Under the pieces are notes generated by a model. That model was not told the origin of the DNA. It saw only the letters and a list, made by a program, of their open reading frames with translations, and made no database searches. This document shows positions 1 to 64,000 of a DNA stretch of 64,000 bases, piece after piece; positions within the stretch are counted from its first letter, which is position 1; the number at the start of each line of letters is the position of its first letter. The position numbers and the translations under genes are program-made. The DNA is from Polaribacter septentrionalilitoris (lineage in GTDB: Bacteria > Bacteroidota > Bacteroidia > Flavobacteriales > Flavobacteriaceae): contig NZ_VRMJ01000004.1 in assembly GCF_009832745.1 (NCBI RefSeq), forward strand, positions 1 to 64,000, read 5' to 3'.

Positions 1-117
1 GCTAACAAAATAGGCTATAAAACCGCTAAAAGAAGATTTAAAATGGAACTCAGAAATTTAGCTATTGCCTTGATAGTTCTAAAATGTGAAGGAAATTTAG
101 ACCATTTTGAAACCTAA
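1..117 (+). CDS. 3' end of an unidentified gene (partial)
   Basis: An open frame runs from the first base of the window to a TAA stop at 115-117, giving a 38-residue basic C-terminus that contains GYKTAKRRFKMELRNLAIAL. The start lies outside the window. The arginine- and lysine-rich helix would suit the end of a DNA-binding protein or a transposase, but the family is not recognised. It converges on the methyltransferase gene. Positions 118-260 hold no gene or clear terminator. The frame could also be open by chance. Confidence 0.4.
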   Translation, partial: ANKIGYKTAKRRFKMELRNLAIALIVLKCEGNLDHFET

Positions 118-260
118 AAAAATGGCCAGAATTTCTTCCGACCATGACTAAGCATATTGCTCCCTTTTTTTATGATTTTATTAAAGGTTGTTTTGAAATA
201 TTTTTATTTTACTTCGGTTTTAGGTTAATTACAAAACAGAGCAATTAGTCTTACAAATTG

Positions 261-1124
261 TTATTTTTCTAAGAGAACGCAGATAGAACCTGCTAAAATT
301 TCTTTTTCACTAAATTTATGATAATCAGGATGAAGTTTTAATTCTTTATACTTTAGGTATTTATCTGAATTTTTATCTACTGTGTCATATTCGATATGAG
401 TTATTTTAAAACCTGAATTTTCAAAAATTGCAATATACTCAGGAAGTCTAAGTCTATTATGGTAATCGAATTTTGTTTGAATTCTATTCCATTCTTTTTT
501 AGAGTATTTCAAAAAATCATAAAGAGATAAAGTTTTATCAGAATAGGCTCTATGATCTGAAGGAGAAATTAAATGAAGTATTTTTATGTCATTATTGAGT
601 TCGTTATAAAATTTTTTGTGCATATTTTCAATATCGATAGGAGTAACATGTTCTAGAACAAATCTTGAATAAATTAGTTTAATATCTTTTTCAATAGATG
701 CGTTAATTATATTTTTTTTTGGATGGTAATCTATAAAATTTGGTAAATTCAAATTATTACATTTTCGGGTCTTGAAATTTGTTTTTTTAAAGTGTTTTAA
801 TGTTAATTTAATTCTCTTATTACTATAGTGTTTATTTATATCGTATGTAATAATTTTTGAAACCATAAATTTCAATTTTATTAAAATAGGCATAATTGGA
901 ACCCATCCTGAACCAATTTCAATGATTTTTTGATTTTTTAATTCAATATTAGATTCATTTAAAATAGATTCAATCTTTTTTAGGCTTTGAAAATTAGAGT
1001 TAACTTTTGTTTCAATTTCATTGAATGATTTTTTTTGAAGAGAATGATAAATTGAATATCCTAATTTATTAGGTAGTTTATCAAGAATTTGTAGAATAAT
1101 AGTTTTTTTCTGATGATATTTCAT
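261..1124 (-). CDS. Class I SAM-dependent methyltransferase-like protein
   Basis: This 287-residue cytoplasmic protein has a glycine-containing motif I (KIIEIGSGWVPIMPIL, residues about 65-80), typical of the SAM-binding loop of class I methyltransferases. A second element, IYSRFVLEHVTP near residue 155, resembles the motif after strand 4 in enzymes that methylate small molecules or sugars. There is no signal peptide or membrane segment. The gene stands alone, with AT-rich flanks and no operon partners. Together with the orphan tail-tube gene next to it, this suggests accessory DNA. The fold is well supported. The substrate is unknown. Confidence 0.7.
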   Translation of the reverse strand: MKYHQKKTIILQILDKLPNKLGYSIYHSLQKKSFNEIETKVNSNFQSLKKIESILNESNIELKNQKIIEIGSGWVPIMPILIKLKFMVSKIITYDINKHYSNKRIKLTLKHFKKTNFKTRKCNNLNLPNFIDYHPKKNIINASIEKDIKLIYSRFVLEHVTPIDIENMHKKFYNELNNDIKILHLISPSDHRAYSDKTLSLYDFLKYSKKEWNRIQTKFDYHNRLRLPEYIAIFENSGFKITHIEYDTVDKNSDKYLKYKELKLHPDYHKFSEKEILAGSICVLLEK

Positions 1125-1238
1125 TTTAATATTTTACTTACTTACGTCTATAAAAGGGTATAATGTTTAATAAATGCAGTTAGTAAAGTTAGTTTTTTAA
1201 TATTAAAAAATCAATAATTATAAATACTTGTTTTAAAG

Positions 1239-1700
1239 TTAGCCATTTGTAATTGTTAGTTGTTCATGAGCAATTTCTAGAGTATCTATAGCAACTTTAT
1301 TTCCATCAGATTTTAAAGCTGTACTTGTAATTTTTGTAGGAAATGCATTGTCCAATTGCCACTGCATGGTTACTTTTCCTGCTTCATCTAAGAGTTTAAT
1401 AAGAACTGTACGCCTTGTAATGGTGTTCATTTTAATTTCGCTATACCAATTCCAAAAGGTATTGTCATTTACAAAAACACCTCGTTTTAAGGTAACATTT
1501 CCATATTTTGCAATCCTAGGCATTTTAAGTGTAGAGAATAGTTTGCTATTGCTTTTTCGGTATTCTATATTTTGATTTTCTACATCCATTCCAGACACTT
1601 CTTGAAAAGGAACACCTTTCAATTCAGTTCCTAAATCAACTTCAAATCGAAACTTTGGCATTGGCCAAGATACCTCTTCTTTACTTTCGTCATCTGCCAT
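1239..1700 (-). CDS. Phage-tail-tube-like protein (gp19/Hcp-type)
   Basis: The 153-residue protein matches the small tail-tube family of contractile injection systems (T4 gp19-like, as in Afp1/Pvc1). Visible features are an N-terminal PKFRFEVDLG strand, then VPFQEVSGMDVENQNIEYR, the LKRGVF turn, and a WYSEI...RRTVLIKLLD...W.LDNAFPTKI segment. Such proteins stack as hexamers to form the inner tube. No sheath, baseplate, spike or AAA+ ATPase gene is nearby, so it is an orphan here. A perfect 18-bp AT palindrome (1193-1210) follows the stop. It could be a remnant, or supply a system encoded elsewhere. Confidence 0.8.
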   Translation of the reverse strand: MADDESKEEVSWPMPKFRFEVDLGTELKGVPFQEVSGMDVENQNIEYRKSNSKLFSTLKMPRIAKYGNVTLKRGVFVNDNTFWNWYSEIKMNTITRRTVLIKLLDEAGKVTMQWQLDNAFPTKITSTALKSDGNKVAIDTLEIAHEQLTITNG

Positions 1701-1785
1701 ATTATGCGTTTTAGTAGTGATTAAACATTCTGAGCTAATTTATTTGATTAGACAAAGAAAATCAATGCGTGTAAATACTTGTTTA

Positions 1786-1812
1786 CAAAAAAACCAAGCG
1801 TTAACTTGGTTT
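1786..1812 (-). terminator. Intrinsic terminator of rpoD
   Basis: Downstream of the rpoD stop (read leftward) an 8-bp stem AAACCAAG/CTTGGTTT, with arms at 1791-1798 and 1805-1812, is followed by a U-run (A-run 1787-1793 on the plus strand). Confidence 0.75.
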
Positions 1813-1837
1813 TATCAATTGTATTTTTGTGGCTGTA

Positions 1838-2701
1838 TTATCCTAAATAAGATTGTAATACTTTTGTTCTAGACTTTGTTTTTAAAGTTCTAATAGCTTT
1901 TTGCTTTACTTGCCTAACACGCTCTCTAGATAAATCAAACTTTTCACCTATTTCAGTTAAACTGTAAGCATTTTTGCTGTTAATTCCATAATACATTTTT
2001 ATAACTTTAGCTTCTTTATAAGATAAGGTTGCTAGGGCTCTATTAATTTCTGTAGATAGGGATTGTTGCATTAAATTCTTGTCTGGTTTTGGAGATTCAC
2101 CAGATTGCAAAACATTATACAGATTAGAATCTTCACCTTCTCTAAAAGGTGCATCCATAGAAATATGTTTTCCAGAATTTTTCATGCTTTGTGCTACACT
2201 AGTTACGGTAGTATCTAGCTCATTGGCAATTTCTACATAGGTAGGCACACGTTCATTCTTTTGCTCTAATTTAGAGTATATTTTATTTATTTTGCTAATG
2301 CTACCAATCTTATTTAGTGGTAAACGTACAATTCGAGATTGTTCTGCTAGAGCATTTAAAATGGATTGACGAATCCACCAAACAGCATAAGAAATGAATT
2401 TAAAACCTCTAGTTTCATCAAAACGATTTGCGGCTTTTACCAAACCTAGATTTCCTTCATTAATTAAATCAGATAATTTTAAACCTTGATTTTGATATTG
2501 CTTAGCTACAGAAACCACAAATCGTAAATTTGCTTTCACCAACTTGTTGAGCGCTCTATGATCTCCTTGTTTAATTTTTATTGCCAATTCAACTTCTTCA
2601 TCAGCAGTAATTAAACCAATCTTGCTTATTTCTTGAAAGTATTTTTCTAAAGATTTAGCGTCTCTGTTGGTTACTTGTTTTACAATTTTTAGTTGTCTCA
2701 T
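1838..2701 (-). CDS. rpoD: RNA polymerase primary sigma factor RpoD/SigA
   Basis: The 287-residue sigma-70 protein contains region 1.2 ([23 protein letters not shown]), the highly conserved region 2 ([20 protein letters not shown] and [15 protein letters not shown]), region 3, and a region 4 helix-turn-helix ([26 protein letters not shown]). Like other Bacteroidota primary sigmas it lacks region 1.1, which explains its short length. It directs transcription from TTTG/TAnnTTTG promoters, several of which can be seen in this window. A 63-codon gene lies 21 nt upstream, and both probably share the promoter near 3130. Confidence 0.97.
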
Positions 2702-2722
2702 ATAGTATATCTAGTTTTAATG

Positions 2723-2914
2723 TTATATAAATAAGTTACAATCGTCACAGTTTTTAATATTACCATTATAGGTTTCACGATATTGATGAATAGTTTGTAG
2801 CGGAATAAATAAAAAATATTTCTTAATAGTTGTAACTCTTGAGTTTAACATCCCCATTGCTGAAGAATAATATTTTTGATATTTTGTTTTTCGTTTTATA
2901 TGTATAATTTTCAT
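2723..2914 (-). CDS. Small basic hypothetical protein upstream of rpoD
   Basis: This is a 63-residue, lysine- and tyrosine-rich frame starting MKIIHIKRKTKYQKYYSSAM and ending in a CDDCNLFI tail with a C-x-x-C pair. It has no signal peptide or clear membrane helix. It lies 21 nt before rpoD in the same direction, so the two are likely cotranscribed. I do not recognise the family. The patterned sequence, rather than a random low-complexity one, is the main reason to treat it as a gene. It could be a spurious frame in the rpoD leader. Confidence 0.5.
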   Translation of the reverse strand: MKIIHIKRKTKYQKYYSSAMGMLNSRVTTIKKYFLFIPLQTIHQYRETYNGNIKNCDDCNLFI

Positions 2915-3125
2915 AAACGCAGATTTTTATAAGCACCAGTAGATATGGAACTTGTAGTAAATAATTCTTTAATTTTGGATGGGTAATTATTTTCTTTGAA
3001 AAGAAATGAGGAAACTAGAAAACAGGAGGTATAAATTTATCAGATTGATTTTTGAAGACTGTCAAATCAAAATTATAAACCCTTATGTTTCTTTTACAGT
3101 AAATTGAGGAATTTCTCATGTGCTG

Positions 3126-3133
3126 CAAAAATA
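3126..3133 (-). promoter_or_regulatory. Candidate -7 box for the small gene and rpoD
   Basis: Read leftward, TATTTTTG followed by CAGC matches the Bacteroidota -7 consensus TAnnTTTG. No clear TTTG lies 19 nt upstream. A start here would give about 200 nt of leader (2915-3118), in which I see no gene. Confidence 0.4.
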
Positions 3134-3134
3134 C

Positions 3135-3172
3135 AAAAAAACAGTCATTTTTACTAAAAAATGACTGTTTTT
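3135..3172 (-). terminator. Intrinsic terminator of the TPP-controlled TonB receptor
   Basis: A perfect 16-bp stem (arms 3137-3152 and 3157-3172, 4-nt loop) carries A- and T-runs at both ends, so it can work in either direction. It lies 34 nt past the receptor stop codon. Confidence 0.8.
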
Positions 3173-3205
3173 GTTTGGTTTTTATTGATTTTTAATCAAA
3201 AAAAA

Positions 3206-5629
3206 TTAAAATTTTAGGGTAAGACCAACTAAGAAATTTCTAGTGGCTTGAGGGTAATATCCAGCACCGTCAACTGTAGTTATTGTTCCTGGGTTAGACC
3301 AATTATCATCATATGTATAGTAATATCCTCTGTCTACATATTCTGCATTAAAAATATTATTGATTAAAGCGGTAATGGTAATGGTATCAAAAATCTTGTT
3401 TGGTTCTATTTGATAAACAATGTTTAAATCACTTGTAAAAAAGCTATCTAAAATATCATCATTTGAAATTGCACTACTAAAATTGCTCATTAATTGCTCG
3501 CCAACATATTTAGATAAGAATGAAAACTGTAAATTTTCTGCAGCATTATACGTAAAGATATTACCTAAAACTATACTTGGAGAAAAAGAAATATCAGTAT
3601 TGCCTAAAGGTGTAGGAGTTGGGTTTCCATCTCTTGTAATAAAAAAGTTTCTGTTTTTATTCTGACTAAAAGCAGCATTTGGTCTAATAGAAAAGGCGTC
3701 AGAAATGGTAATGTCTGCATCCATTTCTAAACCTAGCCTGTAACTACTTCCAGAAGTTGCTCTCACTGGCGCTCCAACATTATCAATAGCTCCTGTTAAG
3801 ACCAATTGATTGTCATAATCCATGTAATAGATATTGGTATTTAGTTTGATGTTTTCTGTCTTTAAACGCCATCCAAATTCGTAATCAAATAAGGTTTCTG
3901 GAGTTGTAACTCCGCCTTCAAAATCGCTTCTATTTGGTTCTCTATTGGCAACTGCAAAAGAAGCATATAAGTTATTGCTTTCATTTAGATTATAGGTAAA
4001 ACCAAATTTCGGATTGAAAAAATTGAAATCAGCATCTACATCAATAGGTATTAAATCTGAAGTAATTCCAAGGGTTTGATAGTTTACAAAACGTCCTTGT
4101 AAATCTAGATAACCAGATAATTTCTCACTGATTGCAAAATTTGCTTTTGCAAAGATTGAGAAGTCTGTCTTTTTAGCATCAGAAAAATAATAACGATCTC
4201 TAATACTAACATTAGGTGCTAGATCTTCTCCCCAAATAACTTCACCAAAGTGATCTCCTTTGTAATTAGAATAAGAGATTCCTGAAATAAAATTAATTTT
4301 ATCTGTTTTGTAGTTGGTGTTAAAGTTTACTACATAAAAATCATTATCAAGCCAACGTCTTACAATTACATCTGTTCCATCTGCAATTAAATTGTTAAAA
4401 TCAGCAGCATCTTCATCATCTTTATATTGCTCAAAGAAACCTGAACCTTTGGTATAGTTTAGACCTAAATTGGTGCTCCAATTTTCACTCCATTTTTCAT
4501 TCCAATGCAATTGATAATGGTCTTGTTGATAATCATCAACTTCGTTATCATATAAATAATGGTTGTATCTTCTATCAGAATTTCTAATATTGTTTGCTTG
4601 TTCTGCATTTAGACCTTCGTTTATGATAAAATCTTCAATACCTTGTATGTCTCCTGTTAATCTTACCTCAGGAGTGCCATACCATGCTTGATACGTTTTT
4701 TCTTTTCCTCCAAAAGTGATGGCTTTTATCAACGTGTTTTCATCAGTATAACTTGCTTGTAAATAATACGATTTCATATCAGCAAAGGCTCTATCGATAT
4801 AACCATCAGAATAAATATTAGACAAACGACCTGCAATTTCTATGTGGTCATTAATTTTTCCTGTGCTAAACTTTACAGTGTGTTTTCTTGTACCAAAAGA
4901 ACCAAATGAGTTCGAAATTTCACCATAAGCTTTATCAGCAACAGCATCTGTTAAGATGTTTAAACTCGCACCAAAAGCACCAGAACCATTGGTTGATGTT
5001 CCTACACCACGTTGCAATTGTAAATTTTGAGTAGAAGAAGCAAAATCTCCTAAATTTACCCAAAATGTTCCATGACTTTCTGCGTCATTATACGGAATTC
5101 CGTTTACGGTTACATTAATTCTTTCTCCGTTAGAACCACGTACGTTCATGTAGGTATACCCCACACCAGCACCAGCATCTGATGATGAAACTACGTTTGG
5201 TAAATAGTTCATTAAAATAGGAATGTCTTGCCCCAAGTTACGTTTTGCAATTTCTTTTTTAGATAAGTTAGAAAACGTTACAGGAATCTCTGCACTTACA
5301 CGAACTGCAGAAACCAAAACTTCTTCTAATACTGTAGATTCTGAGTTTAGCTGAATAACAAAATAAGTGTCTTTTGTAATTTCAACCTTTTTAGAAATGG
5401 TTTTGTAACCAATAAAAGAAACTTCTATGGTAAATGTTCCTTTAGATAGTGGTAAACTGAACTCGCCATCAAAATTTGATGTGGTCCCTTTTTTGATTTC
5501 CTTTGCCAAAATACTTGCTCCTGGTAAAGGTTCTTGATTTTTATCTACAACTTTTCCTGAAAGTGTAAATGTCTGGGCGTTTGCAAGAATACTTACAAAC
5601 AAGAATAAAAAAAATGATATTTTTTTCAT
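3206..5629 (-). CDS. TonB-dependent outer-membrane receptor, TPP-riboswitch controlled
   Basis: The 807-residue protein has a signal peptide (MKKISFFLFLFVSILANAQ), a carboxypeptidase-regulatory-like domain (about 20-100, SGKVVDKNQEPLPGASILAK), a TonB plug (about 115-225, with VRGSNGERINVTVNGIPYND) and a 22-strand-type barrel ending in an aromatic-terminated strand (VGLTLKF). It imports a ligand across the outer membrane using TonB energy. A TPP riboswitch in its leader makes thiamine, a thiamine phosphate or a precursor the probable ligand, as described for OMR1-type receptors of Bacteroidota. The gene is single, with no SusD partner. Function rests on regulation and family; direct specificity is not visible. 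Confidence 0.88.
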   Translation of the reverse strand: MKKISFFLFLFVSILANAQTFTLSGKVVDKNQEPLPGASILAKEIKKGTTSNFDGEFSLPLSKGTFTIEVSFIGYKTISKKVEITKDTYFVIQLNSESTVLEEVLVSAVRVSAEIPVTFSNLSKKEIAKRNLGQDIPILMNYLPNVVSSSDAGAGVGYTYMNVRGSNGERINVTVNGIPYNDAESHGTFWVNLGDFASSTQNLQLQRGVGTSTNGSGAFGASLNILTDAVADKAYGEISNSFGSFGTRKHTVKFSTGKINDHIEIAGRLSNIYSDGYIDRAFADMKSYYLQASYTDENTLIKAITFGGKEKTYQAWYGTPEVRLTGDIQGIEDFIINEGLNAEQANNIRNSDRRYNHYLYDNEVDDYQQDHYQLHWNEKWSENWSTNLGLNYTKGSGFFEQYKDDEDAADFNNLIADGTDVIVRRWLDNDFYVVNFNTNYKTDKINFISGISYSNYKGDHFGEVIWGEDLAPNVSIRDRYYFSDAKKTDFSIFAKANFAISEKLSGYLDLQGRFVNYQTLGITSDLIPIDVDADFNFFNPKFGFTYNLNESNNLYASFAVANREPNRSDFEGGVTTPETLFDYEFGWRLKTENIKLNTNIYYMDYDNQLVLTGAIDNVGAPVRATSGSSYRLGLEMDADITISDAFSIRPNAAFSQNKNRNFFITRDGNPTPTPLGNTDISFSPSIVLGNIFTYNAAENLQFSFLSKYVGEQLMSNFSSAISNDDILDSFFTSDLNIVYQIEPNKIFDTITITALINNIFNAEYVDRGYYYTYDDNWSNPGTITTVDGAGYYPQATRNFLVGLTLKF

Positions 5630-5714
5630 TTTAAAAAAATTTAAAACGAATAAAAAGAGGCAATTATTCTTGATGTTATTATTGAATAATTAGATTTTAC
5701 AACTTAAAAAAGTT

Positions 5715-5795
5715 GCGTTTTCCTAAACAGCATTACCTGTTCTAGGTTCAATGGGTATGATCTCAGCCTTTTACAGCACCCCTTTATGAGAACGC
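5715..5795 (-). promoter_or_regulatory. TPP riboswitch (THI element)
   Basis: Read leftward, the conserved blocks appear in order: GGGGTGC, GCTGAGA, ACCC, GAACCT, GGTAATGCTG and AGGA. A closing P1 stem GCGTT/AACGC pairs 5791-5795 with 5715-5719. A 6-bp hairpin CAACTT/AAGTTG (5700-5715) overlaps the 3' side of P1 and could be the alternative structure. No U-tract follows it, so translational control is more likely than termination. About 85 nt separate it from the receptor start. Confidence 0.93.
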
Positions 5796-5797
5796 TG

Positions 5798-5828
5798 CAA
5801 AATTAAGTAGGAATTTTTTAATGAGAAA
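5798..5828 (-). promoter_or_regulatory. Promoter of the TPP riboswitch-receptor transcript
   Basis: Read leftward, TAATTTTG (5798-5805) fits the -7 consensus. Exactly 19 nt upstream is TTTC (5825-5828), one base off TTTG. The predicted start is near 5791, the first bases of riboswitch P1. The promoter lies just past the end of the upstream peptidase gene. Confidence 0.6.
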
Positions 5829-5835
5829 TAAAAAA

Positions 5836-8598
5836 CTAGTTTTTTTCTTCAATTAATTCATAACCTTGGTTGATCCCTTTTTCTATGGCAGGAACACCTT
5901 TATCCATCCAAACTGGTTTTGGAGCTCCTTTTAAATAATAATCAAAAAATTGTGCCATTCTTATGTTAAAATCTTTTCTGTTTTGAGTTTTTAATGGCCA
6001 ATGAGGTTCCCCATTATAATTTAAAAACCAAGAAGGTTTTTGTAATCTTCTTAAAGCTGTAAAAAACTCAATTCCTTGATACCAAGGTACATGTCCATCA
6101 GCATCATTGTGCATGATTAGTAAAGGTGTGTTAATTTTATCAATATTAAATATGGGTGAATTTTCGATATAACGTGCTGGATATTGCCAAGGAGTTCCTC
6201 CAATTCTACTTTGTGTATGTTCATATTGAAATTGTCTGCTCAATCCTGTCCACCATCTTATTCCGCCATAAGCACTAATCATATTTACTACAGGAGCACC
6301 AGATTCTGCTGCTTTAAAAATATCTGTTTTCGTCACCAAATACGCTATTTGATAACCTCCCCAACTGTGTCCTTGCACCCCAATATTATCTTTATCTATA
6401 AATCCTTTTTCAATTAAAGAAGTTATACCAGGAATTACACAATTAAACGCACTTTCACCAGGATAACCTTCTCTATAATATACATCAGGATTAAAAATTA
6501 CATAACCTCTACTGGTGTAAAAACTATAATTTATGGTTGATCTCCCAGGAGAAGGAGCAATGTGTCTGTGCAATCTGTCTGAGCTTTTTTCATAGAAATT
6601 TACAATCATTGGGTATTTTTTGTTTGGATCAAAATTTTCTGGTTTTACTAACATTCCTGTTAGTTTTTTACCATCTAAAGATGTCCAATTTACCAATTCA
6701 TTTGTTCCCCAATTGTATTCTTTTTGCTGAGGATTTGCATCACTTATAACTTTACTATTTTTAAAATTAATATCAGAATAACGAATATTTGGGAATTCAG
6801 TAAAAGATTCTCTTGTATATATAATAGCATCATCTAGAACTGCTTTTTGTATTCTAGAATAGTTGTAATCACCCTCTATGAGTTGTTTTCCTTTTTTGTT
6901 TTTTGGATTATATTGATAGTATCCAGAAGCTTTAGTTTGCTCATTAAAAGTAGAAAATAACCATTTACCTTTTGGATTCAAAAATTGTTCTTCACGATCT
7001 AATTTAACATATCTATAAACAGTATTATTTTCTCTTCCGTTTGTAATTTTTGTTGATTTTCCTGTGTCTGGGTTGAACTCCCAAATGTCAAATCTATCAT
7101 ATAAAATAAGAGAATTGTCATCTTTTGTCCAGCCAGCAGTTCCGTAAGCTCTAGGAGTAGAAGGTGAGTCATGCAACTCATTATAAAAAACTTTGTTAGC
7201 TGTTAATTCCTTAAATGTTGAAGTCGAAATGTTGTATGTAAACCAAGTTTTATCAACATTGTTATACCCAAAGACGTATTGTCCATTTGGACTTAATCTT
7301 ACGTTTCTAGAAGAAATTTTTGTCAATATTTTTTTTCTATTCCCTGTTTTTACATCAACAATTGCAATATCTCTTAAACGTAAAGCATCCCACTGACTTT
7401 GTATTTGATAGGGTTCAGGATTTTCTACCAAAGCATGAGCAGCATTTCCTTCACTTCCTAATCTAGCACTAGGATATTTGGTATTAGCAATTTGAACTAT
7501 TTTGTTGTTTTTAAGATGAATTACAGTTTGATATGATTTCTTTTTATCGTTTTTTACTTGCAATTCTTGGACAGTATACAAACGAGGTTCGTTGTATGTC
7601 CAAACTTCTACATTTACAATTTCTTCAGCAATTAAAGTAGTGTCTTTTACAATTTCTGGCGTGGCCAAACCAAAAAACAATTTTGTTTCATCTTTCGAAA
7701 AACTGATTCTTCCGTAAGCAGAAACTTTATATCCTTTAGGGCTAGAACTATTATCTGCAAGTTTTTGAGCCGTTTTTAAACCTTCTTTCCAATGGTATAA
7801 TTCGTTAGGTCTTCTTTGAGTTTTTGTAGTGTCTTTATCTACAACAAAAGCCAAATTTTTACCAGTTTCACTAAAATTAAGTTGATAGTATTTTGCTTTT
7901 TCATTTTGATAAATAGTATTGAGTGTATTATTTTTTAAGTTGTAAACCTGAACACTAGAGTTGTCTTTTTTAGTATCACCTGTAGTTGTAAAAGCCAGAA
8001 ATTGTCCTTTTTCAGCAAAAGTATAATGTGTCACAAATTTAAAAGTATCTTGTTTTTTGTTTGCTAAATTTTTTAAAACAAGGTGATATCCGTTTTTAGC
8101 ACTCGCTTTTTTTTCTTTCTTTTTTGAACCTTTTTTCTTTGCAGTTGTTTCAAATTGATAAGCGATGAAGCCACTCCATTTTAAGGGAGTTTTATACGAT
8201 TTAATATTTCCGATTTTTGTAAGTGATTTAGATCTTATATCATAAATACCAATAGAGTCTTTTGGGAGTTTGTTCTTTTTCACCTTTCTTCGCTTTAACT
8301 CTGTAATACTATCTTTCCAAGCTTTAATGATGAAAACAGCAAATTTAGAATCGTATGAAAACACTCCTTTTGATGCACGATTGTAAGTAAAAACAGTATT
8401 AGCTTTACGATCTTTTATTTTTAAGAAATTGTCTTTTTCTCCTTTTTCTAAAGAATACATAATATAATCTCCATTAGGAGAAATTGTGGTGTTTTTAATA
8501 CTGTTCCAGATGTCAAAATCTGCATGATCTAGTACTTTTTTTTGAGAAAAAGAAAGAAGTGTACAACAGGTAAAAAGAATAGAAAGTAGGGTTTTCAT
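5836..8598 (-). CDS. Exported S9-family prolyl oligopeptidase-like peptidase
   Basis: The 920-residue protein begins with a signal peptide (MKTLLSILFTCCTLLSFSQ), followed by a long WD/propeller-like region (about 25-620) with lysine-rich insertions, then an alpha/beta-hydrolase domain. The nucleophile elbow is GHSWGGYQ (Ser near 743). The other triad members are probably Asp in HNDADGHVPW (about 832) and His in NGEPHWPLK (about 864). It likely cleaves peptides in the periplasm or at the surface. It lies 57 nt after arfB in the same direction and directly precedes the riboswitch promoter. Confidence 0.9.
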   Translation of the reverse strand: MKTLLSILFTCCTLLSFSQKKVLDHADFDIWNSIKNTTISPNGDYIMYSLEKGEKDNFLKIKDRKANTVFTYNRASKGVFSYDSKFAVFIIKAWKDSITELKRRKVKKNKLPKDSIGIYDIRSKSLTKIGNIKSYKTPLKWSGFIAYQFETTAKKKGSKKKEKKASAKNGYHLVLKNLANKKQDTFKFVTHYTFAEKGQFLAFTTTGDTKKDNSSVQVYNLKNNTLNTIYQNEKAKYYQLNFSETGKNLAFVVDKDTTKTQRRPNELYHWKEGLKTAQKLADNSSSPKGYKVSAYGRISFSKDETKLFFGLATPEIVKDTTLIAEEIVNVEVWTYNEPRLYTVQELQVKNDKKKSYQTVIHLKNNKIVQIANTKYPSARLGSEGNAAHALVENPEPYQIQSQWDALRLRDIAIVDVKTGNRKKILTKISSRNVRLSPNGQYVFGYNNVDKTWFTYNISTSTFKELTANKVFYNELHDSPSTPRAYGTAGWTKDDNSLILYDRFDIWEFNPDTGKSTKITNGRENNTVYRYVKLDREEQFLNPKGKWLFSTFNEQTKASGYYQYNPKNKKGKQLIEGDYNYSRIQKAVLDDAIIYTRESFTEFPNIRYSDINFKNSKVISDANPQQKEYNWGTNELVNWTSLDGKKLTGMLVKPENFDPNKKYPMIVNFYEKSSDRLHRHIAPSPGRSTINYSFYTSRGYVIFNPDVYYREGYPGESAFNCVIPGITSLIEKGFIDKDNIGVQGHSWGGYQIAYLVTKTDIFKAAESGAPVVNMISAYGGIRWWTGLSRQFQYEHTQSRIGGTPWQYPARYIENSPIFNIDKINTPLLIMHNDADGHVPWYQGIEFFTALRRLQKPSWFLNYNGEPHWPLKTQNRKDFNIRMAQFFDYYLKGAPKPVWMDKGVPAIEKGINQGYELIEEKN

Positions 8599-8655
8599 AA
8601 AAAAGAAATTTAAAGACTAAATATACTATAAAACAGCAACTTCTTTTAGAGGAAT

Positions 8656-9054
8656 CTACAATAATTTTTTTCGATTGTTTTTCTTTTCAGAGTGTTTCTT
8701 TTTAGAGTCGAGTCTTTTTTTAATTGATGCTTTGCTAGGTTTAGTTTTCTTTCTTTTTTTAGGGCGAATAAGACTTAGTTGTATTAATTCTATAAAACGT
8801 TTAATGATTATTTCTTTATTTCTGTGTTGAGATCGAGATTCATCACAAAATAAAATCAATACATTTTCTTTGGTGAGTTTTGAAGAAAGTTTGGTTTTTA
8901 AACGCTCTTTTTCACTTTCTGAAAGCGAGGTAGAATTTTCTAAATCAAAAGAGAGTTCTATTTTAGAAGATACTTTGTTTACATGTTGACCGCCCGCTCC
9001 AGAGCTTCGAATCGCTTTAAAGTTGAGTTCTTTAATAATTTTAGAAGAATTCAA
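8656..9054 (-). CDS. arfB: ArfB/YaeJ-type peptidyl-tRNA hydrolase
   Basis: The 132-residue protein carries the release-factor GGQ motif in IRSSGAGGQHVNKVSSKIEL (residues about 16-35), followed by a long basic tail (KKRKKTKPSKASIKKR) as in ArfB, which hydrolyses peptidyl-tRNA on stalled ribosomes after the tail enters the empty mRNA channel. It lacks the codon-recognition domains of RF1/RF2. The start is a TTG two bases after the PAP2 stop; no upstream ATG fits, and the family begins just before this point, so translational coupling is likely. Confidence 0.93.
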   Translation of the reverse strand: MNSSKIIKELNFKAIRSSGAGGQHVNKVSSKIELSFDLENSTSLSESEKERLKTKLSSKLTKENVLILFCDESRSQHRNKEIIIKRFIELIQLSLIRPKKRKKTKPSKASIKKRLDSKKKHSEKKNNRKKLL

Positions 9055-9056
9055 AA

Positions 9057-9983
9057 TTAAAAACTACCTACTATTCTTACGCCTGTAAATTCAGGAGAAT
9101 ATTGAGGTATTATATTATAACTAATATGCTTTTCTTTTGTTGGAGCATCAGAAATCCCTCTTTTTTTCCAACTACTTAGAACTATAGATTTTCCAATAAT
9201 AGTTCCTACAATTCCACCTAAAACAATATCACTTATCCAATGATTATGACTTTTTATATCAGATAACCAAGCAATACCCATTAATCCATACGGTATCCAG
9301 TAATTATTATATTCCATTTGAAAAACTTTTGCTAAAGCAAAGTAAGTTGTTGTATGAAGTGAAGGTAATGCAGAACCTTCTGGACTTGCAAAAAATAATT
9401 CTTTTCTTGCATTAAAGAAGTCCCAATTATTATTTGTAAAAGGGGCTACAGCAGGTTCAGAAAGGGGTCTGTTTGGTCTATTTCTACCGAATAAAGTTTT
9501 TAATCCTAACTGAGTGATTAATCCTGAATATTGTATCGCTTTTAAACTATTTATAGCAGCATATTGTCCTCTTTCTTTATTCATTAAGAAAGCACCAAAG
9601 TAATTTATTATAATTGGATAAGTCAAATAAGCATTATCTCCAGAAATCCATTCTTTTCCTCTGCCTCCTCCAAAAACACCTATCCTTGGTAACCTATAGT
9701 CTATATTAGGTTCAATGTGATTGTGATAAAATTTGGTTGTTATTTTATCTACGGCAATTAACCCAATAATACCAGCAGCATAGTATCCAGTTTTTTTCCA
9801 ATCATTAGAAATCTCATTGCCCATAAAAACAAAATCACCCGGAATTGTTAGAATACTATTTTTTATAACTTTACCTGACGTTTGAAATATGTTGTCTTTT
9901 TTTACTTTTTTATTATTTTGAGAATTAAGACTATAAAATGATAAAAGGATTATAATTAATAGTGTTATTTTAATAGTTTTCAT
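9057..9983 (-). CDS. PAP2-superfamily phosphatase
   Basis: The 308-residue protein has a signal peptide or anchor (MKTIKITLLIIILLSFYSL) and the three PAP2 motifs: C1 KTLFGRNRP (K-x6-RP), C2 PSLHT (usually PSGH), and C3 SDIKSHNHWISD (usually SR-x5-H-x3-D, with the arginine replaced by aspartate). Several hydrophobic segments fit a membrane phosphatase acting on lipid phosphates such as undecaprenyl pyrophosphate or phosphatidylglycerol phosphate. It sits between the kinase gene and arfB. The altered C2 and C3 residues leave the catalytic histidines and aspartate in place, so activity is plausible but unproven. Confidence 0.87.
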   Translation of the reverse strand: MKTIKITLLIIILLSFYSLNSQNNKKVKKDNIFQTSGKVIKNSILTIPGDFVFMGNEISNDWKKTGYYAAGIIGLIAVDKITTKFYHNHIEPNIDYRLPRIGVFGGGRGKEWISGDNAYLTYPIIINYFGAFLMNKERGQYAAINSLKAIQYSGLITQLGLKTLFGRNRPNRPLSEPAVAPFTNNNWDFFNARKELFFASPEGSALPSLHTTTYFALAKVFQMEYNNYWIPYGLMGIAWLSDIKSHNHWISDIVLGGIVGTIIGKSIVLSSWKKRGISDAPTKEKHISYNIIPQYSPEFTGVRIVGSF

Positions 9984-10022
9984 AGTTGTAGTTTATTTAT
10001 TTTTGAATTAAAAAAAGTGTAT

Positions 10023-10625
10023 TTATGTATTTAAAGTATCAGAAAACAACAATAAATTTTCTCTTTTTGCAATGATTTTATCAATGGCATTTGCGGCAAT
10101 TTTTAAACGTGTTTCTTTATCGCCTTTTAATAAAATATAATTCTTATTGTGTGCTCTTAAAGCGTTTTCAAAAGTAGTAAACATTTCTAAACGCTGTTCT
10201 GGTCTGTCTCTTAAATCATCTTCTTCCCATGGAGTATCAATATAAGTTAGTAAATACAAGTCATATTGATTTTTACGAGCAGCTTCATCTAATTGTTCGT
10301 CTACAAAACCACCATAGAATTCTTGAGAATAGACTTTAGTTTCTAATAAATCAGTATCACAAATTAAAAGTTTATCTGCTTTTTTGGCTAATTTATTTTC
10401 TAATTTCATTTGTCCAATTGCAATGGGAATTAAATCTTCTTGTTCACAAGTTTTACGTTCGTTATTCCACTTTTTTTGTAAATATTCTCTTGCGTACTCA
10501 GGAGCCCAAACAGTATTGTAATGACGGGCTAAGTGACGAGAAAGTGTTGTTTTTCCTGTAGATTCTGGTCCAAATAAAACAACTTTTACAATGTTGATTG
10601 GGTTTTGTCTAAGCTTTTTTTCCAC
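10023..10625 (-). CDS. NadR-like P-loop kinase (ribosylnicotinamide kinase type)
   Basis: The 200-residue protein has a Walker A motif FGPESTGKTTLSRHLA (about 18-33), followed by the NadR signature APEYAREYLQKKW, DTDLLETKVYSQEFYGG and a lid region DLRDRPEQRLEMF. It corresponds to the kinase domain of NadR alone, without the adenylyltransferase domain. The GTG start lies inside the 3' end of pnuC (40-nt overlap), so the two are coupled. It would phosphorylate the vitamin riboside brought in by the transporter. Because a TPP-controlled receptor lies in the same block, a thiamine kinase role is an alternative. Confidence 0.85.
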   Translation of the reverse strand: MEKKLRQNPINIVKVVLFGPESTGKTTLSRHLARHYNTVWAPEYAREYLQKKWNNERKTCEQEDLIPIAIGQMKLENKLAKKADKLLICDTDLLETKVYSQEFYGGFVDEQLDEAARKNQYDLYLLTYIDTPWEEDDLRDRPEQRLEMFTTFENALRAHNKNYILLKGDKETRLKIAANAIDKIIAKRENLLLFSDTLNT

Positions 10626-11218
10626 GCGATATATCCTTGTATGGCTAAAATAGTGAAAATTAAGTATTGTAACGATAACATTCCTAATCCTCTATAAGCA
10701 TAAAGCGGAACTGTGATAAGATCTGCAAAAATCCAAAGAGTCCAATTTTCTAACTTTTTGTTGGCCATATACCACATGGCAGTAAAGAAAATACCTGAGG
10801 TAAAAATATCTATATAGTTTTCTGTTTTAATTTCTGTACCAAAATAATTGTAAACTCCATAAGTAACTACCATTGTAAGAACAACTAATAAAATTCCAAT
10901 AATTTTTTCTTTAAAAGTAGTTCTAGAAATTGGTACAACAACTTTGTCATTTTTCTTTCTAGACCAGTTCCACCAACCATAAATACTCATAATTGAGTAG
11001 TAGAAGTTCATCATCATATCACCAAAATATTCCGCTTTGTAGAGTAAGTATACTGTAATGATAGTTGCAATTAAACCAGTTGGATAAACTAAAATATTTT
11101 CCTTTTTTGCATACCAAACACTTGCAATTCCAAATACAAAAGCGATGGCTTCTAGAACAATAAAACTTGTGGGTGTATTTTGATACGTATTTAAAAAGAA
11201 GTCTACAATTTCTGACAT
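10586..11218 (-). CDS. pnuC: PnuC-family vitamin transporter
   Basis: The 210-residue membrane protein has about seven hydrophobic segments and the family hallmarks FGDMMMNFYYSIMSIYGWWNW and ENWTLWIFADLITVPLYAY (a W-x-x-W pair with Asp four residues on). PnuC proteins are SWEET-like facilitators for nicotinamide riboside; related PnuT and PnuX carry thiamine and riboflavin. The downstream NadR-type kinase supports nicotinamide riboside and would trap it by phosphorylation. The nearby TPP-regulated receptor leaves thiamine open. Its ATG directly follows the TAA of the upstream gene. Confidence 0.88.
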   Translation of the reverse strand: MSEIVDFFLNTYQNTPTSFIVLEAIAFVFGIASVWYAKKENILVYPTGLIATIITVYLLYKAEYFGDMMMNFYYSIMSIYGWWNWSRKKNDKVVVPISRTTFKEKIIGILLVVLTMVVTYGVYNYFGTEIKTENYIDIFTSGIFFTAMWYMANKKLENWTLWIFADLITVPLYAYRGLGMLSLQYLIFTILAIQGYIAWKKSLDKTQSTL

Positions 11219-11944
11219 TTATTGTTTTTTAAGTTGATTAAAAAAGGTTTCATCATTTTCAAAAGCAGTTCCAATAACAACAATATCTGCTCCAGCAGCA
11301 AAAGCATTTTCGAGTTGTTTTTTAGAACGAATTCCCCCACCAGCAATTAAAGGAATATTCAAATTGTTTTTTACAACAGAAATAATACTTGCGTCTACAG
11401 GCACTTTAGCTCCTGAACCAGCTTCTAAGTAGATGAGTTTTTTACCTAACAATTCTCCTGCTTTTGATGTGTTTTTAATCAATTCTTTATTGTTTTGAGA
11501 AATAGGTTTTGTATTACTAACTCTTAGGGTGGCAGTTTCTTTTCCACCATCAATTAAAATATATCCTGTTGGTAAAATCTCTAAAGTAGTTTTTTGTAAA
11601 ATTGGAGCAGCCTTAATTTGTTGTTCAATTAAATACTCAGGATTTCTGCCTGACAATAAATTTAAAAATAGAATTCCGTCTGCTGTATTTGTGATTTGCG
11701 TAACATCACCAGGAAATAGAATAACAGGCAGTTTTGTTACGTTTTTTATAGCAATTACAACATTTTTAGTTTGATTGTTTTTATCAGTACTTCCACCAAC
11801 AAAAATATGAGTTGCAATAGATTGGTGAACTTTTTCAAAAAACAAAGGAATGTTTTCAATATCAATCTTTTCAGGATCAATTAAAACTGCAAGAAGTTTT
11901 TTACCCTCTTTTTTTGCTTTTAAAATGTTTTGGTAAATACTCAC
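11219..11944 (-). CDS. Geranylgeranylglyceryl phosphate synthase-like protein (PcrB/GGGPS)
   Basis: The 241-residue TIM-barrel protein shows AVLIDPEKI, VGGSTD, LFPGDVTQI, YLEAGSGA and the phosphate-binding loop AGGGIRS...AGADIVVIGTAF. These are marks of the GGGPS/PcrB family, which joins a polyprenyl diphosphate to glycerol-1-phosphate. Such archaeal-like ether-lipid enzymes are established in Flavobacteriia. The start is GTG. It heads a tight operon with pnuC, the kinase, PAP2 and arfB. The prenyl chain length and the final product cannot be read from sequence. Confidence 0.9.
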   Translation of the reverse strand: MSIYQNILKAKKEGKKLLAVLIDPEKIDIENIPLFFEKVHQSIATHIFVGGSTDKNNQTKNVVIAIKNVTKLPVILFPGDVTQITNTADGILFLNLLSGRNPEYLIEQQIKAAPILQKTTLEILPTGYILIDGGKETATLRVSNTKPISQNNKELIKNTSKAGELLGKKLIYLEAGSGAKVPVDASIISVVKNNLNIPLIAGGGIRSKKQLENAFAAGADIVVIGTAFENDETFFNQLKKQ

Positions 11945-11959
11945 GGTTGCGAAAATACA

Positions 11960-11990
11960 AACTTTGTAACTTTGTAACTTTCAACTTTGC
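11960..11990. repeat. AACTTTGT short tandem repeat
   Basis: Four tandem units of AACTTTGT, AACTTTGT, AACTTTC and AACTTTGC lie in the 54-nt gap before the GGGPS-like gene. A candidate leftward -7 box (TATTTTCG, 11950-11957) abuts the repeat. Confidence 0.7.
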
Positions 11991-11998
11991 AACTATTT

Positions 11999-12625
11999 TC
12001 AATACGCAAACACACAAGTAAACCCCTCAAATTCTAAAAATTTAATGTTGTAAGAAGATTCTTCACCATTAAAACGAATTTCTCCTGTAGTTTTTTCATC
12101 AGCAAATTTGAAATCTTCAACATAAATATGATGTAAGAATAAGAGTTTTTTCTTTCCATAAATCTTATACAAACTCTCTTTTGCTCCCCAAACAATCGTC
12201 AGTTTCAAAATTAATGCATCAACATTAGCGATTGTTTTGTACTCTTCAATTGGTGTAAATTTATGGGCGATTCTTAAAATTTTTTCACGCTGTTTTTCAA
12301 TATCAATACCTACTTCAGTTTCGTAAGAGAAAATGATAGCTGTAAAATTAAAAGAATGGGTAATCGAAATAAAACGACCATTATTTAAATGAGGTTTTCC
12401 AAATTTATCATACTGTAAGTCGTCATCTGTTAATCCTATTTCTTTTAACAAGTACCTGATGGATAAAAAACCTTTTTGATGGATTTCAGATTTCATCGAA
12501 TTTAATCGTGATTCACTATTTGTTGTTAGTGTAATTCCTGATTTTAATTCGTCAATTGTTTCTTCAATCTTCCAAATCAAGACTTTAGTTGCAGGGTTAA
12601 CCGTTAAAGTTATATAAAGTGCCAT
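11999..12625 (-). CDS. 4'-phosphopantetheinyl transferase superfamily protein
   Basis: The 208-residue protein contains the Sfp/AcpS-type magnesium site: EVGIDIEKQREK (about 106-117) and WGAKESLYKIYGK (about 148-160), plus FGKPHLNNG and SITHSFNF upstream. It transfers the phosphopantetheine arm of CoA to carrier proteins. The bidomain size matches Sfp-type rather than the 120-residue AcpS. No carrier protein or polyketide cluster is adjacent, so it may serve general carrier proteins. It is divergent from ahcY, 64 nt away. Confidence 0.87.
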   Translation of the reverse strand: MALYITLTVNPATKVLIWKIEETIDELKSGITLTTNSESRLNSMKSEIHQKGFLSIRYLLKEIGLTDDDLQYDKFGKPHLNNGRFISITHSFNFTAIIFSYETEVGIDIEKQREKILRIAHKFTPIEEYKTIANVDALILKLTIVWGAKESLYKIYGKKKLLFLHHIYVEDFKFADEKTTGEIRFNGEESSYNIKFLEFEGFTCVFAY

Positions 12626-12646
12626 ACTATTTTAAAAAGGATGTCG

Positions 12647-12654
12647 TATCTTTG
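12647..12654 (+). promoter_or_regulatory. -7 box of ahcY
   Basis: TATCTTTG followed by CA matches TAnnTTTG and lies 35 nt before the ahcY start. No good TTTG is seen 19 nt upstream. Confidence 0.55.
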
Positions 12655-12689
12655 CAGTCGCAAAAAATAGATTTTAAATATACAAAAAT

Positions 12690-14003
12690 ATGAGTGCAAC
12701 AACAGCTTACGTACCATTTAAAGTTAAAGATATTTCTTTAGCAGACTGGGGAAGAAAAGAAATTGAATTGGCAGAAGCAGAAATGCCAGGGTTAATGAGT
12801 TTGAGAGAAGAATATGGAGATGCTCAACCTTTAAAAGGAGCAAGAATTGCAGGATGTTTGCACATGACAATCCAAACTGCAGTTTTAATTGAAACATTAC
12901 AAGCTTTAGGAGCTGAGGTTACTTGGAGTTCTTGTAATATTTTTTCTACCCAAGATCAGGCTGCTGCTGCAATTGCTGCTACTGGAACTCCTGTTTACGC
13001 TTGGAAAGGAATGAACGAAGAAGAATTTGATTGGTGTATTGAGCAAACCTTATTTTTTGGTGAAGATAAAAAGCCATTAAATATGATTTTAGATGATGGT
13101 GGAGATTTAACAAACATGGTGTTAGATAAATATCCAGAATTGGCTGAAGGAATCAATGGATTATCAGAAGAAACAACAACTGGAGTTCACAGATTGTACG
13201 AGCGTGTAAAAAACGGAACGTTACCAATGCCAGCTATCAATATTAACGATTCTGTGACAAAATCAAAATTCGATAATAAATACGGTTGTAAAGAATCTGC
13301 GGTAGATGCGATTAGAAGAGCAACAGACATTATGTTAGCGGGTAAAAGAGTTGTGGTTTGTGGTTATGGTGATGTTGGTAAAGGTACAGCTGCTTCTTTT
13401 AAAGGTGCAGGCTCTATTGTTACTGTTACAGAAATAGACCCAATTTGTGCGTTACAAGCAGCTATGGACGGTTTTGAAGTGAAAAAATTAGAAACTGTGA
13501 TGGGTAATGCAGATATTATTATCACAACAACAGGAAATAAAGATATCGTAAAAGCGGAACATTTTCAAGGCGTAAAAGACAAAACAATCATTTGTAATAT
13601 TGGACATTTTGATAACGAATTGGACATTGCTTGGTTAAATGATAATTATGGCGATACTAAAGTAGAAATCAAACCTCAGGTTGATAAATATACCATTGAT
13701 GGAAAAGACATCATCATTTTAGCAGAAGGACGTTTGGTAAACTTAGGTTGTGCAACTGGGCACCCAAGTTTTGTAATGTCTAACTCATTTACCAATCAAA
13801 CGTTGGCGCAAATTGAACTTTGGAACAATGCTGATGCTTATGAAAATAAAGTATATATGTTACCAAAACATTTAGATGAAAAAGTGGCAAAATTACACTT
13901 GGCTAAAATTGGTGTAGAGCTTACTGAATTACGTAACGATCAAGCAGAATATATTGGTGTTACTGTAGAAGGTCCTTATAAACCTGAGCATTATCGTTAC
14001 TAA
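12690..14003 (+). CDS. ahcY: Adenosylhomocysteinase (S-adenosylhomocysteine hydrolase)
   Basis: The 437-residue protein is nearly invariant in family motifs: [40 protein letters not shown], the NAD-binding loop [20 protein letters not shown] (about 222-241) and the C-terminal KPEHYRY that reaches into the partner NAD site. It splits S-adenosylhomocysteine into adenosine and homocysteine in the methyl cycle. The length is full and the start follows a clear -7 box. It is transcribed alone and is followed by a terminator at 14098-14130. Confidence 0.98.
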
Positions 14004-14059
14004 TTAGTTATGGCTTTTGGTTGTTAGTTATTAGTAGCAACTTGAATTTAAAAGCTAAA

Positions 14060-14088
14060 TGTCATTTCGACCTTGTGGAGAAATCTCA
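14060..14088 (+). repeat. Interspersed repeat A, intergenic copy
   Basis: TGTCATTTCGACC, then GGAGAAATCTC, matches in both arms the repeat copies at 24680-24707 (in tilS) and 26552-26574 (in pabB). The central part differs between copies. Confidence 0.65.
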
Positions 14089-14097
14089 TAAAACTTG

Positions 14098-14130
14098 AAA
14101 ACCTTTCCATTAATTTGGGAAGGTTTTTTT
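14098..14130 (+). terminator. Intrinsic terminator of ahcY
   Basis: The stem AACCTTTCC/GGGAAGGTT (14100-14108 and 14117-14125, one G-U pair) is followed by an unbroken T-run to 14130. Confidence 0.85.
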
Positions 14131-14139
14131 ATTTGGGCG

Positions 14140-14158
14140 CCTGCCTGCTGCAGGCAGG
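14140..14158. repeat. GC-rich palindrome, REP-like
   Basis: CCTGCCTGC-T-GCAGGCAGG is a perfect 9-bp inverted repeat around one base. It stands out in this AT-rich sequence. Only one copy was found in the window. Confidence 0.7.
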
Positions 14159-14204
14159 TTTTAACAGACTGGAATTTATATTGAGCGAAGACGAAAAACT
14201 ATAT

Positions 14205-14260
14205 CTTTTTTTCGTTCCTCAAAAAAGGATGTCGTTTCTATCCTTAACGCGGGTATCGTC
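14205..14260 (+). repeat. Interspersed repeat B, partial copy
   Basis: It shares the 18-base core TTTTTTCGTTCCTCAAAA (14207-14224) with the copy at 39683-39760, in the same orientation. It then diverges into a segment ending CTTAACGCGGGTATCGTC. Confidence 0.6.
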
Positions 14261-14339
14261 TGCTAAAAAAAATGAGAATAATTTATATATTGTTTTACAA
14301 TATCAATTTTCTTATTTTGCACTAGATTAATCAATCAAA

Positions 14340-15770
14340 ATGCAACCCACCAAAAAAATAGGTCTATTCCTAGGTCCTTTATTATTTTTCATTATTCAGT
14401 TTTTGCCAATAACCTTTGTATCTCAAAAAGGAGATGCAGTAATTGCAGTAGCTGTTTGGATGGTCATTTGGTGGATAACAGAAACTGTAAACATTGCAGT
14501 TACGGCCTTGTTGCCTTTGATTTTATTTCCGCTATTAAAAGTAATGCCTATTGCTGATGTAGGTGCAAATTATGGTAGTCCAATTATCTTTTTATTTTTT
14601 GGTGGTTTTGTCTTGGCATTGGCTTTAGAAAAAGTGAATTTGCACAGAAGAATTGCTTTAACCATTGTAAAATTCACAGGTGCTACTCCAGAAAAAGTAG
14701 TTTTAGGTTTTATGTTAGCCACTGCTTTTATGAGTATGTGGATTAGCAACACAGCTTCTACAGTAGTAATGTTACCAATCGCAATTTCAGTAATTAAACT
14801 TTTGATAGATGACAAAGACGGATTTACAAAAGGCGATAAAAACTTTGCATTAAGTATCATGTTAGGCATCGCTTTTGCAGCTAATGCTGGTGGAACTGCA
14901 ACTGTAATTGGTACACCACCAAACTCAGTTTTAATTGGTTTGTTAGAAAATCAGTATGATATTCAAATTTCATTTTTAACTTGGATGAGTTTTGGTTTGC
15001 CTTTTTCACTAATTATGATTGTTGCTGTCTATTTTGTGTTAGTAAAATGGATGTTTCCTTGCAAAGGAATTTTGTTTACATCTTCAGCAAATTTAATTCA
15101 TCAAGAATTAGAGAAACTGGGTAAAATTTCATCAGAAGAAAAAAGAGTACTCACTATTTTTGCAATTACTGTTTTTTTATGGATTACAAGAACATTAATA
15201 AATTCTTTTTTTCTTGGATTAAAATTATCTGATACAATTATTAGTTTAATAGGTGCTTTAGCTTTGTTTGCAATTCCACTAAATTTAAAAAAAGGAACTT
15301 TTATTCTAGAATGGAAGGATACTAGCAAATTGGCTTGGGGAATTTTACTATTATTTGGTGGCGGTTTAGCCCTTGCCAAAGGAATGGCTTCTTCTGGTTT
15401 AGTAGATTTGATTACAGATACTATTGCAGCAGGAGAGTTTAATATTTTACTCACAGTTTCATTACTCATTATTCTAATGTTATTTATGACAGAATTGATG
15501 AGTAACGTGGCTTTAGTAGCTGTTTTAGCACCTGTTGTAGCTGGAATTGCAATTGGGTTAAATATCCCAATTTTGAATTTATTAATTCCTGTAACTATGG
15601 CAAGTAGTTGTGCTTTTATGCTACCTATGGCAACACCACCAAATGCTATTGTTTTTGCAAGTGGTTATGTAAAAGTGAATCAAATGGTAAAGGCAGGAAT
15701 AATTCTAAACTGTATTGCTGTTGTATTATTGATTTTGTATTATCAGTTTGTAATCCCTTTATTCTTTTAG
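14340..15770 (+). CDS. SLC13/DASS-family sodium-coupled anion symporter
   Basis: The 476-residue inner-membrane protein has about 11-12 hydrophobic segments and both DASS repeats: MWISNTASTVVMLPI (about 136-150) with GGTATVIGTPPNS, and ELMSNVALVAVLAPV (about 384-398) with MLPMATPPNAIVF. The SNT and TPPN motifs bind sodium and the carboxylate substrate. It probably imports a di- or tricarboxylate or sulfate; the exact anion is not readable. It stands alone and meets the AEC permease gene end to end (3-nt gap). Confidence 0.93.
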   Translation: MQPTKKIGLFLGPLLFFIIQFLPITFVSQKGDAVIAVAVWMVIWWITETVNIAVTALLPLILFPLLKVMPIADVGANYGSPIIFLFFGGFVLALALEKVNLHRRIALTIVKFTGATPEKVVLGFMLATAFMSMWISNTASTVVMLPIAISVIKLLIDDKDGFTKGDKNFALSIMLGIAFAANAGGTATVIGTPPNSVLIGLLENQYDIQISFLTWMSFGLPFSLIMIVAVYFVLVKWMFPCKGILFTSSANLIHQELEKLGKISSEEKRVLTIFAITVFLWITRTLINSFFLGLKLSDTIISLIGALALFAIPLNLKKGTFILEWKDTSKLAWGILLLFGGGLALAKGMASSGLVDLITDTIAAGEFNILLTVSLLIILMLFMTELMSNVALVAVLAPVVAGIAIGLNIPILNLLIPVTMASSCAFMLPMATPPNAIVFASGYVKVNQMVKAGIILNCIAVVLLILYYQFVIPLFF

Positions 15771-15773
15771 GAT

Positions 15774-16916
15774 TTATTTATCACTAGAAAATTCTAAAGA
15801 ACTATTTTTAGAAGATTTAAGTTCACTTTTTCCTACTTTAAAACTAGAGTTTATTTTCAATAAAACAGGATAAACAAGACCTATTGAAAATAAAACTCCA
15901 CCTAGAATCAGCAGGTTCTTAATTTCGGTAAATGTATTTCCTGCAGTTAAGATTCCTAAAATTAGAATTACAGAAATAGGTAATGACAATGCTAAAATGG
16001 ACAAAGCAAAATTGGCGTCAAAAGTTTTATCACTAGTGTTTTCTTTTTTCTCTTTAAAGTTCACTGCAGAAATATGAGCAAAAGGCCAAAAACTACATGC
16101 ACTTAAACTAAAAGCAATCATCACTAAAATATCTTTTTTGATATTGATATCTGCGAAGAAAATAATTCCTCCAATAAAAATTAAAGTAAAACCAGCTCTT
16201 AAAAGTAACAAAGAAAATAATTGAAAGAATTGACGTTTCTTTATTTTAACAGCTAATCCAATAAAAATCAGTACCAAGGGAGTCATGATATAACTTAGAC
16301 GCGTTAAGGTAATTGACAAATAATTAGGGAGTTTTTCTAAGGTAATTCCGAAAGAAACTAATGTTAAAGCAACAATTATAAACAAGTTTACAGGCTCATA
16401 TAATAAGGTTTTAGCTAATGATTTTAGTTTAGTTTTAAGTGAGTTTGCTTCGAAATCAGCATGTTTATAATGCCATTTTAACGCTACCAAATAGAGTAGA
16501 AAAAGTACAAAAAATTTATTTCCTAGATCTGTCATGGCAGCTTTTGCTAGAGATCCATCACCTAAAAACTCTAAAATAAAAGGGAAACAAGACAAGCCAG
16601 GAGCTAGAGAGGGGATAAGTATACGAGCACTTCTCCCTTTTTCAGAATTGATATTGATGCCTATTGCAGTAAGTAAAAGAGGCGTGATAGCAAATAAAAT
16701 TACATTGAAACCTAATGCTAGAAAAGGAAACAACACTAAATTGCTGTCTATTTTTACTTTTAATAATGCTATAAAAATTGTTGCTGGTAAAGCAAGTGTT
16801 AAAATTAAACTTTTTAAACCATTTGTTTCATCTCCAGTAGAAATCTTCTTTTTTAAGAGGATTCCTATGAAAATAAAAAGGAGAAAAGAAATGGTTTTTT
16901 CTAAAGCACCATCCAT
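15774..16916 (-). CDS. AEC-type permease
   Basis: The 380-residue protein has about ten hydrophobic segments arranged like the auxin efflux carrier (AEC) family: an early LILTLALPATIFIALLKV with a helix-breaking proline, LAPGLSCFPFILEFLGDGS, and the late ACSFWPFAHISAVNF. These are bile-acid-transporter-fold carriers for organic acids or other small solutes. The C-terminal 30 residues are serine- and lysine-rich and cytoplasmic. Its ATG lies 3 nt after the stop of the aminotransferase gene, so the pair forms an operon. Confidence 0.75.
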   Translation of the reverse strand: MDGALEKTISFLLFIFIGILLKKKISTGDETNGLKSLILTLALPATIFIALLKVKIDSNLVLFPFLALGFNVILFAITPLLLTAIGININSEKGRSARILIPSLAPGLSCFPFILEFLGDGSLAKAAMTDLGNKFFVLFLLYLVALKWHYKHADFEANSLKTKLKSLAKTLLYEPVNLFIIVALTLVSFGITLEKLPNYLSITLTRLSYIMTPLVLIFIGLAVKIKKRQFFQLFSLLLLRAGFTLIFIGGIIFFADINIKKDILVMIAFSLSACSFWPFAHISAVNFKEKKENTSDKTFDANFALSILALSLPISVILILGILTAGNTFTEIKNLLILGGVLFSIGLVYPVLLKINSSFKVGKSELKSSKNSSLEFSSDK

Positions 16917-16919
16917 AGA

Positions 16920-18110
16920 CTATGCAAAAATTTCAGAAATGGCATTGGTAAATGTTTTCATTTCATCTAAAGTACCAATACTAACTCTACACCAATTTTT
17001 ATCCCAAAATTTAAATGCTCTAACAGCAACATTTCTTCCGTAAATTTCTTTTAAAAATTTTTTTCCTGTCATTGGGATTTCGAAAATGACAAAATTGGTT
17101 TGAGAAGGTAAAAAAGAAAAATTATTTTCTTTTAAATACCCCATTGTATATTCTCTAGCTTCTGTAATTTTTGTTTTACAATCGTCTAAGAAATCTGTAT
17201 TTTCTAAACTAGTAGTTGCTGCAGCGATTGATGGACCAGTAATCCCCATTCCACCACGTGTAATTTCAGAAATGATGTCTAGTGTTTCTTTTTTACCAAT
17301 AACATAACCAATTCGTAAACCTGCCATTCCATGAATTTTAGAAAAAGTTCTGGCAACAATTACATTTTTACCTTCAGCTACTAAGGAATTCATGGAATCT
17401 TTAATTCCGTTTTTAGACAATTCAATGTAAGCTTCATCCACAAAAACAGGTACTTTTTCTGACACTCTGCTACAGAAATCTTTTAGTTTTTTTGCATCAG
17501 TAATTGATCCTGTTGGATTGTTAGGATTACAGATGTAGACTAATTTTGTGTTTTCATCAATACCTGCTTCCATAGCATCTAGGTCGTGCTGTGAATCGTC
17601 TAATAATTTGTAAGATTTCCAGTTTCCACCAACAGATTTAGCGACAACAATTAAAGACATATAACTTGGGTCTGCACTCACAACATTACCCCCATTTTGG
17701 AAGAATACCATTGCTACTTTTTCTAACAAATCTGATGAACCAGGACCCATTAAAATCTGATTGGGATTGATGCCTTCATTTTTGGCAATCTTTTCTTTTA
17801 AGTTGTTTAGTGTTTTCCAAGAATATCTATTTCCAGAAAAGACTTCTTTTTGAAAAGCTTTTGCTGATTTTGGTGGTGGTCCATAAGGATTTTCGTTAGC
17901 TCTTAAAATAGTAAGTGGAGTTTCTTCTTTTAAAAGTGGAGGAGTATACTCATTGAAATAATTATTTGAATTGTATAAAAAAGTACGATTCTCTTTTTGA
18001 GCAGTGAGAACATTAGCACTCCAAATTTCATGAGGAACAAGTGCCATAGCACCTAAAGTTAGTGTTCCTTTTTTTAACCATTCGCGTCTGCTTAAATTTG
18101 TTGATTTCAT
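16920..18110 (-). CDS. Tat-exported class I/II aminotransferase (HisC-like)
   Basis: The 396-residue PLP enzyme resembles histidinol-phosphate aminotransferase: ANENPYGPPP (about 69-78), ILMGPGSSDLLEKV, YICNPNNPTGS, VFVDEAYIEL, and the PLP lysine in ARTFSKIHGMAGLRIGY (Lys near 253). It carries an N-terminal twin-arginine signal (LSRREWLKKGTLTLGAMAL), so it is predicted to be exported folded with its cofactor. No his genes are near, and its partner is an AEC permease. A periplasmic amino-acid or phosphonate-type role is possible; the substrate is unknown. Confidence 0.87.
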   Translation of the reverse strand: MKSTNLSRREWLKKGTLTLGAMALVPHEIWSANVLTAQKENRTFLYNSNNYFNEYTPPLLKEETPLTILRANENPYGPPPKSAKAFQKEVFSGNRYSWKTLNNLKEKIAKNEGINPNQILMGPGSSDLLEKVAMVFFQNGGNVVSADPSYMSLIVVAKSVGGNWKSYKLLDDSQHDLDAMEAGIDENTKLVYICNPNNPTGSITDAKKLKDFCSRVSEKVPVFVDEAYIELSKNGIKDSMNSLVAEGKNVIVARTFSKIHGMAGLRIGYVIGKKETLDIISEITRGGMGITGPSIAAATTSLENTDFLDDCKTKITEAREYTMGYLKENNFSFLPSQTNFVIFEIPMTGKKFLKEIYGRNVAVRAFKFWDKNWCRVSIGTLDEMKTFTNAISEIFA

Positions 18111-18175
18111 TAGTTGGTAGTGTTAAGATTTTACATCAACTAAGTTATAAAACAATTTGTTTTTTGAAGTATAGA

Positions 18176-18217
18176 TTTTTCAATAAAAATCATAAATATT
18201 TAGGTTTTATTGAAAAA
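18176..18217. repeat. 13-bp perfect inverted repeat upstream of the aminotransferase
   Basis: TTTTTCAATAAAA (18176-18188) and TTTTATTGAAAAA (18205-18217) are exact complements around a 16-nt spacer. They lie between the comM stop and the aminotransferase start. This could be an AT-rich terminator of comM or an operator. Confidence 0.6.
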
Positions 18218-18291
18218 TAACTTTTAAATATGATTAATTGATATTTATATTTTATTATAAATAAGGTTTTAGTGATAATTATGCAATTCAG

Positions 18292-19827
18292 TTAACCCAA
18301 CCAACCATCACGATCTAAACTTCTGTATTGAATAGCTTCTGCAATATGATCTGGAGAAATATCTGAGGTATTAGCCAAATCTGCAATTGTTCTAGAAACT
18401 TTTAAAATTCGATCATAAGCTCTTGCAGAAAGATTGAGTTTTTCCATCGCAGTTTTTAAAAGTGATAGACTTTCTGGTGATAATTTACAGAATTCACGAA
18501 TCTGCTTTACACTCATTTGTGCATTGTAATGAATGTTTTCAAAGTCCTTAAAACGTTCTGATTGTAATTCTCTAGCAGCAGTTACACGTTTTCTAATTTC
18601 TACTGATGATTCTCCTTTTCGTTCTTCTGATAATTTTTCGAAAGGTACAGGAGTCACTTCTATATGAATATCAATTCTATCTAATAATGGTCCAGAAATC
18701 TTGCTTAAATAACGTTGCATTTCTTGTGGTGATGAGGTCATTGGAGAATTTGGATCATTAAAAAAACCAGAAGGACTTGGATTCATACTCGCAACCAACA
18801 TAAACGATGATGGATAAGTAACCGTAAATTTTGCTCTAGAAATGGTAACTTCTCTATCTTCTAAAGGTTGACGCATTACTTCTAAAACTTCTCTTTTAAA
18901 TTCTGGTAATTCGTCTAGAAACAAAACCCCATTGTGTGATAATGAAATTTCTCCTGGTCTTGGATATTGTCCTCCACCAACAAGAGCAACATTTGATATG
19001 GTATGATGAGGACTTCTAAATGGACGCGCATATAACAACCCTTCATTTTTAGTTTTTCCAACCACAGAATGAATTTTTGTTGTTTCTAAAGCTTCATGAA
19101 GCGTCATTGGTGGAAGTATAGAAGGTAATCTTTTGGCTAACATTGTTTTTCCAGATCCTGGAGGACCAATGAGAATAATATTATGACCACCAGCAGCTGC
19201 AATTTCCATACAACGTTTTATAGATTCTTGACCCTTCACATCAGAAAAATCAAATTCAGGGAAGTCTATATTCTTATAAAATTCTGCTCTTGTATCTACT
19301 ATTGTATGTACAATTTTTTCATCATCATTAAAATGATTGATGACTTCTAAAATATTATCAACACCTAACACTTCTAAGTTATCTACAATAGCAGCTTCCT
19401 TGGCATTTTCTTTAGGCAGAATAAAATGTTTAAAACCTTCTTCTCTCGCTTTTATAGCAATAGGCAAAGCACCTTTTATAGGTTGCAAACTTCCGTCTAA
19501 AGAAAGTTCTCCCATAATAATATAATCCTGAATATGATTTGATTCTATTTGATTTGAGGCTGCTAAAATTCCCATAGCCAAAGTCAAATCATAAGCAGCA
19601 CCTTCTTTTCTGATGTCAGCAGGTGCCATGTTAATGATAATCTTTTTACCAGGAAGTTTGTAATTATTATTGTTTAATGCAGCAGAGATTCTATAAGAAC
19701 TTTCGCTCACGGCTTTATCTGGTAAGCCCACTAAATGGTAACCAATTCCTTTATCAATATTTACTTCAACTGTAATCGTGGTTGCCTCAATGCCAAAGAC
19801 GGCAGAACCATAAACTTTAACAAGCAT
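18292..19827 (-). CDS. comM: YifB/ComM-family AAA ATPase (Mg-chelatase-like)
   Basis: The 511-residue protein has an N-terminal Lon-protease-like fold (about 1-170), an AAA+ core with Walker A IGPPGSGKTMLAKRLP (about 217-232) and Walker B GVLFLDELPEF, and the C-terminal Mg_chelatase_C domain ending in IAEAIQYRSLDR. ComM is a hexameric helicase that drives branch migration during natural transformation. The window also encodes DprA, 18 kb away. The start codon lies in the 3' arm of a long hairpin that follows ppc. Confidence 0.93.
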   Translation of the reverse strand: MLVKVYGSAVFGIEATTITVEVNIDKGIGYHLVGLPDKAVSESSYRISAALNNNNYKLPGKKIIINMAPADIRKEGAAYDLTLAMGILAASNQIESNHIQDYIIMGELSLDGSLQPIKGALPIAIKAREEGFKHFILPKENAKEAAIVDNLEVLGVDNILEVINHFNDDEKIVHTIVDTRAEFYKNIDFPEFDFSDVKGQESIKRCMEIAAAGGHNIILIGPPGSGKTMLAKRLPSILPPMTLHEALETTKIHSVVGKTKNEGLLYARPFRSPHHTISNVALVGGGQYPRPGEISLSHNGVLFLDELPEFKREVLEVMRQPLEDREVTISRAKFTVTYPSSFMLVASMNPSPSGFFNDPNSPMTSSPQEMQRYLSKISGPLLDRIDIHIEVTPVPFEKLSEERKGESSVEIRKRVTAARELQSERFKDFENIHYNAQMSVKQIREFCKLSPESLSLLKTAMEKLNLSARAYDRILKVSRTIADLANTSDISPDHIAEAIQYRSLDRDGWLG

Positions 19828-19863
19828 TCTTTTTTCTTTAAAAGTAAAGAAAAAAAGAATGCT
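19823..19863 (-). promoter_or_regulatory. Long hairpin covering the comM start codon
   Basis: Arms 19823-19840 and 19845-19863 pair over 18 bp with one bulged A and an AAAG loop. Read leftward, the second arm includes the comM ATG (19825-19827). There is no U-tract after the stem, so it is not a standard terminator, although the arms themselves are U- and A-rich. Confidence 0.65.
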
Positions 19864-19877
19864 ATTAAAATTTTATT

Positions 19878-22457
19878 TTAAGCAGAATTTCTACTTGCAT
19901 TAATATTACCAAATAAAGAACGCATTACCATTTTTTCATAAACTTCTATCTCAGATATTGGTGCATCAGACTTTTGAAGTTCTTGAATCTTCTTTAATGC
20001 ATATTGCTGGATGGTTAACAACGGCAGTACAATTTGTTCTCTAATTTCTATAGATGCTTTTCCAACAGGGAAGTTTTCCATCAATTCTGCATGACCTGTT
20101 AATTTTAAAAGCAATCTTTTGGTTGTTTTATATTCTTCGTATATGAGTTTCCAAAATTCACCATATTCCTCATCATCCGCCATATAAGCTGTTAAGCCAA
20201 AGAAAGATTTGGTTAAACTCATTACACTGTTTTCTAACAATGTTCTTAAGAAATCTGATGCATTGTAGAATTCTACAATTTCATCAAATCTACCTGCTTC
20301 TTCATATTTTTTTAGCGCAGTTCCTACTCCGTAAAAACCAGGAACATTTTGTTTTAATTGACTCCAACTACCAACAAAAGGAATTGCTCTTAATTGAGAA
20401 AAATCTAAAGTATCAGAATTAGAACGTTTACTTGGTCTACTACCAATATTGGTTTTAGCATAATATTTTAGCGTACTCATTTTTTCTAAATACGACAAAA
20501 ATTTAGGATGTTTTTTAAAGTCAACATAGGCTTGATAACTGGTGTTAGCCATATCGTCCATTAACTTTCTGTGTTCTTCATTCAGCTGGTCTTTATTAAA
20601 AATATCATTTTTAATACCAGAACTTAACAGTTGTTCTAAATTGTATTGAGATGATTGTACAGTACCAAAGTTAGAGCTAATTGTTTGTCCTTGAATAGTT
20701 AATTGAATTTCTTTGTCTTCTATAGTAGGACCTAAAGAAGCATAAAATTGATGTGTTTTTCCACCTCCACGTGCTGGTGGTCCTCCACGTCCGTCAAAGA
20801 AAATTACTTCGATATCAAATTCTCTAGAAACTCTGGTTAATGCCTCTTTTGCTTTGAAAATTCCCCAGTTTGCCATTAAATACCCACCATCTTTAGTTCC
20901 ATCAGAAAAACCACACATTATAGTTTGTTTGTTTTTTCTCTTTGCTAAATGATGTCTGTAAACTCTGTTAGAATACAAAGTACGCATCACTTCCTCTGCA
21001 TTTTGTAAATCTTCAACAGTTTCAAAAAGAGGAATTACATCTACTGGTAACTCGTTTTCGAATCCACAAAGATTTAACATTGCAAAAGTCTCCATAACAT
21101 TTAACGCAGTTTGGTTGTTACTAATAATGTAACGGTTTGCACCACGTTCTCCATTTCTTTGTTGTATGGTTTTTAAGGCATAAATAGACTCAATAGTTTT
21201 TACTGAAATCTCATCAGTTAAAATATTTGGATCAATACTGCCTTTTACTACAGATAATACTTTAATCTGATCTTCTTCTGTAAGATTTAAATAATTTTCT
21301 GGGAAAGTAGTATCTCCTTTAGCTTGTAAATCTTTTACAATCTGTACAAAAGCTTTGTGATGAACTCTACTGTCTTGTCTAATATCTAAAGATGCAAAAT
21401 GGAAACCAAAAATTCTTACTTTATTAATAAAATCGTTGAGTTCTTCTACAAATAAAGATTGATGTTCTTTAACAATAATTTCTCTTGCAGCATATAATTC
21501 TTCTAACAATATCTTTTGAGAGAAATTTACTTTTGTATAACTTCTAACAACGTGCTTGTATAATCTTTTTTCTATTCTTGCTAAAATTTCTTGAACCCCA
21601 TCAAAAGTAAAACGTCTTTTTAAACGCCTCACATCTCTGTAATAATTTCTTAAAATAGTTTGACGTAGTCTTTCAGCAACATTTAACGTAATTTCTGTGG
21701 TTACAAATGGGTTTCCATCTCTGTCTCCACCTGGCCAAAATCCTAAATCGATAATTTCATTATCAATAGGTTTACCATCGTAAATATGATGTTGAATATA
21801 GTTGTAAATTTTTGGAACAGAATGATAAAAAACATGCTCTAAATACCAAACTAAACTTACAGCCTCATCAAATGGGCTTGGTTTTGCTTTTTTATAAAAT
21901 GGTGTTTTGCCCAATTGAGCTAATAACTTTTGAATTAAAAGTAAATCATCATTTTGAATGGCTTTGTCTAAGTCTGTAATAATTCCTAAAACACTACCAG
22001 GATAAAATTGTGTTGGGTGCGCAGTTAATACAATACGAACTTTAAAATCTTCTAAATAAGCTTTTAATTCATTTTTTTTATTACTCAAAGTTGCAGATTC
22101 TTTAGAGCTTCTTAAAGTACCAAAACCATCCATATTATTAACAATAGGGAAAGCTGCATCTTCGATAGCATCAAACAAAACTACTTGACGTTCTATAAAT
22201 TGTATAAAACGAAACAATAGATCTGTCTTTTCTTTTTCTGATGGATTTTCTTGATATTTTTTAAAGAAATGCTCTACAATTTCTGTAGGATTTTTTTCTA
22301 AGTCAAAACCTTTTTCACAAACTTTATGCAATAATGGTAATAAAACACCTGTATCATCTATAGTGTCAAAAGGAAGTGTGGTAAAAATACTATTGTAGAT
22401 TTGATATTTAGAAAGTACATTTTCATTAAATCTATCTAATTTCGGTAAATTGCTCAT
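19878..22457 (-). CDS. ppc: Phosphoenolpyruvate carboxylase
   Basis: The 859-residue protein has all key motifs: the catalytic histidine in VLTAHPTQFYPGS (about 144-156), GFWPGGDRDGNPFVT, FHFASLDIRQDSRVH, GFSDGTKDGGYLMANW, FFDGRGGPPARGGG and GSRPSKR near residue 680. It carboxylates phosphoenolpyruvate to oxaloacetate, refilling the TCA cycle. The length fits bacterial PEPC with some N-terminal variation. The gene stands alone with its own upstream gap, and comM follows after 50 nt. Confidence 0.97.
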   Translation of the reverse strand: MSNLPKLDRFNENVLSKYQIYNSIFTTLPFDTIDDTGVLLPLLHKVCEKGFDLEKNPTEIVEHFFKKYQENPSEKEKTDLLFRFIQFIERQVVLFDAIEDAAFPIVNNMDGFGTLRSSKESATLSNKKNELKAYLEDFKVRIVLTAHPTQFYPGSVLGIITDLDKAIQNDDLLLIQKLLAQLGKTPFYKKAKPSPFDEAVSLVWYLEHVFYHSVPKIYNYIQHHIYDGKPIDNEIIDLGFWPGGDRDGNPFVTTEITLNVAERLRQTILRNYYRDVRRLKRRFTFDGVQEILARIEKRLYKHVVRSYTKVNFSQKILLEELYAAREIIVKEHQSLFVEELNDFINKVRIFGFHFASLDIRQDSRVHHKAFVQIVKDLQAKGDTTFPENYLNLTEEDQIKVLSVVKGSIDPNILTDEISVKTIESIYALKTIQQRNGERGANRYIISNNQTALNVMETFAMLNLCGFENELPVDVIPLFETVEDLQNAEEVMRTLYSNRVYRHHLAKRKNKQTIMCGFSDGTKDGGYLMANWGIFKAKEALTRVSREFDIEVIFFDGRGGPPARGGGKTHQFYASLGPTIEDKEIQLTIQGQTISSNFGTVQSSQYNLEQLLSSGIKNDIFNKDQLNEEHRKLMDDMANTSYQAYVDFKKHPKFLSYLEKMSTLKYYAKTNIGSRPSKRSNSDTLDFSQLRAIPFVGSWSQLKQNVPGFYGVGTALKKYEEAGRFDEIVEFYNASDFLRTLLENSVMSLTKSFFGLTAYMADDEEYGEFWKLIYEEYKTTKRLLLKLTGHAELMENFPVGKASIEIREQIVLPLLTIQQYALKKIQELQKSDAPISEIEVYEKMVMRSLFGNINASRNSA

Positions 22458-22622
22458 AATCGATTGATTTTACGAAATAAAATTACAAAAAACGAAAATC
22501 ATAGAACCTACCTTTTTAAGAATAATCACTTAATTATTTACGAAAACGATATAAATTATGTTCTTTTTTTTAGAAAAGTTTAATTTCTGATTCGATTTGT
22601 TGATTTTGTAATTTTTTAAACT

Positions 22623-22656
22623 AAAAAACCTCTTGTTTTTAGACAGGAGGTTTTTT
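22623..22656 (-). terminator. Intrinsic terminator of the TlpA-like operon
   Basis: The stem AAAAAACCTC/GAGGTTTTTT (22623-22632 and 22647-22656) lies 18 nt past the stop, with a U-run formed by the distal arm. Confidence 0.8.
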
Positions 22657-22673
22657 CTTCTAACTAATTTAGT

Positions 22674-24050
22674 TTATAAATTTAACGACTTTAATGTCTC
22701 TACCAATTTTTTATTTGATGGTCTAGGAGCATTAGCGTTTACAATATTTCCTTGTGGATCAATTAAAATAAAACGCGGAATTCCTTTTATCATATAATTT
22801 TGTATAAATTGAGATTGCCAATTGTTATCTGCAAATAATTGCATACCACCTAAACCTCTATCAACAATCATTTTCTTCCACTTTTCATGATCTTTTTCTC
22901 TATCTATAGAAATACTTACAAATTCAATATTTTTACCATGAAATTGTTCTTCAACCTTTTTTAATGAAGGAATTTCAGCAATACAAGGACCACACCAAGT
23001 AGCCCAAACATCAATATAAGTATACTTTCCATTTAAGTCTTTAGAAGAAGTTTTTCCACCTGCATAATTTTCATAATCTTTAAATTCTGGTGATGGGTTT
23101 CCTTGTGCTAATGCTTTAATTTTTTGGTAATCTTTTTCTATTTTACTATTGTTTGTTGCATCATTAGAATATTTCGAAAAAATACCATAATAATCTTCTA
23201 GATTTTCTGTGTATGTGATTCCGTATTTTGCATCATCAAACAATAATTTATTTCTAATCAGATCATTTTTTACGTTGGCAATTGCTTTTAAATACGCAAT
23301 ATCACCTGCTATAGAATCCTTTTTAATCAATTCTTGAGACTGATTTCTTAATATTGAGCTTACCACATTTCTATATTCTTGTGAAAAAAGAAAATCATTT
23401 TCATTTTCAATATCAACATCTTTTAGTTCTGTTAAAAAACTTTTAGAAACTTTAAAATTTCTATCCTTTAAGTAATATCCATGGTAAGATTGATATCTGC
23501 TCAAAGTAGATAAATATTGATAATTGATGTTTTTGATTTCATTAGTTGCAAACTCTTCTTGAATTCCATCTGTTTTAGATAACAAATCTTCTTGAGCTGT
23601 TTTTATTTTTAAAAGGTGTGCTTTAAAGTCACTTTCATTTTTTAAAAATAACTCCTTTCTGTCTCCAGTTAATTCTTTAGAAAGTTTTGCTTTTTCTATG
23701 ATGTATTCGTTAACAGTACTAACACTTCCAGCCATCTGTAAGGTAGCATCTTTTTGTGCTGCATTATAATTTACAATTAGTTCTTCACCTTTAGGTAGAT
23801 AAAATTCAACAGAATTTCTGTCTTGTCTAAGAAAATAGAAATCAGAATCCATTCTTAAGGTGTCTTTAAAACTTCCGTCTTCATTTATGGAGACCTCAAT
23901 TTTATGATCAGAATTAAAACTACTGTAAACTGTAATTTTATCAGATTTTGAATTGGTTATTTTTCCTGAAATTATAGCGTAATCTACTGAAGCTTCTGGT
24001 GTACACGAAATTATGGTTGCAATGATTAAAAAGAATATATGTTTTTTCAT
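22674..24050 (-). CDS. TlpA-type thioredoxin lipoprotein with DUF4369-like domain
   Basis: The 458-residue protein begins with a lipoprotein signal (MKKHIFFLIIATIISC, lipobox Cys16). An N-terminal beta domain (about 25-125) resembles DUF4369; the middle is helical. A C-terminal redoxin domain holds WATWCGPCIAEIPSL (C-x-x-C near 352-355) and the cis-proline KGIPRFILID. It is likely a periplasm-facing disulfide reductase anchored to a membrane. It is the last gene of the run pabB, small gene, tilS, although no link to those functions is obvious. Confidence 0.88.
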   Translation of the reverse strand: MKKHIFFLIIATIISCTPEASVDYAIISGKITNSKSDKITVYSSFNSDHKIEVSINEDGSFKDTLRMDSDFYFLRQDRNSVEFYLPKGEELIVNYNAAQKDATLQMAGSVSTVNEYIIEKAKLSKELTGDRKELFLKNESDFKAHLLKIKTAQEDLLSKTDGIQEEFATNEIKNINYQYLSTLSRYQSYHGYYLKDRNFKVSKSFLTELKDVDIENENDFLFSQEYRNVVSSILRNQSQELIKKDSIAGDIAYLKAIANVKNDLIRNKLLFDDAKYGITYTENLEDYYGIFSKYSNDATNNSKIEKDYQKIKALAQGNPSPEFKDYENYAGGKTSSKDLNGKYTYIDVWATWCGPCIAEIPSLKKVEEQFHGKNIEFVSISIDREKDHEKWKKMIVDRGLGGMQLFADNNWQSQFIQNYMIKGIPRFILIDPQGNIVNANAPRPSNKKLVETLKSLNL

Positions 24051-24100
24051 AGTAAGTGGAGATTTTTCTATTTTTTTGTAAGGTACAAAACCTTTTTGAA

Positions 24101-25429
24101 TTAGATAACCAGAGAGATTTTTAAAACTGAATTGGATTCTTTTTTGGTTATAAAACGATTGTCAGAACGATGTCCTATAATCCAAATGATAGAATCGTTA
24201 TTATTACACAATAGCCAAGTGTTTTGCTTATCGATTAAAGAAAGTTTTTCGTCTTTAAAATATTTGCTAATTTTCTTTTTTCCCTGCATTCCTGATGGAT
24301 AAAAAACATCTCCATTTTGCCATTTTCTTAGTTTTAATGGAAATTCTAATTCGTTTTTATCTAAAAAAATAATTTCTTTAGAATGTAAAGATGGATTTTT
24401 TACAGTTTCAAACTTGAGATGAATAGGACTTGTAATTTCAGTGGTATTTTCTACAATTTCAACTATTGTTTCTTGTTCAGTTGAAAAGCCCTTTTTTGTA
24501 AGAATTAAAAAATTTCTATCCTTTAATAAAACGTGAGTTTTAGAAAATACTTGTTTGCCAGATTGTGCAGAAAGTAAGTTGTATACATCATTCCATTCTG
24601 TAAAATTATAATCTTTAAAAAACTGATACAGATATGCTTTTGGATTAGACAATTGATTAATTTTATCAATATTTAATTTTGTCATTTCAAGTGAAGTCGA
24701 GAAATCTTTTTGAATAATTTCTTTAGAAACTTTCTGGATTCTATCCTCAATAATTTGCTGACTTTCTTTTAAGTGATTTGTAGTTTTAGCAAAAGTTTCT
24801 AAAACACTTGGGTTAATTTCTTTTAAAACAGGAACTACCTGATGTCTAATTTTATTTCTAATATATTTGGTAGACGCATTGCTTTGATCTTCTCTCCATT
24901 TGATATCATTTTCTTTGGCAAAATCAATAATTTCATTTCGAGAAAAGGGGATAAGAGGTCTAAGAATATTCCCATTAGTTTCAGGAATTCCAGTCAAACC
25001 ATCCAATCCAGTTCCACGAGTTAAATTGATTAAAAAAGTTTCTAAATTATCGTCAGCATGATGAGCAGTTAATACATACTCAAATTGATGTTTATTTACT
25101 AATGATTCAAACCAATTGTATCGTAGTTTTCTTGCAGCAATTTGTGTAGAAAGTTTATTTTTTTGAGCAAATTTGTTAGTTTCAAATTGTCTAGTAAACG
25201 TTTTTATATTGAGTTTTTCTCCAAGTTTTAAAACAAAGTTCTCATCTAAATCACTCTCTTTTTTACGTAATTTAAAATTACAATGAGCCAAAGAAATATT
25301 AAAATTTAAAATTGATAAAAGATGTGTTAAAACGACAGAATCAACTCCTCCAGAAATGGCAATCAATAGTTTTTTATCCTTTAGAAAAGGAAATTTTGTG
25401 TTGATGTGATTTGAGAATTTTTGCTGCAT
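24101..25429 (-). CDS. tilS: tRNA(Ile) lysidine synthetase
   Basis: The 442-residue protein carries the PP-loop AISGGVDSVVLTHLL (about 24-38), AHCNFKLR, LTAHHADDNLETFL, RPLIPFSRNEI, and a C-terminal TilS domain (KKISKYFKDEKL). It converts C34 of the AUA-reading tRNA to lysidine, an essential step. Residues about 241-249 (DFSTSLEMT) are encoded by a copy of interspersed repeat A at 24680-24707, in the linker after the catalytic domain. It follows the 79-residue gene by 22 nt in the pabB operon. Confidence 0.95.
   Translation of the reverse strand: MQQKFSNHINTKFPFLKDKKLLIAISGGVDSVVLTHLLSILNFNISLAHCNFKLRKKESDLDENFVLKLGEKLNIKTFTRQFETNKFAQKNKLSTQIAARKLRYNWFESLVNKHQFEYVLTAHHADDNLETFLINLTRGTGLDGLTGIPETNGNILRPLIPFSRNEIIDFAKENDIKWREDQSNASTKYIRNKIRHQVVPVLKEINPSVLETFAKTTNHLKESQQIIEDRIQKVSKEIIQKDFSTSLEMTKLNIDKINQLSNPKAYLYQFFKDYNFTEWNDVYNLLSAQSGKQVFSKTHVLLKDRNFLILTKKGFSTEQETIVEIVENTTEITSPIHLKFETVKNPSLHSKEIIFLDKNELEFPLKLRKWQNGDVFYPSGMQGKKKISKYFKDEKLSLIDKQNTWLLCNNNDSIIWIIGHRSDNRFITKKESNSVLKISLVI
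24680..24707 (+). repeat. Interspersed repeat A inside tilS
   Basis: On the plus strand TGTCATTTCAAGTGAAGTCG followed by AGAAATCT matches both arms of the intergenic copy at 14060-14088. On the coding strand it is read in frame as DFSTSLEMT. The repeat is itself an imperfect inverted repeat. Confidence 0.7.
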
Positions 25430-25451
25430 TTACCCCTCAAAAATACCATTT

Positions 25452-25691
25452 TTATTTTTGAGATTTTAACCAAATACGAATCTCTTTTTTTAACGAAACT
25501 TCTGGCTTTGGTAGTGGAATAGTTTTTCCAAATTGCTTGCTTCTATTAAACTTAGAAAATGTAGTTTTTAGTTGTTTCCATTCTTCTGGATATAATTTAA
25601 TAAAAGCACTAAACATAGTCTGTTCAGTTACTTTTTCTTGTAAAGTTTCTAACGTTTTTTCAAAGAGTTCTTCTTGATTGATAATCATCAT
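25452..25691 (-). CDS. Small conserved-looking hypothetical protein between pabB and tilS
   Basis: The 79-residue protein starts MMIINQEELFEKTLETLQEK and is helical and charged, with a central FSAFIKLYPEEWKQLKTTFSKF. No signal peptide or membrane helix is visible. It begins 1 nt after the pabB stop and ends 22 nt before tilS, so it is translated as part of that operon. Either of two adjacent ATG codons could start it. I do not recognise the family; its fixed place in the operon is the best argument that it is real. Confidence 0.7.
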   Translation of the reverse strand: MMIINQEELFEKTLETLQEKVTEQTMFSAFIKLYPEEWKQLKTTFSKFNRSKQFGKTIPLPKPEVSLKKEIRIWLKSQK

Positions 25692-25692
25692 T

Positions 25693-27009
25693 TTATTTAG
25701 AATTTAACAACACATGTTTCATTGCTTTTGCTTTTAACAAACACTCTTCATATTCTTTTTCTGGAATCGATTTTGCTGTAATTGCACCTCCTACAGAATA
25801 CGATATGTATTTTTTAGCTTTATTATATAAAATACTTCTGATGATTACATTAAAATCAAAATCATTATCAGGTGTAAAATATCCAATTGCCCCAGAATAC
25901 AAACCTCGTTTTGTTGCCTCTAAGTTTTCTATAATTTTCATCGCAGAAACTTTTGGAGCGCCAGTCATACTTCCCATTGGAAAAGTATCTTTAAGTACAT
26001 CAATTGGATTTGTTTTAGATTCATCAATTTCTGAAACTACAGTAGAAATCATTTGATGTACTTGCTTAAAAGAATACACTTTGCACAATTCTTCTACTTT
26101 TACAGTTCCTTTTTTGGCAGACTTAGACAAATCGTTTCTTACCAAATCTACAATCATCACGTTTTCTGCACGTTCTTTCTCATCACGCATTAAATCATTG
26201 GCAATTTGAGCATCATCAATTGTGCTAATTAAGCGTTTTGCGGTTCCTTTTATAGGTTGAGAAATAATTTTCTCACCTTCTTTTCTGATGTATCTTTCTG
26301 GTGATGCACACAAGGCATACTGCTCGTCAACTTTTAAAAATGAGGCAAAAGGAGGTTCTGAAATTTGATTGAGGTGTTTGTAAACTTCAACAGGATTTAT
26401 GCTGCTATTTTCAGCATAAAACTCCTGACAAAAATTGGCTTCATAAATATCTCCTCTATGAATGTGATCTAATACTTTTGTAACTTTAGCTTTGTATTCA
26501 TCCTTATGAATTCTAAGTTTTATTTTGATATCATTATTTGGGTTATCAAGGTTTTTCGATTGCGCTCGAAATGAAAAATTAGCAATTGCATTAAAATCAT
26601 CATCAATTTCATCATCAATAAATTTTAAATAATGAAACTCTGCAGTCTCACCTTTAATAAAAATTAGTTTTTTAGGCTGAAAAAAATACAAATCAGGAAA
26701 ATCTAATCCGTCAAAATTTGTTGAAGAAAGGTTTTCTACATCATTTTTAACATCATAAGTTATGTATCCAAAAATATAATCTTTGGTAGTAGTTTGATAT
26801 TCTTTTAGCTTGTCAAACGCATTGGTGTAATCTGTTTTGATAGAGGTAAAATCATCAGCAGCCAAAGCACAATCAAAACTTGTGTATTGTTGTTGGTAAT
26901 TGTTAGAATCTAACCAAATAACGGTTTCATATTGTTGAGACCAACACAAAAGATTGTGCTTGAATTCACTAATATTATCAACAGAAAAAGTACATATGGT
27001 TCTTTGCAT
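25693..27009 (-). CDS. pabB: Aminodeoxychorismate synthase component I / chorismate-binding enzyme
   Basis: The 438-residue protein belongs to the anthranilate/aminodeoxychorismate/isochorismate synthase family. The C-terminal catalytic half shows IHRGDIYEANFCQEF, ASPERYIR, QPIKGTAKR, VDLVRNDLSK, FPMGSMTGAPKV and GLYSGAIGYF. No trp genes or glutamine amidotransferase are adjacent, and the sequence is closest in layout to PabB for p-aminobenzoate and folate synthesis. Residues about 146-153 (FSFRAQSK) come from a repeat A copy. A leftward -7 box TATTTTTG (27018-27025) precedes the ATG. Confidence 0.9.
   Translation of the reverse strand: MQRTICTFSVDNISEFKHNLLCWSQQYETVIWLDSNNYQQQYTSFDCALAADDFTSIKTDYTNAFDKLKEYQTTTKDYIFGYITYDVKNDVENLSSTNFDGLDFPDLYFFQPKKLIFIKGETAEFHYLKFIDDEIDDDFNAIANFSFRAQSKNLDNPNNDIKIKLRIHKDEYKAKVTKVLDHIHRGDIYEANFCQEFYAENSSINPVEVYKHLNQISEPPFASFLKVDEQYALCASPERYIRKEGEKIISQPIKGTAKRLISTIDDAQIANDLMRDEKERAENVMIVDLVRNDLSKSAKKGTVKVEELCKVYSFKQVHQMISTVVSEIDESKTNPIDVLKDTFPMGSMTGAPKVSAMKIIENLEATKRGLYSGAIGYFTPDNDFDFNVIIRSILYNKAKKYISYSVGGAITAKSIPEKEYEECLLKAKAMKHVLLNSK
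26552..26574 (-). repeat. Interspersed repeat A inside pabB
   Basis: On the coding strand TCATTTCGAGCGCAATCGAA followed by AAA reads in frame as FSFRAQSK. It matches the outer arms of the copies at 14060-14088 and 24680-24707 and lies in the opposite orientation to the tilS copy relative to the gene. Confidence 0.65.
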
Positions 27010-27038
27010 AGAATTGTCAAAAATACAAATTGTATGTG

Positions 27039-28265
27039 TTAAAAAGTCTTTCCGAAGGTAAATTGTATAGGTATGGCAACTCCTGCGTTTTTAGCAAAAA
27101 AATTACCGTTAGAATAGTGCATAATTCGCAATTCAAAATTGTACTTTCTTTCTTTACCCAAGAAAAAACCGAGACCCATTGTATCTTGGTAAGTAATATT
27201 TGGACCAGTATTTATTCCGTCAATATCACTTTTGGTGATGTAAGTTGGGCCAATTAAAGAATAATTGGTGTACATGTCAAAGTTTTTTCTGCGTAACAGA
27301 TAAAATCGTAATACAGGAAAAATAGAAAAAGCATAAATGTTTTTATGGCTTTGTTGGGTTTGAAAAGCAGTAGCGCTCACGCCCCAATCTAAAGAGAATA
27401 TTTTTTTAGAACGATAAGCTAATTTCTGATACGTAACAGAAAAAGAATGTGTTGTTTTTAGTTCACCTAACCAAAAAATTGGAATTCCAAAACTCTCGAA
27501 ATTACCCACTTTTGTGTTCATGCTTAAAAACTTGTTAACGCCATAACCAATTTTACTGGTTCCATAACTTACTTGTAAAATATGATCTGGGAAATAATAC
27601 TCAGGTTTTTCTGCCAATTGAAAAGCTTCTTCATCAGATTTTTTTTGAAGATGATATTCAAAACCAACTGAAACCTGAGAAATAGAAGGTTGATTTTCTT
27701 TTTCTGATTTAGGAATAAATGTGGAGTTTAAACCTAATCTCCACTTCTCACTCAACTTGTAATTCAACCCAAAACCATATAATAAACTCACAAAACGAGT
27801 GTCAGGGTAAATTATTTCATCGTTAATTGGAAAACCACGTCTGCTCACATTTGCAGGTCCAGCTTCAGCATATAATGATAGTTTATCATTTAAAGGAAAA
27901 CTCTTTTTTAGTGATAAAGACCAAGCATTTATCCAAACACTTCTTTCATAACCAATATTATTTACATTGTTGTATTTGAACCAAGAGGCAGGTCTTATCA
28001 CACCAAATTGAAGCGCTAAATTTGGTTGAATTTTGTAACCTAAAAAAATAATTCTTCCAGAAAAAGCATTTTTGCTAAATGTTTCTGTAGCAAATCCAGG
28101 TTTTAAATTATCGTTTGAAAACGGATAAAAAATTCCTCCGAAATTAACACTGTAATAGGATTTCGATAAAAAGTCTGAAAGTTGTGTTTTGGGTATTTCT
28201 TTTTCTTGACTAAATAAGTTGATGGAAAGGAAAAAGATAAGTAAGAGTGCAACTCTTTTTTTCAT
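27039..28265 (-). CDS. PagL-like acyloxyacyl hydrolase (outer-membrane lipid A deacylase type)
   Basis: The start is set at 28265, giving a clean signal peptide (MKKRVALLLIFFLSINLFSQ); a longer TTG/ATG start would spoil it. The mature part, about 390 residues, is rich in alternating strands with aromatic ends, as in outer-membrane barrels. Near the C-terminus ELRIMHYSNGNFFAKNAG matches the catalytic H-x-S-N motif of PagL lipid A 3-O-deacylase. It is about twice the length of enterobacterial PagL, as seen in many Bacteroidota homologues. It may remodel lipid A. Confidence 0.8.
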   Translation of the reverse strand: MKKRVALLLIFFLSINLFSQEKEIPKTQLSDFLSKSYYSVNFGGIFYPFSNDNLKPGFATETFSKNAFSGRIIFLGYKIQPNLALQFGVIRPASWFKYNNVNNIGYERSVWINAWSLSLKKSFPLNDKLSLYAEAGPANVSRRGFPINDEIIYPDTRFVSLLYGFGLNYKLSEKWRLGLNSTFIPKSEKENQPSISQVSVGFEYHLQKKSDEEAFQLAEKPEYYFPDHILQVSYGTSKIGYGVNKFLSMNTKVGNFESFGIPIFWLGELKTTHSFSVTYQKLAYRSKKIFSLDWGVSATAFQTQQSHKNIYAFSIFPVLRFYLLRRKNFDMYTNYSLIGPTYITKSDIDGINTGPNITYQDTMGLGFFLGKERKYNFELRIMHYSNGNFFAKNAGVAIPIQFTFGKTF

Positions 28266-28356
28266 GTGATAAAAGTACATCAAAGTTTAAAAAGAAAAAA
28301 GTGGTGTATGTTTTTCGAAATTATTATATTTAGTCAAGAAAAAGAAAATTAAAGCT

Positions 28357-29073
28357 ATGAATTTATCAATTAAACTTAATAATATTCTGTTTTTAGATAT
28401 TGAAACAGTTCCGCAAGAAGAAAAATGGGAAAATCTCCCTAAAGCAACCCAAATACTTTTTGAACAAAAAACGCAATATCAAAGAAAGGATGATGTTACC
28501 GCATCAGATTTTTATGATCGTGCAGGGATTTGGGCAGAATTTGGAAAAATCATTTGTATTTCTGTGGGTTATTTTGTTGATGTTGACGATAAAAAACAAT
28601 TAAGAGTTACTTCTTTTTTTGGTGATGATGAGCATCAACTTTTAAGCAATTTTAAACAGTTGTTAGACAAGCATTTTACAAATAGAAATAATGTATTGTG
28701 TGCTCATAATGGTAAAGAATTTGACTTTCCTTTTATTGCTAGAAGAATGATTATTCATCAAATTGAACTCCCTAAAAAACTAAATTTATTTGGAAAAAAA
28801 CCTTGGGAAGTTCCGCATTTAGATACTTTAGAATTGTGGAAATTTGGAGATTATAAACATTATACCTCATTAAAATTATTGACATCGATTTTAGGAGTTC
28901 CATCACCAAAAGATGATATCGATGGAAGCGAAGTTGCCAAAGTATATTATGAAGAGCAAAACTTAAAAAGAATTGTAAATTATTGTGAGAAAGATACAAT
29001 TGCTGTTGCTCAAATTCTATTGCGATTTAACAATCAAGAATTGTTAAGTGATGTTGATATTGTTAGGGTTTAA
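28357..29073 (+). CDS. DEDD-type 3'-5' exonuclease
   Basis: The 238-residue protein has the three exonuclease motifs: ExoI LFLDIETVPQ (about 11-20), ExoII AHNGKEFDFPFIARR (about 118-132) and ExoIII YCEKDTIAVAQILLRF (about 208-223), where the tyrosine places it in the DEDDy group. It resembles the PolB-like stand-alone exonuclease domain (RNase H fold). It probably trims DNA or RNA. It is a single gene whose stop directly abuts that of the convergent ABC-F gene. Confidence 0.9.
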   Translation: MNLSIKLNNILFLDIETVPQEEKWENLPKATQILFEQKTQYQRKDDVTASDFYDRAGIWAEFGKIICISVGYFVDVDDKKQLRVTSFFGDDEHQLLSNFKQLLDKHFTNRNNVLCAHNGKEFDFPFIARRMIIHQIELPKKLNLFGKKPWEVPHLDTLELWKFGDYKHYTSLKLLTSILGVPSPKDDIDGSEVAKVYYEEQNLKRIVNYCEKDTIAVAQILLRFNNQELLSDVDIVRV

Positions 29074-30936
29074 TTACTCTTCTAATTTCATAGATAACTC
29101 TAACCAACGTTCTTCTTTTTGTTCTAAACTATCAATAATTTCTTGTAATTCTTCTGATTTTTTTGGGATGTCATCAGGAGCAATTTCAACATTTAAAAAC
29201 TGTTTTTCAATTCTTGTTTTTTGATTCTGTAATCGTTCAATTTCAGCTTCTAAAGCACCAAATTCTCTTTTTTCATTATATGTTAAGATGTTTTTGGAAG
29301 TTTTTTTCACTTCTTTTTCAACTTTCACCTCGCTTAAAGCTTCTTCTTTATAAGGGTTTGAACTTTCGTAAGCTCTAAAATCAGAGTAATTTCCAGGAAA
29401 GTTTTCTACAATTCCATCACCTCTAAAAACAAATAAAGCATCTACAATTTTATCCATAAAATAACGATCGTGAGAAACTACAATTAAGTTTCCTGGATAA
29501 TCTAATAAGAAGTTTTCGAGCACATTTAACGTTACTACATCTAAATCGTTAGTAGGTTCATCTAAAATTAAAAAATTAGGATTCTGAATTAAAACGGCAC
29601 ACAAATACAATCGTTTTTGTTCTCCACCAGATAATTTCTCTACAAAATCGTATTGTTTCTTTTTATCAAATAAAAAGCGTTCTAATAATTGAGAAGCAGA
29701 AATTCTTCTTCCTTTTGTTAACGGAATTTCTTCACCAAATTCTTTAACAACTTCAATAACCTTTTGTCCTTCTTTTACGTTGATACCTTTTTGAGTGTAA
29801 TACCCAAATTTAACGGTTTCACCTACAACAACTTTTCCTCCATCAATAGGAATTTGTTGTGTAATAATATTTAAAAAAGAAGATTTTCCTGTTCCGTTTT
29901 TACCAATTATTCCAACACGTTCTCCGCGTTTAAAAACATAGTCAAAACCATCTAAAATTACTTTATCATCAAAAGATTTGTGCAATTTATGTAGCTCTAA
30001 AATCTTGCTTCCCAAACGCTCCATGTTAATTTCTAACTGCACTTCATGATCTTTTCTACGTTGATGGGCTTTTTGTTTGATTTCAAAAAAATCATCAATT
30101 CTAGATTTTGATTTGGTGGTTCTTGCTTTGGGTTGTCTTCTCATCCAATCCAATTCTTTTTTAAACAAACTCTTTGCCTTACTTAGATTGGTTGCTTCTA
30201 AGGCCAAACGCTCTTCTTTATTTTGTAAATAATAAGAATAATTTCCTTTATACTTATAGATTTTTCCTTGATCTAACTCTAAAATTTCATTGCAAACACG
30301 TTCTAAAAAATAACGGTCGTGAGTTACCATAAAAAGTGTGATTTTCTCCTTTGCAAAAAATGCTTCTAGCCATTCTATCATTTCCAAATCTAAGTGATTT
30401 GTTGGCTCATCTAGAATTAATAAATCTGGTTTATTGATTAAAACAATAGCCAAAGACAACCTTTTCTTTTGTCCACCAGAAAGGTTTCCAACTTTAAGTG
30501 TTAAATCGTCTAGTTTTAATTTGGATAAAATCTGTTTGTATTGCGTTTCAAAATCCCAAGCATTGTATTGCTCCATTTTCTCAAAAGCAACTTGATACGC
30601 TTCAGCATTTTCTGGATTTTTTAGAGCTTTTTCATACTCATTAACAACCGATAGAATTATATTATCGGTCGCAAAAATGGTTTCTTCAATCGTTAAATTT
30701 GGATTCAAGACATCATTTTGAGCTAAATACGCAATAGAGATGCCTTTTCTGCTTACAATTTGTCCACTATCAGCAACATCTAAACCAGCGATAATATTTA
30801 AAATGGATGTTTTTCCACTACCATTTTTAGCAACAAAGGCAATTTTTTGATCTTTATTGATCCCAAAAGAGATGTTTTCAAATAAAACACGTTCTCCATA
30901 AGATTTAGAAATGTTTTCTACAGTTAAATAATTCAC
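29074..30936 (-). CDS. ABC-F family ATPase (Uup-like)
   Basis: The 620-residue soluble protein has two nucleotide-binding domains: Walker A GKNGSGKTS (about 36) with signature SGGQKKRLSLA, and GKNGTGKSS (about 347) with signature SGGEQKRLYLC. A charged interdomain linker containing MRRQPKARTTKSKSRIDDF and a C-terminal coiled coil (about 550-620) complete an Uup-type layout. ABC-F proteins act on ribosomes or, for Uup, on branched DNA. The GTG start is the family's usual N-terminus (NYLTVENISKSYGER). An attenuator-like hairpin lies 28 nt upstream. Confidence 0.93.
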   Translation of the reverse strand: MNYLTVENISKSYGERVLFENISFGINKDQKIAFVAKNGSGKTSILNIIAGLDVADSGQIVSRKGISIAYLAQNDVLNPNLTIEETIFATDNIILSVVNEYEKALKNPENAEAYQVAFEKMEQYNAWDFETQYKQILSKLKLDDLTLKVGNLSGGQKKRLSLAIVLINKPDLLILDEPTNHLDLEMIEWLEAFFAKEKITLFMVTHDRYFLERVCNEILELDQGKIYKYKGNYSYYLQNKEERLALEATNLSKAKSLFKKELDWMRRQPKARTTKSKSRIDDFFEIKQKAHQRRKDHEVQLEINMERLGSKILELHKLHKSFDDKVILDGFDYVFKRGERVGIIGKNGTGKSSFLNIITQQIPIDGGKVVVGETVKFGYYTQKGINVKEGQKVIEVVKEFGEEIPLTKGRRISASQLLERFLFDKKKQYDFVEKLSGGEQKRLYLCAVLIQNPNFLILDEPTNDLDVVTLNVLENFLLDYPGNLIVVSHDRYFMDKIVDALFVFRGDGIVENFPGNYSDFRAYESSNPYKEEALSEVKVEKEVKKTSKNILTYNEKREFGALEAEIERLQNQKTRIEKQFLNVEIAPDDIPKKSEELQEIIDSLEQKEERWLELSMKLEE

Positions 30937-30963
30937 AGAAATATAATTTGGCTACAAAGAAAC

Positions 30964-30992
30964 AAAAAACCCAAGAAGGATCTTGGGTTTTT
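30964..30992 (-). terminator. Terminator-like hairpin in the ABC-F leader
   Basis: A perfect 12-bp stem AAAAACCCAAGA/TCTTGGGTTTTT (30965-30976 and 30981-30992) has a run of six U when read leftward. It sits upstream of the ABC-F start and not downstream of any known gene. It could be a transcription attenuator or end a short RNA. Confidence 0.65.
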
Positions 30993-30995
30993 GAA

Positions 30996-31043
30996 ATCAT
31001 TTAACCATTTTGGGGGATTTTTAGGGGATTAAAATTAAATGAT
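30996..31043 (-). repeat. Inverted repeat next to the ABC-F terminator hairpin
   Basis: ATCATTTAA (30996-31004) and TTAAATGAT (31035-31043) pair over 9 bp around a 30-nt loop containing two GGGGATT-like segments. Confidence 0.5.
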
Positions 31044-31110
31044 GCTATGACATTGTAAACATATAGCAAATTAGAGTACTTGTCAATCCCTGAAAATGGT
31101 GAAATTTTCT

Positions 31111-31151
31111 CCTCACTGTTTTCAGTGAAGTACCTCACTGTTTTCAGTGAG
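31111..31151. repeat. Two tandem CTCACTG-TTTT-CAGTGAG dyads
   Basis: CCTCACTGTTTTCAGTGA occurs at 31111-31128 and again at 31133-31150, with a 22-nt period. Each unit is itself a 6-7 bp dyad. They lie about 75-115 nt before the nucleotidyltransferase start, at two helical turns apart, which fits a pair of operators or paired RNA hairpins. Confidence 0.75.
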
Positions 31152-31226
31152 TTTTATTCAATTCTAAATTTTTAGAATCTTTTAATTAATGCTATATTGC
31201 GGCTTTATAGTAACTAAAATTTTGAC

Positions 31227-32243
31227 ATGAAAATAATAGTACCAATGGCAGGAATTGGGTCTCGTTTAAGACCACATACTTTAACAGTTCCAAAACCTTT
31301 AACTGTAATTGCAGGAAAACCAATTGTACAGCGTTTGGTTGAAGATATCACATCTGTAGTTGATCAAAAAATTGATGAAATTGCTTTTATTATTGGTCCA
31401 TCTTCAAAAGGATTTCCTTCTAATACATCAGAAAAATTGATAAAAATTGCTGAAGAATTAGGAGCTAAAGGTTCTGTATATGTTCAAGAAGAAGCTTTAG
31501 GAACAGCACATGCTATTTTTTGTGCAAAAGAATCATTAAGTGGTCCTTGTGTGGTTGCTTTTGCTGATACTTTGTTCAAAGCTGATTTTAAATTAGACGC
31601 TAATGCTGATGGTGCAATTTGGGTAAAACAAGTAGATGATCCTAGTGCATTTGGTGTGGTAAAATTAAAAGACGGATATATCACTGATTTTGTAGAAAAA
31701 CCTAAAGATTTTGTTTCTGATTTAGCAATTATTGGTATTTATTACTTTAAAGACGGAGGAAAAGTTCGTGAAGAAATTCAATATTTGATTGATAATGATT
31801 TGAGAGAAAATGGAGAATACCAATTAACAAATGTTTTAGAATCTTTAAAGCAACAAGGTGCTAAATTTATTCCAGGAACTGTAAATGCTTGGATGGATTG
31901 TGGAAAAAAAGATCCAACAGTAGATACCAACAAACAGGTTTTAGGTTTTGAGCAAGAAGCTGGTAATAATTTAGTTGCTGATGATGTAGTATTGAATAAC
32001 TCAGAAATTATTCAGCCTTGTTTTGTAGGGGAAAATGTAGTGTTAAACAATACCAAAATTGGACCTTATGTTTCTATTGGTGCAAATAGTATTGTTGATG
32101 ATTCTACTATTGTAAATTCATTAATACAAAATAATGTTGTAATTTCTAATGCAGATTTAGATAATGCAATGATTGGTAGTCATGCAAAATATAATGGTAA
32201 ATATACTTCAGTAAGTATTGGAGATTATACCGAATTAACATAG
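31227..32243 (+). CDS. Sugar nucleotidyltransferase with left-handed beta-helix tail
   Basis: The 338-residue protein has the nucleotidyltransferase signature MAGIGSRLRPHTLTVPKPL (about 7-25), then EEALGTAHAIFCAKE, AFADTLF, FVEKPKD and WMDCGKKDPTV. The C-terminal 90 residues show hexapeptide-type repeats (EIIQPCFVGENVVLNNTKIG). It activates a sugar-1-phosphate with an NTP, giving glucose, mannose or rhamnose precursors for surface glycans. It heads a four-gene operon with envelope proteins. The exact sugar and nucleotide are uncertain. Confidence 0.88.
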   Translation: MKIIVPMAGIGSRLRPHTLTVPKPLTVIAGKPIVQRLVEDITSVVDQKIDEIAFIIGPSSKGFPSNTSEKLIKIAEELGAKGSVYVQEEALGTAHAIFCAKESLSGPCVVAFADTLFKADFKLDANADGAIWVKQVDDPSAFGVVKLKDGYITDFVEKPKDFVSDLAIIGIYYFKDGGKVREEIQYLIDNDLRENGEYQLTNVLESLKQQGAKFIPGTVNAWMDCGKKDPTVDTNKQVLGFEQEAGNNLVADDVVLNNSEIIQPCFVGENVVLNNTKIGPYVSIGANSIVDDSTIVNSLIQNNVVISNADLDNAMIGSHAKYNGKYTSVSIGDYTELT

Positions 32244-32245
32244 AG

Positions 32246-33226
32246 ATGTTTAGAATAAAGAGACAAGAAATTAGAAAAGAGAGACAATTTACCAATACAA
32301 AGTTGTCTCTTTTATCTTTGTTCTTTATTCTTATCTCGATTAATATTTTTTCTCAAGATAGTATTCCAGAAGCTAAGGATTTAACAGAGGAAAAAGAATT
32401 GAAATTTCAACAATTTTTTTTTAAAGCATTATCAGAAAAATCAATAGGAAATTATCAAAAAGCTATTGAAAATTTAGAAAGTTGTAATCAGATTTTAGCT
32501 AATGATGCTGCAGTTTTTTTTGAGTTTTCTAAAAATTATTTACAGCTAAATAAATCATTACTTGCAAAAGAATATATCAGTAGAGCATTAGTAAAAGATC
32601 CTGAAAATATCTGGATGCAAAAGCACTTGATAAAAATTAATATTAAGACAAGAGATTATGCTGATGCTATTACAATCCAACAAAAATTAGTAACTAAAAA
32701 CCCAAAAGAAAGAGATTTTTTAGTGAGGCTCTATTTGCATAATAGAGAATATAAAAAAGCAGTTTCTCTAATGAATGAGATGGAAGCAGATAATGCACTT
32801 TCATCAAACTTAAAAAGATTAAAAAGTAGTTTAGAAAAACGAAAAGGAAAATCTGTTATAGAAGAAAAGCAAATAAATACTCCAGTTTCGTTAAAAGAAC
32901 AATTTAAATCAAATAAATCTTATACAATTTTAAAACAGATTTTAGAGATTTCAGTTGCTGATTCTGAACAACTTTTAAAATATGCAACAGAAGGAATTTC
33001 ACTTTTCCCAGCGCAACCTTATGTCTATTTAATGCAAGGAAAAGCATTGAATTATCAGAAAAACTACAAAAAAGCGTTAACTACTTTAAATAATGGTATC
33101 GATTTTGTGATAGAAGAAAATATGGAAGCAGCATTTTATAAAGAAATGGCAATATCTTACAGAGGTTTAGGTAATCTTAAAGACGAAAAAAAATATTTAG
33201 AAAAGTCAAAAAAAATTAAAAGTTAG
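32246..33226 (+). CDS. Exported TPR-repeat protein
   Basis: The 326-residue protein has a hydrophobic export segment (LSLLSLFFILISINIFSQ, about 19-36) after a basic N-terminus, and then tetratricopeptide-type helices such as GNYQKAIENLESCNQIL, KSLLAKEYISRALVKDP and NYKKALTTLNNGIDF. TPR domains hold protein partners. It begins 2 nt after the nucleotidyltransferase stop and ends 2 nt before the DUF4292 gene, so it is cotranscribed. It probably works with the DUF4292 and EnvC-like proteins in the cell envelope; its partner is not known. Confidence 0.85.
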   Translation: MFRIKRQEIRKERQFTNTKLSLLSLFFILISINIFSQDSIPEAKDLTEEKELKFQQFFFKALSEKSIGNYQKAIENLESCNQILANDAAVFFEFSKNYLQLNKSLLAKEYISRALVKDPENIWMQKHLIKINIKTRDYADAITIQQKLVTKNPKERDFLVRLYLHNREYKKAVSLMNEMEADNALSSNLKRLKSSLEKRKGKSVIEEKQINTPVSLKEQFKSNKSYTILKQILEISVADSEQLLKYATEGISLFPAQPYVYLMQGKALNYQKNYKKALTTLNNGIDFVIEENMEAAFYKEMAISYRGLGNLKDEKKYLEKSKKIKS

Positions 33227-33228
33227 GT

Positions 33229-33999
33229 ATGAAGTGGGTAAAATATATCGCTGTTATTGTTATTGTTTTTACTTCATGTAAAACCAAAAAAAACTTAATG
33301 AGTACTAGTTTGGTAGCTAAAGAAATGTCTGCAAAAAAAGTGGCTAGAAAACATATTGCATCTGGTTTTGATAAAAAAACTGTTTCTGCAAAAATGAAAG
33401 CTAATTTTAATAATGGAAAACTAAACCAAAGTATTTCAGTGAGTTTGCGAATGAAAAAAGATGAAGTAATTTGGTTAAAAGGAACTAAATTCATTACAGT
33501 TTTTAAAGCTAAAATCACACCAACTTCTGTAAGTTATTACTCACCTTATGCTAAGAACTACTTTGAAGGAGATTTTTCTATGCTTAAGAAACTATTAGGT
33601 ACAGATATTAATTTTGAACAACTTCAGAATTTGTTACTTGGTCAGTCTATACTGAATGTAAAAGAACAGAAACAAAATATATCTATCCAAGATAACTCTT
33701 ATATTTTATCACCAGAAAATCAAGCTAGTTTGTTTGATATTTTCTTTGCTGTAAATCCATCACATTTTAAATTAGACAAACAATCTATTGTAAACTCACT
33801 TAGAAGTCAACGTTTGGACATAATTTATCCTTCCTACAGTTTTTCTGATGATGAAATTTTTCCATCAGAAATAAACATAAAAGCAAAACAGCCAGGAAAA
33901 TTTACAAATATTAATTTTTTTGTAAAATCTATAGAGTTTGATACTAGTTTTGATACTCCTTTTTCAATACCAAAAGGGTATAAGCAAATTAAATTATAG
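33229..33999 (+). CDS. DUF4292-type lipoprotein
   Basis: The 256-residue protein has a lipoprotein signal (MKWVKYIAVIVIVFTSC, Cys17). The mature part is beta-rich, with SVSLRMKKDEVIWLKGTKFITVFKAKITP, FEGDFSMLKKLLGTDINFEQLQNLLLGQ and a C-terminal FTNINFFVKSIEFDTSF. The overall form resembles LolA/LolB-like half-barrels and is known in Bacteroidota as DUF4292. It may bind lipid at the outer membrane (inference). Its TAG shares one base with the GTG of the next gene, indicating coupled translation. Confidence 0.87.
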   Translation: MKWVKYIAVIVIVFTSCKTKKNLMSTSLVAKEMSAKKVARKHIASGFDKKTVSAKMKANFNNGKLNQSISVSLRMKKDEVIWLKGTKFITVFKAKITPTSVSYYSPYAKNYFEGDFSMLKKLLGTDINFEQLQNLLLGQSILNVKEQKQNISIQDNSYILSPENQASLFDIFFAVNPSHFKLDKQSIVNSLRSQRLDIIYPSYSFSDDEIFPSEINIKAKQPGKFTNINFFVKSIEFDTSFDTPFSIPKGYKQIKL

Positions 34000-35234
34000 T
34001 GATTCATAAACATTTTTACATATCAGTTTTTCTTATTTTGATTGCTGCTTTTTCTGTCTCAGCACAAACCAGAAAACAGTTAGAAGCTCAGCGAAAAAAA
34101 CTGAATTTAGAAATGAAGCAAGTGAATAACTTGTTATTTAAGGAGCAAAAAAAGGAAAAGAACGCACTTGATGATTTAAAAGACATTAACAAAAAAATAA
34201 ACGTTAGATCAAAACTAATTGCTACTATAAATTCTGAAGCCACAATTTTATCAAAAGAAATTTCTTTAAATGAATCTAAAATTAAAAAGTTAGATAAGAA
34301 GTTAATCGAATTAAAGAAAGATTATGCTGATATGATTTTAAAATCATACAAAAGTAAATCACAACAAAGTAGAACAATGTTTTTGCTGTCTTCTAAGAAC
34401 TTTTATCAAGCATATAAGAGATTAGAGTATATGAAACAGTATACCAAATTTAGAAAAAAGCAAGGAGAAGAGATTACTATTCAGGCTAATGTTATTCAAC
34501 AACTAAATGATTCTTTATTGTATCAAAAAAGAGTAAAAGACACTCTAATTCAATCTGAAAAACAACAAAAAGAAGAAATTGAATCCGATAAGAAGAAACA
34601 AGAAAACTTAATATCTACGATAAAGAAACGTGAAAATAAGTACAAAAGAGATTTACAGAAAAAAGTAAGAGAAGAAAAAAGAATTGCTGCCAAAATAGAT
34701 AAATTGATTAAAGCAGAAATAGCTAGAGCCAATAGAATTGCAAAAGCCAAATTAAAATCAAAAGCAAAAAATACTAAGAAGAACGAATTTTTATTAAGTC
34801 CAGAAGCAAAAGCATTAGCAGCAAAATTTGAGTTGAATAAAGGTAAACTCCCTTGGCCAGTAGACGAAGGTTTAGTGGTAAGACGTTTTGGTAAACAACC
34901 TCATCCTACTTTTCCTGGAATTACAATTAATGGTACAGGTTTGCATATTGTAACTAAAACTGGTAATAATGCAAAAGCAATTTTTGGTGGTAAAGTATTG
35001 AATGTTCTGGTAAGTTCAGAAGGAAGAAAAAACGTGTTAATACAACACGGAAATTACATATCTTCTTATAATAATTTAGAAAATACTTACGTAAAAAAAG
35101 GTGACGCTATCAAAACGGGTCAAAATTTAGGTCAAATATTTACAGATAAAGTTACTAAAAAGACCAAGCTTATCTTTGTACTGTTTAAAAATACAACTCG
35201 ATTAAATCCTTCTTCATGGATTTTAAGAAGATAA
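33999..35234 (+). CDS. EnvC-like murein hydrolase activator (M23 fold)
   Basis: The 411-residue protein has a signal peptide (HKHFYISVFLILIAAFSVSAQ), a long coiled coil (about 25-260) rich in Lys and Glu, and a C-terminal LytM/M23 domain (about 285-411: LPWPVDEGLVVRRFGKQPHP, GLHIVTKTGNNAKAIFGGKV, VLIQHGNYISSYNNL). The zinc-binding residues of active M23 peptidases (HxxxD and HxH) are not intact: GLHI lacks the following aspartate and the second site reads QHG. It therefore probably activates amidases rather than cutting peptidoglycan. GTG start overlapping the upstream stop. Confidence 0.9.
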   Translation: MIHKHFYISVFLILIAAFSVSAQTRKQLEAQRKKLNLEMKQVNNLLFKEQKKEKNALDDLKDINKKINVRSKLIATINSEATILSKEISLNESKIKKLDKKLIELKKDYADMILKSYKSKSQQSRTMFLLSSKNFYQAYKRLEYMKQYTKFRKKQGEEITIQANVIQQLNDSLLYQKRVKDTLIQSEKQQKEEIESDKKKQENLISTIKKRENKYKRDLQKKVREEKRIAAKIDKLIKAEIARANRIAKAKLKSKAKNTKKNEFLLSPEAKALAAKFELNKGKLPWPVDEGLVVRRFGKQPHPTFPGITINGTGLHIVTKTGNNAKAIFGGKVLNVLVSSEGRKNVLIQHGNYISSYNNLENTYVKKGDAIKTGQNLGQIFTDKVTKKTKLIFVLFKNTTRLNPSSWILRR

Positions 35235-35235
35235 T

Positions 35236-35739
35236 TTATTCTTTAGAATGCGAGGAATATTCTATGTTTTTTTGAAGAATTACAGCATTAGGTATGGTAA
35301 TCAATGCGTTTTCAGGAGTTTTTAAGGTGATAAAAAAAGCACCAATATCTTTTATTTCTCCAGTAGTATTGTTGTCTTTTTCTAAAATAGTAATGGTGTC
35401 ACCAATCTTTACTGGATAGTTTATAAACAAGATAATTCCAGCAGTTATATTAGAAAGTAGAGACCATTGTGCAAAAAAAGCAATTCCTAAAACAGTTAAA
35501 AAAGAGGATACAAAAAGTAAAAACTGTTCATCACTCACCCCCCAAATAAAGGCAATTATGGTAATTGCGGTTCCATAAACTAAAACGCTAATAATTTTAT
35601 TGGTTACAATAATTCTAGCTTTTTGGAAACCAAATTTAGATTGAATTCTTTTTAATGAACCTGTTACAAATAATCTCAGTAAAATTGAGACCACAAAAAT
35701 TATTATTGAATATATTACTTTATGACTGTCTATTTCCAT
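35236..35739 (-). CDS. Small MscS-family mechanosensitive channel protein
   Basis: The 167-residue protein has about three hydrophobic segments, a pore-lining type helix (LTVLGIAFFAQWSLLSNITAGIILF, about 84-108) and the MscS beta domain start (FINYPVKIGDTITI...TGEIKDIGAFFITLKTPENALITIPNAVIL). It lacks the large C-terminal cage domain and ends shortly after the beta domain, so it is a minimal channel. It would relieve osmotic pressure at the inner membrane. It is a single gene converging on the EnvC-like gene. Confidence 0.87.
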   Translation of the reverse strand: MEIDSHKVIYSIIIFVVSILLRLFVTGSLKRIQSKFGFQKARIIVTNKIISVLVYGTAITIIAFIWGVSDEQFLLFVSSFLTVLGIAFFAQWSLLSNITAGIILFINYPVKIGDTITILEKDNNTTGEIKDIGAFFITLKTPENALITIPNAVILQKNIEYSSHSKE

Positions 35740-35804
35740 AACTAAAACTTTTTATAAAATTATTAAAAATAAGATGGATACCAGAATAACAAAGTAAGAA
35801 TATG

Positions 35805-36314
35805 TTAGCTAAATAACGCTTTTAGTTCAGTTGCTTCACTTGGATTTAACTTTTTTGCTAATACTAAACTTAATTGTTTTCTTCTTAAAGCACCTTCAAA
35901 ACGCTCTTTTTCTAAATCTGTTTCTGGTATAATTTGAGGTATTTTAACAGGTTTCCCAGTTTCATCTACAGCAACAAAAGTGTAAATACCTTCATTCACT
36001 TTTGTTTTAGAGAGTGATTGTCTGTCTTCTATCCAAACATCAACATAGATTTCCATAGAGGTTTTAAAAGCTCTAGATACTTTTGCCTCGATAGAAACTA
36101 CACTTCCTACAGGTACAGATTTGTTAAAAGCCACATGGTTCACAGATGCAGTTACAACAATTCTTCTAGAGTGTCTTCTTGCAGCAATGCTACAAGCTCT
36201 GTCCATTCTAGCTAACAATTCGCCACCAAAAAGATTGTCTAAATAGTTTGTTTCACCAGGTAAAACTAAATCTGTAAGAACCGTTAAAGATTCTGAAGGA
36301 GTTTTTGTTTCCAT
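35805..36314 (-). CDS. Acyl-CoA thioesterase, hotdog fold (YciA/BACH type)
   Basis: Starting at the ATG at 36314 (an adjacent in-frame TTG is less likely), the 169-residue protein shows the hotdog core NYLDNLFGGELLARMDRACS, RIVVTASVNHVAFNKSVPVG and VVSIEAKVSRAFKTSMEIYVDVW. The family hydrolyses acyl-CoA to free acid and CoA. The C-terminal tail is charged. It is a single gene with a recognisable promoter 15-45 nt upstream. The chain-length preference is unknown. Confidence 0.9.
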   Translation of the reverse strand: METKTPSESLTVLTDLVLPGETNYLDNLFGGELLARMDRACSIAARRHSRRIVVTASVNHVAFNKSVPVGSVVSIEAKVSRAFKTSMEIYVDVWIEDRQSLSKTKVNEGIYTFVAVDETGKPVKIPQIIPETDLEKERFEGALRRKQLSLVLAKKLNPSEATELKALFS

Positions 36315-36328
36315 CAAAAATGTTTTTG

Positions 36329-36359
36329 CAAAGATAGGAATCGCTTGTGGAAAAGCGAA
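36329..36359 (-). promoter_or_regulatory. Promoter of the thioesterase gene
   Basis: Read leftward, TATCTTTG (36329-36336) fits the -7 box and TTCG (36356-36359), one base off TTTG, lies exactly 19 nt upstream. The predicted transcript begins very close to the start codon. Confidence 0.6.
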
Positions 36360-36387
36360 GGCAAATCAACCGAAAGAAAAGAGAAGT

Positions 36388-37299
36388 TTAATCTACTTTT
36401 TTAATCAATAACCAAGCGTCTTCAGAAACTGTATCTTGTATTTTATACAATTGATTTGTAGCTTCATAACGATTGGCATAACTATTAAAACTAACTTGAG
36501 TTAATCCCCATTTGTTAACTCCAATAATTTTAGAGTCGTAACCTTTTGCCTTTAGTTGTTTCACTTTTTTTGCAGCATTTTCTGGAAATTGAAAAGCACC
36601 AGCAACAATGTGAAAAGGTTTTGAGATTGCTTTAGATACATTTAATTCTAAGGTTGGTAACGGATTTGAAATGACAAAAGTCGCAGTTTGAATTTTTTTC
36701 TCTAATGCTTTTTCTTGGCTTGCAAGAATTTCTTTTTGTTGATAATTTTCATAACCATTATAACCAGCAAATCCTAATGTTAATAAAATTGCAGCAGTAG
36801 CAGCATATTTTATAAACGCAGGTACTCCTTTTTTGGCCGCTTTTTTTGCAACAGGAATTAAAGGTTTTACTTGTGTTTTAGCTCTTGTAATATTTGCAGT
36901 TTCAAAAGATGATAAACCAAATGAAGTTGTAAGATAATTTACTGCTGTATTAGGCTCAAAAATAATTTGTTTCTCTTCGTTTAAAGACAAAACACCTAAA
37001 TTATCAATCTCAATAGCAGAAGATTGTAATTCGTTTTTCCACTTAATTACAGATAAAGATATGGCTGTAGCTGCTTTTTCAAAAGAAATATTTTCTGAAG
37101 AAGCAATATAATTTGCCAATAAACCATCATTATGTTTTAGATGACTATTAAAAGTAATCTGTTTTGTAGGTGGATAAAATGTATGCGATTGAGCATTTAT
37201 TTTTGCACCAATTCTATTGGTTACAAAACCTCCAAAATCAGGCACAATTACACAGTCGTATCTGTATAATAAATCGTTGATGTAATTAGCTATTGTCAT
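36388..37299 (-). CDS. SPOR-domain protein with N-terminal HU/CCDC81-like region
   Basis: The 303-residue protein starts with an IHF/HU-like region (about 1-130: YINDLLYRYDCVIVPDFGGFV...LLANYIASSENISFEKA). It has one membrane helix (about 168-188, IKYAATAAILLTLGFAGY) and a C-terminal SPOR domain (about 228-303: FHIVAGAFQFPENAAKKVKQL...GLTQVSFNSYANRYEA). SPOR domains bind denuded glycan strands at division sites, so this is likely a membrane protein that places the SPOR domain in the periplasm. It is transcribed alone, divergently from dprA. Confidence 0.88.
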   Translation of the reverse strand: MTIANYINDLLYRYDCVIVPDFGGFVTNRIGAKINAQSHTFYPPTKQITFNSHLKHNDGLLANYIASSENISFEKAATAISLSVIKWKNELQSSAIEIDNLGVLSLNEEKQIIFEPNTAVNYLTTSFGLSSFETANITRAKTQVKPLIPVAKKAAKKGVPAFIKYAATAAILLTLGFAGYNGYENYQQKEILASQEKALEKKIQTATFVISNPLPTLELNVSKAISKPFHIVAGAFQFPENAAKKVKQLKAKGYDSKIIGVNKWGLTQVSFNSYANRYEATNQLYKIQDTVSEDAWLLIKKVD

Positions 37300-37416
37300 T
37301 ATAACAAAATTAAAAAAATAGCAACACCATATTGTAAAATTGTAAAGAATTTATTCACAATTTTCAAATCATTTTTTAAAAGATTAAAAATCAATAATTT
37401 ATTATTAGAATGTTTT

Positions 37417-37480
37417 AATATAAATCTAAAACTTAGATTTATATTTCATTTTTTATATCTTGTAAGCAATTGTTACAAGA
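37417..37480 (+). promoter_or_regulatory. Two hairpins in the dprA upstream region
   Basis: An 11-bp perfect dyad AATATAAATCT/AGATTTATATT (37417-37427, 37435-37445) is followed by an 8-bp dyad TCTTGTAA/TTACAAGA (37458-37465, 37473-37480). The last base of the second is the A of the dprA ATG. Confidence 0.65.
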
Positions 37481-38580
37481 TGAAAGAAGAAAAATTACTT
37501 GCGGTTTTACGGCTGCAAAAATGTAAGGCTATTGGTGATATTTTAGCTAAAAAACTCATCGTAAATGTAGGTGATGTTGAGCAAATTTTTAAAGAAAGAG
37601 CGGCTATATTGTCTAAAATAAATGGTATTGGATCTCATGCTTTAAAACATCTTTTTGATGTTGAAAATTTAAAATCTGCAGAAGTAGAATTACAATATAT
37701 TCAGAAAAATAATATTGAATACTCTTACTTTTTAGAAGAAGATTATCCAAAAAACCTTCATAATTGTATTGATAGTCCAATTTTACTTTTTAAAGATGGG
37801 AATTTAGATTTTACTAATCAAAAAATCATTTCTATAGTAGGTACTCGAAATGTGAGTTCTTATGGAAGAACTTTTTGCAATCAATTGATAGATGAACTCA
37901 AAGAATATAATCCAATTATTGTTAGCGGATTTGCATATGGAGTTGATGTTTGTGCTCACAAAGCAGCAATTCAAAATAACTTACAAACTATTGCAGTGTT
38001 AGCGCATGGTTTTGAACAAATTTATCCGAAAGTTCATAAAAAATACATTCATCAAGTAAATGAAAATGGAGGTTTTTTAACTGAGTTTTGGAGTGAAGAA
38101 CAACCTTTACGAGAAAATTTTTTAAAGAGAAACAGAATTGTTGCAGGAATTTCAAAAGCAACAATTATTATAGAATCTGCAGAAAAAGGAGGCTCTTTAG
38201 TTACCGCAGATATTGCCAATTCATACAATAGAGATGTATTTGCTGTTCCTGGAAGAACTTCAGATATTTATAGTAAAGGGTGCAATAACTTAATCAAAAA
38301 TAACAAAGCACATTTGTTAAATTCTGCTTCAGATTTGATTACAATGCTCAATTGGGATCTTCAAGAAAAATCAACTCCAATTCAAAAACAACTCTTTGTT
38401 GAACTTGATGAAAATGAGCAGAAAATTTATGATGTATTGCATGAAAAAGGAGCACAATTGCTAGATGTAATTTCTTTAGAGTGTAATCTTCCTATTTTTC
38501 AATTATCATCCATTTTATTACAAATGGAACTCAAAGGTGTGCTAAAACCTTTACCAGGAAAGATGTTCGAAATCGCTTAA
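37480..38580 (+). CDS. dprA: DNA-processing protein DprA
   Basis: The 366-residue protein has an N-terminal helix-hairpin-helix part (about 1-70), the Rossmann-like core with ISIVGTRNVSSYGRTFCNQL (about 113-132), SGFAYGVDVCAHKAAI, FLKRNRIVAGISKATIIIES and GSLVTADIANSYNRDVFAVPGR, and a C-terminal winged-helix DML1-like domain (about 305-366). DprA loads RecA on incoming single-stranded DNA during transformation. A kinase-like gene follows after 33 nt. Start at ATG 37480, which lies in a hairpin. Confidence 0.96.
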   Translation: MKEEKLLAVLRLQKCKAIGDILAKKLIVNVGDVEQIFKERAAILSKINGIGSHALKHLFDVENLKSAEVELQYIQKNNIEYSYFLEEDYPKNLHNCIDSPILLFKDGNLDFTNQKIISIVGTRNVSSYGRTFCNQLIDELKEYNPIIVSGFAYGVDVCAHKAAIQNNLQTIAVLAHGFEQIYPKVHKKYIHQVNENGGFLTEFWSEEQPLRENFLKRNRIVAGISKATIIIESAEKGGSLVTADIANSYNRDVFAVPGRTSDIYSKGCNNLIKNNKAHLLNSASDLITMLNWDLQEKSTPIQKQLFVELDENEQKIYDVLHEKGAQLLDVISLECNLPIFQLSSILLQMELKGVLKPLPGKMFEIA

Positions 38581-38613
38581 TTATCGCTATTTTTGTAGTA
38601 TATCTGCTAACAA

Positions 38614-39681
38614 ATGGCTACAAATCAGAAATTAATATCTAAGAAAAAACCCACTTTTCCTATTAGTGAAGAGCTTAATGCGTTTTTAACCAAATATAAA
38701 AGGAGTACAAAAATTAGCATTTTGTATAATGACTTGTTGCGTTTTCAAGGTTCAGTGAATGTCTATGATAAAAATGATGAGGACACACTTTGGATAAGAA
38801 CGTATTATTCTGAATGGGATAGAGAAGAAATAGACAGGAGTTTAAAAAAAATCTATACCATTTTGCATTCAGATGGTAATGATAGTACCATTCCTTTTTT
38901 AAATGTTGATGCAATAGACTACTGTACCTTTGGAAATTCAAAACCTTTTAGAATAAAAATCAGAAATATTTTAAATGATAACTTTACCTATTTCTATGTC
39001 AAAAAAGCAGATGCCTCTCGTGTTTATGGTTTAGAGCTAGAACATTTATTATCACCTTATAACATCAATTATTTAGTCTATAAAGACACTTTAGTTGAAG
39101 AGCATATTTCAGGAATTCCAGGAGATGATTTTATTACCAATATTCTGCCTAATTGTACATCCTCAGAAAAATCTCAAATCGCAAAAGAATTTGTAAAATT
39201 TAAAGAGCGTTGCATGATTCGTCTTTTAGGAGACATGCGTTCTTACAATTATGTAATTACGCCTATTCACGATTTCGATAAGATTATTTACAAAATTAGG
39301 GCAATAGATTTTGATCAGCAATCTTACGAAGGCAGTCTTAAAGTTTACAATTTACAGTTTATGAAAGAAAACTTTAAAATAGTAGAAATGGTGGGTAGAA
39401 AGTTGCAAAATAGCTCTATAGAACAATATAAAATAGAAGAACGATCTTTTATTGCAAAACGAATGATTACAACACCTAATAGAACTACAATGTTGGTTAA
39501 TTGCATGAAAAAGGATGTTATTTCTAGTCCAGAAAACGTAACAAAACTCAAACAAGACTTAATTTCTTATGTAGGTGATGTAGAGTTTAAAAAGTGCGAA
39601 AATATGGGTGAAATTTTAGAAACCATTTTGGCATTTGTAAAACGTAATTATTTAGATATTAGAAATAAAGATTTGTTTTAG
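38614..39681 (+). CDS. Hypothetical protein with divergent kinase-like (APH-type) motifs
   Basis: The 355-residue soluble protein is not a family I recognise. The middle and second half show a kinase-like series in the right order: FYVKKAD (Lys near 128), GLELEHLL (possible helix C Glu), DTLVEEHISGIPGDDF (hinge-like), RLLGDMRSYNYVI (about 203-215, D-x4-N spacing as in the HGDLHPGN loop) and KIRAIDFDQQSYEG (about 227-240, like the metal-binding IDFD). The catalytic-loop histidine is replaced by leucine. It could be a small-molecule kinase or a pseudokinase. A -7 box TATTTTTG (38588-38595) precedes it. Confidence 0.75.
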   Translation: MATNQKLISKKKPTFPISEELNAFLTKYKRSTKISILYNDLLRFQGSVNVYDKNDEDTLWIRTYYSEWDREEIDRSLKKIYTILHSDGNDSTIPFLNVDAIDYCTFGNSKPFRIKIRNILNDNFTYFYVKKADASRVYGLELEHLLSPYNINYLVYKDTLVEEHISGIPGDDFITNILPNCTSSEKSQIAKEFVKFKERCMIRLLGDMRSYNYVITPIHDFDKIIYKIRAIDFDQQSYEGSLKVYNLQFMKENFKIVEMVGRKLQNSSIEQYKIEERSFIAKRMITTPNRTTMLVNCMKKDVISSPENVTKLKQDLISYVGDVEFKKCENMGEILETILAFVKRNYLDIRNKDLF

Positions 39682-39682
39682 A

Positions 39683-39760
39683 AGCTATTTCCTGCTTTCG
39701 CTACTCGCTTTTTTCGTTCCTCAAAAGAGCTTAAACATACCGCTCAATCAGGGCTAAACT
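39683..39760 (+). repeat. Interspersed repeat B, long copy
   Basis: This intergenic 78-nt segment begins AGCTATTTCCTGC and ends CAATCAGGGCTAAACT. It shares TTTTTTCGTTCCTCAAAA (39709-39726) with 14207-14224. Non-coding; it directly follows the kinase-like gene. Confidence 0.65.
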
Positions 39761-39803
39761 TGTTTGAGAATAAAAGTCATTATTTTACTGTTGTAACTTT
39801 AAA

Positions 39804-40661
39804 TTATTTTTTACTTCTTATGCTTTCAATAACAACGGTTAATAAAATTAAAGAACCTCCAATAAATGTATTTTTATTGGGAACTTCATTTACAAAAATA
39901 TAAGCAATAATAATTCCAAAAATGGGTTGAATACTACCAATAATACTTGCTGTAGAAACAGAAAAATATTGCAGGGAATTTACAAGCATTGTATGTCCAA
40001 TAGCAGTTGTTAATAAAGCAATAAGTATCAATAAAGGTAATTGACTTTGAAAATTAGAAATATCACTAAAAAACAATACAGGTATAAGTAAAACAGAAAC
40101 AATTATTAATTGATAAAGCATAATGGCACTACTATTATAATTAGTTACACTTTTCTTTGTAATTAAATTCCGTAAAGAATAGCATAATGCAGAAAATACA
40201 CCAAACAATATACCTTTAACTTCATCATTTTTAATAGAAAAATCAGGAACCAAAAAGTAAATACCTACCAACACTAGCAAAGCTAAAAATACGTGTACAA
40301 GACTCAGTTTTTGTTTAGAAAAAAAAGGCTCTAATAAAGCCGTCATTACAGGAAAAGTAAACATTGAAAGCATACCTATAGCAACGTTAGAAAGTTTGAG
40401 CGCGTAAAAGTAGGTTACCCAATGGGCTCCCATAAAAAAACCACTTATTAAAAAAGAAATTTTATCTTTTTTAGAATGTATTGATAAGTTAACCTTTTTA
40501 ACTCTACAAAATACATAGATAATTGTTGCAGCAAACAAAGCCCTAAAGAATATGATAGCTTCAGCAGGCATTGCAATATATTTACCTAAAACTCCAGAAG
40601 TACTAATAAAGAGTGTAGCTAATAAAAGTAACGATAAGTTTTTTGTGTGGTTTTTTTGCAT
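39804..40661 (-). CDS. EamA/DMT-family transporter
   Basis: The 285-residue inner-membrane protein has ten hydrophobic segments in two EamA repeats. Typical positions are LLLLATLFISTSGVLGKYIA and EAIIFFRALFAATIIYVF in the first, and GILFGVFSALCYSLRNLITKK and FSVSTASIIGSIQPIFGIIIAYI in the second. The positive-inside loops fit the drug/metabolite transporter fold. The substrate cannot be predicted; metabolite or amino-acid export is common. It is transcribed alone, and the terminator at 40712-40749 belongs to its upstream neighbour. Confidence 0.93.
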   Translation of the reverse strand: MQKNHTKNLSLLLLATLFISTSGVLGKYIAMPAEAIIFFRALFAATIIYVFCRVKKVNLSIHSKKDKISFLISGFFMGAHWVTYFYALKLSNVAIGMLSMFTFPVMTALLEPFFSKQKLSLVHVFLALLVLVGIYFLVPDFSIKNDEVKGILFGVFSALCYSLRNLITKKSVTNYNSSAIMLYQLIIVSVLLIPVLFFSDISNFQSQLPLLILIALLTTAIGHTMLVNSLQYFSVSTASIIGSIQPIFGIIIAYIFVNEVPNKNTFIGGSLILLTVVIESIRSKK

Positions 40662-40711
40662 GCGATAAAAGTAAGTAAAAAGAATTTTAGAATGTTTAAA
40701 AAGTTGAATAC

Positions 40712-40749
40712 AAAAAAAAGTAGCCTTAGTAATTATTAAGACTACTTTT
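40712..40749 (-). terminator. Intrinsic terminator of the propeller-like lipoprotein gene
   Basis: Arms AAAAGTAG/CTACTTTT (40716-40723, 40742-40749) are extended by an inner CTTA/TAAG stem after one mismatch. Read leftward a U-run of eight follows (A-run 40712-40719). Confidence 0.8.
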
Positions 40750-40773
40750 AAATATTAAAATGCTAAAAAAAAT

Positions 40774-42345
40774 CTAAAATTGTTGCTTTAAAGTAACTTT
40801 CCAAACTTTATTAGAAGCTCTAGATTTTGTTCTTCCATAAGTTCCAGGATGAGAACTAAATGCTTCTATTCCTCCAAAAATATAACCAACTTCAACACTC
40901 TTTTTTGTTTCGCCAAAAACAGAACTAGTATCTAAAATGTCTGGAGATACTGTTGTGCTTATAAAATTAGAAGAAGGAAAGAAAATAGCTTCTGCTCCGT
41001 AAAAAGGTTTTGAATTTGTTGTGTTTTTTGCAAATAAATTTTGACTAAAAGTTGTGTTTGTACTTTTTAAAGGATTACTTTCTACATACAATTTAATATG
41101 AGTTCCTGTATTTGTAAATCCAGATAAACGCACTTCTTTAGTTGTGTTTCCATCTCCAATTCCACCTAATAAAAAAGTATGTAGAATTTTTGAATTAGCA
41201 TCATAAGCTACTAAATTAGGACAAGAATATACGTTTAAGTTTTTCTGATTGTAAGTTTTATCGTGGGTATATAGTTTGTTATTGTTATTTGTCCAGTTTG
41301 GATGAACATATATTGCATCATTCCAAGCTTGTAAATCTTCACCAGGTTTAAAAACACCTGCATAAATTGCAATACTTTCTTCTAACGTGTTTTCTAGAGA
41401 ATTATAGTATAAAGAAGGTGTAATTGGGCCATCTCTTCTTCTAAAGATTGAGTTGTTATCAGAAGAAACGCCATTTGGATCACTAACATCAGAAATAGGT
41501 TCACTTACAGAGATAGATAAAACATGTTGAATGGTATCTTTATTTATCACTTCAGGACCAATAGTGAAAGGATATACTGCATCAACATACTTTTGACCTT
41601 GAGAAAAACCTGGAGCACTGTTTCCAAAATTATGTCCTCCTGCTAGATAAAAACTCCCTTTTTTAATAGTGCTTCCACCAATATAATGTAATTCTCCACC
41701 AGTACTAATTAGATTTTTATTTTGAGCAAAAGCAAATAGTTTAGCTTCTTTAACTTTAGAATATTCTTTTTTTACTAAATGTACCATAGACGGAATATGA
41801 ATACGCGCAACATGATTGTAGGTTGTGTATCCATTTTTTGGATTTTTAAAATCTGCAGGACCAAAACCACCAACAATAAATAGATAATCATCAACTTGTT
41901 TTACTAAAGCATTTGTATTTTTAAAAACTGCAGTGTATTTAGTTATGGTATCTAAATTGTAAGAAGTAAAATTTTCTGCAATGGCAGCTATCATTTCATT
42001 AATAGTAATGCTTTTTGGAGCTTTGTTTGTTGACGGGTTGTAAACATAAATATTTTCATTAAATGAAGTGGGAGGAAAAGATTCCTTTGCATAATCACTG
42101 TTTTTTCTCATGTCATGCAATCCACCATCATCATCTTTTTTATTAGTTCTTCCTGCAAAAAGTAGCCATTCATCATTATACAAACCATGTGTAAAAGATT
42201 GTAAAGCTGGAGCTTTTGAACTTATTACAGAATCTATAGAAATGGTATATTTTGGTGCTACAACTATTTTCTCTTTTTTATCACAAGAATAAAAAAAGCT
42301 AAAAGATATGCTTAAAATAAGGGTATAAAAAACACTTTTTTTCAT
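40774..42345 (-). CDS. Large lipoprotein with kelch-like propeller repeats
   Basis: The start is set at 42345, giving a lipoprotein signal MKKSVFYTLILSISFSFFYSC (Cys21). The 523-residue protein contains spaced kelch-like segments: EWLLFAGRTNKKDD, DYLFIVGGFGPAD, ELHYIGGSTIKKGSFYLAGGHNFG, ILHTFLLGGIGDG and VEVGYIFGGIEAFSSHPGTYG. These suggest a six- or seven-bladed propeller on the cell surface or periplasmic face. No enzyme motif is visible, and no neighbour indicates a role. It is transcribed alone with its own terminator. Confidence 0.75.
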   Translation of the reverse strand: MKKSVFYTLILSISFSFFYSCDKKEKIVVAPKYTISIDSVISSKAPALQSFTHGLYNDEWLLFAGRTNKKDDDGGLHDMRKNSDYAKESFPPTSFNENIYVYNPSTNKAPKSITINEMIAAIAENFTSYNLDTITKYTAVFKNTNALVKQVDDYLFIVGGFGPADFKNPKNGYTTYNHVARIHIPSMVHLVKKEYSKVKEAKLFAFAQNKNLISTGGELHYIGGSTIKKGSFYLAGGHNFGNSAPGFSQGQKYVDAVYPFTIGPEVINKDTIQHVLSISVSEPISDVSDPNGVSSDNNSIFRRRDGPITPSLYYNSLENTLEESIAIYAGVFKPGEDLQAWNDAIYVHPNWTNNNNKLYTHDKTYNQKNLNVYSCPNLVAYDANSKILHTFLLGGIGDGNTTKEVRLSGFTNTGTHIKLYVESNPLKSTNTTFSQNLFAKNTTNSKPFYGAEAIFFPSSNFISTTVSPDILDTSSVFGETKKSVEVGYIFGGIEAFSSHPGTYGRTKSRASNKVWKVTLKQQF

Positions 42346-42443
42346 AATTAAGTATGTTTGGTTAGTAATTTGCAATAACCAAAAAAACATGAAATATTAA
42401 AAGCGTTAGTTTTTCTATTTTGAAAAACAGGTAGTTGTACTCA

Positions 42444-42992
42444 TTATTTCCACTGTAAAGTTTCTATCAAATGCAAAATATCTTCTTTAACATATGCTAC
42501 AGCTGGTAAAATAGAATCGTAATTGGGTTTTGCATAAAAGTATAAACTACCTTTTATAAAGTTTTGTGTACTATCTGTAATATGAAATTGCAAATGCGAA
42601 GCTGCATTTCCTGTAATTTCGTACAAACTTCCAAAAACTCTTTTTTTAGGATTTACAAAATCTTTAGGAATGATTTCTTCTGCTTTTACAGTGTGTTTAA
42701 AAACTAATTTTTCTGCTTCAGTGAGTAGTTCTTTAAGGTTGTTTTGAATAGGTCTGTAAGTAATATCTATTGATGCTTTTAAATTAGGATATTTAATTTT
42801 TAACCAATTATTGGTTTCATCTACAAGGGTAGCATTTTTAGAAACTTTAAATGTGTAGGGTCTTTTTAATGGTAAATTTTGATAAGAATTCTCAGGATAT
42901 TCTAGACTTAAATATGCTTTTGGTTTTGGTAAAATAGCATCTTTACAACCAATAAACATCAATACAAATAGAAAGATAAAAAGATTACGCAT
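42444..42992 (-). CDS. gldD: Gliding motility lipoprotein GldD
   Basis: The 182-residue protein has a lipoprotein signal (MRNLFIFLFVLMFIGC, Cys16) and the GldD pattern KAYLSLEYPENSYQNL, FKVSKNATL, WLKIKYPNLKASIDITYRPI, and LYEITGNAASHLQFHITDS. In Flavobacterium johnsoniae GldD is required for gliding and for type IX secretion. It overlaps the end of gldE by 8 nt, so the two are translationally coupled. Confidence 0.96.
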   Translation of the reverse strand: MRNLFIFLFVLMFIGCKDAILPKPKAYLSLEYPENSYQNLPLKRPYTFKVSKNATLVDETNNWLKIKYPNLKASIDITYRPIQNNLKELLTEAEKLVFKHTVKAEEIIPKDFVNPKKRVFGSLYEITGNAASHLQFHITDSTQNFIKGSLYFYAKPNYDSILPAVAYVKEDILHLIETLQWK

Positions 42993-44313
42993 TTCGAGTT
43001 GCTTTTACTTGTTTTATACGTTTTTTGTCTAACGCTTCTATAGTAAACGTATAGTTCTTGAAGTTTATTTTCTCGCCCTTTTTAGGAAATTTTCCAGAAA
43101 TCTCTAAAATGAATCCTGCTAAAGTTTCTGACTCCCCTTTTTCTTCCTCAAAAATATCTTCATCTTCATCATCTAATACTCTACAAAAATCTTTGATGGT
43201 AGTTTTACCATCAAAAATATAATTATTGATATCTATTTTAGAATAGGATAAATCGTCATCATCAAACTCATCATTAATATCACCTACAATTTCTTCGATA
43301 ACATCTTCTAAAGTTACTAATCCGCTTGTGCCACCATATTCATCAACTACAATTGCCAAGTGATTTTTCTTCTCTCTAAAATCGCCCAATAAATCATCTA
43401 GCTTTTTGTTTTCAGGAACAAAAAAAGGTTCGCGAACTAAATTTTGCCATTTAAAAGTTTTCTTATTTAAATGAGCTAATAAATCTTTAGCATACAAAAC
43501 GCCAATAATATTATCGATATTTTCCTTGTAAACAGGATTTCTTGAATATCCGTTCTCTAGAATTTTATTCAGAACATTTTCATAAGATTCCTCATCAGAA
43601 AGTGAAAAAATATCAATACGAGGCTTCATAATTTGTACGGTTTCTGTATTCCCAAAATTTACAATGCCTTCTAAAATTTTTTGTTCATCTTTTGTAGTTG
43701 CGCCTTCAGAAGTTAGTTCTAATGCTTGAGATAAAGTTTCAACAGAGAAATTAGAATTTTTATTTCCTAACTTATTTTCAATCCATTTGGTTAAAGTGAT
43801 TAAGGGCAAGCTAAAAGGAGTCAATATAACACTAATACTATGTATGAATTTTGACATTGCTTTCGAGAAACGTAATGCATTTCTTGATGCATATACTTTA
43901 GGTAAAACCTCGCCAAACAATAAAATTAAAAAGGTAACTAAAACAATTTCTAATAAAAAACGGACAGAAACTGAGAATAAGGAAAAGTCCATTTGATAAT
44001 CAAAATCACCAAAAAGTGTATCTGATAATGAAGCAAAAAGCAACACAATCAAAATATTTATAAAGTTATTGGTAATAAGTATTGTGGCTAATAATTTTCT
44101 TGGTTTTTCCAATAAACGAACTACAATATTTTCGTCTTTTCCGTTGTTAGAAAGCTCTTTGATATCGGTTTGTGAAAGTGAGAAAAAAGCAACTTCTGTT
44201 CCAGAAACTAAAGCAGAACTAATTAATAAACCAATAAGCACAACAAGGTTAATACTTGTTAAAAAATCGATAGAAGCAAAAAGGATAAATAAAAGTTCGG
44301 GATCTGGATCCAA
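42985..44313 (-). CDS. gldE: Gliding motility-associated protein GldE (CNNM/CBS family)
   Basis: The 442-residue protein has an N-terminal DUF21 membrane domain with four hydrophobic segments (about 16-200, VSGTEVAFFSLSQTDIKEL), two CBS domains (about 215-340, KPRIDIFSLSDEESYENVL and DEYGGTSGLVTLEDVIEEIVGD) and a C-terminal CorC_HlyC domain (about 355-435). The start is TTG; an in-frame stop lies six codons upstream and no ATG fits. GldE partners GldD in gliding. It is in the run mutY-ssb-gldE-gldD. Confidence 0.95.
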   Translation of the reverse strand: MDPDPELLFILFASIDFLTSINLVVLIGLLISSALVSGTEVAFFSLSQTDIKELSNNGKDENIVVRLLEKPRKLLATILITNNFINILIVLLFASLSDTLFGDFDYQMDFSLFSVSVRFLLEIVLVTFLILLFGEVLPKVYASRNALRFSKAMSKFIHSISVILTPFSLPLITLTKWIENKLGNKNSNFSVETLSQALELTSEGATTKDEQKILEGIVNFGNTETVQIMKPRIDIFSLSDEESYENVLNKILENGYSRNPVYKENIDNIIGVLYAKDLLAHLNKKTFKWQNLVREPFFVPENKKLDDLLGDFREKKNHLAIVVDEYGGTSGLVTLEDVIEEIVGDINDEFDDDDLSYSKIDINNYIFDGKTTIKDFCRVLDDEDEDIFEEEKGESETLAGFILEISGKFPKKGEKINFKNYTFTIEALDKKRIKQVKATRNA

Positions 44314-44332
44314 GTCTATTAATTTTTATGAA

Positions 44333-44767
44333 TTAAAAAGGTAAATCATCATTCTCTTCTGGTTCTGGAGTAACAGATTTTGCAGGAGTAGCTGGTTTAT
44401 TTTGATGATCATTATTAGAATTTTCAGCATTCTTTTTGGTGCTTAACATTGTCATTTCTGTAACTTGAACTTCTGTTGAATAACGTTTTACACCATCTTG
44501 TTCCCACTGACGGTTTTTTAGTTTTCCTTCTACATAAACTTTATCACCTTTGGTTAAATATTTTTCGCAAACTTTAGCCAACCCATTTCTAACTACAATA
44601 TTATGCCAGTCTGTATTGGTTACTTTTTCTCCAGTTTGTCTATTGGTATAACTTTCGCTTGTAGCTATAGGAAACCTTCCAACACAATTCTGATCATCAA
44701 AATAATGCATTTTTACATCATCGCCTAAATTCCCTATTAAAATTACTTTGTTTATTGTTCCTGCCAT
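44333..44767 (-). CDS. ssb: Single-stranded DNA-binding protein
   Basis: The 144-residue protein has an OB fold (about 1-110: INKVILIGNLGDDVKMHYF, RFPIATSESYTN, TDWHNIVVRNGLAKVCEKYL, KVYVEGKLKNRQWEQDG) and a disordered tail ending in the acidic tip EENDDLPF, used to recruit partner proteins. It coats single-stranded DNA in replication and repair. It lies between mutY and gldE in the same direction. Confidence 0.97.
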   Translation of the reverse strand: MAGTINKVILIGNLGDDVKMHYFDDQNCVGRFPIATSESYTNRQTGEKVTNTDWHNIVVRNGLAKVCEKYLTKGDKVYVEGKLKNRQWEQDGVKRYSTEVQVTEMTMLSTKKNAENSNNDHQNKPATPAKSVTPEPEENDDLPF

Positions 44768-44807
44768 AGCTTGTGTATTTGTATACCAAAAGTACTAAAA
44801 ATATCCA

Positions 44808-45851
44808 TTACTTTGTAGGAAGAAATTCGTCCAAAAAATTAGCAATCAATATAGGAACTGGATATTTTTTTACGCTAGTCCAGTCTATTAAGGCTGATAT
44901 AGTTTGTTTTGTTTCAACAATCCAAAATTGAGTATATAAATGTTGATGCGATAATTTATGAACAATTTCTTTTTTGTTGTGCAGTGATATTGTTGCTTCT
45001 TCAGGGAATAAATCTTGAAATTCTTTTGATGATATTAATTCGTTTTTATTGATGATAGCATCTGTTTCAATTAAAGGAAATTGATACAAACCTTGCCAAA
45101 TTCCCTTTCCTTTTCGTTCTGATAAAATGGTTTTATCATCGTCTGTTTTTACAACGATATAATTAAAATACCTTTTTTTAATTTTAATTTTTTTCTCTTT
45201 AACGGGTAGTTTCTCAATTAAATTCTTTTGAAGAGCAACACAACTTTCAGCAAAAGGGCAAAACATGCATAACGGTTTTTTGGGTTTGCATTGTATGGCT
45301 CCAAAATCCATGATTGCCTGATTAAAGGTTCCTGGTTGAGATTCATCAATTAAAGTTTGGGCTAATTTTTTAAATTCTTTAATTCCTGCAGATGAGTTTA
45401 TTGGAGTATCGATTCCGAAATAACGAGATAAAACACGATACACATTTCCGTCAACAACTGCAGTTGGTTCATTAAAACAAATTGATGCTATTGCAGAAGC
45501 TGTATAATCACCAATTCCTTTTAATTTAATAATCTCTTTAAATGTTGATGGAAACTCTCCATTAAGTTCATTTACGATATGTTTTGCAGTAAAATGTAAG
45601 TTCCTTGCACGAGAATAATATCCTAAGCCTTGCCACATTTTTAATACGGTACTTTCATCTGCTTTTGCAAGGTCAAAAACCGTTGGAAAAGCGGTTGTAA
45701 ATTTTAAATAATAAGACAAACCTTGAGCAACTCTAGTTTGTTGTAGCATGATTTCTGATAGCCAAATAAAATATGGGTTCTTTGTTTTACGCCAAGGTAA
45801 TTCGCGTTGGTTTTGTAAATACCAGTTTATGAGAATGTTAGAGAATTTCAT
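44808..45851 (-). CDS. mutY: A/G-specific adenine glycosylase
   Basis: The 347-residue protein shows LPWRKTKNPYFIWLSEIMLQQTRV (start of the HhH glycosylase fold, with catalytic Glu near 33), the helix-hairpin-helix IKLKGIGDYTASAIASICF and catalytic Asp in TAVVDGNVYRVL, and the Fe-S cysteines C-x6-C-x2-C-x5-C in CKPKKPLCMFCPFAESC. A C-terminal NUDIX-like domain (about 235-345) recognises 8-oxoguanine. It removes adenine mispaired with oxidised guanine. First gene of the mutY-ssb-gldE-gldD run. Confidence 0.96.
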   Translation of the reverse strand: MKFSNILINWYLQNQRELPWRKTKNPYFIWLSEIMLQQTRVAQGLSYYLKFTTAFPTVFDLAKADESTVLKMWQGLGYYSRARNLHFTAKHIVNELNGEFPSTFKEIIKLKGIGDYTASAIASICFNEPTAVVDGNVYRVLSRYFGIDTPINSSAGIKEFKKLAQTLIDESQPGTFNQAIMDFGAIQCKPKKPLCMFCPFAESCVALQKNLIEKLPVKEKKIKIKKRYFNYIVVKTDDDKTILSERKGKGIWQGLYQFPLIETDAIINKNELISSKEFQDLFPEEATISLHNKKEIVHKLSHQHLYTQFWIVETKQTISALIDWTSVKKYPVPILIANFLDEFLPTK

Positions 45852-45913
45852 TGTTAAAAAATCGAATTGCGAAATTACATTATAAAATTCATATAAATTT
45901 ACTCTTTATTGTT

Positions 45914-45942
45914 TTTGGAATTGATTAATTATCATATATTTG
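45914..45942 (+). promoter_or_regulatory. Promoter of the HU gene
   Basis: TATATTTG (45935-45942) followed by CATCC fits the -7 box, with TTTG (45914-45917) 17 nt upstream. It decides the HU start at 45981, since an earlier ATG at 45909 would lie upstream of the promoter. Confidence 0.65.
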
Positions 45943-45980
45943 CATCCGCATTTTTGAAATTAAATAATAAAAATATAGAC

Positions 45981-46271
45981 ATGACGAAAGCAGATATCGT
46001 ATCAAAAATCTCAGATAAATCAGGAATCGAAAAAACTGATGTTTTAGCAACTGTTGAAGCATTTATGACTGAGGTTAAAGATGCATTAGAAAATGGTGAT
46101 AACGTTTATTTAAGAGGTTTTGGTAGTTTCATTATCAAAACAAGAGCAGAAAAAACTGGTAGAAATATTTCTAAAAATACTACTATTAAGATTCCAGCTC
46201 ACAACATTCCAGCTTTTAAACCAGCTAAGACTTTTACAGAAGGTGTAAAAAGTAAAGTAGCGGTTAAGTAA
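45981..46271 (+). CDS. HU-family DNA-binding protein
   Basis: The 96-residue protein begins MTKADIVSKISDKSGIEKTD and has the DNA-arm segment VYLRGFGSFIIKTRAEKTGRNI followed by IPAHNIPAFKPAKTF, a near-canonical HU/IHF monomer. It bends DNA as a dimer and organises the nucleoid. The start at 45981 gives the normal family length; a longer frame from 45909 includes the promoter. A 7-bp hairpin (46285-46301) lies between this gene and the next small gene, with which it is probably cotranscribed. Confidence 0.95.
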   Translation: MTKADIVSKISDKSGIEKTDVLATVEAFMTEVKDALENGDNVYLRGFGSFIIKTRAEKTGRNISKNTTIKIPAHNIPAFKPAKTFTEGVKSKVAVK

Positions 46272-46318
46272 TAAAACATTAATCTAAACCTTATAGGTTT
46301 AAAAAACATCGGAACATT

Positions 46319-46408
46319 ATGCCAAGTGGTAAAAAAAGAAAGAGAGCTAAGATCTCTACACACAAAAGAAAGAAAAGAGCTAGAGCAAACAGACACAAGA
46401 AAAAGTAA
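46319..46408 (+). CDS. 29-residue basic ribosomal-type protein
   Basis: A tiny frame encodes MPSGKKRKRAKISTHKRKKR followed by ARANRHKKK, 29 residues, more than half Lys or Arg. The KKRKR...HKRKKRxRxNR pattern resembles the AURKAIP1/COX24 (mS38/bS22-like) type of small ribosomal proteins, and similar short proteins are common in Bacteroidota. It lies 47 nt after HU and its stop codon is the first part of a strong terminator stem. The pattern and position support a real gene; assignment to one ribosomal protein family is inference. Confidence 0.8.
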   Translation: MPSGKKRKRAKISTHKRKKRARANRHKKK

Positions 46409-46425
46409 GCATTCGCTTACTTTTT
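46400..46425 (+). terminator. Intrinsic terminator of the HU / small-protein transcript
   Basis: An 11-bp perfect stem AAAAAGTAAGC/GCTTACTTTTT (46400-46410, 46415-46425) with an ATTC loop; the U-run is the distal arm. Confidence 0.85.
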
Positions 46426-46465
46426 CGTTTATAGTTTAGCGAAAGACAAAAAGTTCATTGACATA

Positions 46466-46536
46466 GAGGTTAAACTAACCTCGCATGGTATTACAAATAC
46501 CTGACAATATTAATCCATCTGCACAATACTGTGCAG
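46466..46536 (+). promoter_or_regulatory. Three-hairpin leader of rng
   Basis: Three perfect stem-loops lie in series before the rng ATG: GAGGTTA/TAACCTC (46466-46482), GGTATT/AATACC (46487-46501) and CTGCACA/TGTGCAG (46519-46536), with loops of 3, 3 and 4 nt. No U-tract follows. This is consistent with an RNA leader that the encoded RNase could bind. Confidence 0.7.
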
Positions 46537-46554
46537 TGTTAAAGCCAGTTCAGT

Positions 46555-48087
46555 ATGAAAACAGAATTAATAATTCGTTCAAATTCATCTGATATTGATT
46601 TTGCCTTATTAAGAGATGGAAAACTTATTGAATTAAATAATGAAACAACCGATAACAAGTTTTCTGTTGGCGATATTTTTTTAGCCAAAATAGGAAAAGT
46701 GTTAACAGGTTTAAATGCATGTTTTGTAAACGTTGGTTATGAAAAAGACGGATTTTTACATTATCATGATTTAGGCGCGCAAGTTAATTCATTAAACAAG
46801 TTCATTAAGAAAGTAAGCACAGGTAAGTATAAAGAGTTCACTTTAAAAAACTTCCGAAAGGAAGATGACATTAACAAAGACGGTAGTATTAACCAAGTAC
46901 TAAAAACAGGGCAAAACCTGTTGGTGCAAATTGTAAAAGAACCCATTTCTACAAAAGGTCCCAGATTAAGTTCTGAGTTATCTATTGCAGGTAGGTTTTT
47001 GGTTCTAGTTCCTTTTTCTAATCGAGTTTCTGTTTCTCAAAAAATAGCAGATCCAAAAGAAAAAGAACGTTTAAAAAGATTAGCTAAAAGCATTAAACCC
47101 AAAGGTTTTGGAGTTATTCTAAGAACTGTTGCAGAAGGTAAAAAAGTAGCAGAATTAGATAAAGACTTACAAAACTCTTTAGAACGTTGGAAAACAATGT
47201 GTAAACGTATTCCTAATACAAATACACCAACCAAAATTTTAAGTGAGTTAAACAGAGCATCTTCTATTTTAAGAGATGTAATGAATGAATCATTCACTAA
47301 TATTGTAACAAATGATGATAGTTTGAAAGTAGAGATTAAAGAGTATTTGCAGGAAATTTATCCTGAAAAGGAGAAAATTGTAAAGCTACATAGATCTCAA
47401 GTTCCTATTTTCGAAAAATATGGAATTGAACGTCAAATTAAAACATCGTTTGGTAAAACAGTATCTATGAGTAAAGGTGCTTATTTAGTAATAGAGCACA
47501 CAGAAGCTTTACACGTTATTGATGTAAATAGCGGAAACCGTTCTAACAAAGCAGGTTCTCAAGAAGAAACAGCATTAGAAGTAAATTTAATTGCAGCATC
47601 AGAAATTGCACGACAGTTACAATTGCGTGATATGGGTGGAATTATTGTAGTTGATTTTATTGATATGCACAAAGCTGAAAACAGAAATAAATTGTATCAG
47701 CATCTAAAAGAACAAATGGCTTTAGATAGAACAAAGCACAAAATATTACCTCCAAGTAAATTTGGATTAGTTCAAATTACAAGACAAAGGGTTAGACCAG
47801 AGTTGAGTATAAAAACTACCGAAGACAATCCAAATAAAAATGGACAAGTAGAAGCTCCAATAGTTTTGTTAGAGAAAATTGAAGCAGATTTAGAGAAATT
47901 TATGTCAAACTCTAAAGGAAATAAAAAGGTTCAGTTACATGTACACCCTTTTATTGCTGCTTATTTAACAAAAGGAGTAAATTCTATACGTTTTAAATGG
48001 TATTTAAAACATAAAAAGTGGATTACAATTATACCTCGTGACGCTTACACATACTTATATTACAGATTTAAAACTTTTAAAGCTTAA
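46555..48087 (+). CDS. rng: Ribonuclease E/G family protein
   Basis: The 510-residue protein has an S1 domain (about 35-130, GDIFLAKIGKVLTGLNACFV), an RNase H-like part, and the DNase I-like catalytic core with metal-binding Asp in HVIDVNSGNRS (about 320-330) and GGIIVVDFIDMHK (about 361-373). The length fits RNase G without the RNase E scaffold. The zinc-link cysteines (CPxCxG) are replaced by NPNKNG after ITRQRVRPELSIKTTED. It cleaves single-stranded AU-rich RNA. Its leader has three hairpins and a terminator follows at 48120. Confidence 0.95.
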   Translation: MKTELIIRSNSSDIDFALLRDGKLIELNNETTDNKFSVGDIFLAKIGKVLTGLNACFVNVGYEKDGFLHYHDLGAQVNSLNKFIKKVSTGKYKEFTLKNFRKEDDINKDGSINQVLKTGQNLLVQIVKEPISTKGPRLSSELSIAGRFLVLVPFSNRVSVSQKIADPKEKERLKRLAKSIKPKGFGVILRTVAEGKKVAELDKDLQNSLERWKTMCKRIPNTNTPTKILSELNRASSILRDVMNESFTNIVTNDDSLKVEIKEYLQEIYPEKEKIVKLHRSQVPIFEKYGIERQIKTSFGKTVSMSKGAYLVIEHTEALHVIDVNSGNRSNKAGSQEETALEVNLIAASEIARQLQLRDMGGIIVVDFIDMHKAENRNKLYQHLKEQMALDRTKHKILPPSKFGLVQITRQRVRPELSIKTTEDNPNKNGQVEAPIVLLEKIEADLEKFMSNSKGNKKVQLHVHPFIAAYLTKGVNSIRFKWYLKHKKWITIIPRDAYTYLYYRFKTFKA

Positions 48088-48119
48088 ACTGTACTATAAA
48101 GGCAATAATTTTTTATCAA

Positions 48120-48151
48120 AAAACCCCGCAACTTTTAAGTTTCGGGGTTTT
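48120..48151. terminator. Bidirectional terminator between rng and the EEP nuclease gene
   Basis: AAAACCCCG/CGGGGTTTT (48120-48128, 48143-48151) with a nested AACTT/AAGTT helix forms one long stem, with T-runs on either strand. It separates convergent genes. Confidence 0.88.
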
Positions 48152-48170
48152 ATATTTTATAAGAACAAGT

Positions 48171-49223
48171 TTATTGTTTTTCTTTAATTAAATAAATATA
48201 AACAGGAAAGTGATCTGAATACCCACCTGTATAGCCTCCATAAGAAAAGCTTCGTAAAGGGTATCCTTTAAACTGACCTTTAGTTTGCATCATAAATCGT
48301 TTGTTAAATATCATAGCTCTAAATAATTTATAGCTAGAGAAATCTTTTTTGCCTTTATCAACTAGTGTTGATGACAGTAAAATTTGATCAAACAAACTAA
48401 TATTATCTCTGTAAGCTCCTGTATTTAATCCTCTTTTAAACATTTCTTCATAAGGATTATAAATATCTCCATCATTTAAATTTTTCTTTCTCTCTTTAGT
48501 TTTTAAAACTTTTTTAAAGCTAGATTCTATTGGGTCATCGTTAAAATCTCCCATAGTTAAAATCTTTGCTTTTGGATCTTTTTCTCTTATTTGAGCTATA
48601 ATTTTGGTGTTTTGATATGCTGCTTTTTCTCTAAAAGGTATACTTCTAGAGCCTCCTCTTTTTGAGGGCCAGTGATTTACAATAACATGAATTAATTCAT
48701 CATCTAAATAACCAGAAACTAATAATTGATCTCTTGTGTAAACAGGGAAGTTGTTGCTGTATATTTTAGGATTAAATACCTCATGATGTATGGGTTTAAA
48801 ATATCTTTTTTGATATAATAAAGCAACATCTATACCACGTTTGTCTGGAGAATCATAATGTATAATTCCATATCTTTTTTTTATTAAATGTTTCGATTTT
48901 ATCAAATCTTCTAAAACACTTAAATTTTCAACTTCAGCTACACCTATAATTGCAGGACTTGTATTTGCTTTATCTGCACCAATTTGAGAGATTACACTAC
49001 CTAACTTATCAATCTTATCCCAATAGACTTTTGATTTATTTGATTTTAACTCCATTATTGGGCTAGCTTCATCATTTTTATTTACATCATTAATTGTGTC
49101 AAAAAGATTTTCTAAATTGTAAAAAGCTATAGTTCTTATATTGTATTTTTTTCCTTTTTTTTGAGAAAAAAATAAAGTTGAAGTGAGTAAAAAAAGTATG
49201 AAAAAGTATGAATGTCTTCTCAT
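48171..49223 (-). CDS. Exported endonuclease/exonuclease/phosphatase (EEP) family protein
   Basis: The start at 49223 gives a signal peptide (MRRHSYFFILFLLTSTLFFSQ) on a 350-residue protein. The EEP catalytic motifs are FYNLENLFD (Asn), GVAEVENLSVLEDL (metal-binding Glu near 95), VNHWPSKRGG (catalytic His), MGDFNDDP (Asp/Asn) and YSDHFPVYIYL (terminal Asp-His pair). Such enzymes hydrolyse phosphodiesters in DNA, RNA or lipids. It is divergent from a TonB receptor plus DUF5689 lipoprotein, which suggests extracellular nucleic-acid breakdown coupled to uptake (inference). Confidence 0.9.
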   Translation of the reverse strand: MRRHSYFFILFLLTSTLFFSQKKGKKYNIRTIAFYNLENLFDTINDVNKNDEASPIMELKSNKSKVYWDKIDKLGSVISQIGADKANTSPAIIGVAEVENLSVLEDLIKSKHLIKKRYGIIHYDSPDKRGIDVALLYQKRYFKPIHHEVFNPKIYSNNFPVYTRDQLLVSGYLDDELIHVIVNHWPSKRGGSRSIPFREKAAYQNTKIIAQIREKDPKAKILTMGDFNDDPIESSFKKVLKTKERKKNLNDGDIYNPYEEMFKRGLNTGAYRDNISLFDQILLSSTLVDKGKKDFSSYKLFRAMIFNKRFMMQTKGQFKGYPLRSFSYGGYTGGYSDHFPVYIYLIKEKQ

Positions 49224-49367
49224 TGTGGTATAATTTATTTCACAAAAATATAAAACAAAAGTTAAGCCAAGAATTATATAATGTAACGTTAACACTATTA
49301 TTTGTTAAAAATCGTTAATTTTGTTTGCAATTTACAATCAAATATTATAAAAATTCAAGCAAGATTT
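49224..49367. promoter_or_regulatory. Divergent promoter region of the EEP nuclease and TonB receptor
   Basis: Leftward TATTTTTG (49243-49250) has a TTG 17 nt upstream (49268-49270). Rightward TAATTTTG (49316-49323) lies 44 nt before the receptor ATG, without a clear -33 box. Shared regulation is possible. Confidence 0.45.
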
Positions 49368-52118
49368 ATGAAAAAAATTGGATTATCAATATTTATGTTT
49401 TTCTTCCTTTTTTTGGGGGTTAAAGCTCAAAATATTGTAAAGGGAATTGTTTCAGATGGCGATTCCGATAATCCTCTACAAAATGTTACTGTAAGTGTAA
49501 AAAAAACAAGCGTTAGTCAGGTTACTGGTATTGATGGTGTGTTTTTATTGAAAAACTTATCTAATGGTTCATACATTGTAGAGATTAAGTTAAAAGGGTA
49601 TGAAACTCAAAACTTTCCGGTAGAACTTTCTGGAAAAGCTGTTGATTTAGGTAGCATTCTATTGTATCGAGACATCAGTGTAGATCAAGATTTGAGTTTA
49701 ATAACCATTACAGATGATGAGTTAAATGATGATGCAAGTGCCGCAGATAATATTTCGGGTTTGTTACAAGCAACCAAGGATATTTTCTTAAGAACTGCAG
49801 CCTTTGAGTTTAGTTCTTCTTTCTTTAGAATAAAAGGTTTAGATTCTGGAAATGGTAAAGTTTTGATTAACGGTATTGAAATGAATAAACTTTCAGATGG
49901 CAGAGCACAATGGAGTAATTGGGGTGGTTTGAATGATGTTCTAAGAAATCAAGAATTTAGTAACGGTTTAGCACCATCAAACTTTACGTTTGGAGGTGTG
50001 TTAGGTTCTACAAACATAAATACTAGAGCCTCAGAACAAAGAGCAGGAACTAGAATCTCTTATTCTTCTTCAAATAGAAGTTATGTGCATAGAGTTATGG
50101 CAACTCATTCAACAGGTATCTTAGATGGTGGTTGGGCATTTACTTTCTCAGGAAGTAGAAGAGCAGGTTTAGAAGGTTTTAATGAAGGAACAACTTATAA
50201 TGCGTATTCTTTATTTGCATCAGTAGATAAAAAGTTTAACGAGAACCATAGTTTAACTTTTACATCAATTTTTACTCCTAACAGAAGAGGTAAGTCATCA
50301 CCTAATACTCAAGAAGTTTTTAACTTAAAAGGTATTGCTTACAATGATTATTGGGGATATTTAAATGGAAAAAAAATAAACTCAAGAATAAAAGAAGTTT
50401 CAGAGCCTATATTGATGTTAAATCATTATTGGAACTGGTCTGAAAAAACCTCCTTGCTGACCAACGTAGCTTATCAGTTTGGTAAAATTGGTAATAGTCG
50501 TTTAGATTTTAATGGTGGTGCTAATCCTAGTCCAACTTATTATCAATACTTACCAAGTTTCGAATTAAGAAATCAAGATTTGGCTTCAGCATATGAGTCT
50601 CAGCAAAGATTTTTAAATGATGGTCAGTTAAATTGGAATAGAATATATGATGCAAACTTAACAAACAAAGCAGTAGGTTTAGACAATGCATATGTTTTAT
50701 ATGAAGATAGAAACGATGATAAACAATTAACAATAAATTCAATTTTAAATTCAGAATTGAATAGTAACATTACCTTAAATGCAAAATTAGAGTACAAACG
50801 TTTACGTTCTAATGCATTTGCAGAAGTTATAGATTTATTAGGCGGAACAGGTTATTTAGATATCAATCCATTTGCAGATACAGCAAATCAAAAGCAAAAT
50901 AACTTATTAGATCCTAATAGAGTTGTTGGTGCTGGAGATAAATTTAGATATAATTACAATTTAAATTCTGATGTTATAGGAACATTTATTCAAACTCAGT
51001 TCAAGTATAATAAAGTTGATTTTTATGCAGCACTAAATGTTTCTCAAACTAGCCATCAAAGAGAAGGGTTGTACCAAAATGGTAGATTTCAAAATAACTC
51101 TCTTGGAAATTCAGACAAGTTAAGTTTTACCAATTTTGGTGCAAAAGGAGGATTAACTTACAAAATAACAGGTCGTCATTTAATAGATGCTAATGTTGGG
51201 TATCTATCAAATGCACCAACTATTAGAAATTCTTTTTCTAATGTTAGAGAAAATAACAATACTGTAGAAAACTTAAAAAGTGAAAAAATATTCACATCAG
51301 ACTTAAGCTATATTGTTAGAAGTCCAATCATTACTTCTAGGTTAACTGCGTATTACACAAAAATTCAAGACGCAACAGAAATATCTTTCTATTTTGCAGA
51401 CGGAGTTGGTGGTGATAATACTGCATTTGTGCAAGAAGTATTATCAGGAATAGATAAAAAACACTTAGGATTAGAGTTGGGTATAGAAGCGCAAGTTACT
51501 TCTACAATTAAATTAAAAGGAGCTGCTTCTATTGGTCAATTTACCTATGACAACAATCCTGATTTATATCTTACTTCAGATGTTGCAGATAATGGTGGTT
51601 TTGATTCTGATTTTAGATCTAAAGACTACATAGCATTGTTAAAGAATTACAAAGTAGCATCAGGTCCACAAAACGCATATTCTGTTGGTTTCGAATACAG
51701 AGATCCTGAGTATTGGTGGGTAGGAGCAACTGCTAACTTTTTTACAAATACGTATGTAGATGTAGCACCTTTAAATAGATCTTCAAATTTTTATGAAGAT
51801 GCAGATGGTTTACCTTTTGTAGATTATGATCCTGATTTAGCAAGAGAATTATTACAACAAGAAAAATTTGATGACTATATGGTTGTCAATTTAATTGGTG
51901 GTAAATCTTGGAAAATTGGAGAAAAATACATCAGTGTTTTTGCTACAGTAAACAACTTGTTCAATAAAGAATACAAATCAGGTGGATTTGAGCAAGGAAG
52001 AAACGCAAACTTTAGACAACTAAGAGATGATAAAGCTCTTGATACACCAGTTTTTGGAAATAGATACTGGTATGGTAGAGGTACAACCTACTTTTTAAAC
52101 GTAAACTTAAGATTTTAA
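49368..52118 (+). CDS. TonB-dependent receptor paired with the DUF5689 lipoprotein
   Basis: Starting at 49368 (signal peptide MKKIGLSIFMFFFLFLGVKAQ), the 916-residue protein has a carboxypeptidase-regulatory-like domain (about 23-105, VKGIVSDGDSDNPLQNVTVSV), a plug (about 125-235, FRIKGLDSGNGKVLINGIEMNKL) and a large barrel ending in an aromatic strand (NVNLRF). It should import a large or scarce ligand through TonB. The DUF5689 gene follows after 14 nt, and an exported EEP nuclease is divergent. The ligand is probably nucleic-acid derived or phosphate-rich (inference). Confidence 0.87.
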   Translation: MKKIGLSIFMFFFLFLGVKAQNIVKGIVSDGDSDNPLQNVTVSVKKTSVSQVTGIDGVFLLKNLSNGSYIVEIKLKGYETQNFPVELSGKAVDLGSILLYRDISVDQDLSLITITDDELNDDASAADNISGLLQATKDIFLRTAAFEFSSSFFRIKGLDSGNGKVLINGIEMNKLSDGRAQWSNWGGLNDVLRNQEFSNGLAPSNFTFGGVLGSTNINTRASEQRAGTRISYSSSNRSYVHRVMATHSTGILDGGWAFTFSGSRRAGLEGFNEGTTYNAYSLFASVDKKFNENHSLTFTSIFTPNRRGKSSPNTQEVFNLKGIAYNDYWGYLNGKKINSRIKEVSEPILMLNHYWNWSEKTSLLTNVAYQFGKIGNSRLDFNGGANPSPTYYQYLPSFELRNQDLASAYESQQRFLNDGQLNWNRIYDANLTNKAVGLDNAYVLYEDRNDDKQLTINSILNSELNSNITLNAKLEYKRLRSNAFAEVIDLLGGTGYLDINPFADTANQKQNNLLDPNRVVGAGDKFRYNYNLNSDVIGTFIQTQFKYNKVDFYAALNVSQTSHQREGLYQNGRFQNNSLGNSDKLSFTNFGAKGGLTYKITGRHLIDANVGYLSNAPTIRNSFSNVRENNNTVENLKSEKIFTSDLSYIVRSPIITSRLTAYYTKIQDATEISFYFADGVGGDNTAFVQEVLSGIDKKHLGLELGIEAQVTSTIKLKGAASIGQFTYDNNPDLYLTSDVADNGGFDSDFRSKDYIALLKNYKVASGPQNAYSVGFEYRDPEYWWVGATANFFTNTYVDVAPLNRSSNFYEDADGLPFVDYDPDLARELLQQEKFDDYMVVNLIGGKSWKIGEKYISVFATVNNLFNKEYKSGGFEQGRNANFRQLRDDKALDTPVFGNRYWYGRGTTYFLNVNLRF

Positions 52119-52132
52119 AAAATAAACGAATT

Positions 52133-53545
52133 ATGAAAACTAATAAATTAATCATCATTTTACTAGCTTTAGTAACTAGTATTTCTTTTACATCTTGTGT
52201 AGAAGATGGAGATTTCTCCATACCTAATTCTCTTGGAGGTGAAGAAACCCAAGCATTACAAAAACTTCAAGAAGATATTACAGCAGGAACAATTAATGAA
52301 ATTTCTGTATCTAATCTAAAAGGATTATTTGTTAATGGACAAGCAACAGAAATTACTTCAGACATTGTTGTTAAAGGATATGTAACTTCTTCAGATTTTT
52401 CTGGAAATTTTTATAAAGAATTTTTTATTCAGGATTCTCCAACTAGCCCTTCTGCTGCGGTAAAAATAGTTTTAGAATTAACAGATTCTTACAACAAATT
52501 TAATGTAGGTAGAGAAGTATATATCAATTTAAAAGGTTTATACATTGGTGAGGTTAGATCTGGAGATGGAGTTGTAGCTATTGGAGGAGCAATGAATATT
52601 GATAATGAAGTAGAAAACTTATCTCTAGCACAGGTGGATGATCATATTTTAAGAGGCGCTACTACAGAAGAACTTACACCTTTAATGGTAAGTTTATCTT
52701 CAATAAATGACAGTCATGTAGGTTTATATGTAAAAATTGATAATGCTCAATTCCCAACTACCTTAGCAGGTAAAACATATGTAGATGCTAATGATCAATT
52801 TGATACACAACGTTTATTAGAGAGTTGTGAAGGATTTGGCTACACAAACTTTATTTTAGAAACTAGTGCTTTTGCAGATTTTAAATTTCAAGTGCTACCA
52901 GCAGGTGGAGGTAGTATTTCTGGGGTAGTTTCAAAAACATTTAACGGTAGTGATTTAGTGTTAGCTCTAAATAAAGTTGAAGATGTAGATATGACAGGAG
53001 CAAGATGTGAGCCTCTAGATATCAATGATTTTACACTTGTTTTAGGAGAAGATTTTGATTCTGGTACAGATAATACAAATTTAGATTTTCCAAATTGGAC
53101 TAATTTTGCAGAAACAGGAAGTGAACTTTGGACTGAGCAAATTTTCAATGGAAATGGTTATGCAGAATTTAGTGGATTTAGAACAAATGATCCTGTAAAT
53201 GTTGGTTGGCTAGTGTCACCAAGTGTAGATATGAGTGCTCATAGTCAAGTGTTTGTTAATTTCCAATTAGCACAACACCATTTAGATTCAGACCAAAACA
53301 CTTTAGAAGTTTTTGTCTCTACAGATTTTGATGGTACAAATGTAACTGCTGCAACATGGGAAAAAATTAATGCCAATATCCCTACCATGAGTGATTCTTG
53401 GTATGCTTTTAAAGATGGAGGTTTAATAGATCTTTCAGGCTACACAGGTACATTGTATGTCGGTTTTAAATTTGTTGGTTCGGGAACAGATACCACTTTA
53501 GATGGTGCTTATATGGTAGACGATTTTAAAGTATTAGCTAAGTAA
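52133..53545 (+). CDS. DUF5689-type lipoprotein with C-terminal jelly-roll domain
   Basis: The 470-residue protein has a lipoprotein signal (MKTNKLIIILLALVTSISFTSC, Cys22). The N-terminal part (about 45-300) contains OB-fold-like strands (DIVVKGYVTSSDFSGNFYKE, EFFIQDS, NVGREVYINLKGLYIGE), a layout known from DUF5689 and related YhcR-type OB domains. The C-terminal part (about 305-470, LGEDFDSGTDNT...GWLVSPSVDMS...MVDDFKV) resembles choice-of-anchor/jelly-roll carbohydrate- or surface-binding domains. It is probably the surface partner of the preceding receptor. A terminator follows at 53575. Confidence 0.87.
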   Translation: MKTNKLIIILLALVTSISFTSCVEDGDFSIPNSLGGEETQALQKLQEDITAGTINEISVSNLKGLFVNGQATEITSDIVVKGYVTSSDFSGNFYKEFFIQDSPTSPSAAVKIVLELTDSYNKFNVGREVYINLKGLYIGEVRSGDGVVAIGGAMNIDNEVENLSLAQVDDHILRGATTEELTPLMVSLSSINDSHVGLYVKIDNAQFPTTLAGKTYVDANDQFDTQRLLESCEGFGYTNFILETSAFADFKFQVLPAGGGSISGVVSKTFNGSDLVLALNKVEDVDMTGARCEPLDINDFTLVLGEDFDSGTDNTNLDFPNWTNFAETGSELWTEQIFNGNGYAEFSGFRTNDPVNVGWLVSPSVDMSAHSQVFVNFQLAQHHLDSDQNTLEVFVSTDFDGTNVTAATWEKINANIPTMSDSWYAFKDGGLIDLSGYTGTLYVGFKFVGSGTDTTLDGAYMVDDFKVLAK

Positions 53546-53574
53546 TTTATTTACTTAAAGCATAAATAAAAAAG

Positions 53575-53605
53575 CCAGTAAAGCATTTCTTTACTGGTTT
53601 TTTTT
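53575..53605 (+). terminator. Intrinsic terminator of the receptor-DUF5689 operon
   Basis: The stem CCAGTAAAG/CTTTACTGG (53575-53583, 53589-53597) is followed by eight T. Confidence 0.92.
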
Positions 53606-53616
53606 ATTTTTACACT

Positions 53617-54018
53617 ATGGATAAAATAGAGCATATTGGAATTGCTGTTAAAGATTTAGAAAAATCGAATGATGTATTTGCATCGTTGTTTGGTGAAGCC
53701 CATTACAAAATGGAAGAAGTAGCCTCAGAAGGAGTTAAAACATCCTTTTTTAAATCTGGGCCTAATAAAATTGAACTGTTGCAAGCCACAAATCCGGAAA
53801 GTCCTATTGCAAAATTTATAGCAAAAAAAGGAGAAGGAATTCATCATATTGCGTTTGCGGTTTCAGATATTCAATCAGAAATAAAAAGGCTGAAAAATGA
53901 AGGTTTTATTGTTTTAAATGAAACTCCAAAAAAAGGAGCTGATAATAAGTTGGTGGCATTTTTACACCCAAAAACTACTAATGGAGTCTTAATTGAATTA
54001 TGTCAAGAAATCAATTAG
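53617..54018 (+). CDS. mce: Methylmalonyl-CoA epimerase
   Basis: The 133-residue VOC-fold protein shows KIEHIGIAVKDLEKS (metal His near 5), FFKSGPNKIELLQATNPESP (metal Glu), GEGIHHIAFAVSDIQSEI (metal His near 91) and GVLIELCQEI (final Glu). It interconverts the two epimers of methylmalonyl-CoA in the propionate-succinate path. It is transcribed after the DUF5689 terminator as a single gene; the mutase is not in the window. Confidence 0.93.
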   Translation: MDKIEHIGIAVKDLEKSNDVFASLFGEAHYKMEEVASEGVKTSFFKSGPNKIELLQATNPESPIAKFIAKKGEGIHHIAFAVSDIQSEIKRLKNEGFIVLNETPKKGADNKLVAFLHPKTTNGVLIELCQEIN

Positions 54019-54093
54019 TTAAATTACTATTAACAAATACGGTCAACTGTATACTTATTATTATCTTGCGACACATAAAACTAGTTTCAATTT

Positions 54094-54972
54094 ATGTCTA
54101 AATCATTCGATTCTTATCAAAAAAGACGTCTAAGATCCTCTTACTTTTCTGTTGTAGTAAGTATTGCTTTGGTGCTGTTTCTTGTTGGAGTTCTAGGTTT
54201 AATTGTATTAAAATCAACAAAAGTAGCTAACACCGTAAAAGAAAAAGTAGCGATGACTTTGTTTTTAAAAGATGAAGTATCAAATGAGAAAATATTTACT
54301 TTTAAAGAATCACTAAAAAAAGAAATCTTTACAAAAAAAGTGATTTATATAAGTAAAGAAAAAGCAGCAAAACAATATAGTAAAGAGATAGGAGAAGATT
54401 TTTTGAAGTTTTTAGGTAAAAATCCGTTAAAAAACGGGATTGATATCTATATAAAAGCAGATTTTGTAACTCCAGAAAAAATGCAAGAACTAGAAACTCG
54501 TTTTCTAAAAAACGCTTTTGTAGCAGATGTTTCTTATGATAAACCACTAATTAATTTATTAACAAAAAACATTCAAAGAATTAGTTTTTGGCTGCTAATT
54601 ATAAGCGGTTTCTTTGGTTTGGTAGCTATGGTATTAATCAATAGTTCTATTAGATTGTCAATACACTCAAAAAGATTCAATATCAAAACCATGCAAATGG
54701 TTGGAGCTACAAAGAATTTTATTAGAAAACCATTCATTGTTCAGAGTATAAAATTAGGAATGATAGGTGCATTTATCGCTTTTTTAGGATTGGCAGTAAT
54801 CATTTTTTATGTTGATAAATACATTCCTTCTTTAGAGTTAATCAAAGATTATATCACCATCATTTATTTGGTAGCTGGTGTGCTATTATCGGCAATATTA
54901 ATTACTTGGGTAAGTACATTTTTTGCTACTCAACGTTTTTTAAATTTACAAACAGACGAACTTTATTATTAG
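54094..54972 (+). CDS. ftsX: Cell division protein FtsX
   Basis: The 292-residue membrane protein has four membrane helices: one near residues 22-45 (VVSIALVLFLVGVLGLIVL) and three in the FtsX/MacB permease core (about 168-285: FWLLIISGFFGLVAMVLINSS, MIGAFIAFLGLAVIIFYV, IIYLVAGVLLSAILI), with a periplasmic domain between. The IKTMQMVGATKNFIRKPF loop is diagnostic. With FtsE (not in the window) it activates peptidoglycan hydrolases through EnvC-like proteins, one of which is encoded at 33999. Heads a tight operon with DUF3098, uppP and truB. Confidence 0.93.
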   Translation: MSKSFDSYQKRRLRSSYFSVVVSIALVLFLVGVLGLIVLKSTKVANTVKEKVAMTLFLKDEVSNEKIFTFKESLKKEIFTKKVIYISKEKAAKQYSKEIGEDFLKFLGKNPLKNGIDIYIKADFVTPEKMQELETRFLKNAFVADVSYDKPLINLLTKNIQRISFWLLIISGFFGLVAMVLINSSIRLSIHSKRFNIKTMQMVGATKNFIRKPFIVQSIKLGMIGAFIAFLGLAVIIFYVDKYIPSLELIKDYITIIYLVAGVLLSAILITWVSTFFATQRFLNLQTDELYY

Positions 54973-54975
54973 AAT

Positions 54976-55218
54976 ATGGAAAACGAAAAAACAGAAAAAC
55001 CAGAATTCTTATTTGGTAAGAAAAATTATATATTTATGATTATTGGAGTGATGGTCATAGGTTTGGGTTTTATCTTAATGTCAGGTGGAGGAAGTGATGA
55101 TCCAGCAGTTTTTAACGAAGAAATATACAATTGGCAAAGAATTAGACTAGCGCCAACTTTAGTGATTATTGGTTTAGGTATAGAAATTTATGCCATTTTA
55201 TTAAATCCTAAAAAATAA
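54976..55218 (+). CDS. DUF3098-type small membrane protein
   Basis: The 80-residue protein has two membrane helices (about 18-36, YIFMIIGVMVIGLGFILM, and about 58-76, LAPTLVIIGLGIEIYAIL) separated by a GGGSDDPAVFNEEIYNWQRIR loop. The last is the family's most conserved part. It starts 3 nt after ftsX and ends 2 nt before uppP. Function is not established; the fixed position between ftsX and uppP suggests a cell-wall or division role. Confidence 0.9.
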   Translation: MENEKTEKPEFLFGKKNYIFMIIGVMVIGLGFILMSGGGSDDPAVFNEEIYNWQRIRLAPTLVIIGLGIEIYAILLNPKK

Positions 55219-55220
55219 AT

Positions 55221-56015
55221 ATGGATATTATAGAAGCTATTGTTTTAGGTATAATTCAAGGATTAACAGAGTTTTTGCCTGTTTCTTCAAGCGGACATTT
55301 AGAGCTTGCAAAAGCAATTTTAGGAGACACCTCTGTACCCGAAGAAAGCTTAACTTTTACTGTTGTTTTGCACTTTGCAACAGCATTAAGTACGTTAGTA
55401 ATTTTTAGAAAAGAAGTGCTTGATATTATTAAAGGATTATTGCAATTTAAATGGAATGAAGAGTTTCAGTTTTCATTAAAAATTATTCTTTCTATGATTC
55501 CTGCTGTCTTTGTGGGTTTACTTTTCGAAGAGCAACTAGAATCTTTTTTCGGAGGAAAAATATTATTAGTAGGTGCAATGCTTTTAGTAACTGCTATCTT
55601 GTTATTGTTGGCTGATAAAGCAAAAAACACCAATAAAAATGTTTCTATTAGTAATTCAATCATCATAGGTGTTTCTCAAGCAATTGCAATGCTTCCAGGA
55701 ATATCAAGATCTGGAGCTACAATTTCTACATCCGTTTTATTAGGTGTAGATAGAACCAAAGCTGCCCGTTTTTCTTTCTTAATGGTTGTTCCGTTGATTT
55801 TTGGAAAAATAGGAAAAGACATTCTAGGCGGAGATTTAAATTTTCAATCTTCAGAGATAATGCCAATAGCCATTGGTTTTATTGCTGCTTTTGTTTCTGG
55901 TTTATTGGCTTGTAAATGGATGATTGCTTTAGTTAAAAAAAGTAAATTATCTTACTTCTCATTATACTGTGCAATTGTTGGTTTGGTAGCAATTGGTTAT
56001 GCTTTGATGAATTAA
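55221..56015 (+). CDS. uppP: Undecaprenyl-diphosphatase UppP (BacA)
   Basis: The 264-residue inner-membrane protein has eight hydrophobic segments and the two inverted-repeat motifs GIIQGLTEFLPVSSSGHL (about 12-29, catalytic Glu and the SSSGH run) and MLPGISRSGATISTSVLLG (about 155-173, PGxSRSG). It removes a phosphate from undecaprenyl diphosphate to recycle the lipid carrier for peptidoglycan and glycans. Located 2 nt after DUF3098 and 23 nt before truB. Confidence 0.96.
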   Translation: MDIIEAIVLGIIQGLTEFLPVSSSGHLELAKAILGDTSVPEESLTFTVVLHFATALSTLVIFRKEVLDIIKGLLQFKWNEEFQFSLKIILSMIPAVFVGLLFEEQLESFFGGKILLVGAMLLVTAILLLLADKAKNTNKNVSISNSIIIGVSQAIAMLPGISRSGATISTSVLLGVDRTKAARFSFLMVVPLIFGKIGKDILGGDLNFQSSEIMPIAIGFIAAFVSGLLACKWMIALVKKSKLSYFSLYCAIVGLVAIGYALMN

Positions 56016-56038
56016 ATACTGAAATAAATTCATCATAA

Positions 56039-56734
56039 ATGACAGAAGAAGATTTTAAATCTGGACAAGTTTTATTGATTGATAAACCATTAAACTGGAC
56101 ATCTTTTCAGGCCGTAAATAAGCTTCGTTGGCATATTAAACAACGCTTTAATATTAAAAAAATTAAAGTAGGTCATGCAGGTACTTTAGACCCTTTAGCT
56201 ACTGGTTTGTTAATTATTTGTACTGGCAAACAAACAAAACAAATCAATATTTACCAAGGTCAAGTAAAAGAATACACTGGTACTTTTACATTGGGAGCAA
56301 CTACTCCAAGTTTCGATTTAGAAACAGAAATTGATAAATCATTTCCAACAGATCATATTACTGATGAATTACTTCATCAAACAACTCAACAGTTTATAGG
56401 AGATATTCAACAAAAGCCACCTATTTTTTCAGCAATTAAAAAAGACGGAAAACGTTTGTATGAGTTGGCTAGAAAAGGAGAGACTACAGAAATCAAATCT
56501 CGAGAAGTAACAATATCAGAATTTGAAATCACCAAAATAAACTTTCCAGAAGTTGAATTTAGAGTTGTTTGTAGTAAAGGTACTTACATCCGCTCTTTAG
56601 CAAATGATTTTGGAAAAGCACTAAACTCAGGTGCACATTTATCCGCCTTAAGAAGAACAAAAATTGGTGACTTTTCAGTAAAAAAAGCAGTTTCTATTAA
56701 TGAGTTTATCAATAGCTTAGTCGAAAAAGACTAA
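56039..56734 (+). CDS. truB: tRNA pseudouridine-55 synthase TruB
   Basis: The 231-residue protein has DKPLNWTSFQAVNKLRW (about 17-33), the catalytic Asp in VGHAGTLDPLATGLLIICTG (about 44-63, Asp near 51), QKPPIFSAIKKDGKRLYELAR and VVCSKGTYIRSLANDFGKAL. It makes pseudouridine at position 55 of tRNAs. It lacks the C-terminal PUA domain of longer homologues, as is usual in Bacteroidota. Last gene of the ftsX-uppP run, converging on a universal stress protein gene. Confidence 0.96.
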   Translation: MTEEDFKSGQVLLIDKPLNWTSFQAVNKLRWHIKQRFNIKKIKVGHAGTLDPLATGLLIICTGKQTKQINIYQGQVKEYTGTFTLGATTPSFDLETEIDKSFPTDHITDELLHQTTQQFIGDIQQKPPIFSAIKKDGKRLYELARKGETTEIKSREVTISEFEITKINFPEVEFRVVCSKGTYIRSLANDFGKALNSGAHLSALRRTKIGDFSVKKAVSINEFINSLVEKD

Positions 56735-56743
56735 TGTTTTAAC

Positions 56744-57571
56744 CTAAACCTTAATGGTTAACATAGGTTTTAAAGCATTTTTAGATAAAGTTTTTGTAAC
56801 ACTTCCTGTAAATAAATGCGCAATACCACTTCTACCATGAGTTGCCAAAGCAATTAAATCTGCATTAATTTCTCTTGCAAAATTTAATATTCCTTTTTCT
56901 GCAGAGACATCGCTATAAATGTGTATTTTCTTATTAGACAAATCAAAGTCTTTAATAAAATCTTTTACTTTTTGTTTTGCAGCTACTGTGCTTTCAAAAT
57001 TAGAAGGAGTATTTACTTTTAATAAATGTACCCTACTGTTAAATAAAGATGCAATTTCAATAAACTTTCCAAAAACAACTTTATTTTCTTCTTTAAAATT
57101 CGATGCAAAAACAAGCTGTTTTAATTTAAACTTTTTACTATCCTTTTTCACAACAATAACAGGTCTGTGAGAACTACGTACTACTTTTTCGGTATTTGAG
57201 CCAATAAAAATTTCCTCAAATTCAGAATGACCTTTAGAACCCATTATAATCAAGTCGGCATCAATTTTATCAGCATATAACTGTATGCCCTCAAAAGGAT
57301 TACTCAACTTTATAATGTATTTTACATCGATCTTTTCGCTAAAAACAGCTTCTTTAAAATCCAATACTTTTTCTCTTACTTTTCTTAAATACAACATACT
57401 TTCAGGTATGCTAAACCTACTTCTAGCACCCATGTCTACAACTCCTTTTGGGAGTTCAATAAGGTGAAGTAAATAAATAGTCGCATTGGTTTTTTTTGCA
57501 ATTTGTGCAGCCATTTGAGCAGCATATTTTGAAGGTTTCGAAAAATCTATAGGAACTAAAATTTTTTTCAT
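56744..57571 (-). CDS. Tandem universal stress protein
   Basis: The 275-residue protein contains two UspA domains. The first (about 1-147) starts KKILVPIDFSKPSKYAAQMA and has the nucleotide-binding loop IMGSKGHSEFEEIFIGSNTEKVVRSS; the second ends ALATHGRSGIAHLFTGSVTKTLSKN. The G-x2-G-x9-GS/T motif points to ATP binding in both halves. Such tandem proteins help survival under starvation or redox stress. It is a single gene divergent from rimP. Confidence 0.93.
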   Translation of the reverse strand: MKKILVPIDFSKPSKYAAQMAAQIAKKTNATIYLLHLIELPKGVVDMGARSRFSIPESMLYLRKVREKVLDFKEAVFSEKIDVKYIIKLSNPFEGIQLYADKIDADLIIMGSKGHSEFEEIFIGSNTEKVVRSSHRPVIVVKKDSKKFKLKQLVFASNFKEENKVVFGKFIEIASLFNSRVHLLKVNTPSNFESTVAAKQKVKDFIKDFDLSNKKIHIYSDVSAEKGILNFAREINADLIALATHGRSGIAHLFTGSVTKTLSKNALKPMLTIKV

Positions 57572-57637
57572 AATACAAAATTTTTTAGTGATTGAATTGT
57601 AATCCTAAGTTACAAAAAATAAATGAATTAAACTAAG

Positions 57638-57668
57638 TTTGGTAAATCATAAAGTATTCGTATATTTG
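57638..57668 (+). promoter_or_regulatory. Consensus promoter of rimP-nusA-infB
   Basis: TTTG (57638-57641), exactly 19 nt, then TATATTTG (57661-57668): a perfect match to the Bacteroidota TTTG-N19-TAnnTTTG consensus. The predicted start is near 57675. Confidence 0.88.
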
Positions 57669-57687
57669 CACCGAAAATAAAGGATAA

Positions 57688-57735
57688 ATGATAAGGAAGG
57701 GGACTTGAAAGTCCCCTCTTTTTATACTTTTTTTT
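57688..57735 (+). promoter_or_regulatory. Terminator-like attenuator with a six-codon frame in the rimP leader
   Basis: AGGGGACT/AGTCCCCT (57698-57705, 57710-57717) forms an 8-bp GC-rich stem with loop TGAA, followed by T-rich sequence including T8 at 57728-57735. A six-codon frame ATG-ATA-AGG-AAG-GGG-ACT-TGA (57688-57708) ends in the loop. Both lie between the promoter and the rimP start. Confidence 0.75.
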
Positions 57736-57742
57736 AAGATTT

Positions 57743-58207
57743 ATGAAGCAGGCAACAAAAGTAAAAGATTTAGTACATGAAGCATTAGCCTTGAATGAAT
57801 CGTTATTTTTAATAGATTTATCTATTTCAGCGAATAACAAAATTCAAGTTACTGTAGATGGTGATAATGGTGTTCCGTTAAGTGAATGTATCAGAATAAG
57901 CAGAAATGTTGAGCACAACTTAGATAGAGAAGTAGAAGATTTTTCTTTAGAAGTAACAACACCAGATATTTCTCATCCTCTAAAAGAAAAGAGACAATAC
58001 AAAAAGAATTTGAATAGAATTCTTAAAGTGAAAACTCAAGAAGAAGAGTTAGAAGGGACTTTAGTAGAAACAAATAATGATAATATCGTTTTAAAGTGGA
58101 AAGCTAGAGAGCCAAAACCAATAGGAAAAGGTAAAGTTACAGTTGAAAAAATAGCAACTATAGCCTATACAAATATTAAAGAAGCAAAAGTGAAGATTGT
58201 ATTTTAA
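57743..58207 (+). CDS. rimP: Ribosome maturation factor RimP
   Basis: The 154-residue protein has an N-terminal alpha/beta domain (about 1-80: ALNESLFLIDLSISANNKIQVTVDGDNGVPLSECIRISRNVEHNL, in which VDGDNG and ECIRISR are family marks) and a C-terminal SH3-like domain (about 85-154: LEVTTPDISHPLKEKRQY...EGTLVETNNDNIVLKWK). It assists 30S subunit maturation. First gene of the rimP-nusA-infB operon; nusA follows after 12 nt. Confidence 0.95.
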   Translation: MKQATKVKDLVHEALALNESLFLIDLSISANNKIQVTVDGDNGVPLSECIRISRNVEHNLDREVEDFSLEVTTPDISHPLKEKRQYKKNLNRILKVKTQEEELEGTLVETNNDNIVLKWKAREPKPIGKGKVTVEKIATIAYTNIKEAKVKIVF

Positions 58208-58219
58208 GCAAAGAATGAA

Positions 58220-59476
58220 ATGGAGAATATAGCATTAATTGATTCGTTTTCAGAATTTAAAGATAACAAAAGCATAGACAGAGTAACATTAATGTCTATT
58301 TTAGAAGAAGTATTCAGAGCTGCCTTAAAACGTAAGTTTGGGTCTGATGATAATTTTGATATTATTATAAACCCAGACAAAGGAGATTTAGAGATTTGGA
58401 GAAATAGAGTAGTAGTTGCTGATGGTTTTTCTGAAGATGATAATGAAGAAATCGAATTAAGTGAAGCCAGAAAAATTGAGCCAGATTTTGAAATTGGCGA
58501 AGACGTTTCTGAGGAAGTAAAACTAATCGATTTAGGGAGAAGAGCTATTTTGGCATTACGTCAAAACTTAATTTCTAAAATTTACGAGCACGATAGTACA
58601 AACATCTTTAAGCAATTTAAAGATTTAGAAGGTGAGTTATTCAGTGCAGAAGTACATCATATACGTCATAATGCAATCATTCTTTTAGATGATGAAGGAA
58701 ATGAAATTGTATTGCCAAAAAGTGAGCAAATTCGTTCTGACTTTTTTAGAAAAGGAGATTCAGTAAGAGGTGTAATAAAATCAGTAGAGCTAAGAGGTAA
58801 CAAACCAGCAATCATTCTATCTAGAACATCTCCTGTTTTCTTAACAAAATTATTTGAACAAGAAATTCCTGAGGTTTTCGATGGATTAATCACAGTAGAA
58901 GGTGTTGCAAGAATACCTGGTGAAAAAGCAAAAGTAGCTGTAGATTCGTATGATGATAGAATAGATCCTGTAGGAGCTTGTGTTGGTGTTAAGGGATCAA
59001 GAATTCACGGAATTGTACGTGAGTTAGGAAACGAGAATATTGATGTAATCAATTATACAAAAAACGAACAATTATTCATTTCAAGAGCATTGAGTCCTGC
59101 TAAAGTGACTTCAATGGAAATTGAAATGTATGAGGAAGAAAAAAATGGTAAAAAAGGACGTGTAAATGTACTTTTAAAACCAGAAGAAGTTTCTAAAGCC
59201 ATTGGTAGAGGTGGTGTTAATATTCGTTTGGCAAGTGAGTTAACTAAATACGAAATAGACGTTCAAAGAGAAGGTTTAGAAGAAGAAGATGTAGAGTTAA
59301 CAGAATTTGCAGATGAAATCGAAGATTGGATTATTGCAGAATTCAAAAACATTGGTTTAGATACCGCAAGAAGCGTATTAGAAACTTCTGTTGCAGAATT
59401 GGTAAAAAGAACCGATTTAGAAGAAGAAACAATTATAGACGTCCAAAGAATCTTAAAAGAAGAATTCGAGGACTAA
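58220..59476 (+). CDS. nusA: Transcription termination/antitermination protein NusA
   Basis: The 418-residue protein has an N-terminal RNA-polymerase-binding domain (about 1-130), an S1 domain (about 135-200, GELFSAEVHHIRHNAIIL) and two KH domains (VDSYDDRIDPVGACVGVKGSRI near 240 and VNVLLKPEEVSKAIGRGGVNIRLAS near 315). A short C-terminal helical part replaces the acidic repeats of enterobacterial NusA. It acts at pauses, terminators and antitermination. Being downstream of an attenuator-like leader, it could influence its own transcription. Confidence 0.96.
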   Translation: MENIALIDSFSEFKDNKSIDRVTLMSILEEVFRAALKRKFGSDDNFDIIINPDKGDLEIWRNRVVVADGFSEDDNEEIELSEARKIEPDFEIGEDVSEEVKLIDLGRRAILALRQNLISKIYEHDSTNIFKQFKDLEGELFSAEVHHIRHNAIILLDDEGNEIVLPKSEQIRSDFFRKGDSVRGVIKSVELRGNKPAIILSRTSPVFLTKLFEQEIPEVFDGLITVEGVARIPGEKAKVAVDSYDDRIDPVGACVGVKGSRIHGIVRELGNENIDVINYTKNEQLFISRALSPAKVTSMEIEMYEEEKNGKKGRVNVLLKPEEVSKAIGRGGVNIRLASELTKYEIDVQREGLEEEDVELTEFADEIEDWIIAEFKNIGLDTARSVLETSVAELVKRTDLEEETIIDVQRILKEEFED

Positions 59477-59535
59477 TTGTAGTAAGAAGTTAAGTAAAAA
59501 TCATATTTTTACAAGTAATAAGTTAAAAAGAATAT

Positions 59536-62355
59536 ATGTCTGTAGGCAAAACAATGAGGCTTAATAAAGTTTTAAGAGAGTTAAATATTTCTCTTGATAG
59601 AGCTGTCGAGTATTTAGCAGGTAAAGGTCATGAAATAGAAGCAAGACCAACTACTAAAATTACTGGAGAGGTATATCAAGTGTTACTTGACGGCTTTGAA
59701 ACAGACGCAAACAAAAAAGCTGCGTCTAAAGAAGTTGGAGAAGAAAAACGTAAAGAGAAAGAAGCAATTCGTTTAGAACTTGAAGCTAAATTAGAAAAGA
59801 AAAGAGCAGAAGAAGAGAAGAAAGAAGAAGTTTTAAAAGCCAAAGCAGATAAATTGGAGTTTAAAACCGTTGGTAAGATTGATATTGATGGAACTACCAA
59901 AAAAGCTGCTGAAAAACCAAAAGAGGTAATAGAAGAACCAAAAGAGGTTAAGGAAGTTAAAGAGGTAAAAGAAGAACCTAAGAAGACAGAATCTCCTGTT
60001 GTTGAAGCAAAAGCTCCAAAGCTAGAGGGATTAAAAGTGGTTAAAAAAATTGCTCAAGAAAAAAAGGAAGCTCCTAAAAAAGTTCAAGAAAAAGCGCCAA
60101 AAGAAACACCAAAAGTAGTTGCTAAAGAAACTAAAGAGGCTCCAAAGGCAGAAGAAAAGAAGGAAGAAGTTACTCCAGAAAATGCTGAGGCCATTAAAAC
60201 TCAATATAAAAAGTTAGATGGACCAAACTTTACAGGTAAGAAAATTGATTTAAAACAATTTGAAAGACCTAAGAAGAAGAAAGAGGAGAAAAAAGCTACT
60301 TCTAAAACTTCCGATACTAAGAGAAAACGTAAGAGAATTAGTAAACCTGGTACTGGAAATTCTAACAACAGAGGAAACCAAAATAATAGAGGAGGAAATA
60401 GGTTTAATAAAGGAAGAGGAAATCAAAGGCCAGCTGTTAAAAAAGAAGAGCCTACAGAAGCAGAAATCCAAAAACAAGTAAGAGAAACTCTTGAAAAACT
60501 TCAAGGGAAATCTTCTAAAGGAAAAGGAGCAAAATACAGAAGAAGCAAACGTGACGCTCACAGAGAGCAAACTGAAGCTGAACAAGAAGCACAAGCATTA
60601 GATAACAAAATCTTAAAAGTTACAGAATTTGTTACGGTAAGTGAAGTTGCTACAATGATGGGTGTTCCTGTAACAGATATCATTTCCTCTTGTATGATGT
60701 TGGGTATGATGGTAACAATGAATCAGCGTTTAGATGCAGAAACATTAGTTATTGTTGCTGAAGAATTTAACTATAAGGTAGAATTTATAGGAGCAGAAGT
60801 AGAAGAATCTATAGAAGAAACGGAAGATAAACCAGAAGATTTAGAAAAACGTGCGCCAATTATTACTGTAATGGGTCACGTAGATCATGGTAAAACTTCG
60901 TTGTTAGATTACATTAGAAACGCAAATATTGTTGATGGTGAAAGTGGAGGAATCACGCAGCACATTGGTGCATATTCTGTAAATGTTGGTGATGAAAAAA
61001 TTGCATTTTTAGATACACCAGGTCACGAAGCCTTTACAGCAATGCGTGCACGTGGAGCGCAAGTTACAGATTTAGTAATTATTGTTGCAGCTGCAGATGA
61101 TGATGTAATGCCACAAACAAAAGAGGCAATTTCTCACGCTCAAGCAGCAGGAGTTCCAATTATCTTTGCAATTAACAAGATTGATAAACCAAATGCAAAT
61201 CCTGATAATGTAAAAACACAACTTTCTTCAATGAATTTATTGATAGAAGAATGGGGTGGTAACATTCAATCTCAAGATATTTCTGCAAAAACAGGTCAAG
61301 GAATTGATGAACTTTTAGAAAAAGTGTTATTAGAAGCCGAAGTTTTAGAACTGAAAGCAAATCCTAATAAAAATGCAGTGGGTGCAGTTGTAGAAGCACA
61401 ATTAGACAAAGGGCGTGGTTATGTAACTACCATTCTAGTACAAGCTGGAACATTAAAAATAGGTGACTATATCTTAGCTGGTAAAAACAGTGGTAAGGTA
61501 AAAGCAATGTTTGATGATAAAGGAAACAAATTAAAAGTTGCTGGTCCATCAACACCAGTATCAATTTTAGGTTTAGATGGAGCACCACAAGCAGGTGATA
61601 AATTTATCGTTTTTGATGATGAAAGAGAAGCTAAGCAAATTGCAACAAAACGTTCTCAATTACAACGTGAGCAATCTGTTAGAACTCAGAAAACATTAAC
61701 ACTTGATGAAATTGGTCGTAGAATTGCGTTAGGAGACTTTAAAGAATTAAACATCATCTTAAAAGGAGATGTAGATGGTTCTGTAGAAGCGTTAACAAAC
61801 TCATTCCAGAAATTATCAACAGAAGAAATTCAAGTTAATATTTTACATAAAGGTGTTGGAGCCATTACAGAAAGTGATGTGTTATTAGCAACAGCTTCAG
61901 ATGCAATTATTGTTGGGTTTAATGTACGTCCGCAAGGAAATGCAAGAGCAGTAGCAGATAGAGAAGAAGTAGATATTAGAACATACTCTATTATTTATGA
62001 TGCCATAAATGACTTAAAAGATGCCATGGAAGGAATGTTATCTCCTGAAATGAAAGAAGAAGTTACAGGTAATGTAGAAATTAGAGAAGTTTATAAAATT
62101 TCTAAAGTGGGTAACATTGCAGGTTGTATGGTAATGTCTGGTAAAATCTTTAGAAATTCTAAAATACGTGTAATTAGAGACGGAATTGTTGTTCATGACG
62201 GAGTGCTAACTTCATTAAAACGTTTTAAAGACGATGTTAAAGAAGTAGCAAAAGGTTACGATTGTGGACTTCAAATCAAAGGATACAATGACATTGAAGA
62301 AGGTGATGTAATTGAAGCTTATCAAGAAGTTGCCGTTAAAAAGAAATTAAAATAA
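59536..62355 (+). CDS. infB: Translation initiation factor IF-2
   Basis: The 939-residue protein has an N-terminal IF2_N domain ([20 protein letters not shown]), a long Lys/Glu/Pro-rich linker (about 50-350, with [14 protein letters not shown] repeats and a Gly/Asn/Arg-rich part near 275-300), a second IF2_N-type domain (about 360-425), a GTPase domain with GHVDHGKTS (about 450), DTPGHEAF (about 493) and NKID (about 546), and C-terminal domains that bind fMet-tRNA. Two ATG codons, six apart, could start it; the first is used here. A terminator follows. Confidence 0.97.
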
Positions 62356-62375
62356 TATTTTATACCATTAACGAA

Positions 62376-62412
62376 AAGGAGATTTTTTAATAGAGAAAAT
62401 CTCCTTTTTTTT
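62376..62412 (+). terminator. Intrinsic terminator of rimP-nusA-infB
   Basis: An 11-bp stem AAGGAGATTTT/AAAATCTCCTT (62376-62386, 62396-62406) leads into a run of eight T. Confidence 0.92.
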
Positions 62413-62543
62413 GTTTTAAATTTATTTATTCAATGATTTTCTTTCCCTTTTAATGTTACTTTTTCCTTCTGAAGAAGATTAACTGATAGAAAAATATAAA
62501 TAAGTTGTTGATTTATATCATTAATAATCCTAAAACTATAATC

Positions 62544-62957
62544 ATGAAAAAAATCATCATAAATACTTTAGCTTGTTTAATTTTAATTGGAGTATTTTCA
62601 AATTGTACTAATAACAATGAAGATTTACAATTAGAATTAACTATGCAAGAAAAAGTAGCAATTTTAGAAACTGGAGAATGGTTATTAAAAGATTTTGAGG
62701 AAACCATTATGCATACTTTTAAAGATGGCGAGGAGTTCACTTATTATGGAGACAAAGGAGAGTTTAAAGCAGCTATCCCAGGAACCAAAGATTATTGGAT
62801 TGAAGATGATAAACTATTTATAGACTTCAATTTTGGAAATGTTTTTTCGTATCATATTAAGATGTCTTGTAATAATAATATTATTGAGTTAATCAAAGAT
62901 GGAGAAGTTAATAAAACCTTATTGAAGAGAAGTTCTAATTATAAGGAGTGTTTTTAG
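62544..62957 (+). CDS. Small lipoprotein of unknown function
   Basis: The start at 62544 gives a lipoprotein signal (MKKIIINTLACLILIGVFSNC, Cys21) on a 137-residue protein. The mature part (about 110 residues) is beta-rich (GEWLLKDFEETIMHTFKDGE, YWIEDDKLFIDFNFGNVFSY), like small lipocalin-like or calycin-like domains in Bacteroidota, but no family can be named. It is transcribed alone between the infB terminator and leuS; a weak hairpin follows at 63016-63043. Confidence 0.75.
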   Translation: MKKIIINTLACLILIGVFSNCTNNNEDLQLELTMQEKVAILETGEWLLKDFEETIMHTFKDGEEFTYYGDKGEFKAAIPGTKDYWIEDDKLFIDFNFGNVFSYHIKMSCNNNIIELIKDGEVNKTLLKRSSNYKECF

Positions 62958-63015
62958 TGATACCTTTTAATTATAAAATATTTTAAGAATTTTTTTGTTA
63001 AACTTTAATAGAGGC

Positions 63016-63043
63016 ATAGTAATCTTTAAGTTACTATATTTTT
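63016..63043 (+). terminator. Weak candidate terminator of the small lipoprotein gene
   Basis: A 7-bp AT-rich stem ATAGTAA/TTACTAT (63016-63022, 63031-63037) is followed by ATTTTTA. Confidence 0.4.
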
Positions 63044-63090
63044 AACTTAAGATATGTTTCGATAATTCCAAAAAAAATCTAAAATAACCT

Positions 63091-63098
63091 TAAATTTG
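63091..63098 (+). promoter_or_regulatory. -7 box of leuS
   Basis: TAAATTTG followed by CACC fits TAnnTTTG and lies 19 nt before the first leuS ATG. No good TTTG is seen 19 nt upstream. Confidence 0.5.
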
Positions 63099-63116
63099 CA
63101 CCCTCTAAAAGCAAAG

Positions 63117-64000
63117 ATGATGCAATACAATCACCAAGAAATAGAAAAGAAATGGCAAGAGTTTTGGGCTAAAAACCAAACATTCAAAGCCAGTAATGAA
63201 AGTGACAAACCTAAATATTATGTGTTAGATATGTTTCCTTATCCAAGTGGAGCAGGTTTACATGTTGGGCATCCTTTAGGTTATATTGCTAGTGATATTT
63301 ATGCGCGTTACAAACGTCATAAAGGCTTCAATGTATTGCACCCTCAAGGTTATGACTCTTTTGGTTTACCAGCAGAACAATATGCTATTCAAACTGGGCA
63401 ACATCCTGCAAAAACGACTGAAGAAAATATAAAAACCTACAGAAGACAGCTAGATCAAATTGGATTTTCTTTTGATTGGAGCAGAGAAGTACGTACTTCA
63501 AATCCTGAATATTATAAATGGACTCAGTGGATTTTTATTCAACTTTTTAACTCTTGGTACAATAAAGATACAGACAAAGCAGAAGATATCTCAACCTTAG
63601 TTTCAATTTTTGAAAAAGAAGGAAACACAACTGTAAATGCAGTTTGCGATGAAGATATTGTTTCTTTTTCTTCTAAAGATTGGGCCGATTTTTCATCAAC
63701 AAAAAAACAAGAAATTTTATTACAATATCGTTTAACATTTTTGTCAGATACAGAAGTAAACTGGTGTCCTGCTTTAGGAACAGTTTTAGCTAATGATGAA
63801 ATTGTAAACGGAGTTTCAGAACGTGGAGGACATCCTGTTGTTCGTAAAAAAATGACACAGTGGTCTATGCGAATTTCTGCTTACGCACAGCGTTTGTTAG
63901 ATGGTCTACAAAATATAGATTGGCCACAACCTTTAAAAGACTCTCAAACCAATTGGATTGGTCGTTCTCAAGGAGCCATGGTTTCTTTCCAAGTAGATGA
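63117..64000 (+). CDS. leuS: Leucyl-tRNA synthetase (5' part, cut by window end)
   Basis: An open frame of 294 codons runs off the window. It shows the class I HIGH-type motif in [20 protein letters not shown] (about 38-57), [40 protein letters not shown] and [16 protein letters not shown], all diagnostic of LeuRS and the start of its editing insertion. It charges tRNA-Leu. Two adjacent ATG codons (63117 and 63120) could start it. The rest of the gene lies outside. Confidence 0.96.

Follow-up and report, generated by a model that had tools for sequence, protein, structure and literature searches.

A TGTC-tagged 28-bp palindrome read in frame inside tilS, pabB and other enzyme genes of Polaribacter

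A 64,000-nucleotide stretch of the genome of Polaribacter septentrionalilitoris (positions 1 to 64,000 of contig NZ_VRMJ01000004.1, assembly GCF_009832745.1; hereafter the window) raises the question of how a short palindromic repeat comes to be read in frame inside two protein-coding genes, tilS and pabB. An earlier note, made from the letters alone, had assigned these two copies and a third one between genes to a single short repeat. All three are found at the places given there and belong to the same repeat family; however, the family has two loop types, A and B, with type B at the intergenic place and type A in both genes. The relevant features of the window are:

14060-14087, + strand: type B palindrome TGTCATTTCGACCTTGTGGAGAAATCTC, between ORFs, in the gap after a 437-aa ORF ending at 14003
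24101-25429, - strand: tilS, tRNA(Ile)-lysidine synthase, 442 aa, with Pfam matches to ATP_bind_3 and TilS_C
24680-24707, + strand: type A palindrome TGTCATTTCAAGTGAAGTCGAGAAATCT in tilS, read on the gene strand (minus) as the peptide DFSTSLEMT, TilS residues 242-250
25693-27009, - strand: pabB-type chorismate-binding enzyme, 438 aa, with Pfam matches to Anth_synt_I_N (75-121) and Chorismate_bind (169-426)
26551-26575, - strand: diverged type A palindrome TTCATTTCGAGCGCAATCGAAAAAC in pabB, read as the peptide SFRAQSK, about residues 146-152

Reading both genes confirmed that the two copies have opposite orientations relative to their hosts and that each keeps the frame, and the PabB insert was found to fall between the Anth_synt_I_N and Chorismate_bind domains. 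A search of the window with the 29-letter type A pattern, allowing up to three mismatches, returned a single match, the tilS copy, and none in 100 shuffles, while an Rfam scan of the window recovered no family at the gathering threshold. The description of both hosts as essential-type genes has to be narrowed, as pabB is, to our knowledge, not an essential gene in general. Taking into account the observed copies, their frames, the empty sites, the re-occupied linkers and the stem covariation of a sister class, we consider it probable (roughly 80%) that the repeat is a mobile, REP-like, TGTC-tagged palindrome that inserts in frame, is read through in either orientation and is near-neutral in the enzymes that carry it.

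The repeat is laid out as TGTC, a 5-bp stem, GA, a loop, a second GA and the complementary stem; type A, as a monomer, spans 28 bp and leaves five of the six reading frames open. The TGTC tag is present at 14060, at 24680 and in 12 of the 13 copies matched by the search pattern in the own genome, and is missing from the remaining one (L004) and from the pabB copy. The stem was assessed in the sister class TGTCAnnCTGA, in which the two free stem letters are complemented in 37 of 37 copies (some of them tandem and hence not independent) by nine different letter pairs, against 6 complemented copies on average, and at most 14, under shuffling; 33 of the 37 also complement the preceding A. This covariation was measured on the sister class, and the search pattern fixes the TTTC stem of the repeat itself. 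Predicted folds of single copies are no better than those of shuffles (z from -1.20 to +0.70), which counts against a mobile palindrome, and the structural case accordingly rests on the stem covariation of the sister class.

The genome scan that the earlier note had called for turned up further copies, several of them genic and in frame: the own genome (3.45 Mb in 49 contigs) has 13 exact pattern copies as against four for a backward-read control, and the diverged pabB copy comes in addition to these. When the TGTC tag was required, five relatives (G021, G005, G015, G001 and G009; such handles denote single genomes) yielded 134 copies versus three for the control. Overall, the pattern was matched in 81 of 97 genomes, the own one included, with counts of 0-176 per genome within the genus, the control being at most 11 in any one genome, and of 0-7 outside it, mostly not above the control. 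At the pattern used, the repeat signal belongs to part of the genus. Searching the GTDB genome set for the exact 28-mer TGTCATTTCGAGCGNAGTCGAGAAATCT gave at least 120 stretches; in a hand count by record title, 76 of those listed were from Bacteroidota, 42 from other phyla and two unspecified; among the matches listed, several orders of Bacteroidota are represented by title. Thirty of the 42 are Clostridia, the rest coming from Planctomycetes/PVC, Treponema, Calditrichaceae, Chloroflexota and two candidate divisions. Since the non-Bacteroidota records are, by title, metagenome-assembled genomes (MAGs) or unclear, and mis-binning is possible, we make no cross-phylum claim for the repeat. In the 120 stretches listed, 29 of 130 copies of the 28-mer lie inside ORFs as defined for the loop types below, and in 80 listed loci 23 of 86 do so, versus 72% of random positions; hence copies in genes are clearly underrepresented there, in contrast to the situation in the genus, with the proviso that some of the ORFs may be spurious. 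As regards potential vectors, the 28-mer had no match in viral_contigs and, among plasmids, a single weak partial one from Sphingobium (62% covered, E 0.1).

Apart from the tilS and pabB copies, the own genome has in-frame ones in kmo (CHFERSREI), in purL (VISSGVEKS) and, of type B, in a MeaB/methylmalonyl-CoA mutase fusion (VISTEMEKS). Queries with tilS, kmo and part of purL each matched this genome once, so no second, undecorated copy came to light. Pfam searches with twenty hosts chosen from the genic copies, the tilS and pabB of the window among them, gave matches for nine of ten and eight of ten submitted proteins, with none for L336, L109 and L119. The hosts include TilS, PabB, Kmo, PurL, MetH, an E2 acyltransferase, a MobA-like transferase, a Kdo-transferase-type protein, ValRS (type B), a CCA-adding-type polymerase, two sugar-nucleotide epimerases, an aminotransferase and a protein with a CoaBC-type DFP domain. 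The E2 acyltransferase has its insert between the E3-binding and catalytic domains, and PurL just ahead of its glutamine amidotransferase domain. Other inserts, namely those of MetH, the MobA-like protein, the epimerases and the DFP protein, fall within the stretch matched by a Pfam domain, and such positions count against the explanation that we favour.

Comparison with orthologs revealed both occupied and empty sites. The peptide DFSTSLEMT is absent from all 29 aligned TilS relatives, apart from a decayed counterpart in G005, which agrees with the gap that the note had predicted; G013 has a different degenerate insert in tilS, without a counterpart in its near relative G021 (by eye). Among 30 kmo orthologs (the own one and 29 from congeners) gathered by protein search, the insert is intact in five (one with two changes), decayed in one (G020) and lacking in 24, three of which (G019, G023 and G040) have other extra residues. 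At the kmo site, G021, G009 and others have 15 nt in place of the 30 nt of the occupied orthologs, a net gain of five residues; the net gain is four residues in tilS, the purL of the own genome is likewise four residues longer than those of G021, G001 and G004, and one gene of G021 has a net +21 nt (+7 residues) relative to G013, as counted by eye. The reading given in the note is thus supported, with copies inside genes in both orientations as had been proposed, except that the clean addition of 8-10 residues that went with the proposal is not borne out, the net change being +4 to +7. Against solved structures, the insert of a UDP-GlcNAc 2-epimerase corresponds to an 8-residue gap, that of ValRS falls in a gapped stretch and that of Kmo adjoins a 5-residue gap, while alignments of PabB and TilS do not resolve the insert site. 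For CoaBC, there is next to no net gain against the solved structure, which does not fit plain addition. A target-site duplication, as expected of a MITE, was not seen by eye at the kmo site or the G021/G013 site; the flanks have diverged there, and the result may tell against a mobile element.

At several of these sites, the palindrome differs from species to species. The PabB insert occupies a variable linker, which is palindrome-free in some relatives, in line with the check proposed in the note, and otherwise has type A in the own genome and G015, a reversed TGTCAGGTTGAG type in G020, TGTCACACTGAG in G009 and a TGTCAAACTGAG-type element in G013 and G021. The purL linker has type A in the own genome, a decayed type A in G013, a decayed different palindrome in G015 and, in G005, two elements including a reversed type B, making this protein 25 residues longer than that of G021; no palindrome was recognised by eye in the other 17 parsed loci (of 23 loci, two were unparsed). 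Similarly, the MeaB/mutase fusion has type B in the own genome and type A in G015, while the aligned metH site has a forward insert in G005 and a reversed one in an Allomuricauda MAG, that is, in two genera. In a 400-kb block of G013 and G021 we found nine palindromes (five and four, respectively), as against 0, 0 and 1 in Markov-shuffled controls. Eight of the nine were mapped. Both species share two of them in kind, and at two places between genes a different palindrome stands in the other species (by eye).

To compare the loop types, 159 distinct TGTC-tagged copies were read in context (12 from the own genome, 134 from the five relatives and 13 at chosen places in G051, G013, G042 and G039, eight of which were picked for being type A), a copy being counted as genic if an ORF of at least 150 aa encloses it and leaves 25 aa to either side. 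By this measure, type A is genic in 22 of 36 copies and type B in 6 of 123 (Fisher p 1.5e-12); the 22 are not independent, since they include five kmo and five MobA-like orthologs, leaving 14 host genes. The contrast persists without the chosen places (18/28 versus 6/118) and among singletons (21/35 versus 6/95). Of the six type B rows counted as genic, two (L348 and L391) resemble type A in the loop, so that their label may be wrong. Hence, the statement that such repeats are usually intergenic holds for type B but fails for type A. In the sister class TGTCAnnCTGA, 3 of 35 copies are genic. Stop codons do not explain the contrast, because both types have mostly open frames (five of six in the type A consensus and four or five of six in the three type B consensuses). 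Random positions of the same loci fall in such ORFs in 65% of cases versus 61% for type A; this genic share is higher than random insertion followed by purging would predict, and so slight a depletion counts against our preferred explanation.

These observations may be accommodated by the following scheme. A type A copy, possibly moving as a DNA hairpin, would land in a gene in either orientation and would be read through by virtue of its five open frames out of six; if it brings about 30 bp, it replaces about 9-18 bp of the target in the four cases compared. Out-of-frame or harmful insertions would be lost, and the survivors would sit in variable linkers or in turns within domains, probably at the protein surface and with little effect on the enzyme. 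Linkers already used are struck again by other palindrome types, in either orientation.

The conservation of certain genic copies sits uneasily with this scheme. In kmo of four species, the insert is identical at 28 of 28 positions, being the only invariant 27-nt window of 460, and at nine of nine third positions versus 63-68% elsewhere, with the qualification that this set was chosen after seeing the identity. With five intact orthologs it ranks first of 461 windows both overall and at third positions, and with six, including the decayed G020, first at third positions and 25th of 461 overall. This exceeds the third-position conservation of a drifting neutral linker and thereby counts against near-neutral insertion. 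The MobA-like site looks similar, with an insert identity of 0.89-1.00 versus 0.82-0.92 elsewhere, but its loci were found via the repeat pattern, which favours intact copies. One tentative reading is that intragenic copies are actively rewritten, with ectopic gene conversion or repeated re-insertion keeping them near the consensus. Certain linkers would then be long-lived docking sites that are emptied and refilled by palindromes, and the spacer would become the most conserved DNA of its gene. The finding of type A in one species and of type B in another at one and the same site (the mutase fusion and purL) is consistent with this. However, the overall kmo rank with six orthologs and the ways in which the two sets were chosen weaken the case, and the decayed copies of tilS in G005 and purL in G013, besides that of kmo in G020, indicate that high conservation is not universal. 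Thus, we regard such rewriting as possible but doubtful; if it does occur, a process at the DNA level, indifferent to the protein, would be shaping protein linkers. The kmo synonymous-site conservation could also point to inserts kept for a benefit, for example as a regulatory mRNA hairpin or a binding peptide. This we consider quite improbable, given the many unrelated hosts, the use of three forward and two reverse frames, the decayed copies and the lack of the insert in most kmo orthologs. That the peptides are native protein resembling the repeat by chance or convergence appears exceedingly improbable: a look-alike, DISTSLDMT, does occur without a length change at a second kmo site in several relatives, but in kmo and a 2-epimerase the occupied alleles are not of the same length as the empty ones, different palindromes occupy one linker, purL linkers are shorter in relatives and the window pattern is absent from the shuffles.

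A further alternative concerns the mover, namely that the repeat is a REP of the RAYT/Y1-transposase kind, moved by a transposase of the same genome. Its architecture resembles that of the CGTC-tagged REPs, as far as the available portion of PMC3733652 describes them, and PF01797 (Y1_Tnp) is matched in 43 of the 97 genomes, the own included. The sole Y1_Tnp gene of the own genome has a different palindrome on either side, and a sister-class copy lies about 1.2 kb from this locus. Against this, neither the repeat nor the named sister classes occur within 900 bp of the locus centre at any of 31 Y1_Tnp loci (best locus per genome), a looser stem search around these loci gave single unlike matches in four, and five repeat-bearing genomes with 12-52 pattern matches (G021, G001, G017, G020 and G022) have no PF01797 match at E 0.001, among them G021 with 52 matches on one contig. 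A RAYT/Y1 origin is therefore not supported by the PF01797 search in 97 genomes and the inspection of 31 loci, and we hold it to be unlikely. The lack of Y1/RAYT genes near copies at these 31 loci also counts against the mobile REP-like palindrome that we favour. The mover could act from elsewhere or could have been lost since, or else the copies could be made by replication template switching.

The 28-bp palindrome decorates core enzymes (TilS, PurL, MetH, ValRS and the E2 acyltransferase) of marine Bacteroidota, and the paired empty and occupied orthologs constitute a natural insertion experiment on protein tolerance. The contrast between types A and B, together with the conservation in kmo, makes the mechanism testable. 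There is also a practical warning: where predicted proteins contain peptides such as VISSGVEKS or CHFERSREI, these derive from the repeat.

Among known systems, the enterobacterial REPs are short hairpin-forming dispersed repeats, mostly extragenic and tied to a RAYT gene; the palindrome described here is likewise a short dispersed repeat that would form a hairpin, but no tie to a RAYT was found at the 31 loci. Among the literature matches listed, there was no report of in-frame TGTC palindromes in Flavobacteriia, and the 20 listed out of 51 papers containing pieces of the repeat as text concern, by title, unrelated subjects. REPs seldom overlap coding regions according to the available part of PMC12306157, whose table includes two Flavobacterium genomes. 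The closest likeness in layout is to the CGTC-tagged REPs, short palindromes with a terminal CGTC (TGTC in many) that also occur in Bacteroidetes and some of which lie inside ORFs, with R. conorii having the largest number of CGTC ones there; the accessible sections of that account do not name Flavobacteria for them (PMC3733652). Shared with these are the terminal TGTC tag, A-T pairs starting the stems, dimers and a partial location in ORFs (same sections of PMC3733652), and of the marks by which the superfamily is recognised we find the terminal tag (CGTC, or else TGTC or CCTC) and compensatory stem changes (the latter in the sister class, 37/37). In contrast, the CGTC REPs are described there with stems of 8-9 bp, loops of 4-5 bp and a mostly CCA-like tail (PMC3733652), as against a 5-bp stem with GA...GA (4-7 pairs in predicted folds) and a tail that is mostly CT(C). 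The RPEs of Rickettsia resemble the present case in being palindromes in frame in conserved protein genes (PMC3733652, PMC2229807, PMC2267715, each in the part available): they are in frame in 19 reading frames, and an RPE-decorated guanylate kinase is translated and active with a changed substrate affinity (available text of PMC2229807). The RPE families are about 95-146 bp long in the portions at hand (PMC2229807, PMC2267715), unlike the 28-bp repeat here with its net gain of about 4-8 residues, or almost none in one case. A division comparable to that of types A and B is known from the 107-bp and 155-bp species of the Neisseria NEMIS/Correia elements, one an open-frame genic form and the other almost only intergenic; their split follows stop codons, as far as the same excerpt goes (PMC2229807), whereas stops do not explain the split observed here. 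In-frame palindromes are hence already known from Rickettsia and the CGTC REPs, and what is added here is a size of 28 bp, a loop type often found in genes and linkers that carry different palindromes from one species to the next.

In the Polaribacter-group genome G051, the genome pattern search returned 176 matches to the repeat's search pattern, and some of the matches form tandem runs with a period of 101 bases, as in these examples on contig C1:

569273-569598, tandem run of pattern matches
619850-620276, tandem run of pattern matches

At two intergenic sites (G013:C1:3322795 and 3374444), comparison by eye revealed one palindrome type in G013 and another in G021. At the MobA-like site, G005 and G013 (L375, L406) have an extra palindrome-like peptide (PFDCTQGDN, PFDCAQGNN) beside their type A copy; among the five loci compared, it is absent from the other three (L333, L346 and L356). 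In the C-terminal part of kmo, several relatives have DISTSLDMT-like residues whereas others have DEVHTHLNMT, with the length unchanged; the former resemble the translation of the repeat's reverse strand.

Within the window, the gap that holds the type B copy contains a further palindrome, CCTGCCTGCTGCAGGCAGG (14140-14158), a short way past that copy. In the Polaribacter septentrionalilitoris genome itself, locus L015 (G000:C26:272568-275909) carries a Y1_Tnp gene with a 33-base palindrome, AGACCTCACAGGTTTTAAAAACCTGTGAGGTCT, distinct from the TGTC-tagged repeat, on either side (positions within L015):

1264-1296, AGACCTCACAGGTTTTAAAAACCTGTGAGGTCT, flanking the Y1_Tnp gene
1884-1916, identical copy of AGACCTCACAGGTTTTAAAAACCTGTGAGGTCT, flanking the Y1_Tnp gene

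The gene and its palindrome pair resemble a transposase accompanied by a repeat of its own.
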